From: Actinomycetota bacterium
GTDB taxonomy: Bacteria; Actinomycetota; Acidimicrobiia; Acidimicrobiales; AC-14
Direction: 5' to 3'
Assembly (NCBI GenBank): GCA_040754375.1
Contig: JBFMCT010000022.1
Coordinates: forward strand, 1-52,262
DNA: 52,262 bases
Numbering within the stretch: the stretch's first letter is position 1; the number at the start of each line of letters is the position of its first letter. The notes beneath the pieces were generated by a model that worked only from the letters and a program-made list of their open reading frames with translations, ran no database searches and was not told where the DNA came from. This document shows positions 1-52,262 of this stretch, in pieces. A program made the position numbers and the translations under genes.

Positions 1-78
1 GCCCCGCCAACCGGCCCCCGCCCCGTGCGCGCCGTGCCCCCACCCGACGAGGACGACCACCGGCGAACGGCCAACTGA
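1..78 (+). CDS. 3' end of an upstream gene (partial)
   Basis: Frame 1 is open from the first base to a TGA at 76-78 and gives a 25-residue Pro/Arg/Asp-rich tail ending in RRTAN. Composition fits a disordered C-terminal extension. In many actinobacteria a membrane glycosyltransferase of the MraY/WecA type precedes the ATP synthase operon, so that is one possibility, but nothing in these 25 codons identifies the protein. It may also be a chance open frame. Confidence 0.35.
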   Translation, partial: APPTGPRPVRAVPPPDEDDHRRTAN

Positions 79-86
79 GGAGGCAT

Positions 87-116
87 TTGCCGGCCAGGGA
101 GGGTTTCGCGTAGATT
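87..116 (+). promoter_or_regulatory. candidate promoter of the ATP synthase operon
   Basis: TTGCCG at 87-92 and TAGATT at 111-116 are separated by 18 bases, a fair -35/-10 pair upstream of the first atp gene. Transcription would begin near 123, which argues against the TTG at 115 as the first start codon. This is inferred from sequence only. Confidence 0.4.
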
Positions 117-171
117 GCGCGAGATTTCACAATCTGTCTTGGGACGGCTTTCGGGGCCAGGGGAAGGGCCA

Positions 172-567
172 GTGGAGCAGCGGGATGACGGCGCCGGGAG
201 CGGCATGCGACGCGACGCCGAGGAGCAGGCCGTCCCCGCGGGGCCCGGCAAGCTGCGCTCGGTGATCGCCCGCCAGGTGGCCGTCGCCAACCTCCAGGCC
301 AACGGCCCCCAGAGCGACGTCTACCGCAACTTCAGCGACGGTTTCACCCGGGCGGTGGAGCTGGCCGTGACCCCGGTGATCTTCGGCGGCCTGGGCCACC
401 TGGTCGACCGCTGGCTGGGAACGGGCCCCCTCTTCCTCGCACTTTTCTTCCTGGTGGCAGTGGTCGGTATGCTCCTGCGCACCTGGTACGGCTACGCCTA
501 CCGGATGGCGGCCATGGAGCGGTCCGCCCCGTGGTCGTCGGCTGCGACAGAAGAGGTCCATCAGTGA
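172..567 (+). CDS. AtpZ/AtpI-type F1Fo ATP synthase accessory membrane protein
   Basis: This small protein has two hydrophobic segments in its C-terminal half, around PVIFGGLGHLVDRWLG and LFLALFFLVAVVGMLLRTWY. That is the layout of the AtpZ/AtpI family (F0F1-ATPase subunit, Ca2+/Mg2+ transporter type), which assists c-ring assembly or Mg2+ supply. The N-terminal part is charged and variable. I prefer GTG 172 behind a GGGGAAGGG stretch; ATG 205 behind GGGAG is equally plausible, and TTG 115 would lie upstream of the predicted transcription start. It is the first gene of the atp operon and overlaps the next gene by four bases (GTGA). Confidence 0.65.
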   Translation: MEQRDDGAGSGMRRDAEEQAVPAGPGKLRSVIARQVAVANLQANGPQSDVYRNFSDGFTRAVELAVTPVIFGGLGHLVDRWLGTGPLFLALFFLVAVVGMLLRTWYGYAYRMAAMERSAPWSSAATEEVHQ

Positions 568-1022
568 GCAACCTGCGGCCCGCCCAACTGCCCATGCCTC
601 CCAGCGCGGGGCCGGCGGTCGAGCGCGAGGTGGCCCTCGACATGGCCAAGCGGGCCGTGCCCCTGTTGCCCGTGCTGGCCCTGGCCGCCGGGATCTTCTG
701 GGGGGTCAACGGGGCGCTCTCGGCCGCCTTCGCCATCGGGCTGGTGCTCGTCAACTTCCTGATCGCGGCCAGCCTCATGGCCTGGTCGGCCCGCATCTCG
801 CTGGTCATGGTGGCGGTCGCGGCCATGGGCGGTTTCGTCGTCCGGCTGGCCCTCATCACGGCCGCCGTCCTGGCCGTCAAGGGCCAGTCCTGGGTCGAGA
901 TCGTGCCCCTGGGCCTCACGCTGGTCGTGACCCACCTCGGCCTGCTGTTCTGGGAGACCCGGCACCTGTCCATCTCCCTGGCCTTTCCCACCTTCAAGCC
1001 ACCTGTGACGGAGAGGGCTTAA
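564..1022 (+). CDS. ATP synthase subunit I-like membrane protein
   Basis: The 152-residue protein has about four hydrophobic segments (around LLPVLALAAGIFWGV, LSAAFAIGLVLVNFLIAASL, MVAVAAMGGFVVRLALITAA and IVPLGLTLVVTHLGLLFW). Its position immediately before atpB matches the AtpI (subunit I) slot, a chaperone that helps assemble the c-ring. The GTG start at 564 shares bases with the upstream stop codon (GTGA), indicating translational coupling. A longer reading from 531 is possible, but it would overlap the upstream gene by 37 bases. Subunit I proteins diverge strongly, so the call rests on topology and context. Confidence 0.65.
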   Translation: MSNLRPAQLPMPPSAGPAVEREVALDMAKRAVPLLPVLALAAGIFWGVNGALSAAFAIGLVLVNFLIAASLMAWSARISLVMVAVAAMGGFVVRLALITAAVLAVKGQSWVEIVPLGLTLVVTHLGLLFWETRHLSISLAFPTFKPPVTERA

Positions 1023-1027
1023 CACCC

Positions 1028-2156
<1,129 letters not shown>

Positions 2157-2166
2157 GGAGGCCGAC

Positions 2167-2703
2167 ATGGTCGGACTGTTCCTGGCCGCCGCCGAGGGCG
2201 AAGGTGGTTCCAACCCCATCCTTCCGGAGGTCAACGAGATCATCTGGGGCGGTCTCTCGTTCCTGATCCTGCTCGTCCTGATCATCAAGAAGGGCTTCCC
2301 GGCCATCAAGAAGGGCATCGACGCCCGGGCCGAGAGGATCGCCGCCTCGCTGGCCGAGGCCGACAAGGCGCGCGACGAGGCCCAAGCCGTGCTGGCCGAC
2401 TACAAGCGCCAGGTGGCCGACGCCAAGAACGAGGCGGCCCGCATCATCGAGGAAGCCCGCCAGTCGGCCGACAAGCTCCGCCAGGACATGCGGGCCAAGG
2501 CCGAGGCCGAGGTGGCCGAGATCAAGCAACGGGCCGTCGAGGACAACACGGCCCAGGTGACCCGCACCATGGCCGAGCTCCAGGCCCGGGTCTCGCTGCT
2601 GGCCATCGAGCTGGCCGAGAAGGTCGTGCAGGAGAACCTCGACCGCGAGGCCAACATGCGGCTGGTCGAGCGGTTCATCAGGGAGATGGAGTCCACCTCT
2701 TGA
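2167..2703 (+). CDS. atpF: F1Fo ATP synthase subunit b
   Basis: This is the peripheral stalk subunit that links Fo to F1. The 178-residue protein has one N-terminal membrane segment (about residues 24-45, IIWGGLSFLILLVLII) followed by a long charged, Ala/Glu/Arg-rich helix predicted to form the stalk coiled coil. ATG 2167 follows a GGGAGG stretch. The stop overlaps the atpH start codon (TTGA). Confidence 0.93.
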   Translation: MVGLFLAAAEGEGGSNPILPEVNEIIWGGLSFLILLVLIIKKGFPAIKKGIDARAERIAASLAEADKARDEAQAVLADYKRQVADAKNEAARIIEEARQSADKLRQDMRAKAEAEVAEIKQRAVEDNTAQVTRTMAELQARVSLLAIELAEKVVQENLDREANMRLVERFIREMESTS

Positions 2704-3245
2704 GCATGCAGGCGGGCGCCCCCGACGAACGGGTCGACGGCTATGCCGCCGCCCTGGTCGAGGTGGCCCGGGCCGAGGGCCAACTGGCGCGCGTGGCCGA
2801 CGAGCTGTTCGGGTTCGCCCGGGAGTTCGAGCGCAACGACGCCCTGCGCCTGGCCCTGACCGACCAGCAGCTCCCCCCCGACCGCCGCCAGGCCATCGCC
2901 GAGGAGGTGCTCGGCCAGAAGGCTTCGCACCTGAGCGCCAGCCTCGTGTCGTTCGTCATCGGCGCCGGCCGGGCCCGCCACATGGTGGCCATCGCCGACC
3001 GGTTGGTGGAGCGAGCCGCCCAGGAGCGCCAGCGGGAGGTGGCCGAGGTCCGTTCGGCCATCCCCCTCGACGCCGAGGTCCAGGCCCGCCTGGAGCGCGC
3101 CCTGTCCAAGGCCCTCGACCGCAACGTCGACGTAAAGGTGGTCGTCGACCCGGCCGTGCTCGGCGGGGTCGTGGCCCGGGTGGGGGACACCGTCATCGAC
3201 GGCTCGGTCCGTCACCGTCTCGAGAAGCTGCGCGAGGTCCTGTGA
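2700..3245 (+). CDS. atpH: F1Fo ATP synthase subunit delta
   Basis: Subunit delta (OSCP type) caps F1 and binds the b stalk. At 181 residues it has the usual length. The N-terminal helical domain begins [18 protein letters not shown], and the C-terminal part reads [29 protein letters not shown], a typical OSCP/delta ending. The TTG start at 2700 overlaps the atpF stop; ATG 2706 is an alternative two codons in. Confidence 0.92.
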
Positions 3246-3285
3246 GGGGCTTCGCCGCGCAGGGAGAGCTGAGGAGCGCCCGTCC

Positions 3286-4932
3286 ATGACCATGGCTGAC
3301 TTCACCTACGACCCCGACGAGATCGCCGCCGTCCTGCGGCGCCACTTGGCCGACTTCGAGCCCGGGCTGGCCCGCCAGCAGGTGGGCCGCATCACCGAGG
3401 TGGGCGACGGCATCGCCCGTGTCTCGGGCCTGCCCAACACGGCCGTCAACGAGTTGCTGGAGTTCGAGGGGGGCACCCTGGGCCTGGCCCTGAACCTCGA
3501 CGAGGAGACCATCGGGGCCGTCGTTCTGGGTCTCACCGAGCACATCGAGGAGGGCCAGGCGGTCACGGCCACCGGCCGCATCCTGTCGGTCCCCGTGGGC
3601 GACGGCCTCCTGGGCCGGGTAGTCAACCCCCTGGGCGAGCCCATCGACGGGCGGGGCCCGATCAATGCCCGCGAGACCCGCCGCCTGGAGATCCAGGCCC
3701 CCGGAGTGGTCGACCGCCAGCCCGTGAAGGAGCCCCTCCAGACGGGGATCAAGTCGATCGACGCCATGACCCCGGTGGGCCGGGGCCAGCGCGAGCTGAT
3801 CATCGGCGACCGCAAGACGGGCAAGACCTCGGTCGCCATCGACACGATCATCAACCAGCGGGGCCAGGGCGTTAAGTGCATCTACGTGGCCATCGGCCAG
3901 AAGGGCTCCAGCGTGGCCGAGGTGGTGGCCACCCTCGAGCAGTACGGCGCCATGAGCTACACGGTGGTCGTCACCGCCCCGGCGTCGGACCCGGCCCCCT
4001 TCAAGTACCTGGCTCCTTACGCGGGTGCGGCCATGGGCATGCACTGGATGGAGAGCGGTGACGCCGCCCTCATCGTCTACGACGACCTGTCCAAGCAGGC
4101 CGAGGCCTACCGCCAGCTCTCGCTCCTGCTGCGCCGGCCCCCGGGCCGCGAGGCCTACCCGGGTGACGTCTTCTACCTTCACAGCCGCCTGCTGGAACGG
4201 GCGGCCAAGCTGTCCGACGCCCGCGGCGCCGGTTCGATGACGGCCCTGCCCATCATCGAGACCAAAGAGGGCGACGTCTCGGCCTACATCCCCACCAACG
4301 TGATCTCCATCACCGACGGCCAGATCTACCTGCAGACCGACCTGTTCCGCTCGGGCGTGCGGCCCGCCGTCGACGTGGGCATCTCGGTCTCCAGGGTGGG
4401 TGGCAGCGCCCAGATCAAGGCCATGAAGGCGGTGGCCGGCACCCTCAAGCTCGACCTGGCCCAGTTCCGCGAGCTGGAGGCGTTCGCCAGCTTCGGGTCC
4501 GAGCTCGACAAGATCTCCCAGGCCCAGCTCAACCGCGGCTACCGGCTGACCGAGCTGCTCAAGCAGGGCCTGCGGTCCCCGATGCCCGTCGAGGAGCAGG
4601 TCGTGTCGCTCTACGTTGGCACCAAGGGCCACCTCGACGAAATCCCCCTCGAGGACGTGGCCCGCTTCGAGGCCGAGGTGCTCGACTGGTTCCGCAGCCG
4701 CCACAGCGACCTGCTCGACCAGATCCGGTCCCAGGGCACGCTGCCGGCGGCCGACGTCATGGAGAAGGCGGTCAAGGCCTTCGCCGACCAGTTCGTGCCC
4801 ACGGCCACCGAAGGTGCGGCGCCCGAGGCCCACGAGCAGGGCGAGGAGCAGCGCCGCCGGGCCGGAGGCCGCCGCGAGGGCATCCTCCCCGAAGAGGAGA
4901 TCACCCGCGAAGACACTGCTGCCGGGGGCTGA
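3286..4932 (+). CDS. atpA: F1Fo ATP synthase subunit alpha
   Basis: This is the non-catalytic nucleotide-binding subunit of F1. The 548-residue protein contains the P-loop GDRKTGKT (174-181), where most homologues have GDRQTGKT. It also has the family block around residues 335-370 ([15 protein letters not shown]) and [15 protein letters not shown] charged tail of about 45 residues, rich in Glu and Arg, extends the C-terminus beyond the usual end. A second ATG at 3292 is an alternative start. atpG follows after three bases. Confidence 0.96.
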
Positions 4933-4935
4933 CAG

Positions 4936-7313
<2,378 letters not shown>

Positions 7314-7315
7314 CC

Positions 7316-7708
7316 ATGGCCCTCCAGGTCGAGCTCGTCTCGCCCGAACGCATCCTGTTCCAGGGCGATGCCGAGATGGTCATATGCCGGACGCTGGGCG
7401 GCGGCGAGATCGCCTTCCTGACCGGTCACGCTCCTTTCCTGGGGGCACTGGCCATCGCCCCCGTGAAGATCCTGACCGTCGACGGCAAGACCGAGGTGGC
7501 CGCCGTCCACGGCGGGTTCGTCGAGGTGCAGGACAACCTGGTCACCATCCTCTCGGACGTGGCCGAACTGGCCAGCCAGGTCGACGTCGAGCGCGCCCGC
7601 AAGGCCAAGGACGCGGCCGAGCGCCACGGCCACACCCTCGAGGACACCGAAGGCGAGGCCGCCCTGCGCCGCGCCCACGTCCGCCTCGAGGTCGCGGGCC
7701 ACGCCTAA
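7316..7708 (+). CDS. atpC: F1Fo ATP synthase subunit epsilon
   Basis: Subunit epsilon of the central stalk couples and regulates F1. The 130-residue protein starts with the typical beta-sandwich sequence LQVELVSPERILFQGDAEMV and contains GEIAFLTGHAPFLGAL and HGGFVEVQDNLVTIL. A C-terminal helical part follows, with an RARKAKDAAER segment. It is the last gene of the operon and is followed by a hairpin. Confidence 0.94.
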   Translation: MALQVELVSPERILFQGDAEMVICRTLGGGEIAFLTGHAPFLGALAIAPVKILTVDGKTEVAAVHGGFVEVQDNLVTILSDVAELASQVDVERARKAKDAAERHGHTLEDTEGEAALRRAHVRLEVAGHA

Positions 7709-7716
7709 CCGCGACG

Positions 7717-7751
7717 CCGGCCCGGGACGCGTGGAGCGCCAGCCGGGCCGG
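7717..7751 (+). terminator. hairpin terminator after atpC
   Basis: A perfect 9-base inverted repeat, CCGGCCCGG at 7717-7725 and CCGGGCCGG at 7743-7751, with a 17-base loop, lies eight bases after the atpC stop. There is no U-tract, as is common in high-GC actinobacteria. Its right arm touches the -10 box of the next gene. Confidence 0.5.
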
Positions 7752-7757
7752 TAGGTT
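7752..7757 (+). promoter_or_regulatory. -10 box (TAGGTT), likely leaderless start at 7766
   Basis: TAGGTT ends eight bases before ATG 7766. That spacing places the transcription start at or next to the start codon. No Shine-Dalgarno sequence is visible. Confidence 0.45.
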
Positions 7758-7765
7758 GGCGGGCC

Positions 7766-8719
7766 ATGGCCGAGACCCTCCTGCGCGCTGTCGGGCTGAC
7801 CAAGCGCTACGGCGGGGTGACGGCCGTGGACAGGCTGTCGGTCGAGGTGCCGCCCGGTCGCACCGGCCTGGTGGGGGCCAACGGGGCGGGCAAGACCACG
7901 TTCTTCCGGCTGCTGCTGGGCCTGACCCGGCCCACGGCCGGGAGCGTGGAGGTGGCGGGGGTGGACGCCTCCGTCGACCCCGCGGGCGCTCGCGCCCGGC
8001 TCGGTTACATGCCCGAGCACGACTGCCTGCCTACCGACCAGAGCGCGGCCGAGGTGGTGGCCACCCTGGGCGAGATGTCGGGCCTGCCCCGGGCCGCGGC
8101 CCGCCAGCGCACGTCCGAGGTGCTCGACCTGGTGGGCATGGACGAGGCCCGCTTCCGGCCCATCGACGGGTACTCGACGGGGATGCGCCAGCGCACCAAG
8201 CTGGCCCAGGCCCTGGTGGCCGACCCCGAACTGCTCCTGCTCGACGAGCCCACGGCCGGGCTCGACCCCATCGGGCGCGACGCCATGCTCGACCTGGTGG
8301 CCCGCCTGGGCGGTTTCGGCATCTCCGTGCTGATGGCCACACACCTGCTCGACGACGTCCAGCAGGTGTGCGACCACGTGGTCATGCTCGACGGCGGGCG
8401 CCTGGTGGTGGCCGGCCCCACCCAGGACCTGCTGGAGCGCTCCGGGGTGGTGGTCGTCGACGTGGACGACCACGGGCCCCGGCTGGCCAAGGCCCTGGCC
8501 GCTCGCAAGCTGGCGGCCCACGTGAACGAGACGGGGGTCGTCGAGGTGGCCGTCGGCGGCGACGACGACCTCGACGTGGTGCGGGACGTGATCGCCGACC
8601 TGGGCCTGCCCCTGCACAAGCTGTCGACCCGGGTGGGGACCCTCGACGACGTGTTCCTGCACCGGGCGTCGGGGCCGGCCTCGGGGCCCGGGCCGGGGCC
8701 GGCCTCGGGGCCCGGGTGA
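7766..8719 (+). CDS. ABC-2 type transporter ATP-binding protein
   Basis: This is the ATPase of an export-type ABC system. Walker A is GANGAGKT (37-44), the signature region YSTGMRQRTKLAQAL has the SxGMxxR form usual in ABC-2 exporters, and Walker B with D-loop is LLLLDEPTAGLDPIG. An H-loop follows in MATHLLDDVQ. After the ATPase domain comes an accessory C-terminal domain ending in a Gly/Pro/Ser-rich repeat. The gene overlaps its permease partner by four bases (GTGA at 8716). The substrate cannot be told from sequence. Confidence 0.88.
   Translation: MAETLLRAVGLTKRYGGVTAVDRLSVEVPPGRTGLVGANGAGKTTFFRLLLGLTRPTAGSVEVAGVDASVDPAGARARLGYMPEHDCLPTDQSAAEVVATLGEMSGLPRAAARQRTSEVLDLVGMDEARFRPIDGYSTGMRQRTKLAQALVADPELLLLDEPTAGLDPIGRDAMLDLVARLGGFGISVLMATHLLDDVQQVCDHVVMLDGGRLVVAGPTQDLLERSGVVVVDVDDHGPRLAKALAARKLAAHVNETGVVEVAVGGDDDLDVVRDVIADLGLPLHKLSTRVGTLDDVFLHRASGPASGPGPGPASGPG
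8671..8716 (+). repeat. 22-bp tandem duplication at the end of the ABC ATPase gene
   Basis: The 22-base unit at 8671-8692 is repeated exactly at 8695-8716 (24-base period). It encodes a Gly-Pro-Ala-Ser repeat at the C-terminus of the ATPase, and the last base of copy two is the G of the next gene's GTG start codon. Confidence 0.8.
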
Positions 8720-9618
8720 GCGCCCCCGCGGCCCCGGCCGCGGCCGGGGCCGTGTACGACCGCGGCTACCGCCCCTACGACGGGCCCCGGGGCGGCCGGC
8801 GGGCGGCCGTGGTGGCCGTCTACTGGTCGACGGTCCGCCGGGCGCTGGGGCTGCGGCGGTCGTGGCGCCACAAGTTCCTGCCGTGGATGCTGCTGGGCAT
8901 CGTGACCGTGCCTGCGGCCGTCAACGTGGGGATCGCCTACATCACCCGCGACTCCTCGGTGCCCCAGATCGAGATCATCACCTACCGGGGATATGTGGGG
9001 GTGTCCAGCTCCCTTCTCCTGTTCGTGGCCCTGGTGGCCCCCGACGTGCTGTGCCCCGACCGGCGCCAACGGGTCCTGTCGCTGATCTTCGCCCGGCCCC
9101 TCACGGGCACCGACTATGCGCTGGCCAAGCTGGCCGCCATCGCCAGCATCCTGTTCGCCTTCTCGTTCCTCCCCCAGGTCGTGCTGTTCGTGGGCCAGAT
9201 GCTGGTCAGCCGCGACGGCGCCTTGGACTACTTGACGGGCCACGCCTCGGTGCTGTGGCAGGTGCCCGTGGCCGTGGTGCTGCTGGCGATCTACTACGCC
9301 GTGCTGGGCCTGGCCTTCGCCTCGCTCACGACCCGGCGGATCGTGGCCGGGGCCAGCCTGCTGGGCGTGCTGTTCGTGAGCTCGTCGGTGTCGGCCATCC
9401 TGCGGGCCAGCTCGGGCCGCACCGAGGCGGCCGAACTGCTCAACCTGCTGGCCCTGCCCCTGCACGTGCGCGACCTGGTCTTCCTGGGCAACATCGACCC
9501 GTTCGTGGACCTTTCCCGAGTCGACGGCGGTGGGGCCATGGCCGCGGCCGTCTACGTGCTGGTGGTGGCGGCCGCCCTGGCCACCCTGGTGTGGCGCTAC
9601 CGCTGGTCGGAGGCCTGA
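8716..9618 (+). CDS. ABC-2 type transporter permease
   Basis: This 300-residue membrane protein follows its ATPase with a GTGA overlap. After a charged N-terminus (YDRGYRPYDGPRGGRR) it has about six hydrophobic segments, including FLPWMLLGIVTVPAAVNVGI, SLLLFVALVAPDVLC, IASILFAFSFLPQVVLF, VAVVLLAIYYAVLGLAFASL and AAAVYVLVVAAALATLVW. The sequence RQRVLSLIFARPLTGTDYALAKL resembles the ABC-2 permease loop before helix 3. Substrate unknown. Confidence 0.8.
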   Translation: MSAPAAPAAAGAVYDRGYRPYDGPRGGRRAAVVAVYWSTVRRALGLRRSWRHKFLPWMLLGIVTVPAAVNVGIAYITRDSSVPQIEIITYRGYVGVSSSLLLFVALVAPDVLCPDRRQRVLSLIFARPLTGTDYALAKLAAIASILFAFSFLPQVVLFVGQMLVSRDGALDYLTGHASVLWQVPVAVVLLAIYYAVLGLAFASLTTRRIVAGASLLGVLFVSSSVSAILRASSGRTEAAELLNLLALPLHVRDLVFLGNIDPFVDLSRVDGGGAMAAAVYVLVVAAALATLVWRYRWSEA

Positions 9619-9621
9619 TCG

Positions 9622-10596
9622 GTGGCCAACCGCCCCAACCGCCCCAACCGTCCCAAGGAGCCCGACCGGCGAGACGCGGCGTTCGCCCCCCGGCCCACCG
9701 TCGAGGTCGAGGAGGTCTCGGCCTGGTTCGGCCAGAAGGTGGCCCTGTCCGAGCTGTCGTGCTCGTTCGGCGCCGGGGTCACCGGGCTGTTGGGGCCCAA
9801 CGGGGCCGGCAAGACGACCCTGCTGCGGGTCGTGACCGGGCTGCTGCCGGCCAGCACGGGCCGTGTCCGGGTCGCGGGGGGTGACCCCCGGGCCGACGCC
9901 CGCGTGCGGGCCGCGCTGGCCCTCGTGCCCGAGGACGAGGCCGTCCCCGGCCCCCTCACGCCCCGCCAGCTCGTCGAGTACCGCGCCCGGCTGTTCGGCG
10001 TGGGCCAGCGCGACGCCCCCGAGCAGGCGCTGGCCGAGGTCGGCCTCACCGACGTGGCCGACCGCCGCCTGGAGGGGTTCAGCAAGGGCATGCGCCAGCG
10101 GGCCAAGGTGGCGGCCGCCCTGGTCACGAGCCCGAGCGTCCTGGTGCTCGACGAACCCCTCAACGGGGCCGACCCGGTCCAGCGGGTCAGCCTCATCAAC
10201 CTGTTCAGGAGCCTGGGCGACCAGGGCCGGACGGTCATCGTCAGCAGCCACGTCCTGCACGAGGTCGAGCGGCTGGGCGAGCGCATCGTGGTGCTCGTCA
10301 ACGGACGCCTGGCTGCGGCCGGCGACCGCCGGGCGATCCGCGAGGCCATGGTCGACCGGCCCCGCCGGGTGCTGGTGCGGGCCTCGGCCGCGCGCTCGCT
10401 GGGCGCCGCCCTGGTGGGCCACGAGGCGGTGACCGGCGTGAGCTTGGAGGGCGACGTGCTGACGGTCGCCACCAGCCGGGCCGGCGAGTTGGCCGTGGCC
10501 CTGCCCCCGATGGCCCGGGCCGCGGGGTCGCGCCTGCGCGAGGTCCGCCCCCTCGACGAGTCGCTCGAAGCCATCTTCCGGGACCTGGTCCGGTGA
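9622..10596 (+). CDS. ABC-2 type transporter ATP-binding protein (second system)
   Basis: This is a second export-type ATPase. It has Walker A GPNGAGKT (58-65), signature FSKGMRQRAKVAAAL, Walker B/D-loop VLVLDEPLNGADPVQR and H-loop SSHVLHEVE. The N-terminus begins with a small NRP repeat (three units, encoded by a 9-base repeat) before the ATPase domain. The GTG start at 9622 is preceded by a GGAGG stretch inside the end of the upstream gene. It overlaps the following permease by four bases. The tandem arrangement with the first pair suggests one complex or a duplicated system. Confidence 0.86.
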   Translation: MANRPNRPNRPKEPDRRDAAFAPRPTVEVEEVSAWFGQKVALSELSCSFGAGVTGLLGPNGAGKTTLLRVVTGLLPASTGRVRVAGGDPRADARVRAALALVPEDEAVPGPLTPRQLVEYRARLFGVGQRDAPEQALAEVGLTDVADRRLEGFSKGMRQRAKVAAALVTSPSVLVLDEPLNGADPVQRVSLINLFRSLGDQGRTVIVSSHVLHEVERLGERIVVLVNGRLAAAGDRRAIREAMVDRPRRVLVRASAARSLGAALVGHEAVTGVSLEGDVLTVATSRAGELAVALPPMARAAGSRLREVRPLDESLEAIFRDLVR

Positions 10597-11414
10597 GCCC
10601 GCCCGATCGCCGCCCCCGCCCCTCCGGGCCCGCCCGGCCCGCCCGGCCCGCCCGGGGAGCGGCTGCCTACTCGCCCCCGGCCGCCGCCGGGGCGGTGGCC
10701 GCCTCGTTCACCTACGCCCTGCGGGCCTGCCTGCCCCGGCGCCGCCGGTTGGGCCTGTTGCTGCCCGCGCTGGGCGCGTTGATGTTCGGCCTGCTGGCCC
10801 GGGCGGTGGTGGCCGACACCGCCGAGGAGGCGTTCGCCACGGTGGCCGCGGCCGGGCTGTTCTCGATCATCCTGCCCATCGGCTGCCTGGTCATCGGCGA
10901 CGCCGTGCTCGGGGCCGAGGTGCGCAGCGGGACGCTCCACTTCAGTTGGCTGTCGCCCGTGGCCCGGTGGACGATCGTGGCCGGTCGGTGGCTGGCGGGC
11001 ACGGTGGCCGCGGCCGCCGTGCTGGGGACGGCGTGCGCCCTGGCCGCCGTCCTGGCCGGGGCGTCGTCGATGGCCGGGCCCATGTTCGTGGCCGCGGTGA
11101 CCGCCAGCGGGGCCTACGTGGCCCTGTTCGTCATGTTCGGGGCGTTGGCCCGGCGGGCCGTCGTGTGGTCGCTGGCGGCCGTCGTGCTGGGGGAGCGCCT
11201 GCTGGGGGCAGCCCTCGACGGCATCGCCCAGCTCTCGCCCGGGTGGCTGGGCCGGGCCGCGTTCGCGGGCCTGGCCGGGGCCGAGGACCTGGTGCGGGCG
11301 GGCGTGCCCGAAGGGGGCGCGGCCGTGTGGCGGCTGGTGGTGCTCACGGCCGTCTGGCTGGGGGTGGCGGCCTGGCGCCTGGGGACGCTGCGCCTGGCCG
11401 GCCGCTCCGACTGA
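10593..11414 (+). CDS. ABC-2 type transporter permease (second system)
   Basis: The 273-residue protein starts at a GTGA overlap with its ATPase. A Pro/Arg-rich N-terminal stretch of about 35 residues precedes several hydrophobic segments: LGLLLPALGALMFGLLARAVV, LFSIILPIGCLVIGDAVLG, WLAGTVAAAAVLGTACALAAVLAG, VAAVTASGAYVALFVMFGAL and a C-terminal WRLVVLTAVWLGVAAWRL. The phrase VRSGTLHFSWLSPVARWTIV fits the ABC-2 permease family. Substrate unknown. Confidence 0.78.
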   Translation: MSPPDRRPRPSGPARPARPARGAAAYSPPAAAGAVAASFTYALRACLPRRRRLGLLLPALGALMFGLLARAVVADTAEEAFATVAAAGLFSIILPIGCLVIGDAVLGAEVRSGTLHFSWLSPVARWTIVAGRWLAGTVAAAAVLGTACALAAVLAGASSMAGPMFVAAVTASGAYVALFVMFGALARRAVVWSLAAVVLGERLLGAALDGIAQLSPGWLGRAAFAGLAGAEDLVRAGVPEGGAAVWRLVVLTAVWLGVAAWRLGTLRLAGRSD

Positions 11415-11431
11415 TGAATGGGGACGGCCGG

Positions 11432-11437
11432 TAGCGT
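11432..11437 (+). promoter_or_regulatory. -10 like box (TAGCGT)
   Basis: TAGCGT ends seven bases before GTG 11445, the same geometry as at the leaderless starts listed elsewhere. It probably drives the small ORF and/or the 2H-GNAT gene. Confidence 0.35.
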
Positions 11438-11444
11438 GGGCCGC

Positions 11445-11627
11445 GTGCCCCTACTTGGAGGCTGGTGTGACCGAGCCTCGGCGGGGCGGGCCTTGCCAGC
11501 CGTCCGGTCCCCGACGAGCCCCTGTGCTGGGCTTGCCCGCCGACCGGGCCGCCAGCCGGGGGGCCGGCTGCCGGGGACGGGCTGGGACCACCGCCACGTC
11601 GTCCCGTGCGCCCGGCCTGGGGCTTGA
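11445..11627 (+). CDS. possible small ORF upstream of the 2H-GNAT gene
   Basis: A 60-codon ORF runs from GTG 11445 to TGA 11625-11627, and its stop overlaps the ATG of the next gene (TGATG). A TAGCGT box lies seven bases before the start. The product is Arg/Pro/Gly-rich with four Cys and no recognisable domain, and G/C at third positions is lower than in neighbouring genes. It may be a coupled leader peptide or just untranslated leader DNA. Confidence 0.25.
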   Translation: MPLLGGWCDRASAGRALPAVRSPTSPCAGLARRPGRQPGGRLPGTGWDHRHVVPCARPGA

Positions 11628-12610
11628 TGGCCACGGCCACCGCCAGGGCCCGCCTGGGTGTGGTGCTGCTCATCCCCCGGCCGCTGCGGCGAGAGATCGA
11701 CGCCCTGCGCCGGGCGGTGGGCGACGGCACCTACGGCCGGGTCCCGGCCCACCTCACGCTCGTGCCCCCCGTCAACGTGGCCGGTGACCACCTGGTCGAC
11801 GCCCTGCGGGTGCTGCGGGAGGCGGCCGCCGCCACCCGCCCGTTCTCGGTCCACCTGGGCCCGCCCTCCACCTTCCTGCCCGCCAACCCGGTGCTCTACC
11901 TGCCCCTGGTCGGGGAAGGGCGGGCGTCGGTGTTCGCGCTGCGCGAGCGGGTGTTCCGGGAGCCGTTGGCCCGCACGTTGACGTGGCCCTTCGTGCCCCA
12001 CGTGACCATCGCCGACGAGGCCTCTCCCGAGCGGGTGCGGGCCGCCGAACTGGCCCTGTGCGACTTCGCGGCCGAGGTCTTCTTCGACCGCCTGCACCTG
12101 CTCCAGGAGCGGGAGGGCCGGGTGTGGGAGCCCGTCGCCGACGCCCCCTTCCGGGCCCCGGCGGTGGTGGGGCGGGGCGGTCTGCCAGTGGAGATGACGG
12201 TGTCCGAACAGCTCGACCCCGAGGCCCGGGCCTTCTCCGACGCCGAGTGGGAGCGCCTGTGGGAGGCCCAGGGCGTGGCCGGGGGCGACCCCGAGCGCGC
12301 CAACCTGGCCGTGGTGGCCCGCCGCCACGGCCGCCTGGTGGCGACGGCCGAGGGGTGGGCCTACGCGGGAGTGGCCTTCCTCGACAACCTGCTGGTGGCC
12401 GAGGACCTGCGGGGCCAGGGGATCGGCTCCCACGTGCTGGCCGCCTTCGAGTCCGTGGCCGTGGAGCGCGGCTGCCCCCGTCTGGCCACCGACGTGTGGG
12501 CCGGCAGCGGGGCCGAGGCGTTCTACCTGAGCCGGGGCTGGATCGAGGAGGGCCGCCGAACAGACTGGTGGGGCGGCCGCCAACGCATTCACCTCCGCCG
12601 CGACCGCTAG
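11627..12610 (+). CDS. 2H phosphoesterase (2'-5' RNA ligase-like) fused to GNAT acetyltransferase
   Basis: The 327-residue protein has two domains. The N-terminal one (about 1-180) is a 2H phosphoesterase with both HxT motifs, HLT at 42-44 (HLTLVPP) and HVT at 125-127 (HVTIAD); this family opens cyclic phosphodiesters or acts on 2'-5' RNA links. The C-terminal one (about 190-320) is a GNAT N-acetyltransferase with the acetyl-CoA motif LRGQGIGSHVL (261-271) and a typical AEAFYLSRGW ending. Substrates are unknown. ATG 11627 is preferred; GTG 11606 is a longer alternative. Confidence 0.8.
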   Translation: MATATARARLGVVLLIPRPLRREIDALRRAVGDGTYGRVPAHLTLVPPVNVAGDHLVDALRVLREAAAATRPFSVHLGPPSTFLPANPVLYLPLVGEGRASVFALRERVFREPLARTLTWPFVPHVTIADEASPERVRAAELALCDFAAEVFFDRLHLLQEREGRVWEPVADAPFRAPAVVGRGGLPVEMTVSEQLDPEARAFSDAEWERLWEAQGVAGGDPERANLAVVARRHGRLVATAEGWAYAGVAFLDNLLVAEDLRGQGIGSHVLAAFESVAVERGCPRLATDVWAGSGAEAFYLSRGWIEEGRRTDWWGGRQRIHLRRDR

Positions 12611-12807
12611 TCGATGACTGCCCCCCTGTTACTGGGTGGGCCAGTCGATGCGGGCTACGAGCCGGCGGACTTCCAACGGCGGAGGCTCCCAGGACGACGG
12701 TCCGCATGCCCCCACGGACTGGCCCGAGTGCGATGGGCGCGAGCTTGTGGACACATCGGTGGTCTTGTTGTTCTGTATGCGTGGATGGTCCGGCACCGCG
12801 TTCCGTC

Positions 12808-13293
12808 ATGGTTAGGGCGCTGACCAGGGCGTCCGGCGACGGCGCCCGGCGGGAGTTCGAGGCCTTCTTCGTCGACGTCGAGCCCCGTCTTCGTCGCGCC
12901 CTCGTGGCTCGCTACGGGCCAGAGGATGCGGCGGACGCCGTTGCCGAGGCGTTGACGTGGGCGTGGGCGCATTGGCACCGAATGAGGGTGATGGAGAACG
13001 CCGTGGGATACCTGTACCGCGTGGCCCAGAGCGCGCATCGCGAGAGGCGCCAGGGGTTCCTTGCCCTGCTGGCGGCCGAGGACGGCCCCCATGTGGAACC
13101 AGGTCTGCTGCCTGCCTTGATTGCGCTGCCGGACCGGCAACGCACGGCCGTCTGGCTAGTCGTCGCGTCGCACTTCACGCAGAAGGAGGCTGCCGAAGCA
13201 ATGGGAGTGTCTCGGTCTGCTGTCGCAACACACGTGGAGCGCGGGCTGAACGCACTTCGGTCCGGGCTGCACGCTGCCGCGGCCGAGGGGTGA
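12808..13293 (+). CDS. ECF-like RNA polymerase sigma factor
   Basis: The 161-residue protein has a sigma region-2-like N-terminal half (FEAFFVDVEPRLRRALVARY, then DAADAVAEALTWAWAHW) and a region-4 helix-turn-helix (ALPDRQRTAVWLVVAS, then FTQKEAAEAMGVSRSAVATHVERGL). This matches small group IV (ECF) factors. ATG 12808 gives the domain boundaries expected. The following membrane protein overlaps it by one base and may act as its regulator. Codon use is less G/C-biased than in neighbouring operons. Confidence 0.82.
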   Translation: MVRALTRASGDGARREFEAFFVDVEPRLRRALVARYGPEDAADAVAEALTWAWAHWHRMRVMENAVGYLYRVAQSAHRERRQGFLALLAAEDGPHVEPGLLPALIALPDRQRTAVWLVVASHFTQKEAAEAMGVSRSAVATHVERGLNALRSGLHAAAAEG

Positions 13294-14504
13294 TGATGAA
13301 CGAGGAACGCATCCGCAGGGCGTTGGTCCGGCTCGGCGACGAGGCGGCTGCCATGGTGGGCGAAACGGAGGTCGAGGACGTGGTCGCGTCTCTCCGCGCC
13401 CAACCCGCAAGGAACAGGTCAGGGCGTTGGTTGACGCCTATCGCCAGCGTGGCGGTGGGCGCCATGGCCCTCCTCTTCATCGTGGTCCTGCGCCCCGGAC
13501 AGGGCCCAGGGCTCTCACTGTCCCTGAGCGACCCGCCCGGCGAGACAGGGGCGACGGGAACAGCCGGCGGTCCGAACGAGGACGGCTGGACGATCCTCGA
13601 TGACGGCCCGCTGTCGGCCCGATCGGGGGCATCGCTGACTTGGACCGGGACCGAGGTCGTCGTCTTGGGCGGCGAGCACCACTCGGATGGGGCCGCGTTC
13701 AACCCTGCGAAGCGATCCTGGCGGCCGATCGCCCAGTCGCCATTGCCCCCAGGGGTTCCGCAGACGGTGTGGACCGGCAACCTGCTTCTGGCCGTGGGCG
13801 GGTCGGCCGGCAGCCGCTCAGCAGCGGCCTACGATCCCGTCGGTGACAACTGGCGAGAGGTTGCCGTCCCACCGGCGCTGAGGTTCTCCCACCTCGGTGG
13901 AGTAGGACGACCGTCCTTCCACTGGGCCGACAGCGAGGCCGTGCTAGTCGACTCCTGGGCCGCGTACGACCCAGCCTCGGGCCGCTGGAGGGAACTACCG
14001 GCACCGCCGGAAGGTTTCGGGCCGGTAGGTGAGGCCCAGGCCGTCGCCGTCTGGGGTCGTGACCTTTGGCTGATCGGCCCCCGGGCTGTGGTTCGCCTCG
14101 ACCTCGGCACGGGGGCATCGGCCCAGTTCCCTGCGCCCCGCAACGGAGCGCGGGACCAGTTCGCGGACGGCGCCGTAGTCGGGGACGACCTGTACTTCGC
14201 AGGTGAATCCGGTGTCGTCTCGCGCTTGGAGAACGGGCGGTGGACGACTGAGCACCTGGCGCCGGGAGGGGCCATGTGCGTGCCGGAGATCGTCGAGCTC
14301 GCGGGCCAACCCGTGGTGAGGACGTGCGCAGGGATCGTGTCGAGAGGCTCCGGCGGCTGGGAGCAGATTTCGTCCGACAGCGCATGCTGCTACCGAACGC
14401 TCGTGTCGTCAGGCCGCGAACTGTTCCTTTGGGACAGCAACGACGATGTCAGGAACGATCCCTCGGCGCCTCGGAAATCATTCCGGTCCTGGCGGCCCTC
14501 GTAG
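13293..14504 (+). CDS. membrane-anchored Kelch/beta-propeller-like protein, putative anti-sigma partner
   Basis: The 403-residue protein has an N-terminal cytoplasmic stretch of about 45 residues, one membrane helix (about 48-66, IASVAVGAMALLFIVVL), then a linker rich in Gly/Thr. The external part has repeated Kelch-like blades (AFNPAKRSWRPI, AAYDPVGDNWREV, AAYDPASGRWREL, each preceded by a VVVLGG/LLLAVGG-type strand). Its ATG shares bases with the sigma factor stop (ATGA), so a sigma/membrane-regulator pair is likely. No zinc anti-sigma HxxxCxxC motif is visible, so direct sigma binding is inference. Confidence 0.6.
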   Translation: MMNEERIRRALVRLGDEAAAMVGETEVEDVVASLRAQPARNRSGRWLTPIASVAVGAMALLFIVVLRPGQGPGLSLSLSDPPGETGATGTAGGPNEDGWTILDDGPLSARSGASLTWTGTEVVVLGGEHHSDGAAFNPAKRSWRPIAQSPLPPGVPQTVWTGNLLLAVGGSAGSRSAAAYDPVGDNWREVAVPPALRFSHLGGVGRPSFHWADSEAVLVDSWAAYDPASGRWRELPAPPEGFGPVGEAQAVAVWGRDLWLIGPRAVVRLDLGTGASAQFPAPRNGARDQFADGAVVGDDLYFAGESGVVSRLENGRWTTEHLAPGGAMCVPEIVELAGQPVVRTCAGIVSRGSGGWEQISSDSACCYRTLVSSGRELFLWDSNDDVRNDPSAPRKSFRSWRPS

Positions 14505-14523
14505 CGCCGCTTACGTTCGGTCG

Positions 14524-15519
14524 TTAGCCGTAGGCTTCGGTGAAGTCCCGCAGCTTGGCGATCTGGTGGCGGGCCTCGACGCGCCGGACGGTGCCCGACT
14601 TGGAGCGCATGACCAGCGACGAGGTGGTGGCCGACCCGCCCCGGGTGTAGTGGACGCCCCGGAGCAGCTCACCGTCGGTGACCCCGGTGGCCGCGAAGAA
14701 GCAGTTGTCACCGGCCACGAGGTCGTCGGTGCCCAGGACTTGGTCGAGGGAGCGGCCGGCGGCTAGCACGGCGTCGCGCTCGGCGTCGCTCTGGGGGCAC
14801 AGGCGGCCCTGGATCTCCCCGCCCAGGCACTTGAGGGCGGCTGCGCTGATCACGCCTTCGGGGGTGCCGCCGATGCCGAAGAGGATGTCGGCCCCCGTCT
14901 CGGGCCAGCCCGTGGAGATGGCGCCGGCCACGTCGCCATCCTGGATCAGCCGGATGCGGGCGCCCGCCTGGCGGATCTCGGCGATGAGGGCGGCGTGGCG
15001 GGGCCGGTCGAGCACGACGGCCGTAACCTCGGACACCTCGCGGCCCAGCGCCTTGGCCACCGCGTGGAGGTTGTCGGTGGGGGTGGCGGTGATGTCGATC
15101 GAGCCCGCGGCCTCGGCCCCGACGGCGATCTTGTCCATGTAGAAGCAGGGCCCGGGGTCGAACATGCTGCCCCGCTCGCTCAGGGCGATCACGGCCAGGG
15201 CGTTGCCCCGGCCCAGCGAGGTCAGCGTGGTGCCCTCCAGGGGGTCGACGGCGATGTCGACCTGGGGCGGCGACCCGTCACCGAGCTGCTCGCCGTTGAA
15301 GAGCATGGGGGCGTCGTCCTTCTCGCCCTCGCCGATGACGACGATGCCGTCCATGGCGATGTTGCCGAGGACGGCCCGCATGGCGTTGGTGGCGGCGCCG
15401 TCGGCCTTGTTCTTGTCGCCCCGGCCCATCCAGCGGGCGGCGGCCATGGCGGCCGCCTCGGTGACCCGCACCAGTTCGAGGGCCAGGTTGCGGTCGGGGG
15501 CCTGCTTGCTCGCTGTCAT
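14524..15519 (-). CDS. glpX: class II fructose-1,6-bisphosphatase
   Basis: GlpX hydrolyses fructose-1,6-bisphosphate to fructose-6-phosphate in gluconeogenesis. The 331-residue protein has the family metal-site motifs [11 protein letters not shown] (about 63-73) and DPLEGTT (92-98), the [12 protein letters not shown] block and the [14 protein letters not shown] segment near the C-terminus. Class II is the usual FBPase in actinobacteria. I chose ATG 15519 rather than an upstream reading because a TAGGGT -10 box sits eight bases before it and upstream residues are not conserved-looking. Confidence 0.93.
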
Positions 15520-15527
15520 AGGGCCGA

Positions 15528-15533
15528 ACCCTA
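15528..15533 (-). promoter_or_regulatory. -10 box of glpX (TAGGGT), likely leaderless
   Basis: On the minus strand TAGGGT ends eight bases before the glpX ATG. There is no Shine-Dalgarno sequence between, so the mRNA probably begins at the start codon. Confidence 0.45.
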
Positions 15534-15608
15534 GTGCGTCCCCTCGGGGCCGAGCCTGCCCGGCAGGCCCCCGGGCTGCGATACTCACTCTGTGCGTGCG
15601 AGGACTGC

Positions 15609-17240
15609 GTGACGGCCAGGCAACAGTGGCGCCAGGCCTACGAACAGGCGGCCGCTGACCAGCAGCCGTCCCACGTCACGCCCTCGGGTATCACTTTGGA
15701 GCCCTGCTACGGCACCGACGAGGGGGAGTGGCCCGGCCTCTACCCCTACACCCGGGGCCTGCACCCGGGCATGTACCTGACCAAGCCCTGGACTGTGCGC
15801 ATGTTCGCCGGCTACGGAAGCCCCGAGGACACCAACACCCGGTTCCGCGACATCCTCGACCACGGTGGCCACGGGCTGTCGGTGGCCTTCGACCTGCCGA
15901 CGCTCATGGGCCGCGACTCGGACGACCCCCTGGCCCTGGGGGAGGTCGGGCGGTGCGGGGTGGCCGTCGACACGCTGGCCGATGTCGAGGACCTCTTCGC
16001 GGGCATCGACCTGGGCGACGTCACCACCTCGATGACCATCAACGGGCCGGCCGCCATCCTGCTGGCCATGTACGTGGCCGTGGCCGACCGGGCGGGGGTG
16101 GCCAGGGCCCGGCTGGGGGGCACGACCCAGGCCGACATCCTCAAGGAGTACCAGGCCCAGAAGGAGTTCATCTTCCCGCCCCGGCCCTCCATGCGGCTGG
16201 TGACCGACATGATCGCCTTCTGCTCGGCCGAGATGCCCCGCTGGCACCCGCTGTCGGTGTCGGGCTACCACATACGCGAGGCGGGGGCCACGGCCGCCCA
16301 GGAGCTGGCTTTCACACTGGCCAACGGCTTCGCCTACGTGGAGGCGGGGGTGGCCAGCGGCCTCGACGTCGACCGGTTCGCCCCCCGGCTCAGCTTCTTC
16401 TTCAACGCCCAGATCGACTTCTTCGAAGAGATCGCCAAGTTCCGCGCCGCCCGCCGCCTCTGGGCCCGGTGGATGCGGGAGCGCTACGGCGCCGAGGACC
16501 CGCGGTCGTGGCATTGCCGGTTCCACGTGCAGACCTCGGGGGCGTCGCTTACCGCCCAGCAGCCCGAGGTCAACGTCGTGCGCACGGCCATCGAGGCCCT
16601 GGCGGGCGTGCTGGGCGGCACCCAGAGCCTGCACACCAACGCCATGGACGAGGTGCTTGCCCTGCCCAGCGAGCTCAGTGCCCGCCTGGCCGTGCGCACC
16701 CAGCAGGTGATCGCCCACGAGACGGGCGTGGCCGCCGTGGCCGACCCCCTGGGCGGGTCGTGGTACGTCGAGTCGCTCACCGACGACATGGAGCGGCGGG
16801 CCGAGGAGGTGCTGGCCGGCCTGGACGACATGGGCGGCGGCTCGATGCTCGAGGGGGTGTACGCCGGTATCGAGCGGGGCTGGTTCCAGCGCCGGATCAG
16901 CGAGTCGGCCTACGAGCTGTCCCGCCGCCTGGAGTCGGGCGAGCGGGCATGGGTGGGGGTCAACTGCTTCGTCGACGACCGCGGCCCCGTCCCCGACCTG
17001 CACGAGGTCGACGCGGCCGTCGAGGACCGCCAGCACAAGCGGGTGTCCGAGGTGCGGGCCAGCCGGTCACCGGCGGCCGTGGCCGCCGCCCTCGCCCAGG
17101 TGGCGGCCGACGCCCGGGTGGGCGACCGCAACCTCATGCCCGCCGTCCTGGCGGCAGTCAACGCCTACGCCACCGTGGGTGAGATCGTCGGCGCCCTCGC
17201 GGGCGTGTTCGGGCGCTGGACCGAGGACCCGGTGCTGTAA
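15609..17240 (+). CDS. B12-dependent acyl-CoA mutase large subunit (isobutyryl-CoA mutase-like)
   Basis: The 543-residue protein is a catalytic subunit of the methylmalonyl-CoA mutase superfamily: [34 protein letters not shown], the active-site SGYHIREAG (His221) and [14 protein letters not shown]. It ends before any B12-binding domain (no DxHxxG), so it needs a separate small subunit, which is not in this window. By motif alignment Phe66 (RMFAGYG) replaces the Tyr89, and Gln184 (AQKEFIFPP) the Arg207, that grip methylmalonyl-CoA in true MCM. This Phe/Gln pair is typical of isobutyryl-CoA mutase. GTG 15609 is the start. meaB lies downstream. Confidence 0.82.
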
Positions 17241-17980
17241 TGCTCTGTTCGCACTGCGGGGCCACCTACACGGTGGGGGTCAACGCCGCCTGCCGCGACT
17301 GCCGGCTGGCCCTGGGCGACGTCAAGCCCCCGACCCTGCCCGAGACCGAGGACGGCGGCCTCTACGAGGTGGCCTTCGACATGTCGGAGTGGCTGCCCGA
17401 GGAGCGCATCGAGGCCGGCCTCACCCTGACCTCCGAGCGGGTGCCGTGGCGCTGGGAGGAGGGCCCGGTGCTGGTCGTGCGCGAGGACGACGAGGTCCTC
17501 GTCGACGACCTGCTGGGCAAGGAGGAGGGCGAGGGCGATGTCTGGGAGGAGGAGGCGGCTGACCTCGAGGACGGGGGCGAGGAGGCCCAGGTGGCCATGA
17601 GCGACCTGTTCGACGTGGCCGACCGGCTCATGAGGGCCCCCTGGAACGACGAGCTGGTGGCCGAGGTCGGTGCCCTGGCCGAGCTGGTGGCCTCCCTGCC
17701 GCCCCCCTTTGGGGTCAGCCGGCCCGTGTGGGACACGATCGCCTCCCGGGCCGCAGCCGTGACCGCGGCGGCGGCCCTGACCGACGGCGACGACACCGGC
17801 GACGGCACCGGCGAAGACGGCACCGGCGAGGGCGACGGCGACGGCACCGGCGACGACGAAGACGGCACCGGCGAGGGCACCGGCGACGACACCGAGGGCG
17901 ACGGCGACGACGATGACGTGGAGCTGCCGGTGGAGGGGGCCGCCCGTGAGCTGCGGGCCTACCTCCGAGACCTGATCTGA
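17240..17980 (+). CDS. zinc-ribbon protein with acidic Gly/Asp/Thr repeat tail, function unknown
   Basis: The gene starts at ATG 17240 inside the mutase stop codon (TAATG), so it is co-translated with it. The 246-residue product begins with a CxxC-x11-CxxC zinc ribbon (Cys 3, 6, 18, 21). A middle part follows with SEWLPEERIEAGL and a Glu-rich stretch, then a predicted helical segment. From about 175 there are some 50 residues of Asp/Gly/Glu/Thr repeats (GDGTGEDGTGEG), and a short hydrophobic end. I do not recognise a family. The ribbon suggests a nucleic-acid or protein contact; the tail is probably disordered. Confidence 0.7.
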   Translation: MLCSHCGATYTVGVNAACRDCRLALGDVKPPTLPETEDGGLYEVAFDMSEWLPEERIEAGLTLTSERVPWRWEEGPVLVVREDDEVLVDDLLGKEEGEGDVWEEEAADLEDGGEEAQVAMSDLFDVADRLMRAPWNDELVAEVGALAELVASLPPPFGVSRPVWDTIASRAAAVTAAAALTDGDDTGDGTGEDGTGEGDGDGTGDDEDGTGEGTGDDTEGDGDDDDVELPVEGAARELRAYLRDLI

Positions 17981-18027
17981 CATCGGCGCCGGGCCCCACG
18001 ACCGGCGACTCCGTATACCTTTCCGAG

Positions 18028-18726
18028 ATGCTCCTGGCCGAGTTGGAGGTCCGCCACTCGCGGGCGGTGGCCCCGACTCGGCGGGTCGCGCTCGGGCCCC
18101 TGTGGCTGCCCACCGACCCGGCCCCCGGTTACGGGGGGATCCTGCTGGGGGGCATCGTGGCCGCCCACATGGCCGACGTGCCCGACGAGGTACGCGACGG
18201 CCTGCTGGCCCTCGTCGACGACCTCGAGAAGGGCAAGAGCATCGCCCAGCCCCGCCTCCGCCACCGGTTCCAGAACGACGTGGTGGGCCTCGAACGCAGC
18301 CGCCACGCCCTGGTGGGCGACGCCCAGGACATGCGCTTCGAGATCGACGGCCACGGCAAGCCCGTCCCCCAGCTCCTGGGCGCGGTCTACGCCGCCGGCC
18401 GGGCGCACGCCGACGCCCGGCCCGCGGTCTTCGCGGCCATCCGCAAGGGAGCCCGGTGGGAGGGAGAGCTGGGCCCGAGCCTGGTGGCCCACCTGGCCGA
18501 CCCCACCAGTGCCCCGCCCACCTCGTGGCGGAGGTTCCCCACCGACGAGCGCTGGGCCCTGAAGGTGCTGGGCTTCGGGCCCGACCTGCGGCCCGACCGC
18601 GACGAGGTGCAGAAGCGGTTCCGCTCGCTGATCAGGGCGGCCCACCCCGACCACGGGGCCGAGAACCTGGGGGCGGGCCAGCGCATCTTGGAGCTCACCG
18701 AAGCCCGCCGCATCCTGATGGCGTGA
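18028..18726 (+). CDS. J-domain (DnaJ-like) protein
   Basis: The 232-residue protein carries a C-terminal J-domain-like segment with the diagnostic HPD tripeptide at about 206-208 (RAAHPDHG), flanked by KRFRSLIR and the helix RILELTEARRIL. J-domains stimulate Hsp70 ATPase. The N-terminal 170 residues have no obvious match and include a helical DVPDEVRDGLLALVDDLEKG segment. Having the J-domain at the C-terminus is unusual for a housekeeping DnaJ, so this is likely a specialised co-chaperone or a degenerate J-like protein. It overlaps the next gene by four bases. Confidence 0.65.
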   Translation: MLLAELEVRHSRAVAPTRRVALGPLWLPTDPAPGYGGILLGGIVAAHMADVPDEVRDGLLALVDDLEKGKSIAQPRLRHRFQNDVVGLERSRHALVGDAQDMRFEIDGHGKPVPQLLGAVYAAGRAHADARPAVFAAIRKGARWEGELGPSLVAHLADPTSAPPTSWRRFPTDERWALKVLGFGPDLRPDRDEVQKRFRSLIRAAHPDHGAENLGAGQRILELTEARRILMA

Positions 18727-19295
18727 GCGCCGCCGCCCCCGACCGGGCGGTGCTGCTGGCCCCCGGGGCCAGCGCGGGCCGCGACCAGCCCGCCCTGGTG
18801 GCCATGGAGGCCGCCCTCGACGGGGCCCCCGTCGAGCGCATGGACTTCCCCTACCGCCGGGAGGGCCGCAAGGCCCCGGACCGGTCGCCCGTCCTGGTGG
18901 CCGCCGTGCGGGCCGAGGCCGCCGCCCTGGCCGCCCGGACGGGCCTGGCCCCCGACCGGCTGGTCCTGGGGGGCCGCTCGATGGGCGGGCGCATGTGCTC
19001 CATGGCGGTGGCCGAGGGCCTCGACGCCATGGCCCTGGTCCTCGTCAGCTACCCCCTGCACCCCCCGGGCCGGCCCGACAAGCTGCGCACCGAGCACTTC
19101 GGGGCCCTGGCCGTCCCCTGCCTGTTCGTCTCGGGCACCAGGGACGCCTTCGGTTCGCCGGCCGAGCTGGAGGCGGCCACGGCCGCCATCGCCGGCCCCG
19201 TGACCCATGTGTGGGTCGAAGGCGGCGACCACGGCCTGCGCCGCCGCGACGCCGAGGTGGCGGCCGTCGTGGCCGGTTTCGTGCGCTCGCTCTGA
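18723..19295 (+). CDS. small alpha/beta hydrolase (KANL3/Tex30-like)
   Basis: The 190-residue protein has an alpha/beta hydrolase core: nucleophile elbow GGRSMGGR with Ser86, acid Asp141 in SGTRDAFG and His170 in GGDHGL. The compact form and LLAPGASAGRDQP opening resemble the KANL3/Tex30 (DUF1749-like, dienelactone hydrolase fold) group. Substrate unknown. It starts with GTG 18723 overlapping the J-domain gene stop (GTGA), suggesting co-expression. The gene converges with the MFS gene downstream. Confidence 0.78.
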   Translation: MSAAAPDRAVLLAPGASAGRDQPALVAMEAALDGAPVERMDFPYRREGRKAPDRSPVLVAAVRAEAAALAARTGLAPDRLVLGGRSMGGRMCSMAVAEGLDAMALVLVSYPLHPPGRPDKLRTEHFGALAVPCLFVSGTRDAFGSPAELEAATAAIAGPVTHVWVEGGDHGLRRRDAEVAAVVAGFVRSL

Positions 19296-19367
19296 GCCTC
19301 AGCCCGCGGTCTTTGTAGATTTGTTGCCGATCAGCGGACGAAGATCGACCCAGACTTCCGGGCGGCG

Positions 19368-20867
19368 TCAGGCCGGGAAGGCGGGCGGGGGGACGTCCTC
19401 GGGGTTGAGGTCCTCGAGCTCGCGCCCGGCGGTCTCGGGGTAAGCGAGGGCGATGAGGGCGGCCACCAGCACCGGCCCGGTGGCCAGGATGGCCATAGCT
19501 GGGCCCAGCCGCCCGAAGTAGTCCCCCAGGAACCCGGCCAGGGCCAGGCCGGCGGCGCTGCCCACGAGGGCGCACATGCCGATCAGGCCGTTGGCCCGGC
19601 CCCGCAGCGAGGTGGGGAACAGCTCGGGCCCGTAGACGCCCAGGGCGGGCACGGTGGCCGCGTTGAGCATGGTGCCCACCAGCGGGAAGGCCCAGATGGC
19701 CCAGCCGTTGGCGAAGAAGAAACCCACCGTGCAGGCGCTGCCCCCCAGCAAGGCGACGGTGGCCACCTGGCGGCGGCCCCGCAGGTCGGCCAGGCGACCG
19801 CCCACCACGATGCCGATGGCCCCGGGGGCGCCGGTGACCAGGGCCAGGAGCGAGATGCGCCCTGCGCTGAAGTTGTGCTCGGTGCGCAGGTAACGGCCCA
19901 GGAACTGTGACTGGGGGGCCACGAAGATGTTGCTGAGGAACCCCGAGACGGCCAGCAGGGCCAGCCGCCCGCCGTGGCCGGCGATCTTGACGTTGCGGTG
20001 CGGGGCCAGGAAGCGGCGGCTCTCCCGCAGCCGCTTGCGCACCGTGGCCACGATGGGGATCCCGAGCACGGGAACGAGGTAGATGAGCCTCCAGCCCCGT
20101 TCGCCCAGGTCAGCGAGGTTGAGGGCCACCAGGGCCATCCCTGCCCCCAGGCCGCCGGCCATGGCCAGCAGGCTCACCGCATAGGCCCGGCACCGGGCCG
20201 GCACCTCCTCGGCGGCTAGGATGCCGACCAGCAGCAGCAGGGCGGTGGCGCACCCCCGGGCGGCCGTCTGGCTGGCCGTCAGCCAGGCCAGGGAGGGGGC
20301 CAGCGCGCCCGAGACGGCCAGCGTGCAGCCCAGCAGGCTGACCGTGAGCAGGATGCGGCGCCGCCCCCGGCGGTCGGCCACGGCCACGATCATCAGCGCC
20401 AGCAGGCCGCCTAGGCGCACGATGCTGCCGGCCACCCCCTGGGCGCTGGACCCGGCCCCGAACTCCTCGCCCGCAAAGGCGATGGTCTGGGTGAACAGCG
20501 TGTTGAGGTAACCGAGCACCACGGCGATGGCGGCCAGGCTGTCGAGGGCCCCAGCGGCCCGGGCGTCGAGCGGTTCGGGGGGTGCCCACCACGGCACGTC
20601 CTTGCGGGGGGCGCCTGCCACCCTGCGGCGGAAGGCGGCCGAGAACAGCCACCAGAAGTACGGGAGGTTCAGCGTGTACTCGACGGTCTGGGTGGCCGAA
20701 CCGTCCTCGGCCACCTCCACCCGCCGCTCGTAGCCCTGCACCGGCCCCCGGCAGGCCGTGAACCGCCCGTTCCCGGCGTCCTCCTCGAAGACCACGTCGG
20801 CTCGGGGCTGGAGCAGGGCCGCGCCCTGCCCCGGGGGGAACGACGAGGTCACGACCGTGCGCGGCAC
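19368..20867 (-). CDS. MFS transporter with N-terminal extension
   Basis: The 499-residue protein is a major facilitator superfamily permease. It has two copies of the loop motif, ADRRGRRRIL and ADLRGRRQV, one in each half, and a final charged tail ELEDLNPEDVPPP. The first clear transport helix (SLAAIAVVLGYLNTLF) begins only near residue 110. Before it lies an unusual soluble-looking region with a YERRVEVAEDGSATQTVEYTL stretch. The sugar/organic-acid porter branch seems likeliest from the PETAGRELEDLN ending. GTG 20867 follows a TAGGGT box. Confidence 0.82.
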   Translation of the reverse strand: MPRTVVTSSFPPGQGAALLQPRADVVFEEDAGNGRFTACRGPVQGYERRVEVAEDGSATQTVEYTLNLPYFWWLFSAAFRRRVAGAPRKDVPWWAPPEPLDARAAGALDSLAAIAVVLGYLNTLFTQTIAFAGEEFGAGSSAQGVAGSIVRLGGLLALMIVAVADRRGRRRILLTVSLLGCTLAVSGALAPSLAWLTASQTAARGCATALLLLVGILAAEEVPARCRAYAVSLLAMAGGLGAGMALVALNLADLGERGWRLIYLVPVLGIPIVATVRKRLRESRRFLAPHRNVKIAGHGGRLALLAVSGFLSNIFVAPQSQFLGRYLRTEHNFSAGRISLLALVTGAPGAIGIVVGGRLADLRGRRQVATVALLGGSACTVGFFFANGWAIWAFPLVGTMLNAATVPALGVYGPELFPTSLRGRANGLIGMCALVGSAAGLALAGFLGDYFGRLGPAMAILATGPVLVAALIALAYPETAGRELEDLNPEDVPPPAFPA

Positions 20868-20873
20868 CGGCGG

Positions 20874-20879
20874 ACCCTA
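20874..20879 (-). promoter_or_regulatory. -10 box of the MFS gene (TAGGGT), likely leaderless
   Basis: On the minus strand TAGGGT ends six bases before the GTG start at 20867, the spacing expected if transcription begins at the start codon. Confidence 0.45.
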
Positions 20880-20911
20880 ACCGGGTGGCTGGGGAAGCGA
20901 TTGTCAGCGGC

Positions 20912-20917
20912 TAGCGT
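20912..20917 (+). promoter_or_regulatory. -10 like box of the NifU-like gene (TAGCGT)
   Basis: TAGCGT ends eleven bases before GTG 20929 and overlaps the alternative TTG 20917. This favours GTG 20929 as the real start with a very short leader. Confidence 0.35.
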
Positions 20918-20928
20918 TGAGCACAGAC

Positions 20929-21297
20929 GTGGACGAGCCCGTGACCTTCATCGACAAGCCCGGCCCGGCGGCGACCGCTCCCGGTACCGACCCCGCGGCC
21001 GGTGCTCCGGCGTCCGACGGCGCGCCGGCCAGCGCGAGCGGCGACGGTATGCGGGCCGAGCTGGAGGCGGCCATCGAGGCCATCCGCCCCGCCCTGCAGA
21101 TGGACGGCGGCGACGTCAGCCTGGTCGGGGTCGACGAGGCCACTGGCGTCGTCGAGATCGAGCTGGTGGGGGCGTGCGTGGGCTGCCCGGCCTCGACCAT
21201 GACCCTCAAGGCGGGCATCGAGCGCATCCTCAAGGACCGGGTCGAGGGCGTCACCGAGGTCAACGCCGTGGGCCTGGAGCCCGCCTTCGACTACTGA
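20929..21297 (+). CDS. NifU C-terminal-like Fe-S scaffold protein
   Basis: After a Pro/Ala-rich N-terminal stretch of about 40 residues, the 122-residue protein has the NifU/Nfu domain: AIEAIRPALQMDGGDVSLVGV and the cluster-binding CxxC in VGACVGCPASTMTLK. Such proteins carry Fe-S clusters to target enzymes. The start could be GTG 20929 or TTG 20917; the nearby -10 box favours the former. It is directly followed by meaB. A cysteine desulfurase gene lies further along at 37633. Confidence 0.88.
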   Translation: MDEPVTFIDKPGPAATAPGTDPAAGAPASDGAPASASGDGMRAELEAAIEAIRPALQMDGGDVSLVGVDEATGVVEIELVGACVGCPASTMTLKAGIERILKDRVEGVTEVNAVGLEPAFDY

Positions 21298-21298
21298 G

Positions 21299-22231
21299 CT
21301 GCCCGCCGCCGCCCTCCTCGACGCCGCGTCGAGGGGTGAGGCGCGGGCCGCGGGCCGCTTGATCTCGCTGGTCGAGCGGGGCGGCCCGGCCGAGACGGCC
21401 GTGGCCGCGGCCACCTTCGGGCCCTCGGGCCGGGCCTGGGTGGTGGGGGTGACCGGGCCGCCGGGCGCCGGCAAGTCGAGCCTGGTCGACAGGGTCGTGG
21501 CCCTCGTGCGGGCCTCGGGCCAGACGGTAGCCGTGGTGGCCGTCGACCCGTCGTCCCCGCTCTCGGGCGGCGCCATCTTGGGCGACCGGCTGCGCATGCA
21601 AGCCCACGCCACCGACCCCGGCGTGTTCATCCGGTCGATGGCCACCCGGGGGCAGTCGGGCGGGCTGGCCCGGGCCACCCTGGGGGCCGTCCGGGTGCTC
21701 GACGCCGCCGGCTGGCCCTGGGTGGTCGTCGAGACCGTCGGGGCCGGCCAGGTGGAGGTCGATGTCGCCCAGGCGGCCGATACCACCGTGGTCGTGGTCA
21801 ACCCTGGCTGGGGCGACGCCGTGCAGGCCGTCAAGGCGGGCCTGTTGGAGGTCGCCGACGTGCTGGTGGTGAACAAGGCGGACCGCCCCGGGGCCGACGA
21901 GACGGTGCGCGACCTCGAGCTGGCCCTCGACCTGGCCCCTGAGCCGCCGCCGTGGCGCCCCCCGGTGGTGCGCACCGTGGCCACCACCGGCCAAGGCACC
22001 GACGAGCTGTGGGACGCTCTGGCCCGCCACCGGGCCTACCTGGCGGCCGACGGCCGGTTGGCCGCTCGCCGGCGGTCGCGGCTGGAGGCCGAGGTCCGCC
22101 GCCTCGTCGAACAGGACGGTGCCCGGGCTGCCTGGGAGCGGTGCGAGGGCCGGCCGTTCACGGAGGTCATGGACGAGGTCGCGGCCCGCCGGCTCGACCC
22201 GCTGTCGGCCGCCGCCCGCCTGTTCCCGTGA
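21299..22231 (+). CDS. meaB: MeaB/ArgK-type GTPase, chaperone of the B12-dependent mutase
   Basis: MeaB is a G-protein that protects and reloads methylmalonyl-CoA-type mutases. The sequence has the P-loop GPPGAGKSS, VAVDPSSPLSGGAILGDR, the switch region VETVGAGQVEVDVAQAADT and NKADRPGADET. The first ordinary start codon, TTG 21359, falls inside the conserved N-terminal RLISLVERG motif. The reading frame upstream encodes AALLDAASRGEARAAGR, typical for the family, and the only candidate initiator is CTG 21299, one base after the NifU stop. I therefore begin the gene there (310 residues) with caution. Confidence 0.85.
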   Translation: MPAAALLDAASRGEARAAGRLISLVERGGPAETAVAAATFGPSGRAWVVGVTGPPGAGKSSLVDRVVALVRASGQTVAVVAVDPSSPLSGGAILGDRLRMQAHATDPGVFIRSMATRGQSGGLARATLGAVRVLDAAGWPWVVVETVGAGQVEVDVAQAADTTVVVVNPGWGDAVQAVKAGLLEVADVLVVNKADRPGADETVRDLELALDLAPEPPPWRPPVVRTVATTGQGTDELWDALARHRAYLAADGRLAARRRSRLEAEVRRLVEQDGARAAWERCEGRPFTEVMDEVAARRLDPLSAAARLFP

Positions 22232-22237
22232 ACGGGG

Positions 22238-24763
22238 TCAGGCCCAGGTGACGCGGCCCACTTCGGCGGGGTTGGCCAGGTCGGGGTGGGAAGGGACGAC
22301 CCGGACGGTGAACCCGTAGCGGCCGGCCCGCTCGCACACGAACGTGCCCGTGTACGTCGATGTCCCTTCGCCGATGCCGTTCGAGCCCGCGACCATGGTG
22401 ACGACCCCGGCGGGCGCCAGCTCGTCGTTGAGGCCCACGGGGCCGTGCACCAGCTCGACGGTCACGTCGAACGGTGACAGGGGCCCCAGTTCGAGAGAGG
22501 CCGTTACCGTGCGCTCCCGGCCGAGGTCGGTCACACCGTCGTCGGGTTCGCCGACAGTCAGCTTGACCTCGTCCCAGCCGGCCGTCACCCGCTGCTTCCA
22601 GGCGGCCAGGGCCTTGGCCCGGTCGTGGTTGCCGTCGTTGAGGGCCGCGGCCCGCGCCCCGGCCGGCTCGTAGAGCTGTTCGACGTAGTCCTTGACCATG
22701 CGGCTGGCAGGCACGAAGGGTCCCAGGGCCTTGAGCGAGGTCCGCACCCGCTGGAGCCAGCCACTGGGCGGGCGGCCCGGTGGGCGGTCGTAGAACAGGG
22801 GGACGATCTGGCGTTCGAGCAGGTCGAACAGGCTGTTGGCCTCGATCTGGTCTCGCAGGTGGAGGTCGGGCTGGTGCTCGGCCGACCCGATGGCCCAGCC
22901 GATCTCGGGGTTGTAGCACTCGTCCCACCAGCCGTCGAGGACCGAGCAGTTGAGGGCGCCGTTGAGGGCTGCCTTCTCGCCCGAGGTCCCGCATGCCTCC
23001 AGCGGCCGGCGGGGCGTGTTCAGCCACACGTCGCTGCCCTGGTAGAGGGTGCGGGCCACGTCGATGTCGTAGTCCTCCAAGAAGGCCACCCGGTGGCGCA
23101 GGTGGGGTTGGCGGGCGAACTGCACTATCTGGCGGATGATCTCCTTGCCCAGGTCGTCGGCCGGGTGGGCCTTGCCCGCGAAGACGATCTGGATGGGCCG
23201 GTCGGCCGACAGCAGGAGCTCGGTGAGCCGCTCGGGCTGCGACAGCAGGAGAGTGGCCCGCTTGTAGGAGGCGAACCTTCGCGAGAACCCGATGGTGAGG
23301 TGCTCGGGGTCGAACACCTCGTCGGTCCAGGCCAGGTCGCCTTCGGTGAGCCCCTTGCCCAGCCCCGACTCCCTCAGGCGGCGCCGCACGAACTCCACCA
23401 GGCGTTCCCGTCCCCGAGCGCGGGCCTGCCACAGCTCCACGTCGCTGACCCGCTCGATGCGCGCCCAGCGGTCGACTCCGGCCTCGTACCACTCGGGCAG
23501 GACGTTGCGGTTGAACAGGTCCTGCATCTCGGCCGAGACCCAGGTGCGAGGGTGGACGCCGTTGGTGATCGAGGTGATCGGCACCTCCCCCTCGGGCACC
23601 CCGGGCCACAGGCTGGAGAAGATGCGCCGGCTGACCTGCCCGTGCAGCTTGGACACACCGTTGGACCAGGCGGCCAGGCGGAAGCCCATCATGGCCATGT
23701 TGAACGACGCGTCGCTCGGCTCGTGGGGGGCCTGGCCCAGCGCCATCAGGTCGTCGAAGGCGATGCCGTGCTCGGCCGCCCACCCGCCGAAGTAGCGCTC
23801 CATGAGGTGGCGGGGGAAGCGGTCGATGCCAGCCGACACCGGGGTGTGGGTGGTGAACACCGTCCCCGCCCGGACGGCCTCGATGGCCTCGGGGAACGTG
23901 AGCCCGTCGTCGCGCATGGCCTGGCCGATGCGCTCGAGCCCGAGGAAGCCGGCGTGGCCCTCGTTGGTGTGAAAGACGTGGGGGTCGTGGCCCAGTGCCC
24001 GCAGGGCGCGCACCCCCCCCATGCCCAGGAGGACCTCCTGGCGCAGGCGGTGCTCGGCGTCGCCGCCGTAGAGGCGGTCGGTGACCCGCCGCCCGCCATC
24101 GTCGTTGTGCTCGACGTCGGTGTCGAGCAGGTAGAGGGGCACGCGCCCGATGGTGGCCCGCCACACCCGGGCGGCCAGCGGAGTGCCGGCCAGGTCGACC
24201 ACCACCTCGACGGGCTCGGGCGCCAGCGCCATGGCGTGAGGGTCGAGGCCGACGTAGCGCTCCTGCTGCCAGCCGTCGGTGGTCAGCTCCTGGCGGAAGT
24301 AGCCCTCGCGGTAGAACAGGCCCACGCCGAGGATGGGCACCCCGAGGCCGCTGGCTGCCTTGAGATGGTCACCGGCCAGGACGCCCAGGCCCCCGGAGTA
24401 CTGGGGCAGGGCCCGGGCGATCCCGAACTCGGGCGAGAAGTAGGCCACCGACCGCAGGTCGCTGTTGCGGCGGTGGAACCACATGTCGCTGCCGAGCTGG
24501 CGAGCGAGGTCGTCCTCGACCTCCCGCAGGAACGTCAAGAAGGGCGGGTCGGCGGCCAGTTGCTCCAGCCGCGCCCGCGAGGCGGTGTTGAGCACGGCCA
24601 CCGGGTCGTGGCCCGTGGCTTCCCAGGCGTCGGGGTCGACCCAGCGGAACAAGTCACGCGTGGGCTCGTCCCACGACCAGCGCAGGTTGAGGGCCAGATG
24701 GGCGAGCGCGGCGATGGCCTCCGGCAGCCGGGGGCGGACGGTGAACGTCTTGAGGGCACGCAT
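22238..24763 (-). CDS. glgP: alpha-glucan phosphorylase (GT35)
   Basis: The enzyme releases glucose-1-phosphate from alpha-1,4-glucan. The 841-residue protein has the short-form actinobacterial layout with AYFSPEFGIARALPQYSGGL, VFTTHTPVSAGID, HTNEGH and ITNGVHPRTW. The PLP-binding lysine is at about residue 597 in GTSGEKAALNGALN. An extra C-terminal beta-rich domain of about 110 residues follows the phosphorylase core. ATG 24763 is preferred over GTG 24775 because of a TACGGT box ten bases upstream. It faces away from the glgE operon and complements it by breaking down its product. Confidence 0.9.
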   Translation of the reverse strand: MRALKTFTVRPRLPEAIAALAHLALNLRWSWDEPTRDLFRWVDPDAWEATGHDPVAVLNTASRARLEQLAADPPFLTFLREVEDDLARQLGSDMWFHRRNSDLRSVAYFSPEFGIARALPQYSGGLGVLAGDHLKAASGLGVPILGVGLFYREGYFRQELTTDGWQQERYVGLDPHAMALAPEPVEVVVDLAGTPLAARVWRATIGRVPLYLLDTDVEHNDDGGRRVTDRLYGGDAEHRLRQEVLLGMGGVRALRALGHDPHVFHTNEGHAGFLGLERIGQAMRDDGLTFPEAIEAVRAGTVFTTHTPVSAGIDRFPRHLMERYFGGWAAEHGIAFDDLMALGQAPHEPSDASFNMAMMGFRLAAWSNGVSKLHGQVSRRIFSSLWPGVPEGEVPITSITNGVHPRTWVSAEMQDLFNRNVLPEWYEAGVDRWARIERVSDVELWQARARGRERLVEFVRRRLRESGLGKGLTEGDLAWTDEVFDPEHLTIGFSRRFASYKRATLLLSQPERLTELLLSADRPIQIVFAGKAHPADDLGKEIIRQIVQFARQPHLRHRVAFLEDYDIDVARTLYQGSDVWLNTPRRPLEACGTSGEKAALNGALNCSVLDGWWDECYNPEIGWAIGSAEHQPDLHLRDQIEANSLFDLLERQIVPLFYDRPPGRPPSGWLQRVRTSLKALGPFVPASRMVKDYVEQLYEPAGARAAALNDGNHDRAKALAAWKQRVTAGWDEVKLTVGEPDDGVTDLGRERTVTASLELGPLSPFDVTVELVHGPVGLNDELAPAGVVTMVAGSNGIGEGTSTYTGTFVCERAGRYGFTVRVVPSHPDLANPAEVGRVTWA

Positions 24764-24773
24764 GGCGGCACGC

Positions 24774-24779
24774 ACCGTA
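24774..24779 (-). promoter_or_regulatory. -10 box of glgP (TACGGT), near-leaderless
   Basis: On the minus strand TACGGT ends ten bases before ATG 24763, leaving at most a few bases of leader. Confidence 0.4.
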
Positions 24780-24790
24780 CCCCCACCACC

Positions 24791-24812
24791 GGCCCGGCAC
24801 CCAGGCCGGGCC
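24791..24812 (-). terminator. hairpin after the lipoprotein gene
   Basis: GGCCCGG at 24791-24797 and CCGGGCC at 24806-24812 form a 7-base stem with an 8-base loop. It lies about 30 bases past the minus-strand lipoprotein stop and just before the glgP promoter. No U-tract follows. Confidence 0.4.
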
Positions 24813-24843
24813 CCACCGCCGTTCAGCGATGGTTAAGGCCGGG

Positions 24844-25512
24844 TCAGCGCAGCCGCAGGGTGTCGGCGATCGTCTGGGCCAGCTCGGCCGAGCCGTTGAT
24901 GACAGTGATGACCACCGAGTTGCCCTTGTGCAGCACGTAGTACTGCACCTCGTCGGCGATCTCCACCGTGTCCCCCCGGGCCGGGAGGGGATAGTTGAAG
25001 GTCAGCTTGAGAGCGGGCCCGGCCCCCGTCGTCCCCGGTTCCTGGCGGACGTTGGTTGCCCCGCCCTCCTCGAGCAGGGGTACGGCCAGCCGGGCGATCT
25101 CCTCCAGGTCCTTCTCCTGGGCCTTGTCGATGGTGAGGTTGACCCGAGACCGGCCGTCGGCGCTGACGGCCATGAGCTTGCCGCCGTACTGGAGGACCTG
25201 GCGGGCCTGGTTGATGGCCGGGAGCAGGTCGGTGTTGACGGCCAGCAGCTTGCGGGACTCCTCGTTGAAGACATCGAGGTTGCGGGGGAGCGGGATCTGG
25301 AGCCACTCGGCGGGCACGCCCATGGCGAACCCGGCATCGGCATCGCGGACGGCCACGAAGCCGGCGGGCACGACGGTGTCGGGGGCCGACTTGTCGCGGC
25401 AGCCGGTGAGGACGAGCGCCGCGACTGCGAGCGCTAGGGCGACGCGGAGGGTGGCCGAGGGGTTGGTGCCGGGCAGCGACGAAGGGTTCGGCGCTTCAGG
25501 GCGGGCGGACAT
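24844..25512 (-). CDS. lipoprotein of unknown function
   Basis: The 222-residue protein begins with a signal peptide and lipobox (ALAVAALVLTGC), so it is probably anchored to the outer face of the membrane by the Cys. The mature part reads GFAMGVPAEWLQIPLP and ends with EIADEVQYYVLHKGNSVVITVI, resembling the PsbP/LpqN-like fold of actinobacterial lipoproteins. The start at ATG 25512 is decided by an AGGAGG site nine bases upstream. It lies between glgP and glgE, but no link to glucan metabolism is visible in the sequence. Confidence 0.75.
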   Translation of the reverse strand: MSARPEAPNPSSLPGTNPSATLRVALALAVAALVLTGCRDKSAPDTVVPAGFVAVRDADAGFAMGVPAEWLQIPLPRNLDVFNEESRKLLAVNTDLLPAINQARQVLQYGGKLMAVSADGRSRVNLTIDKAQEKDLEEIARLAVPLLEEGGATNVRQEPGTTGAGPALKLTFNYPLPARGDTVEIADEVQYYVLHKGNSVVITVINGSAELAQTIADTLRLR

Positions 25513-25590
25513 CGCGCGGAGCCTCCTAGTCAAAGATGGCCGTAACACTGGCACAGGCCGGCCGGTTGTGCCCGGTCGGGCCCCCGACGG

Positions 25591-25618
25591 TTGGGGAGGC
25601 GAGCGGCGCGGGTAGGGT
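25591..25618 (+). promoter_or_regulatory. candidate promoter of the glgE operon
   Basis: TTGGGG at 25591-25596 and TAGGGT at 25613-25618 are 16 bases apart. Transcription would start near 25625, giving a leader of about 90 bases that contains the palindrome at 25655-25692. Confidence 0.4.
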
Positions 25619-25654
25619 GTTCTGTCGTGTCCGGCTGCCTCCGACGGCGAACCG

Positions 25655-25692
25655 GTGTACGAAGCGCCCCGGTCCTGGCGCGTTTGGTACAC
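25655..25692 (+). promoter_or_regulatory. composite inverted repeat in the glgE leader
   Basis: GTGTAC at 25655-25660 pairs with GTACAC at 25687-25692, and inside it GCGCC at 25664-25668 pairs with GGCGC at 25677-25681. The element ends 20 bases before the glgE ATG. It may be a repressor operator or a leader RNA hairpin. Confidence 0.45.
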
Positions 25693-25712
25693 GAGTTGGG
25701 TGGTGCGTACCG

Positions 25713-27647
25713 ATGATCGGGCGCATCGTGATCGACGACTTCAGGCCCCGCACGCCCGAGGCCGCCCATCCGGCCAAGGCTGTGATCGGCGAGGCCGTGC
25801 GGGTCTCGGCCGACATCTTTCGCGACGGCCATGACCGCCTAGCCGGCCGTTGCCGGTGGAGGCCGGCCGGCGACCCCAAGTGGCGAGACGTGGCAATGGA
25901 GGAATCGGTCAACGATCGCTGGGAGGCGGTGATCGAACCGTCCCAGCTCGGCGCCCACGAGATGGTGGTCGAGGCGTGGACCGACCGGGTCGCCACTTGG
26001 CAGCACGACGTCGAGGTCAAGCACGAGGCCGGCCAAGCTGTCGAGCTCGAGCTCGAGGAGGGCCGGCTGCTGCTCCTCGAGCGGGCCGGCCACCTGCCCG
26101 AGCCCGACCGGGCCGCCTTCGAGGAGGCGGCCGCCGCCGTGGGCGACGAGGCACGGTCCCTCGACGAGCGGCTGGTCGCGGCCCTCGACCCCGCCCTGAC
26201 CGCGGCCCTGTCCCTCGTCCCCGACCCCCTCGACTTCACGGCCAGCCGTGTGTACGGCCTGTGGGTGGACCGGGAGCGCGCCCTGTTCGGCGCGTGGTAC
26301 GAGATGTTCCCCCGTTCCGAGGGCGGCCTGCGGGCGGCCGCCGACCAGCGCCTCCCGGCCATCGCCGAGATGGGCTTCGACGTCGTCTACCTGCCACCCG
26401 TCCACCCCATCGGGCGCAGCTTCCGCAAGGGCCCCAACAACACCCTGGAGGCCGGCCCCGACGACCCCGGCAGCCCTTGGGCCATCGGCGGCCCCGAGGG
26501 GGGCCACACCGCCCTGCACCCCGACCTGGGGACCTTCGAGGACTTCGACGCCTTCGTGGCCGCCGCTCGCGACCTGGGTATGGAGGTGGCCCTCGACTAC
26601 GCCCTTCAGTGCTCGCCCGACCACCCGTGGGTGGCCGCGCACCCCGAGTGGTTCCACCGCCGGCCCGACGGCTCCGTGCGCTACGCCGAGAACCCGCCCA
26701 AGAAGTACCAGGACATCTACCCGATCAACTTCTGGCCGGCTGCCGAGGCCGACCGGGCCGCCCTGTGGCAGGCGTGCAAGGAGGTCGTCGAGTTCTGGGT
26801 GGGCCACGGGGTCAGGATCTTCCGGGTCGACAACCCCCACACCAAACCGCTCGCCTTCTGGGAGTGGATGATCCCCGCCCTCCAGGCCGACCACCCCGAC
26901 CTGGTGTTCCTGGCCGAGGCGTTCACCCGGCCCAAGATGATGGCCAAGCTGGCCGAGGTGGGCTTCAGCCAGAGCTACACCTACTTCACGTGGCGCACCG
27001 ACAAGTGGGAGCTCCAGGAGTACCTGGAGGAGATCTGCACCGGCCCCAAGGCGGACTACATGCGGCCCAACTTCTGGCCCAACACCCCCGACATCCTCTC
27101 GGGGCCGCTGCGCAACGGGCCACCGTCGGCCTTCGCCCTGCGCCTCGTGCTGGCGGCCACGATGGTCCCGTCCTACGGGATCTACGGCGGCTACGAGCTC
27201 TACGAGAACGAGCCCGCGTCGGAGGCGAACGAGGAGTACCTCAACTCCGAGAAGTACCAGCTCCGCTCCCGCGACTGGGGCCAGCCAGGCTCGCTCGCCC
27301 CCCTGGTGGGCCGGCTCAACGACATCCGCCGTCGCCACCCGGCGTTCGCCCAGCTACGCACCATCTGGTTCCACCACTCGTCCAACGACCAGGTGCTGGC
27401 CTACTCCAAGCGCACCTCCGACCGCAGCGACGTCGTGCTGGTGGTGGTGAACCTCGACCCTTACAACCCGCAGTCCGACACGCTGTGGCTCGACTTGGAC
27501 GAGCTGGGCATGCCGGCCGACAAGCCGTTCTTCGCCTACGACGAGCTGACAGGCGCGACCTACACGTGGCAGGGCCGCTCGCCCTACGTGTTCCTGCACC
27601 CGACCCGCCAGCCGGCCCATGTCCTGCACCTGCGCTCCGCCCCGTGA
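25713..27647 (+). CDS. glgE: alpha-1,4-glucan:maltose-1-phosphate maltosyltransferase
   Basis: GlgE transfers maltosyl units from maltose-1-phosphate onto alpha-1,4-glucan chains (GH13_3). The 644-residue protein has an N-terminal beta domain, the YLPPVHPIGRSFRKGPNN block specific to GlgE, the nucleophile Asp373 in FRVDNPHTKP and the acid/base Glu402 in FLAEAFTRP. The 29-residue spacing equals that of the studied Streptomyces enzyme. ATG 25713 starts at the family N-terminus. It is first of four overlapping genes glgE-treS-mak-glgB, so the full trehalose-to-glucan route is encoded together. Confidence 0.95.
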   Translation: MIGRIVIDDFRPRTPEAAHPAKAVIGEAVRVSADIFRDGHDRLAGRCRWRPAGDPKWRDVAMEESVNDRWEAVIEPSQLGAHEMVVEAWTDRVATWQHDVEVKHEAGQAVELELEEGRLLLLERAGHLPEPDRAAFEEAAAAVGDEARSLDERLVAALDPALTAALSLVPDPLDFTASRVYGLWVDRERALFGAWYEMFPRSEGGLRAAADQRLPAIAEMGFDVVYLPPVHPIGRSFRKGPNNTLEAGPDDPGSPWAIGGPEGGHTALHPDLGTFEDFDAFVAAARDLGMEVALDYALQCSPDHPWVAAHPEWFHRRPDGSVRYAENPPKKYQDIYPINFWPAAEADRAALWQACKEVVEFWVGHGVRIFRVDNPHTKPLAFWEWMIPALQADHPDLVFLAEAFTRPKMMAKLAEVGFSQSYTYFTWRTDKWELQEYLEEICTGPKADYMRPNFWPNTPDILSGPLRNGPPSAFALRLVLAATMVPSYGIYGGYELYENEPASEANEEYLNSEKYQLRSRDWGQPGSLAPLVGRLNDIRRRHPAFAQLRTIWFHHSSNDQVLAYSKRTSDRSDVVLVVVNLDPYNPQSDTLWLDLDELGMPADKPFFAYDELTGATYTWQGRSPYVFLHPTRQPAHVLHLRSAP

Positions 27648-29335
27648 GCACGATGGAGGTGCCGACCGGAGGTACCACCGGCCACCCGATCCTCGACCAG
27701 TCGCCCGAGGCCCACTGGTACAAGAAGGCCGTCTTCTACGAGGTACTGGTACGGGGGTTCTACGACGCCAACAACGACGGCACCGGCGACCTGCGGGGCA
27801 TCACCGAGAAGCTCGACTACCTGAGCTGGCTGGGCATCGACTGCATCTGGCTGCTGCCCTTCTACCGCTCGCCGCTGCGCGACGGCGGCTACGACATCAG
27901 CGACTTCTACTCGGTGCTGCCCGAGTACGGCGACTTGGCCGACGCCGTGGAGCTGGTCGAGCAGGCCCACCGCCGGGGCATCCGGGTCATCTCCGACCTC
28001 GTGATGAACCACACCAGCGACCAGCACCCCTGGTTCTTGGAGTCCCGCCAGGACCGCACCAACCCCAAGGCCGACTGGTACGTGTGGGACGACGACGACC
28101 AGCGCTACTCCGACGCCCGGATCATCTTCGTGGACACCGAGAGGTCGAACTGGGCCTGGGACCCCCAGCGCCAGCAGTACTACTGGCACCGGTTCTTCAG
28201 CCACCAGCCCGACCTCAACTACGACAACCCCGACGTGCGCCAGGCCATGCTCGACGTGGTGCGGTTCTGGCTCGACATCGGGCTCGACGGCTTCCGCCTC
28301 GACGCCGTCCCCTACCTGATCGAGCGCGACGGCACCAATGGCGAGAACCTGCCCGAGACCCACGATTACCTCAAGCGCCTGCGCAAGGAGGTCGACGCCA
28401 CCCACCCCGGCAAGGTGCTACTGGCCGAAGCCAACCAGTGGCCGGCGGACGTCGTCGACTACTTCGGCGACGACGACGAGTGCCACATGGCGTTCCACTT
28501 CCCGCTCATGCCCCGCATGTACATGGCGGTGCGGCGGGAGCAGCGCTACCCGATCACCGAGATCCTGGCCCGCACGCCCGAGATCCCCCCCGGGTGCCAG
28601 TGGGGCATCTTCCTGCGCAACCACGACGAGCTGACCCTGGAGATGGTCACCGACGAGGAGCGCGACTACATGTACGCCGAGTACGCCAAGGACCCGCTGA
28701 TGAAGCGCAACATAGGCATCAGCCGGCGCTTGGCCCCCCTCGTAGACGGCAACCGCAACCTGGCCGAACTGCTCCACGGGCTGCTGTTCAGCCTGCCCGG
28801 CAGCCCGATCCTCTACTACGGGGACGAGATCGGCATGGGCGACAACATCTACCTTCACGACCGCGACGGCGTGCGTACGCCGATGCAATGGACTCCCGAC
28901 CGCAATGCCGGGTTCAGCAAGGCCGACTTCGCCCGGCTCTACCTGCCGCCCCTCATGGACCCGGTCTACGGGTTCCAGGCCGTCAACGTGGAGGCCCAGA
29001 TGCGAAACCCCAGTTCGTTCCTGCAATGGATACAACGGGCCATGCAGGTGCGAAAACGCCACAACGACACCTTCGGGTTGGGCAGCTTCGAGATGCTCGA
29101 AGCCGAGAACCCGTCGATCCTTGCATTCATTCGCCAGCACGGGGAAGAAACCATCCTGTGCGTCAACAACCTGAGCCGCTTCGCGCAGCCGGTCGAGCTG
29201 TTCCTGAGCCGGTTCGAGGGCCGGACGCCGGTGGAGCTGGTGGGCCGGGTCCCCTTTCCCCGGATCGGGGAGCTGCCTTACCTGCTCACCCTGGGCGGCC
29301 ACGACTTCTACTGGTTCCAGTTGGTGGACCAGTGA
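27644..29335 (+). CDS. treS: trehalose synthase (maltose alpha-D-glucosyltransferase)
   Basis: TreS interconverts trehalose and maltose and supplies maltose to maltokinase. The 563-residue GH13_16 protein has the catalytic triad Asp220 (FRLDAVPY), Glu262 (LLAEANQWP) and Asp328 (RNHDELT), and the typical YEVLVRGFYDANNDGTGDL opening. It carries no fused maltokinase domain; that enzyme is the next gene. GTG 27644 overlaps the glgE stop; ATG 27653 is an alternative three codons in. Confidence 0.95.
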   Translation: MSTMEVPTGGTTGHPILDQSPEAHWYKKAVFYEVLVRGFYDANNDGTGDLRGITEKLDYLSWLGIDCIWLLPFYRSPLRDGGYDISDFYSVLPEYGDLADAVELVEQAHRRGIRVISDLVMNHTSDQHPWFLESRQDRTNPKADWYVWDDDDQRYSDARIIFVDTERSNWAWDPQRQQYYWHRFFSHQPDLNYDNPDVRQAMLDVVRFWLDIGLDGFRLDAVPYLIERDGTNGENLPETHDYLKRLRKEVDATHPGKVLLAEANQWPADVVDYFGDDDECHMAFHFPLMPRMYMAVRREQRYPITEILARTPEIPPGCQWGIFLRNHDELTLEMVTDEERDYMYAEYAKDPLMKRNIGISRRLAPLVDGNRNLAELLHGLLFSLPGSPILYYGDEIGMGDNIYLHDRDGVRTPMQWTPDRNAGFSKADFARLYLPPLMDPVYGFQAVNVEAQMRNPSSFLQWIQRAMQVRKRHNDTFGLGSFEMLEAENPSILAFIRQHGEETILCVNNLSRFAQPVELFLSRFEGRTPVELVGRVPFPRIGELPYLLTLGGHDFYWFQLVDQ

Positions 29336-30704
29336 GCGCCGACCGGGCCGAGCTCGGCGGCCTGGAACAGGCACTACGGGGGTTCCTGCCCCGCCAGCGG
29401 TGGTACGCCGGGTCGTCGCAGCCGTCGGCCGTGGCGGTGGTGCACACCGAGGTCCTCGACCATGGGCCCCCCACGCTGGTCGACACGCTGGTGGCGGCGG
29501 ACGGGGCCGTCTACCAGGTCCCGGTGGGGCTGCGGTCGCCGGGCGAGCAGCCCGACTTCCTGCGGGGCCGCGACGAGGCCGTCATCGGCGACGTGGGCAC
29601 CCGGGACGGGGCCCGGCTGGCCTACGACGCCGTGCTCGACTCCGAACTGGGCCTGGCCCTGCTGGCCGTGGTCGACCCCGGGGGCGAGGGGGCGGACCGG
29701 GTGAGGCCCGTCGGGGCCGAGCAGTCCAACAGCTCGCTGATCTACGACGAGCGGGTGATCCTCAAGCTCTTCCGGCGCCTGCACCCCGGGCCGAACCTCG
29801 ACATCGAGATGACCGAGGCCCTGGCCACCGCCGGCTTCGAGCACGTGGCCGCCCCCCAGGCCACCCTTACCCGTACGGCCGCCGGGGACCGCTACGACCT
29901 GGCCGTGCTCCAGCCGTTCCTGGGTGGGGGCGTCGACGGCTGGGCGCTGGCCCTGACCTCGCTGAGGGACCTGTTCGGGGTAGGCGACACCCAGCCCGTG
30001 CCCATCATCACCGACGACATGGCACCGCCCTTCGCCCCCGTCGACCCGGCCGAGGCGGGCGGGGACTTCGCGGCCGAGGCCCGCCGCCTGGGCACCATAA
30101 CGGCCGACATGCACGTGGCGCTGGCCGAGGCCTTCGGGCCCGAGCAGGGCGACGGCCGGGCGTGGGCCGAGGCCATCGCCGCCCAGGTCGACGCCGTCGA
30201 TCACCCCGAGTTCGACCGGGCGGCGGCCATGCGGGTGCTGATCTCGCTCAGCCACGTGGGCGACGTGGGGCCGGCTCTGCGGGTCCACGGCGACTACCAC
30301 CTCAGCCAGGTCTTGCGCACCGACGCCGGGTGGTTCGTGCTCGACTTCGAGGGCGAGCCCGACCGCCCGCCCCAGGAGCGCCGCCGCCGCTGGTCGCCCC
30401 TGCGGGACGTGGCCGGCATGCTGCGGTCGCTCCACTACGCCTCCTCGGTGGCCACCCTCGACCGCGAGGACGACCAGACCGAGCTGGCGGCCGCCTGGGA
30501 GGCCCGCAATCGCAAGGCCTTCCTCGACGGCTACGTGAGGTCGGCGGCCGGTGGTGGCCTGCTCCCCGACCCGGCGGCCACCGAGACGGTGCTGGCCGCC
30601 TTTGAGCTGGAGAAGGCCGTCTACGAGCTGGCCTACGAGGAAGGCCACCGGCCCGAGTGGTCACCCATCCCGCTGGCCGCCCTGGCCCGCCTGGGGGCCG
30701 GCTG

Positions 30705-30705
<1 letters not shown>
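29332..30705 (+). CDS. mak: maltokinase
   Basis: Maltokinase phosphorylates maltose to maltose-1-phosphate with ATP, giving the GlgE donor. The 457-residue protein has the N-terminal cap (FLPRQRWYAG), the EQSNSSLIYDERVILKLFR segment, the kinase catalytic loop RVHGDYHLSQVL and metal site FVLDFEGEP, and the family block SPLRDVAGMLRSLHYA. The GTG at 29332 overlaps treS by four bases, and the stop overlaps glgB by one base (TGATG). Some genomes call this gene pep2. Confidence 0.93.
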
Positions 30706-32966
<2,261 letters not shown>

Positions 32967-33009
32967 TCGGCTGTCGCCACGCGTGAAAGGGTATGACATC
33001 ATCTAGCCC

Positions 33010-33660
33010 GTGCAGTGGCGGAGGCGGCACCGTACGGTTCGCGGCGTAGGCGGGATCCTCGTCGTAGCCTTGGTCGGCGCCACCCTCGCGGGCTGCGACC
33101 GACAGGGCGCCACGTTGGCCAACCCGTCCCCGACCGTGCGCACCGAGCCTCCTCAGTCCACGACCACCACCACCGACCCCTACGCAATCCCCGACCTGAT
33201 CGACGAGGCCTACGTCTCGCGCATCCTCACTGGTCTCGACGCCGTGATGAGCGATGTCACCCGACTGGTGGTCGAGACCCGCTCCCTTCCCCGTGAAGCC
33301 GCGGACCGTCTCAAGGCTATATACGGGACTGAGCTACTGCTGAATAATCGCCTCGACTCCATCTCGCGCGGCTTGGCCCGTGGGCTTCCGGGGCACTTGC
33401 CAATTACTGGTCAGCAGCTGACCGTGTTGGAGGCCGTGCTCTCTGCAGCGCCAGACTGTATCTATGCTCGGATCAATCGTGATTATTCCCAGATGATTAC
33501 CTCCACTGAGCTGAACGGAAAGCCACAATGGGTGGCCATTCGGCCTCTTGACCTGTTGCGGGACCCTCATCGGTATAACCGCGTCGGATGGGCGTATCAC
33601 TACGAAGGCTACCAGCTTGGGTTCGAGCCACCACGAACAGATCCGTGTTCCGGAAGCTAA
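33010..33660 (+). CDS. lipoprotein of unknown function with low-GC 3' half
   Basis: The 216-residue protein has a basic start (RRRHRTVR), a hydrophobic core and a lipobox (VGATLAGC), so it is likely a lipoprotein. A Thr/Pro linker (TTTTTDPY) follows, then a helical-looking domain with DAVMSDVTRLVVETRSLP and, later, CIYARINRDYSQM. I do not recognise a family. The 3' half is distinctly less GC-rich than the rest of the window and uses A/T-ending codons, which suggests recent acquisition. GTG 33010 is the only start that keeps the signal peptide. Confidence 0.65.
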   Translation: MQWRRRHRTVRGVGGILVVALVGATLAGCDRQGATLANPSPTVRTEPPQSTTTTTDPYAIPDLIDEAYVSRILTGLDAVMSDVTRLVVETRSLPREAADRLKAIYGTELLLNNRLDSISRGLARGLPGHLPITGQQLTVLEAVLSAAPDCIYARINRDYSQMITSTELNGKPQWVAIRPLDLLRDPHRYNRVGWAYHYEGYQLGFEPPRTDPCSGS

Positions 33661-34000
33661 GTATTGTGGCAGCTGTAGCTGCGCTGATCGTGTGTAGCCC
33701 GCAAACCCCTCTTCCTACCCATGCCCTCGAGCCGGTGATTCGATTCGGATCTACGTGGACTGGGGCGACGGCGAGTCGTCGGGGCCTCATTCGGTTGAGG
33801 GAAGGCCGTGGCCCGACGGGGAGATCACCCACGACTACATCTGGTCGGGGACCTACGACATCGTGGTCACCCAGCGCTGGGTAGCCCGCTGGTCGTTTGG
33901 CCCGAACAGTGGGGTGCTGACTGACCGTAGGACCGAGGGGCGCATCGAAGGGTTCCCGGCTCGGGAGGTACAAGCCGTGGTGAGCCCCGTGCCGAGGTGA
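33645..34000 (+). pseudogene. frameshifted secreted PKD-domain protein
   Basis: From GTG 33645 one frame encodes a signal-peptide-like N-terminus (LSIVAAVAALIVCSPQTP). The following part makes sense only in another frame, open from 33698 and ending at 34000, where a PKD-like motif appears: SIRIYVDWGDGESS, then ITHDYIWSGTYDIVVTQRW. The two halves would join if one or two bases were gained or lost near 33700-33740. Either the gene is broken or the assembly has an indel. It overlaps the end of the upstream lipoprotein gene by 16 bases. Confidence 0.6.
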
Positions 34001-34008
34001 GCGCCGGC

Positions 34009-34497
34009 CTATCCGGGTGACCACGGGTGGGGTGCGGCCGGCGGTGGGGGAGGGTCGCCCGGGCCTTCGACCACCGCCTTGAGGTTGGCCAGGTTCTTGC
34101 GCCAGACCCGTCTGAAGATGGGGGCGGCGACGGCCGCGCCCACCGCCCCGCCCATCCTGGGCGGGAACATGAGCCGCTCCTCCCATGTGAACTGGGTGAC
34201 GTCGCCCCGCTTGCGCTTGAGCGTGAACCGCCCCACCCCGGTGACGATGCCCTCGTGGCGGACGGCTATCGACTCGCCGTCCTTCCACTCGGTCACGACC
34301 ATCTTGTCGGTGACCCGCAGCGGCCCCAGTTTGGTCACGCAGTCGAAGGTCGTGCCCACGCCCTCGCGCACGGCCGAGGTGAACGTGATGGCTTCGGCGT
34401 CGGCCATCCAGTTGACGTGGGCCGCGATGTCGCGCAGTTCCTCCCACACGTGGGCCGGGGGACGGTCGATGACGACCGAGACCTTGACGGTGGTCAC
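34009..34497 (-). CDS. SRPBCC (polyketide cyclase/START-like) protein
   Basis: The 162-residue protein has the helix-grip layout of the SRPBCC superfamily: VSVVIDRPPAHVWEELRDI at the N-terminus, beta strands through TFDCVTKLGPLRVTDKMVV, and a long C-terminal helix FRRVWRKNLANLKAVV. Such proteins bind hydrophobic ligands in a cavity. The Pro-rich tail is disordered. The GTG start at 34497 overlaps the stop of the methyltransferase gene (GTGA), so the two are translated together. Confidence 0.75.
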   Translation of the reverse strand: MTTVKVSVVIDRPPAHVWEELRDIAAHVNWMADAEAITFTSAVREGVGTTFDCVTKLGPLRVTDKMVVTEWKDGESIAVRHEGIVTGVGRFTLKRKRGDVTQFTWEERLMFPPRMGGAVGAAVAAPIFRRVWRKNLANLKAVVEGPGDPPPPPAAPHPWSPG

Positions 34498-35228
34498 GGG
34501 CGGCCGTAGACCGAGACATGGACCGCGCTGGCGGCCGTGAACGGCTGGCGGTGCCAGCCGCCCCACCGCTCGACCAGGCGCAGGCCGGCCAGCCGGGCCA
34601 TGAGGTCGAGCTCGGCCACCGACGCGTAGCGGATCGACCACGGCGACACCGAGACGGCCCCGTCGGGGGCGAAGGACACGTCGGCCCCGGTGACCTGCTG
34701 GGTGGCCGGGTCGTGGCGGGTGGCCTGCAGGACGGTCCGGTCCGCCCCGGCGGCCACGGCTGTCACCGTCTGGTCCAGCCGGGTCAGGTCGGGGGCCACG
34801 GCCTCGACCACGAACACCCCCCCGGGGCCCAGGCGCTCGGCCACCCCGGCGAAGCAGGCGACCTGGGCCTGCTGGTCGGCCAGTTCGAACAGGGTATTGA
34901 AGGCCACGAAGACCAGGTCGAACTGGCCGTGGACGAGCTTGGCCACGTCGCCGAAGTCCCCGATCACCAGCCCCAGCCGGTCACCACCGGGTTTGGCCAG
35001 CAGGCGGGCGACCATGGCCTCGGAGCTGTCGATGCCGGTGACCTCGAACCCCCGCTCGGCCAGGGGCAGGGCCAGGCGGCCCGTCCCCACGCCTAGTTCG
35101 AGCACCCGCCGGCCTGCGCCGGGCACCAGGGCGGCCAGCGCCGAGGCTACGGCCGGGGCCTCGGCGAACCGTTCGGCATGGGCCCGGTCATAGGCGGCGG
35201 CACGGCCCTCGTCGTAGTCGTAGGCCAT
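34494..35228 (-). CDS. class I SAM-dependent methyltransferase
   Basis: The 244-residue protein has the SAM-binding motif I VLELGVGTGRLALPLAERG, an acidic motif II (VTGIDSSEAMVARL), and FDLVFVAFNTLFEL as motif IV. The remainder fits a small-molecule methyltransferase of the Methyltransf_25/11 type; the acceptor is unknown. A TAGCCT box eight bases before the ATG lies in the 18-base gap after the oxygenase gene, so it may have its own promoter as well as sharing one. Confidence 0.82.
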   Translation of the reverse strand: MAYDYDEGRAAAYDRAHAERFAEAPAVASALAALVPGAGRRVLELGVGTGRLALPLAERGFEVTGIDSSEAMVARLLAKPGGDRLGLVIGDFGDVAKLVHGQFDLVFVAFNTLFELADQQAQVACFAGVAERLGPGGVFVVEAVAPDLTRLDQTVTAVAAGADRTVLQATRHDPATQQVTGADVSFAPDGAVSVSPWSIRYASVAELDLMARLAGLRLVERWGGWHRQPFTAASAVHVSVYGRP

Positions 35229-35236
35229 CGCCCCCG

Positions 35237-35242
35237 AGGCTA
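35237..35242 (-). promoter_or_regulatory. -10 box of the methyltransferase gene (TAGCCT)
   Basis: On the minus strand TAGCCT ends eight bases before ATG 35228, in the short gap between two co-directional genes. Confidence 0.35.
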
Positions 35243-35246
35243 GGCG

Positions 35247-35966
35247 CTACTCGCGGGAGTAGAGGATGGCAGCCGAGGGGGAGCGCAGGTCGGCGGTGGC
35301 CGCCGTGGCGTAGGCGAAGTTCATGGCCGTGCGCCGGCCGGGGCCGGTGAGAGGGGTGACCCGGTGGGCGGTGGTGTCGCTGCGCAGGACGTAGGCGTCG
35401 CCCACGTAGTGCTCGGCCCAGCGCGTCCCCTCGGACCCGAGGTCGGACAGGCGGGCGGCGTTGGGCAGGTACTCCAGCAGGCCGCCGCGGCCCGGCGGGG
35501 GGGTCTCCAGGAACAGGATGATGGCCACCGCGTGGTCGTCGAAGTGGGCTCCGTGGGTGTCGCCCGACTCGTGGAGGAAGTTGAGCACGTGGCGCTCGAC
35601 GGGGTCGGCCACCGGGAACAGGGGCTCGCCCAGCACGGCCGACAGGAAGCCGAACATGTGCTCGCTCCCGTACAGACCGGCGATCATGGCCGACTCCTCG
35701 GCCAGGACCTCGCCCCCGATGGTGCTCATGCGCCTTGGCGAACCTTCCATCTCGGCCATGGCGAACTCCCGGCGGACCGACAGCTTGCGCAGCCGGTCGA
35801 CTTCCTCCACCAGCATCTTCACGCCGGCCGGGCTCAGGAAACCGTCGAGGCGCACATAGCCGTCGGCCGTGAACCGGTCGTGGAACCGGCTGCCGGCCTC
35901 ACCCAGGGGGTAGCGGTCGGTGTCGACCAGCTCGTCGATGCGCGGGACAGTTCCAAGGTCGGACAT
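35247..35966 (-). CDS. Fe(II)/2-oxoglutarate-dependent oxygenase (HalD/BesD-like fold, HxD type)
   Basis: The 239-residue protein opens with FHDRFTADGYVRLDGFLSPA, typical of 2OG oxygenases. The likely iron ligands are His141 and Asp143 (GAHFDDHA) and His201 (TTAHRVTP), with Arg211/212 for 2-oxoglutarate. The AIILFLETPPPGRGG segment recalls the amino-acid halogenase/hydroxylase group around BesD. Halogenases have Gly or Ala in place of the Asp, so hydroxylation is predicted here. The nearby PLP decarboxylase makes a basic amino acid a reasonable substrate guess. ATG 35966 follows a GGAGG. Confidence 0.68.
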   Translation of the reverse strand: MSDLGTVPRIDELVDTDRYPLGEAGSRFHDRFTADGYVRLDGFLSPAGVKMLVEEVDRLRKLSVRREFAMAEMEGSPRRMSTIGGEVLAEESAMIAGLYGSEHMFGFLSAVLGEPLFPVADPVERHVLNFLHESGDTHGAHFDDHAVAIILFLETPPPGRGGLLEYLPNAARLSDLGSEGTRWAEHYVGDAYVLRSDTTAHRVTPLTGPGRRTAMNFAYATAATADLRSPSAAILYSRE

Positions 35967-36051
35967 TCGGGCCTCCGGTTACGCCAGGTGCGCAAAGCAT
36001 GGCGGTCGGCGGGCCGCGACGGAAGCGAACGAACTACTACCGAACCCGCAA

Positions 36052-37515
36052 TTACTCGCAGACCACCCGGATCGTCTCCAGCCTGGGGTCCTGGGGGCCG
36101 ACGATCCGGCACCCGGCGGCCACCTGGGTGGCCAGGTAGTCGACCAGGGCCTCGGTGAGCTGCTCGCCGGGGACGACCACGGGGATGCCCGGCGGGTAGG
36201 TGGCGGCCAGCTCGGCCGAGACCCGGCCCGCGGCCTGGAGCAGGGGGACCCGTTCCTGGCGGGCGTGGAAGGCCTCGGCCGGGCTCAGGACCTGCTCGGG
36301 GATGTGCCCGAGGGCGAAGTCGACGAAACCCCGAGGGTCGAGGCCGGCCGGGGGCAGGCGGTCGGCGATGGCGGTGATGGAGGTGACGAACCGTTCGAGG
36401 TCCTCCCAGCGGTGGCCGATGGTGATGTTGGCCAGCACGTTGGCGAAGTCCGACAGCTCCATGGTCACGTTCTCGGCGGCCAGCAGGCGCTCGACCTCGT
36501 AGCCCGTGTGGCCCGTGGCCGAGACGTTCACGCACAGCCGGGTGGGGTCGAACCCGGTCACCCCGTGCTGGCCGATGAGCCCCTTGTCGAGGCACGACAG
36601 CCGCTCGTGGGCGCCGATGGCCAGGCGGGCCTCGTTGGCCAGCTCGATGACCCGGCTCAGCAGGCGCTGGCCGTCGGTGGCCATCTGCATGCGGGCGATG
36701 TCGAGCGAGGCCCGCAGCATCGACGACGGGCTGGTGCTCAGCACCATCTTGCTGACCACGTCGAAGCGGTCGTGGTCGACGAGGTCGCCCCGCACGTGGA
36801 GGACCGACGCCTGCAGGAACGCCCCCAGCAGCTTGTGGACGCCGGTGACGGCCGCGTCGGCGCCCGCCGCCAGCGAGCCCGTGGGCAGGTCGGGATGGAA
36901 GGGGAAGTGGGGCCCCCAGGCCTCGTCGACCAGGAGGGGGGCCCCGTGGGCGTGGGCCACCTCGGCGATGCCGGCCACGTCGGAGCACGCCCCGTAGTAG
37001 GTGGGGGAGACGATCAGCACGGCCCGGGCCTCGGGGTGGCGGTCGAGGCCGGCGGCCACCGTGGCCGGGGTCACCCCGTGGGCGATGTGGCTCTCGGGGT
37101 CGAGCTCGGGGGCCAGGTAGACGGGCCGGGCCCCGGCGAACACCAGGGCGGCGATGATCGACTTGTGGGTGTTGCGGGACGTGAGGATCACGTCGCCGGG
37201 GTGGCACACGGCGGTGACCATGATCTGGTTGCCGGCCGACGAACCGTTGACCAGGAACCACGAACGGTCGGCGCCGTAGGCGTCGGCGGCCAGGGCCTCG
37301 GCGTGTTCGAGGGCCGACCCGGCCATGCCGTCGAGGTTGCCCAGCCCGGGGCTGACGTCCAGGGCCAGGGCGGCGGCCCCGAAGGCCTCCACGAAGTCGG
37401 GGTGGGCGCCCCGGCCGTGGATGTGACCCGGCGTGTGGAAGGCGGCCCGGGGTACGGCGACGTAGCGCCGGAGGGCCTCGAAGTAGGGCGCCTGGGACTG
37501 GTCGAGCCGGCTCAT
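36052..37515 (-). CDS. Orn/Lys/Arg-type PLP-dependent decarboxylase
   Basis: The 487-residue fold-type I protein matches the bacterial Orn/Lys/Arg decarboxylase family in its shorter form without the wing domain: AFHTPGHIHGRG at the start, SSAGNQIMV, the PLP-ring Asp197 in LLVDEAWGPHF and the Schiff-base Lys228 in VTGVHKLLGAF. It probably removes CO2 from arginine, lysine or ornithine to give a polyamine precursor; the exact substrate is not visible. A TACGAT box nine bases upstream drives it, divergent from iscS. Confidence 0.88.
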   Translation of the reverse strand: MSRLDQSQAPYFEALRRYVAVPRAAFHTPGHIHGRGAHPDFVEAFGAAALALDVSPGLGNLDGMAGSALEHAEALAADAYGADRSWFLVNGSSAGNQIMVTAVCHPGDVILTSRNTHKSIIAALVFAGARPVYLAPELDPESHIAHGVTPATVAAGLDRHPEARAVLIVSPTYYGACSDVAGIAEVAHAHGAPLLVDEAWGPHFPFHPDLPTGSLAAGADAAVTGVHKLLGAFLQASVLHVRGDLVDHDRFDVVSKMVLSTSPSSMLRASLDIARMQMATDGQRLLSRVIELANEARLAIGAHERLSCLDKGLIGQHGVTGFDPTRLCVNVSATGHTGYEVERLLAAENVTMELSDFANVLANITIGHRWEDLERFVTSITAIADRLPPAGLDPRGFVDFALGHIPEQVLSPAEAFHARQERVPLLQAAGRVSAELAATYPPGIPVVVPGEQLTEALVDYLATQVAAGCRIVGPQDPRLETIRVVCE

Positions 37516-37524
37516 CGCCCCCGG

Positions 37525-37530
37525 ATCGTA
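37525..37530 (-). promoter_or_regulatory. -10 box of the decarboxylase gene (TACGAT), likely leaderless
   Basis: On the minus strand TACGAT ends nine bases before ATG 37515; no Shine-Dalgarno sequence is seen between them. Confidence 0.45.
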
Positions 37531-37589
37531 CCGGGGCCCCCGGCATCACCGGTCGTTCTTGCCTCTCGCCCCAGCGCGCGGTCGTGGCC

Positions 37590-37599
37590 TGTCGCGACA
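37590..37599. promoter_or_regulatory. palindrome TGTCGCGACA in the divergent decarboxylase/iscS region
   Basis: A perfect 10-base palindrome lies 34 bases before the iscS ATG, overlapping the likely -35 zone of a promoter whose -10 box is TAGCCT (37616-37621). It could be an operator, but short palindromes of this kind arise often in such GC-rich DNA. Confidence 0.25.
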
Positions 37600-37615
37600 A
37601 CGGCGCCCGGGGCCC

Positions 37616-37621
37616 TAGCCT
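37616..37621 (+). promoter_or_regulatory. -10 like box of the cysteine desulfurase gene (TAGCCT)
   Basis: TAGCCT ends eleven bases before ATG 37633, leaving a leader of only a few bases. Confidence 0.35.
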
Positions 37622-37632
37622 GGACAGGCACC

Positions 37633-38766
37633 ATGCCGGCCTATCTCGACCACGCCGCCACCACGCCGATGCGCCCCGAGGCCGTCGAGGCCATGCTGGC
37701 GTTGCTGACCGAGAACTACGGCAACCCCTCGGGCTCCCACGCCGTGTCCCGCCAGGCCAAGAAGGCCCTGGAGGAGGCCCGCGAGGTGGTGGCCGAGGCC
37801 CTGGGGGCTCGGCCCGGCGAGGTCGTGTTCACCGCCGGGGGGACCGAAGCGGACAACCTGGCCATCACCGGGGCGGTGGCCGCCCGGCCGGGACCGGTCC
37901 TGTGGAGCGCAGTGGAGCACCATGCCGTCCTGCATTCCGCCGAGAATGCCGCCAAGGCCCTGGGCGGCCAGGTCGTCCCCGTGGGCCCCGACGGGGTCGT
38001 CGACCTCGACGCCCTGCCCAGACTGGTGGGCCCGTCCACCTCGGTGGTGGCCGTCATGCTGGCCAACAACGAGGTAGGGACGGTCCAGCCCCTGGTCGAG
38101 GTGGCCGCCGTCGTGGCCGAGCAGGCACCCGGCGCGCTGGTCATGACCGACGCCGTCCAGGCCTTCCAGTGGCTCGACGTGGCCGCCCTGGCGGCGGCCG
38201 CCGACCTGGTGGCCGTGAGCGCCCACAAGTTCGGCGGGCCCAAGGGGGTGGGGGCCCTGGTCGTGCGGGGCCGGGCCCGGCTGGAGCCGCTCATCGTCGG
38301 TGGCGGGCAGGAGCGGGGCCTGCGGAGCGGCACCCACAACGTGGCCGGGATCGTGGCCATGGCCGCAGCCATGGCCGCGGTGGTGGCCGAGCGCGAGCGC
38401 ACGGTGGCCCGGGTGGCGGCCCTGCGCGACCGGCTGGCCGACGGGCTCCTGGCCGCCGTGGAGGGGGCGCAGGAGACAGGTGACCGGTCCCGCAAGGTGG
38501 CCGGCAACTGCCACCTCACCTTCGAGGGGGTCGAGTCCGAGGCGTTGCTGATGCTGCTCGACGGGGCCGGGGTGTGCGCCTCGGCCGGTTCGGCGTGCAC
38601 CAGCGGGGCGGTCGAGCCGTCCCATGTCCTGTCGGCCATGGGCGTGCCCCGGGAGCGGGGGCTGGGCGCCCTGCGCCTCTCGCTGGGCCCGGGTACCACC
38701 GAGGCCGAGATCGCCCTGGCCCTGGAGGCCGTCCCCGCGGCCGTGGCCCGCCTGCGGGAGGCCTGA
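37633..38766 (+). CDS. iscS: cysteine desulfurase
   Basis: The enzyme takes sulfur from cysteine as a persulfide. The 377-residue protein has YLDHAATTPMRPE, the PLP contact His97 (VEHHAVL), Schiff-base Lys199 (SAHKFGGPKG), RSGTHNV and the active Cys322 in SAGSACTSG on the long loop, all typical of the IscS/NifS class. mnmA follows after seven bases, so it probably supplies sulfur for tRNA thiolation as well as Fe-S assembly. Confidence 0.93.
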   Translation: MPAYLDHAATTPMRPEAVEAMLALLTENYGNPSGSHAVSRQAKKALEEAREVVAEALGARPGEVVFTAGGTEADNLAITGAVAARPGPVLWSAVEHHAVLHSAENAAKALGGQVVPVGPDGVVDLDALPRLVGPSTSVVAVMLANNEVGTVQPLVEVAAVVAEQAPGALVMTDAVQAFQWLDVAALAAAADLVAVSAHKFGGPKGVGALVVRGRARLEPLIVGGGQERGLRSGTHNVAGIVAMAAAMAAVVAERERTVARVAALRDRLADGLLAAVEGAQETGDRSRKVAGNCHLTFEGVESEALLMLLDGAGVCASAGSACTSGAVEPSHVLSAMGVPRERGLGALRLSLGPGTTEAEIALALEAVPAAVARLREA

Positions 38767-38773
38767 GCCGGCC

Positions 38774-39823
38774 GTGGCCCGGGTGCTGGCCGCCATGTCG
38801 GGCGGGGTGGACTCGTCGGTGGCGGCCGCCCTGCTGGTGGAGGGCGGCCACGAGGTGGTCGGGGTCACCCTCAAGCTGTGGGACAACCCGGGCGACAGCG
38901 GGTGCTGCTCGGTCAACGAGATCGAGGACGCCCGCCGGGTGGCGCAGCAGTTGGGGATCGACCACTGGGTGTTCGGCTTCACCGACGAGTTCGAGGCCCG
39001 GGTCGTGGGCCCCTACACCCAGGCCCACGCCGCCGGCCTCACTCCTAACCCGTGCATCGAGTGCAACCGCCACCTCAAGTTCGGCAAGCTCTTGGCCCGG
39101 GCCCGTCAACTGGGCTTCGACGCGGTGGCCACCGGTCACCACGCCCGGCGGCGCACGGACCGGTCCGGCGACCACCACCTGCTGCGGGGGGCCGACGGGG
39201 CCAAGGACCAGTCCTACGTTCTCTACGTGCTGGGCCAGGAGGAACTGGCGCGGTGTCGCTTCCCCGTAGGTGAGCTGACCAAGGACGAGGTCCGCGCCCG
39301 TGCCCGGGCCTTGGGGCTGCGCACGGCCGACAAGCCCGACAGCCAGGACGTGTGCTTCGTCACGACCTCGGGTGGCCGGGCCTCGTTGCTGGCCGGCCGC
39401 ATCCCCCTGACGCCGGGCCGGGTGGTCGACGCCGCCGGCCGCCAGGTGGGCCGGGTCGACGCCGTCGAACTGGTCACCGTCGGCCAGCGCCGGGGCTTGG
39501 GCACCGGCGGGGGAGAGCGGCGGTTCGCCCTGTCCGTCGACCCGGGGGCGGGGACGGTCACCGCCGGTGGCCTGGCCGACCTGATGGTCGACCGGGTGGC
39601 GGTGGCCGCCCCGGTGTGGGTCGCCGGCCGGCCGCCGGCCCCCGACCAGCCCCTGGAGGTGCAGTGCAGCGCCCACGGCCGTCCCGTGCCGGCCCGCACC
39701 GACGGGCCGACGGTCGTGTTCGACCAGCCCCAGCGGCGGGTCGCCCCCGGCCAGAGCGTCGTCTTCTACTCCGGCGACGAGGTCTTGGGCGGTGCTGTGG
39801 CCGTACGAGATAAGCGGATGTGA
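38774..39823 (+). CDS. mnmA: tRNA-specific 2-thiouridylase
   Basis: MnmA thiolates U34 in the anticodon of Lys, Glu and Gln tRNAs using sulfur from the desulfurase encoded just upstream. The 349-residue protein has the PP-loop SGGVDSS (9-15), the catalytic Cys94 in LTPNPCIECNRHLKFG and the second Cys194 in DSQDVCFV. The KDQSYVLYVL and VTVGQRRGLG blocks are also conserved. GTG 38774 is the start. Confidence 0.95.
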   Translation: MARVLAAMSGGVDSSVAAALLVEGGHEVVGVTLKLWDNPGDSGCCSVNEIEDARRVAQQLGIDHWVFGFTDEFEARVVGPYTQAHAAGLTPNPCIECNRHLKFGKLLARARQLGFDAVATGHHARRRTDRSGDHHLLRGADGAKDQSYVLYVLGQEELARCRFPVGELTKDEVRARARALGLRTADKPDSQDVCFVTTSGGRASLLAGRIPLTPGRVVDAAGRQVGRVDAVELVTVGQRRGLGTGGGERRFALSVDPGAGTVTAGGLADLMVDRVAVAAPVWVAGRPPAPDQPLEVQCSAHGRPVPARTDGPTVVFDQPQRRVAPGQSVVFYSGDEVLGGAVAVRDKRM

Positions 39824-39857
39824 GTAAGAATGTACCGGAGAGGTTCAGTTTTACTCA
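39821..39857 (+). terminator. weak hairpin after mnmA
   Basis: TGAGTAA at 39821-39827 (overlapping the stop codon) and TTACTCA at 39851-39857 form a 7-base stem with a 23-base loop in a locally AT-rich gap. It could terminate transcription from either side between the convergent mnmA and membrane protein genes. Confidence 0.3.
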
Positions 39858-39878
39858 ATTGCAGCAGCGGGCACGGGG

Positions 39879-43736
<3,858 letters not shown>

Positions 43737-43750
<14 letters not shown>

Positions 43751-44183
43751 GCGCGGCCCGGATGGCGGCCGCCGTGGCCTGGCGGTCGGCGTCGGACGGG
43801 TAACGCTGGCGGGGCCAGAAGAAGCCCCGCAGCCCGTCCTTGCGGCGCCTGGGCACCACGTGGACGTGGAGGTGGGGCACGCTCTGGCTGACCCGGTTGT
43901 TCATGGCCACGAACGTGCCGTCGGCCCCCAGCCCCGCCTCCACGGCCCGGGCCAGCCGCTGGGCCGTCGTGAACAGCGGCCCGACCAGTTCGCCTGGCAG
44001 GTCGGCCAGCGTCTCGTGATGGCCGCGGGGCACCAGCAGCACGTGGCCCCAGAACACCGGCCGGTGGTCGAGGAAGGCCACCGCCTCCGGTTCGTCGAGC
44101 ACCACGTCGGCGACCTCGCTCCCGTCCACCACCCGGCAGAACAGGCAAGCTGCCCGAGGCCCGGTTACCGGGCCGTCACCCAC
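43737..44183 (-). CDS. HIT family nucleotide-binding protein
   Basis: The 148-residue protein has the histidine triad in SVPHLHVHVVPRR (His104, 106, 108), an N-terminal CLFCRVVDG segment and the WGHVLLVPRGHHETLADL block of the Fhit/HINT superfamily, which hydrolyses AMP-linked nucleotides. The C-terminus overlaps the convergent MOSC gene. GTG 44183 gives the full-length protein; GTG 44168 is also possible. An inverted repeat lies just upstream. Confidence 0.85.
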
Positions 44184-44195
44184 CGGCCCGCCGAT

Positions 44196-44220
44196 CTAGT
44201 GCCTCATCAGGAGGCACTAG
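44196..44220 (-). terminator. perfect 10-bp hairpin between two minus-strand genes
   Basis: CTAGTGCCTC at 44196-44205 and GAGGCACTAG at 44211-44220 form a perfect stem with a 5-base loop. It includes the stop codon of the upstream minus-strand gene (44217-44219) and lies 13 bases before the HIT gene, as expected for a terminator or operator. Confidence 0.55.
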
Positions 44221-44624
44221 TGGAGGCGGAAGCACCAGCGGTAGTTCTGGGACGTGGTGGAGGGTTGGCCGATCAACCAGTAGACGACGCCCGCGCAGTG
44301 GGAACCGGGCTGGAGCTGGCGGTAGTCGCTGTCGGGGCCGGGTACGAGGGTGATTGAGTTGAGGGCCAGCTCGAAGCGCAGGTCGTCGGCCGGGATCTCC
44401 ACGCCGTTGAGGGTCAGGTAGCCGGTGTAGCCGGGGGCCAGGTCGGCCGAGATCGTCACCTGGCGGAGATCGAGGTTGCCGCCCTGGGGTGTGACCCCCT
44501 CTACGGCCACGGGCCGGCCCACGTTGTCGGTGCGGGTCGGGGCCGAGAAGGCGAACACGATGCCCCCGACGGCCAGGGAGGCGAGGGCCCCCATGATCAG
44601 CCGGCGGCGCATGTCGCGGTTCAT
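44217..44624 (-). CDS. membrane-anchored protein of unknown function
   Basis: The 135-residue protein has a basic N-terminus (NRDMRRRL), one hydrophobic segment (IMGALASLAVGGIVFAF) and a probable extracytoplasmic beta-rich domain with LRQVTISADLAPGYTGYL and two Cys near the end (HCAGVV, RWCFRLH) that could form a disulfide. No family is recognised. ATG 44624 is chosen because it starts right before the anchor; a reading from GTG 44717 would overlap the divergent kinase start. Confidence 0.6.
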   Translation of the reverse strand: MNRDMRRRLIMGALASLAVGGIVFAFSAPTRTDNVGRPVAVEGVTPQGGNLDLRQVTISADLAPGYTGYLTLNGVEIPADDLRFELALNSITLVPGPDSDYRQLQPGSHCAGVVYWLIGQPSTTSQNYRWCFRLH

Positions 44625-44698
44625 GGCGCCGCCATCATGGCCCAACCCACCGGCGTAGTGACCAGCGGGGATGCTCGCTGGCGCCGTCCGTGGCACGG

Positions 44699-44704
44699 TA
44701 CCCT
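44699..44704 (+). promoter_or_regulatory. -10 box of the PASTA kinase gene (TACCCT), likely leaderless
   Basis: TACCCT ends six bases before GTG 44711. Confidence 0.4.
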
Positions 44705-44710
44705 CCTGGC

Positions 44711-46678
44711 GTGGCATCCACGCGCATCGCGGACCACATCGGCCGCGTGCTCAGTGGCCGGTACCGCATCTCGGCCGCCATCGGCACCGGAGCGTCGGCG
44801 CACGTGTTCCTGGCCGACGACGTCCGCCTGGGCCGGCGCGTGGCCGTCAAGGTGCTGCACCCGGCCCTGGCCGGCGACGCCGCCTTCCTGCGCCGGTTCC
44901 GGGCCGAGGCCCGGGCCGCGGCCGCCCTCAGCCACCCCCACATCCTGGCCGTCTTCGACTGGGGCGAGGAGGAGGACGGGCCGTTCATCGTCACCGAGTT
45001 CCTCGGCGGCGGGAGCCTGCGGGCCATGCTCGACCGAGGCCACCGGCTGAGCCCGTCCCAGGCCCTGCTCGTCGGTCTGGAGGCCGCCCGGGGCCTCGAC
45101 TACGCCCACCGCCGGGGGCTGGTCCACCGCGACATCAAGCCTGCCAACTTGCTCTTCGACGACGAGGGACGGCTGCGCATCGCCGACTTCGGACTGGCCC
45201 GGGCCCTGGCCGAGGCGGCCTGGACCGAGCCCACCGGGGCCCTTCTGGGCACGGCCCGCTACGCCGCCCCCGAGCAGGTGCGGGGCACGCCCCTCGACGG
45301 CAAGGCCGACATCTACGCGCTGGCTGTCCTGCTGGTGGAGTCGGTCACCGGGCGGGTGCCGTTCGCAGCCGACACCACGGTGGGCACCATCCTGGGCCGG
45401 CTGGAGCGCCCCCTCGACGTGCCCGAGGGGCTGGGCCCGCTGGTCCCCGTCCTGGCCAAGGCGGGCCAGCCCGACCCGGCCGCCCGTCCCGACGCCATGG
45501 CCTTCGGGGCCGCCTTGCACGCCCTGGCCTCGAAGCTGCCCACCCCCGCCGCCCTGCCGTTGGCCGGGCCGGCGGTGTTCGACGACATCGAACCCGTCCA
45601 CGACCCCGACCCGACAGACATGGGCCCGTCGGCGCCCCCTGCGCTTCCCGCCCCCGTCCCCTCGGCCACGGCCCCGACGGTGCCCGACCTGGTCGTTCCC
45701 CCCGAGGTCCGGGCCGCGGCCGCCACCAGCAACCCGGCTCCGGCCCCAGCCCCGGCCCCGGCCCCGGCGGCGACCCCGGCGGTGAAACCGTCCAAGGCGG
45801 GCAGGCGCAGACGCCGCGGGCTACGGGTGACCCTCACGGTCGTGCTGGCCCTGGTGTGCTCGGCCGTAGGGGCCTTCGCCTTCGTCCAGGCCCAGACTCC
45901 GACCCACGAGGTCCCGGCCCTGGCCCAGTGGGGTGCCGAGGACGCCCGGGGCGAGCTGGAGCGGCTCAACTTCCAGGTCATCGTCAACCCCCAGTACTTC
46001 GACGACGAGGCCGAAGGCCGGGTCGTCTCCCAGAACCCCGTCGCCGGCACCAGGATGAAGGAGGGCCAGCCCGTCACCCTGGTGGTGTCCCTGGGCCGCC
46101 AGCCGGCCGACGTGCCCGACCTGGCCGGTATGAGCAGGGCCGAGGCAGTGGCCGCCCTGGGCCAGCGGGGCCTGGTCGAGGGCGAGGTCGCGACCCGCTT
46201 CAGCGAGACGGTGGCCAAGGGCAACGTGATCGACTGGGAGCCCAAGGGGGCCGGCACCCGCCGGGGTGACTCGGTCGACCTCCTGGTCTCGGACGGCCCC
46301 GAGCCCCGGGAGATCCCCGACGTGGCCGGCCGCACCTACGAGCAGGCGGCCAAGATCATCACCGACTCAGGCCTGGTGGCGGCCCGCGACGAGCGCTACG
46401 ACAACGAGGTGGCCCGAGACCGGGTCATCGGCACCCGCCCGGCTGTCGGCCACAAGGCCGAGAGGGGCGCCACCATCGTGATCGTCGTCTCTCTGGGCCA
46501 GCCCACCGTGCCCAACCTGAGCGGCAAGACGGCGGCCGAGGCCCGGGCCGCTCTCGAAGCCGTCGACCTCAAGCTGGGCCAGACCTACGGGCCCGGCGGG
46601 GGCCGGGTGCTGCTCACCGTCCCGGCCTCGGGCGCCCGCGTCAACCGCGACACGGCCGTGAACATCTACCTGGCCTGA
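44711..46678 (+). CDS. PASTA-domain Ser/Thr protein kinase (PknB-like)
   Basis: This membrane kinase senses cell-wall fragments and phosphorylates division and wall proteins. The 655-residue protein has a kinase domain with Gly loop GTGASAHVFLA, Lys47, HRDIKPANLL (139-148), DFG (159-161) and APE (186-188). A Pro/Ala-rich linker follows, then one membrane helix at about 373-395 (VTLTVVLALVCSAVGAFAF). The rest is four PASTA repeats recognisable by VPDLAGMSRAEAV, IPDVAGRTYEQA and VPNLSGKTAAEA. GTG 44711 fits a TACCCT box; GTG 44690 is also possible. Confidence 0.92.
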   Translation: MASTRIADHIGRVLSGRYRISAAIGTGASAHVFLADDVRLGRRVAVKVLHPALAGDAAFLRRFRAEARAAAALSHPHILAVFDWGEEEDGPFIVTEFLGGGSLRAMLDRGHRLSPSQALLVGLEAARGLDYAHRRGLVHRDIKPANLLFDDEGRLRIADFGLARALAEAAWTEPTGALLGTARYAAPEQVRGTPLDGKADIYALAVLLVESVTGRVPFAADTTVGTILGRLERPLDVPEGLGPLVPVLAKAGQPDPAARPDAMAFGAALHALASKLPTPAALPLAGPAVFDDIEPVHDPDPTDMGPSAPPALPAPVPSATAPTVPDLVVPPEVRAAAATSNPAPAPAPAPAPAATPAVKPSKAGRRRRRGLRVTLTVVLALVCSAVGAFAFVQAQTPTHEVPALAQWGAEDARGELERLNFQVIVNPQYFDDEAEGRVVSQNPVAGTRMKEGQPVTLVVSLGRQPADVPDLAGMSRAEAVAALGQRGLVEGEVATRFSETVAKGNVIDWEPKGAGTRRGDSVDLLVSDGPEPREIPDVAGRTYEQAAKIITDSGLVAARDERYDNEVARDRVIGTRPAVGHKAERGATIVIVVSLGQPTVPNLSGKTAAEARAALEAVDLKLGQTYGPGGGRVLLTVPASGARVNRDTAVNIYLA

Positions 46679-47193
46679 CGGTCCTCGGGCTCGCCCCCAT
46701 CGCCACCCACATCCTCGCCGGCCCCGCCCTGGTCGTCGACGGCCGTGGGCTCCTCGCCCGCCGGTGGCTCGGCCTCCACGAGGGTTATCTGCTTGATGCG
46801 GCGCTGGACGTGCGAGGCCTCGAAGGCGGTGGGGTTGATCTGCTGGAAGGCGGCGATGAGCTTGGCCAGGTCGCCCTCGACCTTGATCTTGCCGGCCATG
46901 AAGGCCGCCATCCCGGCTTGGGCGGTGCCGTCGACGAAGATGGCCTTGGCCGTCTCGTACTCCAAGGTGATGGTCACGTCGGCCGCCTCGACGTGGTCGA
47001 GCTCCATGACCAGCTCCCCCGAGCTGGTGTCGAGGTGGGCCTTCACTGGCTCCTCGCCGAAGGGCGAGTCGGTGATGAGCTGGTTCACCTTGACCGGGGC
47101 GGGCACGGGGATGCCCTCCCCGACGTGTTCGTCGCGGATGCGCCGGGCTTCGGTGATCCACTCGTCGGACAGGAAATGGAAGGCGTCGGGCAC
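46666..47193 (-). CDS. SCP2 sterol-binding-like protein
   Basis: The 175-residue protein has an SCP2-like lipid-binding layout: a helical DAFHFLSDEWITEARRIR start, beta strands through VTITLEYETAKAIFVDGT, and the signature DLAKLIAAFQQINPTAFE late in the domain, followed by an acidic Gly-rich tail. The start GTG 47193 lies eight bases after a TACCGT box; longer readings would cover the divergent small gene at 47276. The 3' end overlaps the kinase gene by 13 bases (convergent). Confidence 0.7.
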   Translation of the reverse strand: MPDAFHFLSDEWITEARRIRDEHVGEGIPVPAPVKVNQLITDSPFGEEPVKAHLDTSSGELVMELDHVEAADVTITLEYETAKAIFVDGTAQAGMAAFMAGKIKVEGDLAKLIAAFQQINPTAFEASHVQRRIKQITLVEAEPPAGEEPTAVDDQGGAGEDVGGDGGEPEDRQAR

Positions 47194-47201
47194 GGCCTCG
47201 A

Positions 47202-47207
47202 ACGGTA
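47202..47207 (-). promoter_or_regulatory. -10 box of the SCP2-like gene (TACCGT), likely leaderless
   Basis: On the minus strand TACCGT ends eight bases before GTG 47193. Confidence 0.4.
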
Positions 47208-47237
47208 GCGCCGGCCACGCCCGCAGGGGCGCGGGGG

Positions 47238-47243
47238 TACAAT
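47238..47243 (+). promoter_or_regulatory. -10 box (TACAAT) of the small cysteine-rich gene
   Basis: TACAAT is close to the consensus and lies 32 bases before ATG 47276. That leader contains a GGAGG, so here translation should use a Shine-Dalgarno site. Confidence 0.45.
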
Positions 47244-47275
47244 GGGCAGGTCGTCCGGACCAGCGGAGGTGGCCC

Positions 47276-47605
47276 ATGAGCACCGAGACATCTGCGGGGA
47301 CATCGGCGGGGACATCGGCGGGCACGTCCCAGCCGGCTCCCGCGGGGTCGGGGGGGTTCGGGTTCCACACCATCTGCGACGTCTGCGCCCAGCCGGTGAG
47401 CGAAGACGACTGCTACACGACCGAGCTGACGGCCCAGGGGGCGACGTGCCCGACGATGATGTCGTTCCACCTGGCCTGCTACGAGGCGGCGTCGGACCTG
47501 TGGGTGCCCGAGGGCCCCGACTCGACCTGCCGGGTCGACCCGCTCTTCCCCGAGACCGCCCAGTGGAACCGGATGCAGGGCATGGCGGAGGACCTCGACG
47601 GCTGA
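47276..47605 (+). CDS. small Cys-rich protein of unknown function
   Basis: The 109-residue protein begins with a low-complexity Thr/Ser/Ala/Gly stretch encoded by a short DNA repeat (TSAGTSAGTSAGTS). The core has Cys/His residues in a possible zinc-binding arrangement: CDVCAQPVSEDDCYT, TCPTMM, SFHLACYEAASDLW. No family is recognised. ATG 47276 has a GGAGG seven bases upstream. It is the first of three genes in the same direction ahead of gatCAB. Confidence 0.6.
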   Translation: MSTETSAGTSAGTSAGTSQPAPAGSGGFGFHTICDVCAQPVSEDDCYTTELTAQGATCPTMMSFHLACYEAASDLWVPEGPDSTCRVDPLFPETAQWNRMQGMAEDLDG

Positions 47606-47630
47606 CGCCCCCCTGACCGAGGCCGCGCCC

Positions 47631-48107
47631 GTGCGGGCGTGGCGCTACTGGCAGATGTCCCCCCGGCGCCGGCTGCGGTCGGTGGCCCAGCGCCATGTCG
47701 AGTGGCTGCCGGCCCGCACGATGAACGCCGTGTGCCTGGGCGGTGGCCACCCCGCCCCCGACCCTGGGTGCTGGTGCGGGTTCTCGGGGGCCCGCGACCT
47801 GGCCACCCTCAAAGAGCACGGCCTGTGCGTGCAGCCCGGCCCCGTGGTGGTGGGCGAGGTGTTCCTGTGGGGACGGGTGCTCGACGAGCCTTACGGCTAC
47901 CGCGCCCAGCACGCCCGGCCCGCGGCCCTGGCGCTGGTCGAGGGCACGGCCGGCGGCCCTGCCGAGCAGGCCGCGGTGCTGGCCGTGCTCCAGGCCTACG
48001 AGGTGGACGTGACCGTCGTCCCCCTCGACTACGCGCTGGCCGGGACGACGGCCGCCATGCTGTCGTTCCAGCTCATGTCCAGCCGGGCCAGCCGCGGCCT
48101 TGGCTGA
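47631..48107 (+). CDS. conserved protein with HxAPxxxCxCG-like motif, function unknown
   Basis: The 158-residue protein has two Trp-rich positions at its start (RAWRYWQ) and the motif AVCLGGGHPAPDPGCWCGFSGARDL. Its HxAP...CxCG pattern is one I have seen in actinobacterial hypothetical proteins and may bind metal. The middle part VVVGEVFLWGRVLDEPYGYRAQHARPAALAL is conserved-looking. No enzyme family is assigned. The GTG start is followed by no clear ribosome site, and CTG 47613 would be a longer alternative. It overlaps the next gene by eight bases. Confidence 0.55.
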   Translation: MRAWRYWQMSPRRRLRSVAQRHVEWLPARTMNAVCLGGGHPAPDPGCWCGFSGARDLATLKEHGLCVQPGPVVVGEVFLWGRVLDEPYGYRAQHARPAALALVEGTAGGPAEQAAVLAVLQAYEVDVTVVPLDYALAGTTAAMLSFQLMSSRASRGLG

Positions 48108-48813
48108 GGGCGGGGGCGCGGCCCTCGCCCTGCACGGCTTCACCGGCTCCACCCATTCGCTGGGTGGGGTGCCCGCGGCACTGGCCCGTGCCGGGCTCGC
48201 GGTGGGCGCGCCCATGCTGGCGGGCCACGGCACGGTCGTGGACGACCTCGACGACAAGCGGTGGCCCGACTGGCTGGTCACCGCCGAGCGGGCCTACGAC
48301 GAGCTGGCCGCCGAGCACGACCGCGTGGTCGTGTTCGGGCTGTCGATGGGCGGCGCCCTCGCCTGCCGGCTGGCGTGCGAACGGCCGGTGGCTGGCCTGG
48401 CCCTGCTCAACCCGCTGATAGACCCGCCCGCCGAGTCGTTCCGCCAGGCCCTGCGGGGGGTCATCGACGCCGGCTTCCCCCGGGCCCCGGGCATAGCCGG
48501 GGACATAGCCGACCCCGAAGCCGAGGAGGTGGGATACCCCGAGCTCCCGCTGGCCGCCCTGCTGTCGGTGTGCGAGGGCCTCGACGAGCTCCTGCCCCGC
48601 CTGGGGTCCGTAACCTGCCCGGTGCTCGTAATGACCAGCCGGGAGGACCACGTGGTCCCCACCGTGTCGAGCGACATCGTGGCCGCACGGGTGGGCGGGC
48701 CGGTCGAGCGGGTGTGGCTGGAGCGCAGCTACCACGTGGCCACCTTGGACCACGACCGCCACGAGGTCGAGCGGCTCACCGTCGCCTTCGCCCTGCGGGT
48801 GGCTGCCGGCTGA
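48100..48813 (+). CDS. alpha/beta hydrolase (carboxylesterase/monoacylglycerol lipase-like)
   Basis: The 237-residue protein has the esterase core: oxyanion HGFTGS (12-17), nucleophile Ser82 in FGLSMGGAL, acid Asp183 in SREDHVV and His212 in SYHVATLDHD. This pattern is like the EstA/Est30 carboxylesterase group acting on short or mono-acyl esters. The TTG start at 48100 lies within the end of the previous gene, suggesting coupled expression. Confidence 0.82.
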   Translation: MAEGGGAALALHGFTGSTHSLGGVPAALARAGLAVGAPMLAGHGTVVDDLDDKRWPDWLVTAERAYDELAAEHDRVVVFGLSMGGALACRLACERPVAGLALLNPLIDPPAESFRQALRGVIDAGFPRAPGIAGDIADPEAEEVGYPELPLAALLSVCEGLDELLPRLGSVTCPVLVMTSREDHVVPTVSSDIVAARVGGPVERVWLERSYHVATLDHDRHEVERLTVAFALRVAAG

Positions 48814-48836
48814 CCCTGGGCCAGCCACCGGGCGCC

Positions 48837-48842
48837 TACGAT
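48837..48842 (+). promoter_or_regulatory. -10 box of gatC (TACGAT), likely leaderless
   Basis: TACGAT ends nine bases before ATG 48852, the first gene of gatCAB. The operon may thus have its own promoter in the 38-base gap after the hydrolase gene. Confidence 0.4.
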
Positions 48843-48851
48843 CGCTCACCG

Positions 48852-49154
48852 ATGAGCGGCCACATCTCCCGTGACGACGTGCTGCACGTGGCCCGCCTGG
48901 CCCGCCTGCCGCTCACCGACGACGAGGCCGACCTGTTCACGGGCCAGCTCGAAGCCGTACTGGAGCACGTCGCAGGCGTGGCCGCCCTCGACACCGCCGG
49001 GGTCGAGCCCACGGCCCACCCCCTGCCCCTGGAGAACGTGCTGCGGGCCGACGAAGTGGTGGCCGGTGTCGACCGCGACGAGGTGCTGGCCCAGGCCCCG
49101 TCGGCCGAGAGCGGCCGCTTCCGGGTGCCGCCGGTCCTGGGTGTGGAGCCCTGA
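48852..49154 (+). CDS. gatC: Asp-tRNA(Asn)/Glu-tRNA(Gln) amidotransferase subunit C
   Basis: GatC stabilises the GatA-GatB complex. The 100-residue protein has the family features [21 protein letters not shown], then [24 protein letters not shown] and the C-terminal [13 protein letters not shown]. Its stop overlaps a CTG codon that I take as the gatA start (CTGA). Confidence 0.93.
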
Positions 49155-50575
49155 CCGCCGCCGAAATCGCGGCCGATGTCCGCCGCGGCCGCCGCCGTGC
49201 CCGGGACGTGGTCGAGGAGCACCTGGCGGCCGTCGAAGCCCGCGAGGGGGACGTGCACGCCTTCAACCTCGTCCTGGCCGAGCGGGCCCGGGCCGAGGCC
49301 GACACCCTCGACGGGCGGGTGGCCGCCGGGGAGGACGTGGGGCCGCTGGCGGGCGTGCCCGTGGCCGTCAAGGACAACATCTGCACCCGGGGGGTGGCCA
49401 CCACCTGCTCGTCGCACGTGCTGGCCGGTTGGGAGCCGCCTTACGACGCCACCGTGGTCGCCCGCCTGCGCCGGGCCGGGGCCGTGGTGGTGGGCAAGAC
49501 CAACCTCGACGAGTTCGCCATGGGCTCGTCGACCGAGAACTCGGCCTTCGGGCCCACCCGCAACCCTCACGACCTGGCCCGGGTCCCCGGCGGGTCCAGC
49601 GGGGGCAGCGCGGCAGCCGTGGCCGCCGGGTTCGCCAGCGTGGCCCTGGGGTCGGACACCGGCGGCTCCATCCGCCAGCCCGCCTCGCTGTGCGGGGTCG
49701 TGGGCGTGAAGCCCACCTACGGCCTCGTCTCCCGCTACGGGCTGGTGGCCTACGCCTCCTCGCTCGACCAGATCGGGCCCATGGCCGCCACCGTGGCCGA
49801 CGCCGCCCTCGTCCTCGATGTGATCGCCGGCCACGACCCGGCCGACTCCACATCGGTGGCCCGGCCCTTCGCTGGCGTGGGCCACGCCGCCCGGTCAGAC
49901 GGGGCCGCAGTCGAGGGCCTGCGGGTGGGCATCGTCGACGAGCTCACGGCCGAGGCCAACCCAGACGTGGTGGCCCGGGTGGAGGCCGCAGCCCGGGCCC
50001 TGGAGGCGGCCGGGGCGAGCGTGGGCCGGGCGTCGGTCCCGGCCGTCGCCTACAGCCTGCCCGCCTACTACCTGATCGCCCCGGCCGAGGCGTCGTCCAA
50101 CCTGGCCCGCTACGACGGCGTCCGCTACGGCCTGCGGGCGGGCGGGCCCGACGTCGACGAGATGTTCTGCGCCACCCGGGCCGCGGGCTTCGGGCCCGAG
50201 GTCAAGCGCCGCATCATGCTGGGCACCTACGTGCTGTCGGCCGGCTACTACGACGCTTACTACGCCCAAGCCCAGCGGGTGCGAACCCTCGTCCTGCGGG
50301 CCTTCGAAGCTGCCTACGAGGACTTCGACGTGCTGCTGTCGCCCACGTCGCCCACGACCGCCTTCCCCCTGGGGGCCAAGGTGTCCGACCCGCTGGCCAT
50401 GTACATGATGGACGTGGCCACCATCGCCTCCAACCTGGCCGGGCACCCAGCCATGTCGGTGCCCTACGGCACCGGCGACGACGGGTTGCCCGTCGGCGTC
50501 CAGGTCCTGGCCCCGGCCCTGGGCGAAACGGTGATGTTCCGGGTGGCGGCTGCCCTCGAAGCGAGCCTGGCGTGA
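49151..50575 (+). CDS. gatA: Asp-tRNA(Asn)/Glu-tRNA(Gln) amidotransferase subunit A
   Basis: GatA hydrolyses glutamine and delivers ammonia to GatB. The 474-residue protein has the amidase signature with the Ser-cisSer-Lys triad Lys74, Ser149 and Ser173 ([29 protein letters not shown]); spacings of 75 and 24 equal those in known GatA. The conserved N-terminus [16 protein letters not shown] is encoded upstream of the first ordinary start (GTG 49208). It is reachable only from CTG 49151, which overlaps the gatC stop. Starting at 49208 would remove 19 conserved residues. Confidence 0.93.
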
Positions 50576-52050
50576 GCGGCCCGGCGGGGCCCGCTGGCCC
50601 GCCCCCGGGCTGGGAGACGGTGGTGGGCCTCGAGGTCCACTGCGAGCTGGCCACCGCCACCAAGCTGTTCTGCGGCTGCCGCAACGGCTTCGGGGAGGAG
50701 CCCAACACGCTGGTGTGCCCGGTGTGCCTGGGCCTGCCCGGTTCGCTGCCGGTGCTCAACCGCCAGGCCGTGGAGCTGGCCATGCGCATCGGGCTGGCCC
50801 TGGACTGCGAGGTGCGGCCCTCGGTCTTCCACCGCAAGAACTACTTCTATCCCGACATCCCCAAGAACTACCAGGTCAGCCAGTACGACAAGCCCATCAA
50901 CACCGGCGGCTCCCTCGACCTGCCCGACGGGTCGCGGGTGGGGATCGAGCGGGCCCACCTGGAGGAGGACACGGGCAAGACCACCCACGCGGGCGAGAGC
51001 GGGCGCATCCACGGCGCCACCTACGCCCTCGTCGACTACAACCGGGCAGGCGTGCCCCTGGTGGAGATCGTGAGCGCCCCCGACATCCGCTCGTCCGAGC
51101 AAGCCCGGGCCTACGTGAGCGAGCTGCGGGCCATCCTCGTGGCCGTGGGGGCGTCCGACGCCCGCATGGAGGAGGGGTCGATGCGGGTGGACGCCAACGT
51201 GTCGGTCCGCCCGGTGGGCAGCGACCGGTTGGGCACCCGGGCCGAGATCAAGAACCTCAACTCGGTGCGCTCGGTCGGTCGCGCCATCGACTACGAGGCT
51301 CGCCGCCAGGTGGCCCTGCTGGAAGCGGGCGGGACGGTCGTGCAAGAGACCCGCCACTGGGACGAGGACGAGGGCCGTACGTCCACGCTGCGCTCCAAGG
51401 AGGAGGCCGAGGATTACCGCTACTTCCCCGAGCCCGACCTCGTGCCCCTGGCACCCGGGGCCGGTTGGGTGGCCGACGTACGCGCCGCCTTGCCCGCCCT
51501 GCCGGCCGCCCGCCGGGCGGCGCTGGCCCACGCCGCCGGGGTCGGGCCCGCCGAGGCCGCCGGGCCGGCAGCCGGCTTGGTCGCTGGGGTGGTGGCCGCC
51601 GACCTCGACGAGCTCGTCCTCTACGCCCTCGACAACGGCGTGGAGGCCCGGCTGGCACTCGTGCGGGCGACCAACGAGGTGGCGGGCCGGGGCCTGGGCC
51701 GGGCCGACATCGTGGCCGAGGCCTTCGTGGCCACCCTGCGGCTGGAACAGGACGGGCGCCTAACGGCCACCCAGGCCAAGCAGGTGCTGGCCCAGGTCGT
51801 CACCGCCGGGGGCGACCCGGGGGCGGTCGCCCGCGAGCTGGGCTTCGAGGCCCTGGCCGAGGACACGCTGGCGGGGGCGGTCGACGCGGCCGTGGCCGCC
51901 CATCCCCAGGAGTGGGCCCGCTATGTGAACGGTGACGACAAGCTCACGGGGTTCTTCGTCGGCAAGGTGATGGCCGCCACCGCGGGGAAGGCCGACGGCA
52001 AGGCGGCCACCGCCCTGCTCCGCCAGCGCCGTTCGGGCTGGCACGCCTGA
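50572..52050 (+). CDS. gatB: Asp-tRNA(Asn)/Glu-tRNA(Gln) amidotransferase subunit B
   Basis: GatB binds and activates the mischarged tRNA for amidation. The 492-residue protein has [20 protein letters not shown], the Cys-rich zinc site (CGCR then CPVC), [19 protein letters not shown], the long [14 protein letters not shown] region and the C-terminal YqeY-like domain ending in [23 protein letters not shown] 50572 overlaps the gatA stop. It is the last gene of the operon and of the reliable part of the window. Confidence 0.95.
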
Positions 52051-52072
52051 GAGCGGCCCGAGCCGCGCCGGA

Positions 52073-52087
52073 GCCGCCGAGGGCGGC
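52073..52087 (+). terminator. hairpin after gatB
   Basis: GCCGCC at 52073-52078 and GGCGGC at 52082-52087 form a 6-base stem with a 3-base loop, 22 bases after the gatB stop. No U-tract follows, and the sequence soon enters the G/C homopolymer zone. Confidence 0.35.
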
Positions 52088-52095
52088 CGTGGCGC

Positions 52096-52153
52096 GGGGG
52101 GGGAGCCCCCCCCGGGGGGTGGGGGGTGCTGGGGGGGGGGGGGGGGGGGGGGG
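52096..52153. other. G/C homopolymer zone including a run of 23 G
   Basis: Runs of G and C build up from 52096, ending in 23 consecutive G at 52131-52153 followed by C and five more G. Nothing similar occurs elsewhere in the window. It looks like a sequencing or assembly artefact at a contig end. Confidence 0.7.
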
Positions 52154-52160
52154 CGGGGGC

Positions 52161-52262
52161 TCAACCCAGCCGCCAGACCAGCACTTGGCCGCTGGTCGCG
52201 GCGACCAGCACCTGACGGGTTTGCGCATCGAAGCCGATATCGAGCACGCCCGGGCGCTCGGT
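52161..52262 (-). CDS. C-terminal fragment of a WD40-like protein, probably from another genome
   Basis: On the minus strand a frame open to the window edge ends at 52161 and encodes 33 residues, VLDIGFDAQTRQVLVAATSG then QVLVWRLG, typical of a final WD40/beta-propeller blade. Codons GAT, CAA and CGT are frequent here but rare in the rest of the window. With the poly-G run beside it, this fragment is probably a chimeric join rather than a neighbour of gatB. Confidence 0.4.
   Translation of the reverse strand, partial: TERPGVLDIGFDAQTRQVLVAATSGQVLVWRLG

Follow-up and report, generated by a model that had tools for sequence, protein, structure and literature searches.

Where does translation of gatA begin when its frame holds no ATG, GTG or TTG at the place where relatives start? 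The question is posed by a locus in the window, by which we mean the whole stretch of DNA analysed, 52,262 nucleotides from a genome of the Acidimicrobiales. Three consecutive genes match the NCBIfam profiles of GatC, GatA and GatB, the three subunits of Asp/Glu-tRNA amidotransferase. Sequence order and profile matches together give gatC-gatA-gatB, the arrangement of a GatCAB operon. The features of the locus are as follows.

48852..49154, + strand: gatC, with an ATG start and a TGA stop at 49152-49154 (NCBIfam TIGR00135, 91.8 bits, cut-off 47.1).
49139..49143, + strand: GGGTG within gatC, the best Shine-Dalgarno-like pairing, 7 nt 5' of the CTG (duplex -6.9 kcal/mol).
49145..49148, + strand: GGAG, 2 nt 5' of the CTG in the sequence.
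49151..49153, + strand: CTG, the putative gatA start codon and the sole in-frame CTG from the upstream stop to 49208; relatives have GTG, ATG or TTG here or nearby.
49151..50575, + strand: gatA, 474 residues counted from the CTG, stop TGA at 50573-50575 (NCBIfam TIGR00132, 596.8 bits, equivalog cut-off 481.1).
49166..49168, + strand: ATC, the sole ATN-type near-cognate codon 5' of 49208, rejected as a start, which would lose A3.
49208..49210, + strand: GTG, the first in-frame standard start, read from relatives as an internal valine codon (residue 20).
50572..52050, + strand: gatB, with a GTG start in a GTGA overlap with the gatA stop (NCBIfam TIGR00133, 448.8 bits).

The gatA frame is -1 relative to gatC. 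The gatC stop and the gatA CTG share CTGA at 49151-49154, the C of the CTG falling on the wobble position of the final gatC codon. The nearest stop upstream in the gatA frame lies 93 codons 5' of the CTG, with 92 open codons between, and from that stop to GTG 49208 there are one CTG (49151), one ATC (49166) and no ATG, GTG or TTG. The frame is therefore as an earlier note, made from the DNA letters, described it. GTG 49208 is the first standard codon and encodes residue 20 when translation begins at the CTG; a start there costs 19 residues, and the CTG in its CTGA overlap is the only initiator that keeps the N-terminus, no other ATG, GTG, TTG or CTG standing upstream of 49208. The same note took catalytic residue spacing as support for the longer protein. 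The amidase motifs are present (in CTG numbering K74 in VKDN, GGSSGGS from 147 and DTGGSIR from 169) and we take K74, S149/S150 and S173 to be catalytic. The distances between these residues are independent of the start, only that to the N-terminus varies, which leaves the spacing argument weak. No promoter- or terminator-like site was found between 48700 and 49300, and RNA structure across the gatA start is unremarkable (z 0.33).

For comparison we used 110 gatA loci, 30 from a genome search and 80 from named genome contigs, 38 of these 80 records being Acidimicrobi- taxa. Leaving out the window itself (L001) and a locus with the gene start off the contig (L072) gave 108 usable relatives; the 60 genomes searched included none of the same genus. 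A standard start falls within codons -12 to +2 of the CTG column in 106 of the 108, a range where the window has none, and all 108 have a standard codon in the looser range of -30 to +5. The earlier note had suggested looking in alignments for ATG or GTG in place of this CTG, and a standard start does stand exactly in the column in 20 of the relatives (17 GTG, two ATG and one TTG). Such placement, set against a window that lacks a standard start, is on the sequences compared more than chance.

In 67 of the 108 relatives the gatA start and the stop of a GatC-like frame overlap in NTGA (51 GTGA, 11 ATGA and five TTGA) and 13 of these checked overlaps stand exactly at the CTG column. A standard codon followed by A, reading NTGA, occurs in 90, the TGA closing a GatC-like frame only in the 67; no overlap with such a frame was found in 41. 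The four-nucleotide gatC/gatA overlap is, from these alignments, common and not universal. Confidence in a CTG start is unaffected by the lower overlap count because it is carried by the columns in which relatives start and by the conservation of the N-terminus. The 92 open codons 5' of the CTG would also accommodate a GatC-GatA fusion made by frameshifting at the end of gatC. We consider this extremely improbable, as in those 67 relatives a standard gatA start lies within the NTGA that closes the GatC-like frame, and by eye the gatC/gatA junction has no recognisable slippery heptamer.

Could gatA instead start at GTG 49208 and encode a protein genuinely 19 residues shorter? This is the first standard codon that the frame offers, and GTG occupies the same column in 41 of the 108 relatives. 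The earlier note had raised the prospect of relatives starting at that internal codon; all 41 have a standard codon upstream as well (codons -30 to +5), which indicates that the GTG in their sequences is a valine codon. The residues at stake are also conserved, as had been claimed. Among the 71 relatives that are at least 65% identical the mean identity is 0.53 over columns 2-19 and 0.58 over columns 20-40, compared with 0.25-0.26 in the two other frames, and individual residues are widely kept (A3 in 63/71, A7 in 68/71, V10 in 61/71, G13 in 64/71 and A17 in 70/71). Solved GatA chains that reach the N-terminus are 4wj3 (query 1-466), 3kfu (3-472) and 3h0l (5-467). Others align later, 2df4 from query 14 and both 2gi3 and 3al0 from 61, so the GatA N-terminus is not equally conserved everywhere. 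Finally, initiation at 49208 would put 53 nt between gatC and gatA, in contrast to the 67 of 108 relatives whose gatA overlaps a GatC-like frame by 4 nt. The shorter protein is quite improbable.

The end of gatC carries the sequences that might recruit a ribosome. GGGTG is a weak match to the 16S tail, the sequence of which was entered by hand, and its -6.9 kcal/mol is slightly weaker than, and within one sd of, the mean of -8.3 (sd 2.6) in a differently drawn set of 67 relatives, those of at least 65% identity with any NTGA start, GatC overlap not being required. The spacing of GGAG to the CTG is probably too short for it to act alone. The positions bear on a further candidate, ATC 49166, five codons 3' of the CTG. 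An ATC start gains some plausibility from otsA and infC of the same genome, where ATC codons, and no standard start, precede the conserved region. The Shine-Dalgarno-like pairing, however, lies 22 nt 5' of the ATC and 7 nt 5' of the CTG, 106 of the 108 relatives have a standard start in codons -12 to +2, and A3, kept in 63 of 71 sequences, would be lost. We regard initiation at ATC as very improbable.

CTG 49151 is most likely the gatA start, translated by initiator fMet-tRNA, and we put the probability of this reading at about 0.88. A ribosome finishing gatC would halt with the CTG overlapping its stop codon, GGGTG or GGAG near the gatC end could hold the 16S tail, and ribosomes or their small subunits would restart on the CTG in the -1 frame, a coupling that we infer. 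How might a CTG have come to occupy this position? In the window gatC ends CTG GGT GTG GAG CCC TGA; in one relative (L015) it ends CTG GGC GAG GCC CCG TGA and the gatA start is the GTG of GTGA. The likeliest origin of the CTG is a single G-to-C change in an ancestral GTGA overlap, if we have the direction right. That change would be silent in gatC (CCG to CCC, both proline), so selection would have seen it only through gatA initiation.

Is there precedent for such a start? Proteomics of Deinococcus deserti by Baudet in 2010 reportedly addressed non-canonical starts. The gatA case resembles the rare CUG-initiated genes of bacteria in that a standard NTG is replaced in place by CTG, with a Shine-Dalgarno-like sequence and a conserved N-terminus. 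It differs in that those genes are known from start-codon reconstructions and N-terminal proteomics whereas the gatA CTG is read from sequence, and in that at least two further genes with CTG starts, proB and sufD, are inferred in the same genome. For 36 genome groups the reported switches to CUG comprise two from AUG, one from GUG and one from UUG, and one in 5,080 ancestral GUG starts turned CUG (PMC5622118). An unbiased mycobacterial selection in the presence of a Shine-Dalgarno sequence is reported to give ATG, GTG and TTG at 20.5-28.7% and ATT at 9.8%, with no enrichment of CTG, at 0.03% (PMC4633059). Of the results that speak against ready initiation at CTG in related bacteria this is the chief one, and together with the 1/5,080 conversion from GUG it suggests, on published yardsticks, that CTG starts are rare.

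Huber et al. 2019 (PMC6728339) describe coupled translation at four-nucleotide overlaps, where the gene upstream carries a Shine-Dalgarno-like motif. The gatC/gatA junction shares with this ATGA type of termination-reinitiation the 4-nt overlap of stop and start, the encoding of subunits of one complex and the motif in the upstream gene; it differs in its CTGA overlap. The main text of PMC6728339, searched for such words, contains AUGA but none of CTGA, GTGA, CUGA and GUGA. With respect to decoding, fMet-tRNA pairs with CUG in E. coli 70S initiation complexes and the first-position pairing is described as weak (PMC11497404). The initiator tRNA in those complexes had G30-C40 swapped, whereas the gene found in this genome has the normal pairs. 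We considered a relaxed initiator tRNA as the cause of CTG use and reject it for the gene found (L131 1465-1541), which retains its three G-C pairs; the search was by anticodon-loop pattern, which copies with another loop would escape. With these pairs normal, nothing found accounts for the tolerance of CTG. The gatA start would be a further instance of a known phenomenon, rare CTG initiation.

The role of the enzyme in this organism should also be considered. The earlier note called gatA essential, which does not hold as stated, since the genome also encodes GlnRS (648.7 bits) and AsnRS (614 bits), both above cut-off. GlnRS is above cut-off in 16 of 60 genomes, this one included. The AsnB matches fall below cut-off (best 38.2 bits, against 267.1) and AsnA gave no match in a genome that is 97.46% complete. 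GatCAB may be a route to asparagine, made on tRNA, and it is possible but unproven that gatA is essential through asparagine supply.

Is gatA alone in this genome? Other genes were sought in sampled stretches of the genome to which the window belongs (G000, the window being its contig C22) and of relatives. In proB (L129 16460-17548, + strand) the only candidate is again a CTG in a CTGA overlap, with no ATG, GTG or TTG before the conserved region; the first standard codon is 30 codons in, beyond the VVKIG motif. The CTG column of proB holds ATG or GTG in 25 of 29 relatives and the other four have a standard start 3-19 codons upstream. Genes without a standard start before the conserved region also include otsA (L112 8122-9546, - strand) and infC (L133, around 1477-1534), in both of which ATC codons are found there. 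Rare start codons in infC are a known kind of exception; here any of the ATC codons before the conserved region may serve. In other genomes mreB (G001, L228 11595-12605, - strand) and hypF (G004, L178 11307-13766, + strand) lack a standard start before the conserved region and have CTG in place. The cases that look similar in G004 are hypF, a nitroreductase and an APH-like gene, and in G001 mreB.

A codon-usage screen of the sampled stretches looked for genes with a complete 5' side and a coding signal of at least 7 bits before the first standard start. It returned 37 of 1,043 genes in G000 (1,252,262 bases), 14 of 277 in G004, 10 of 299 in G001 and 10 of 325 in G011; many of these rows resemble wrong-frame noise and the majority stand as candidates. 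Family searches were made with ten proteins from the G000 rows (45 rows at 5 bits), ten from the G004 rows (23 at 5 bits) and ten mixed. Cases backed by homology in the G000 sample are gatA, proB, otsA (ATC) and sufD, at least four of 1,043. G000 is not clearly richer in such starts than its relatives. We also considered whether CTG starts concentrate at CTGA overlaps, which is unsupported. The gatA and proB codons are in CTGA, the sufD CTG is off any gene overlap, the TGA there closing merely a 31-codon frame, and a YacP-like gene (L185 10444, CTGA) is ambiguous because a GTG lies 21 codons upstream.

The sufD CTG, common to several families, is a more interesting lead than gatA. In G000 the codon is at 5446 of L190 (- strand) and the first standard codon is 31 codons in. 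The gene was compared at 15 loci (L264-L278), G000 included, from 15 of the 30 genomes with a match. The start column holds CTG in nine, ATG in two and another codon in four. The nine CTG genomes span six families (f1, f10, f11, f14, f15 and f22), four of the nine belonging to f1. At L264, L272 and L278 there is no in-frame standard codon upstream of the CTG; at the other six the nearest is 13 to 58 codons away, and the frame alone permits a start there. In an ungapped comparison of all 15 loci identity per codon position is approximately 0.3 in the 60 nt 5' of the column and 0.65/0.70/0.50 just after it, a step which places the onset of homology at the CTG. In eight of the nine, Shine-Dalgarno-like pairing ends 5-7 nt 5' of the CTG, and in L276 it ends 2 nt 5' of it. 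Were this only a leucine column, CTG in all nine would have a probability of 0.0012, calculated from each gene's own leucine codons and ignoring kinship. The family models miss the N-terminus (TIGR01981 aligns from 172 of the frame and PRK10948 from 57), so the support for this start comes from relatives. It looks as though the CTG start of sufD is kept across the order. Among the titles and abstract openings searched in an open-access library, none describes sufD as starting with CTG and none describes CTG initiation in the order.

The sufD leaders show a separate feature. By eye, L265, L269 and L271-L276 carry an inverted repeat resembling GGGGCC...GGCCCC about 20-50 bases 5' of the start, often with a TTTCGCGA-like sequence after it and a TAGGAT-like sequence before. 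This is possibly an operator, an attenuator or a 5' hairpin; alifold gave no consensus fold for the leaders.

These genes bear on a sequencing or assembly error, in which the true gatA codon would be GTG, or ATG or TTG, at the same place. There is a single assembly, in 105 contigs and 97.46% complete, and each of the 108 usable relatives has a standard codon at or near the column, both of which fit an error. Yet proB of the same genome likewise lacks a standard start and has CTG in CTGA, and sufD has CTG in the same column in nine of 15 genomes; independent mistakes would have to strike the first base of start codons repeatedly. We consider an error unlikely. Initiation of gatA at CTG 49151 looks instead like one of several uses of CTG as an accepted minor start in the order, since proB and sufD also carry it.

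Many gene callers would cut such a gene short. A finder limited to ATG, GTG and TTG would shorten gatA by 19 residues, proB by 30 and sufD by 31, and in proB would remove the lysine (residue 6) of the VVKIG motif. We suggest, tentatively and as a possibility that we hold at somewhat below even odds, that CTG is a kept, probably selected start for particular genes of the order, apparently Acidimicrobiales, and not a rare accident. The sufD CTG would then be shared, with lineages adding their own (here gatA and proB, in a relative mreB). Retention of CTG starts throughout the order would mean the same systematic annotation error in many of its genomes, and the order would lend itself to work on how CUG is accepted by ribosomes. 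Should selection for CTG prove correct, the ribosomes of the order would tolerate CTG better than mycobacterial ones, and for some proteins CTG may serve to hold the rate deliberately low.
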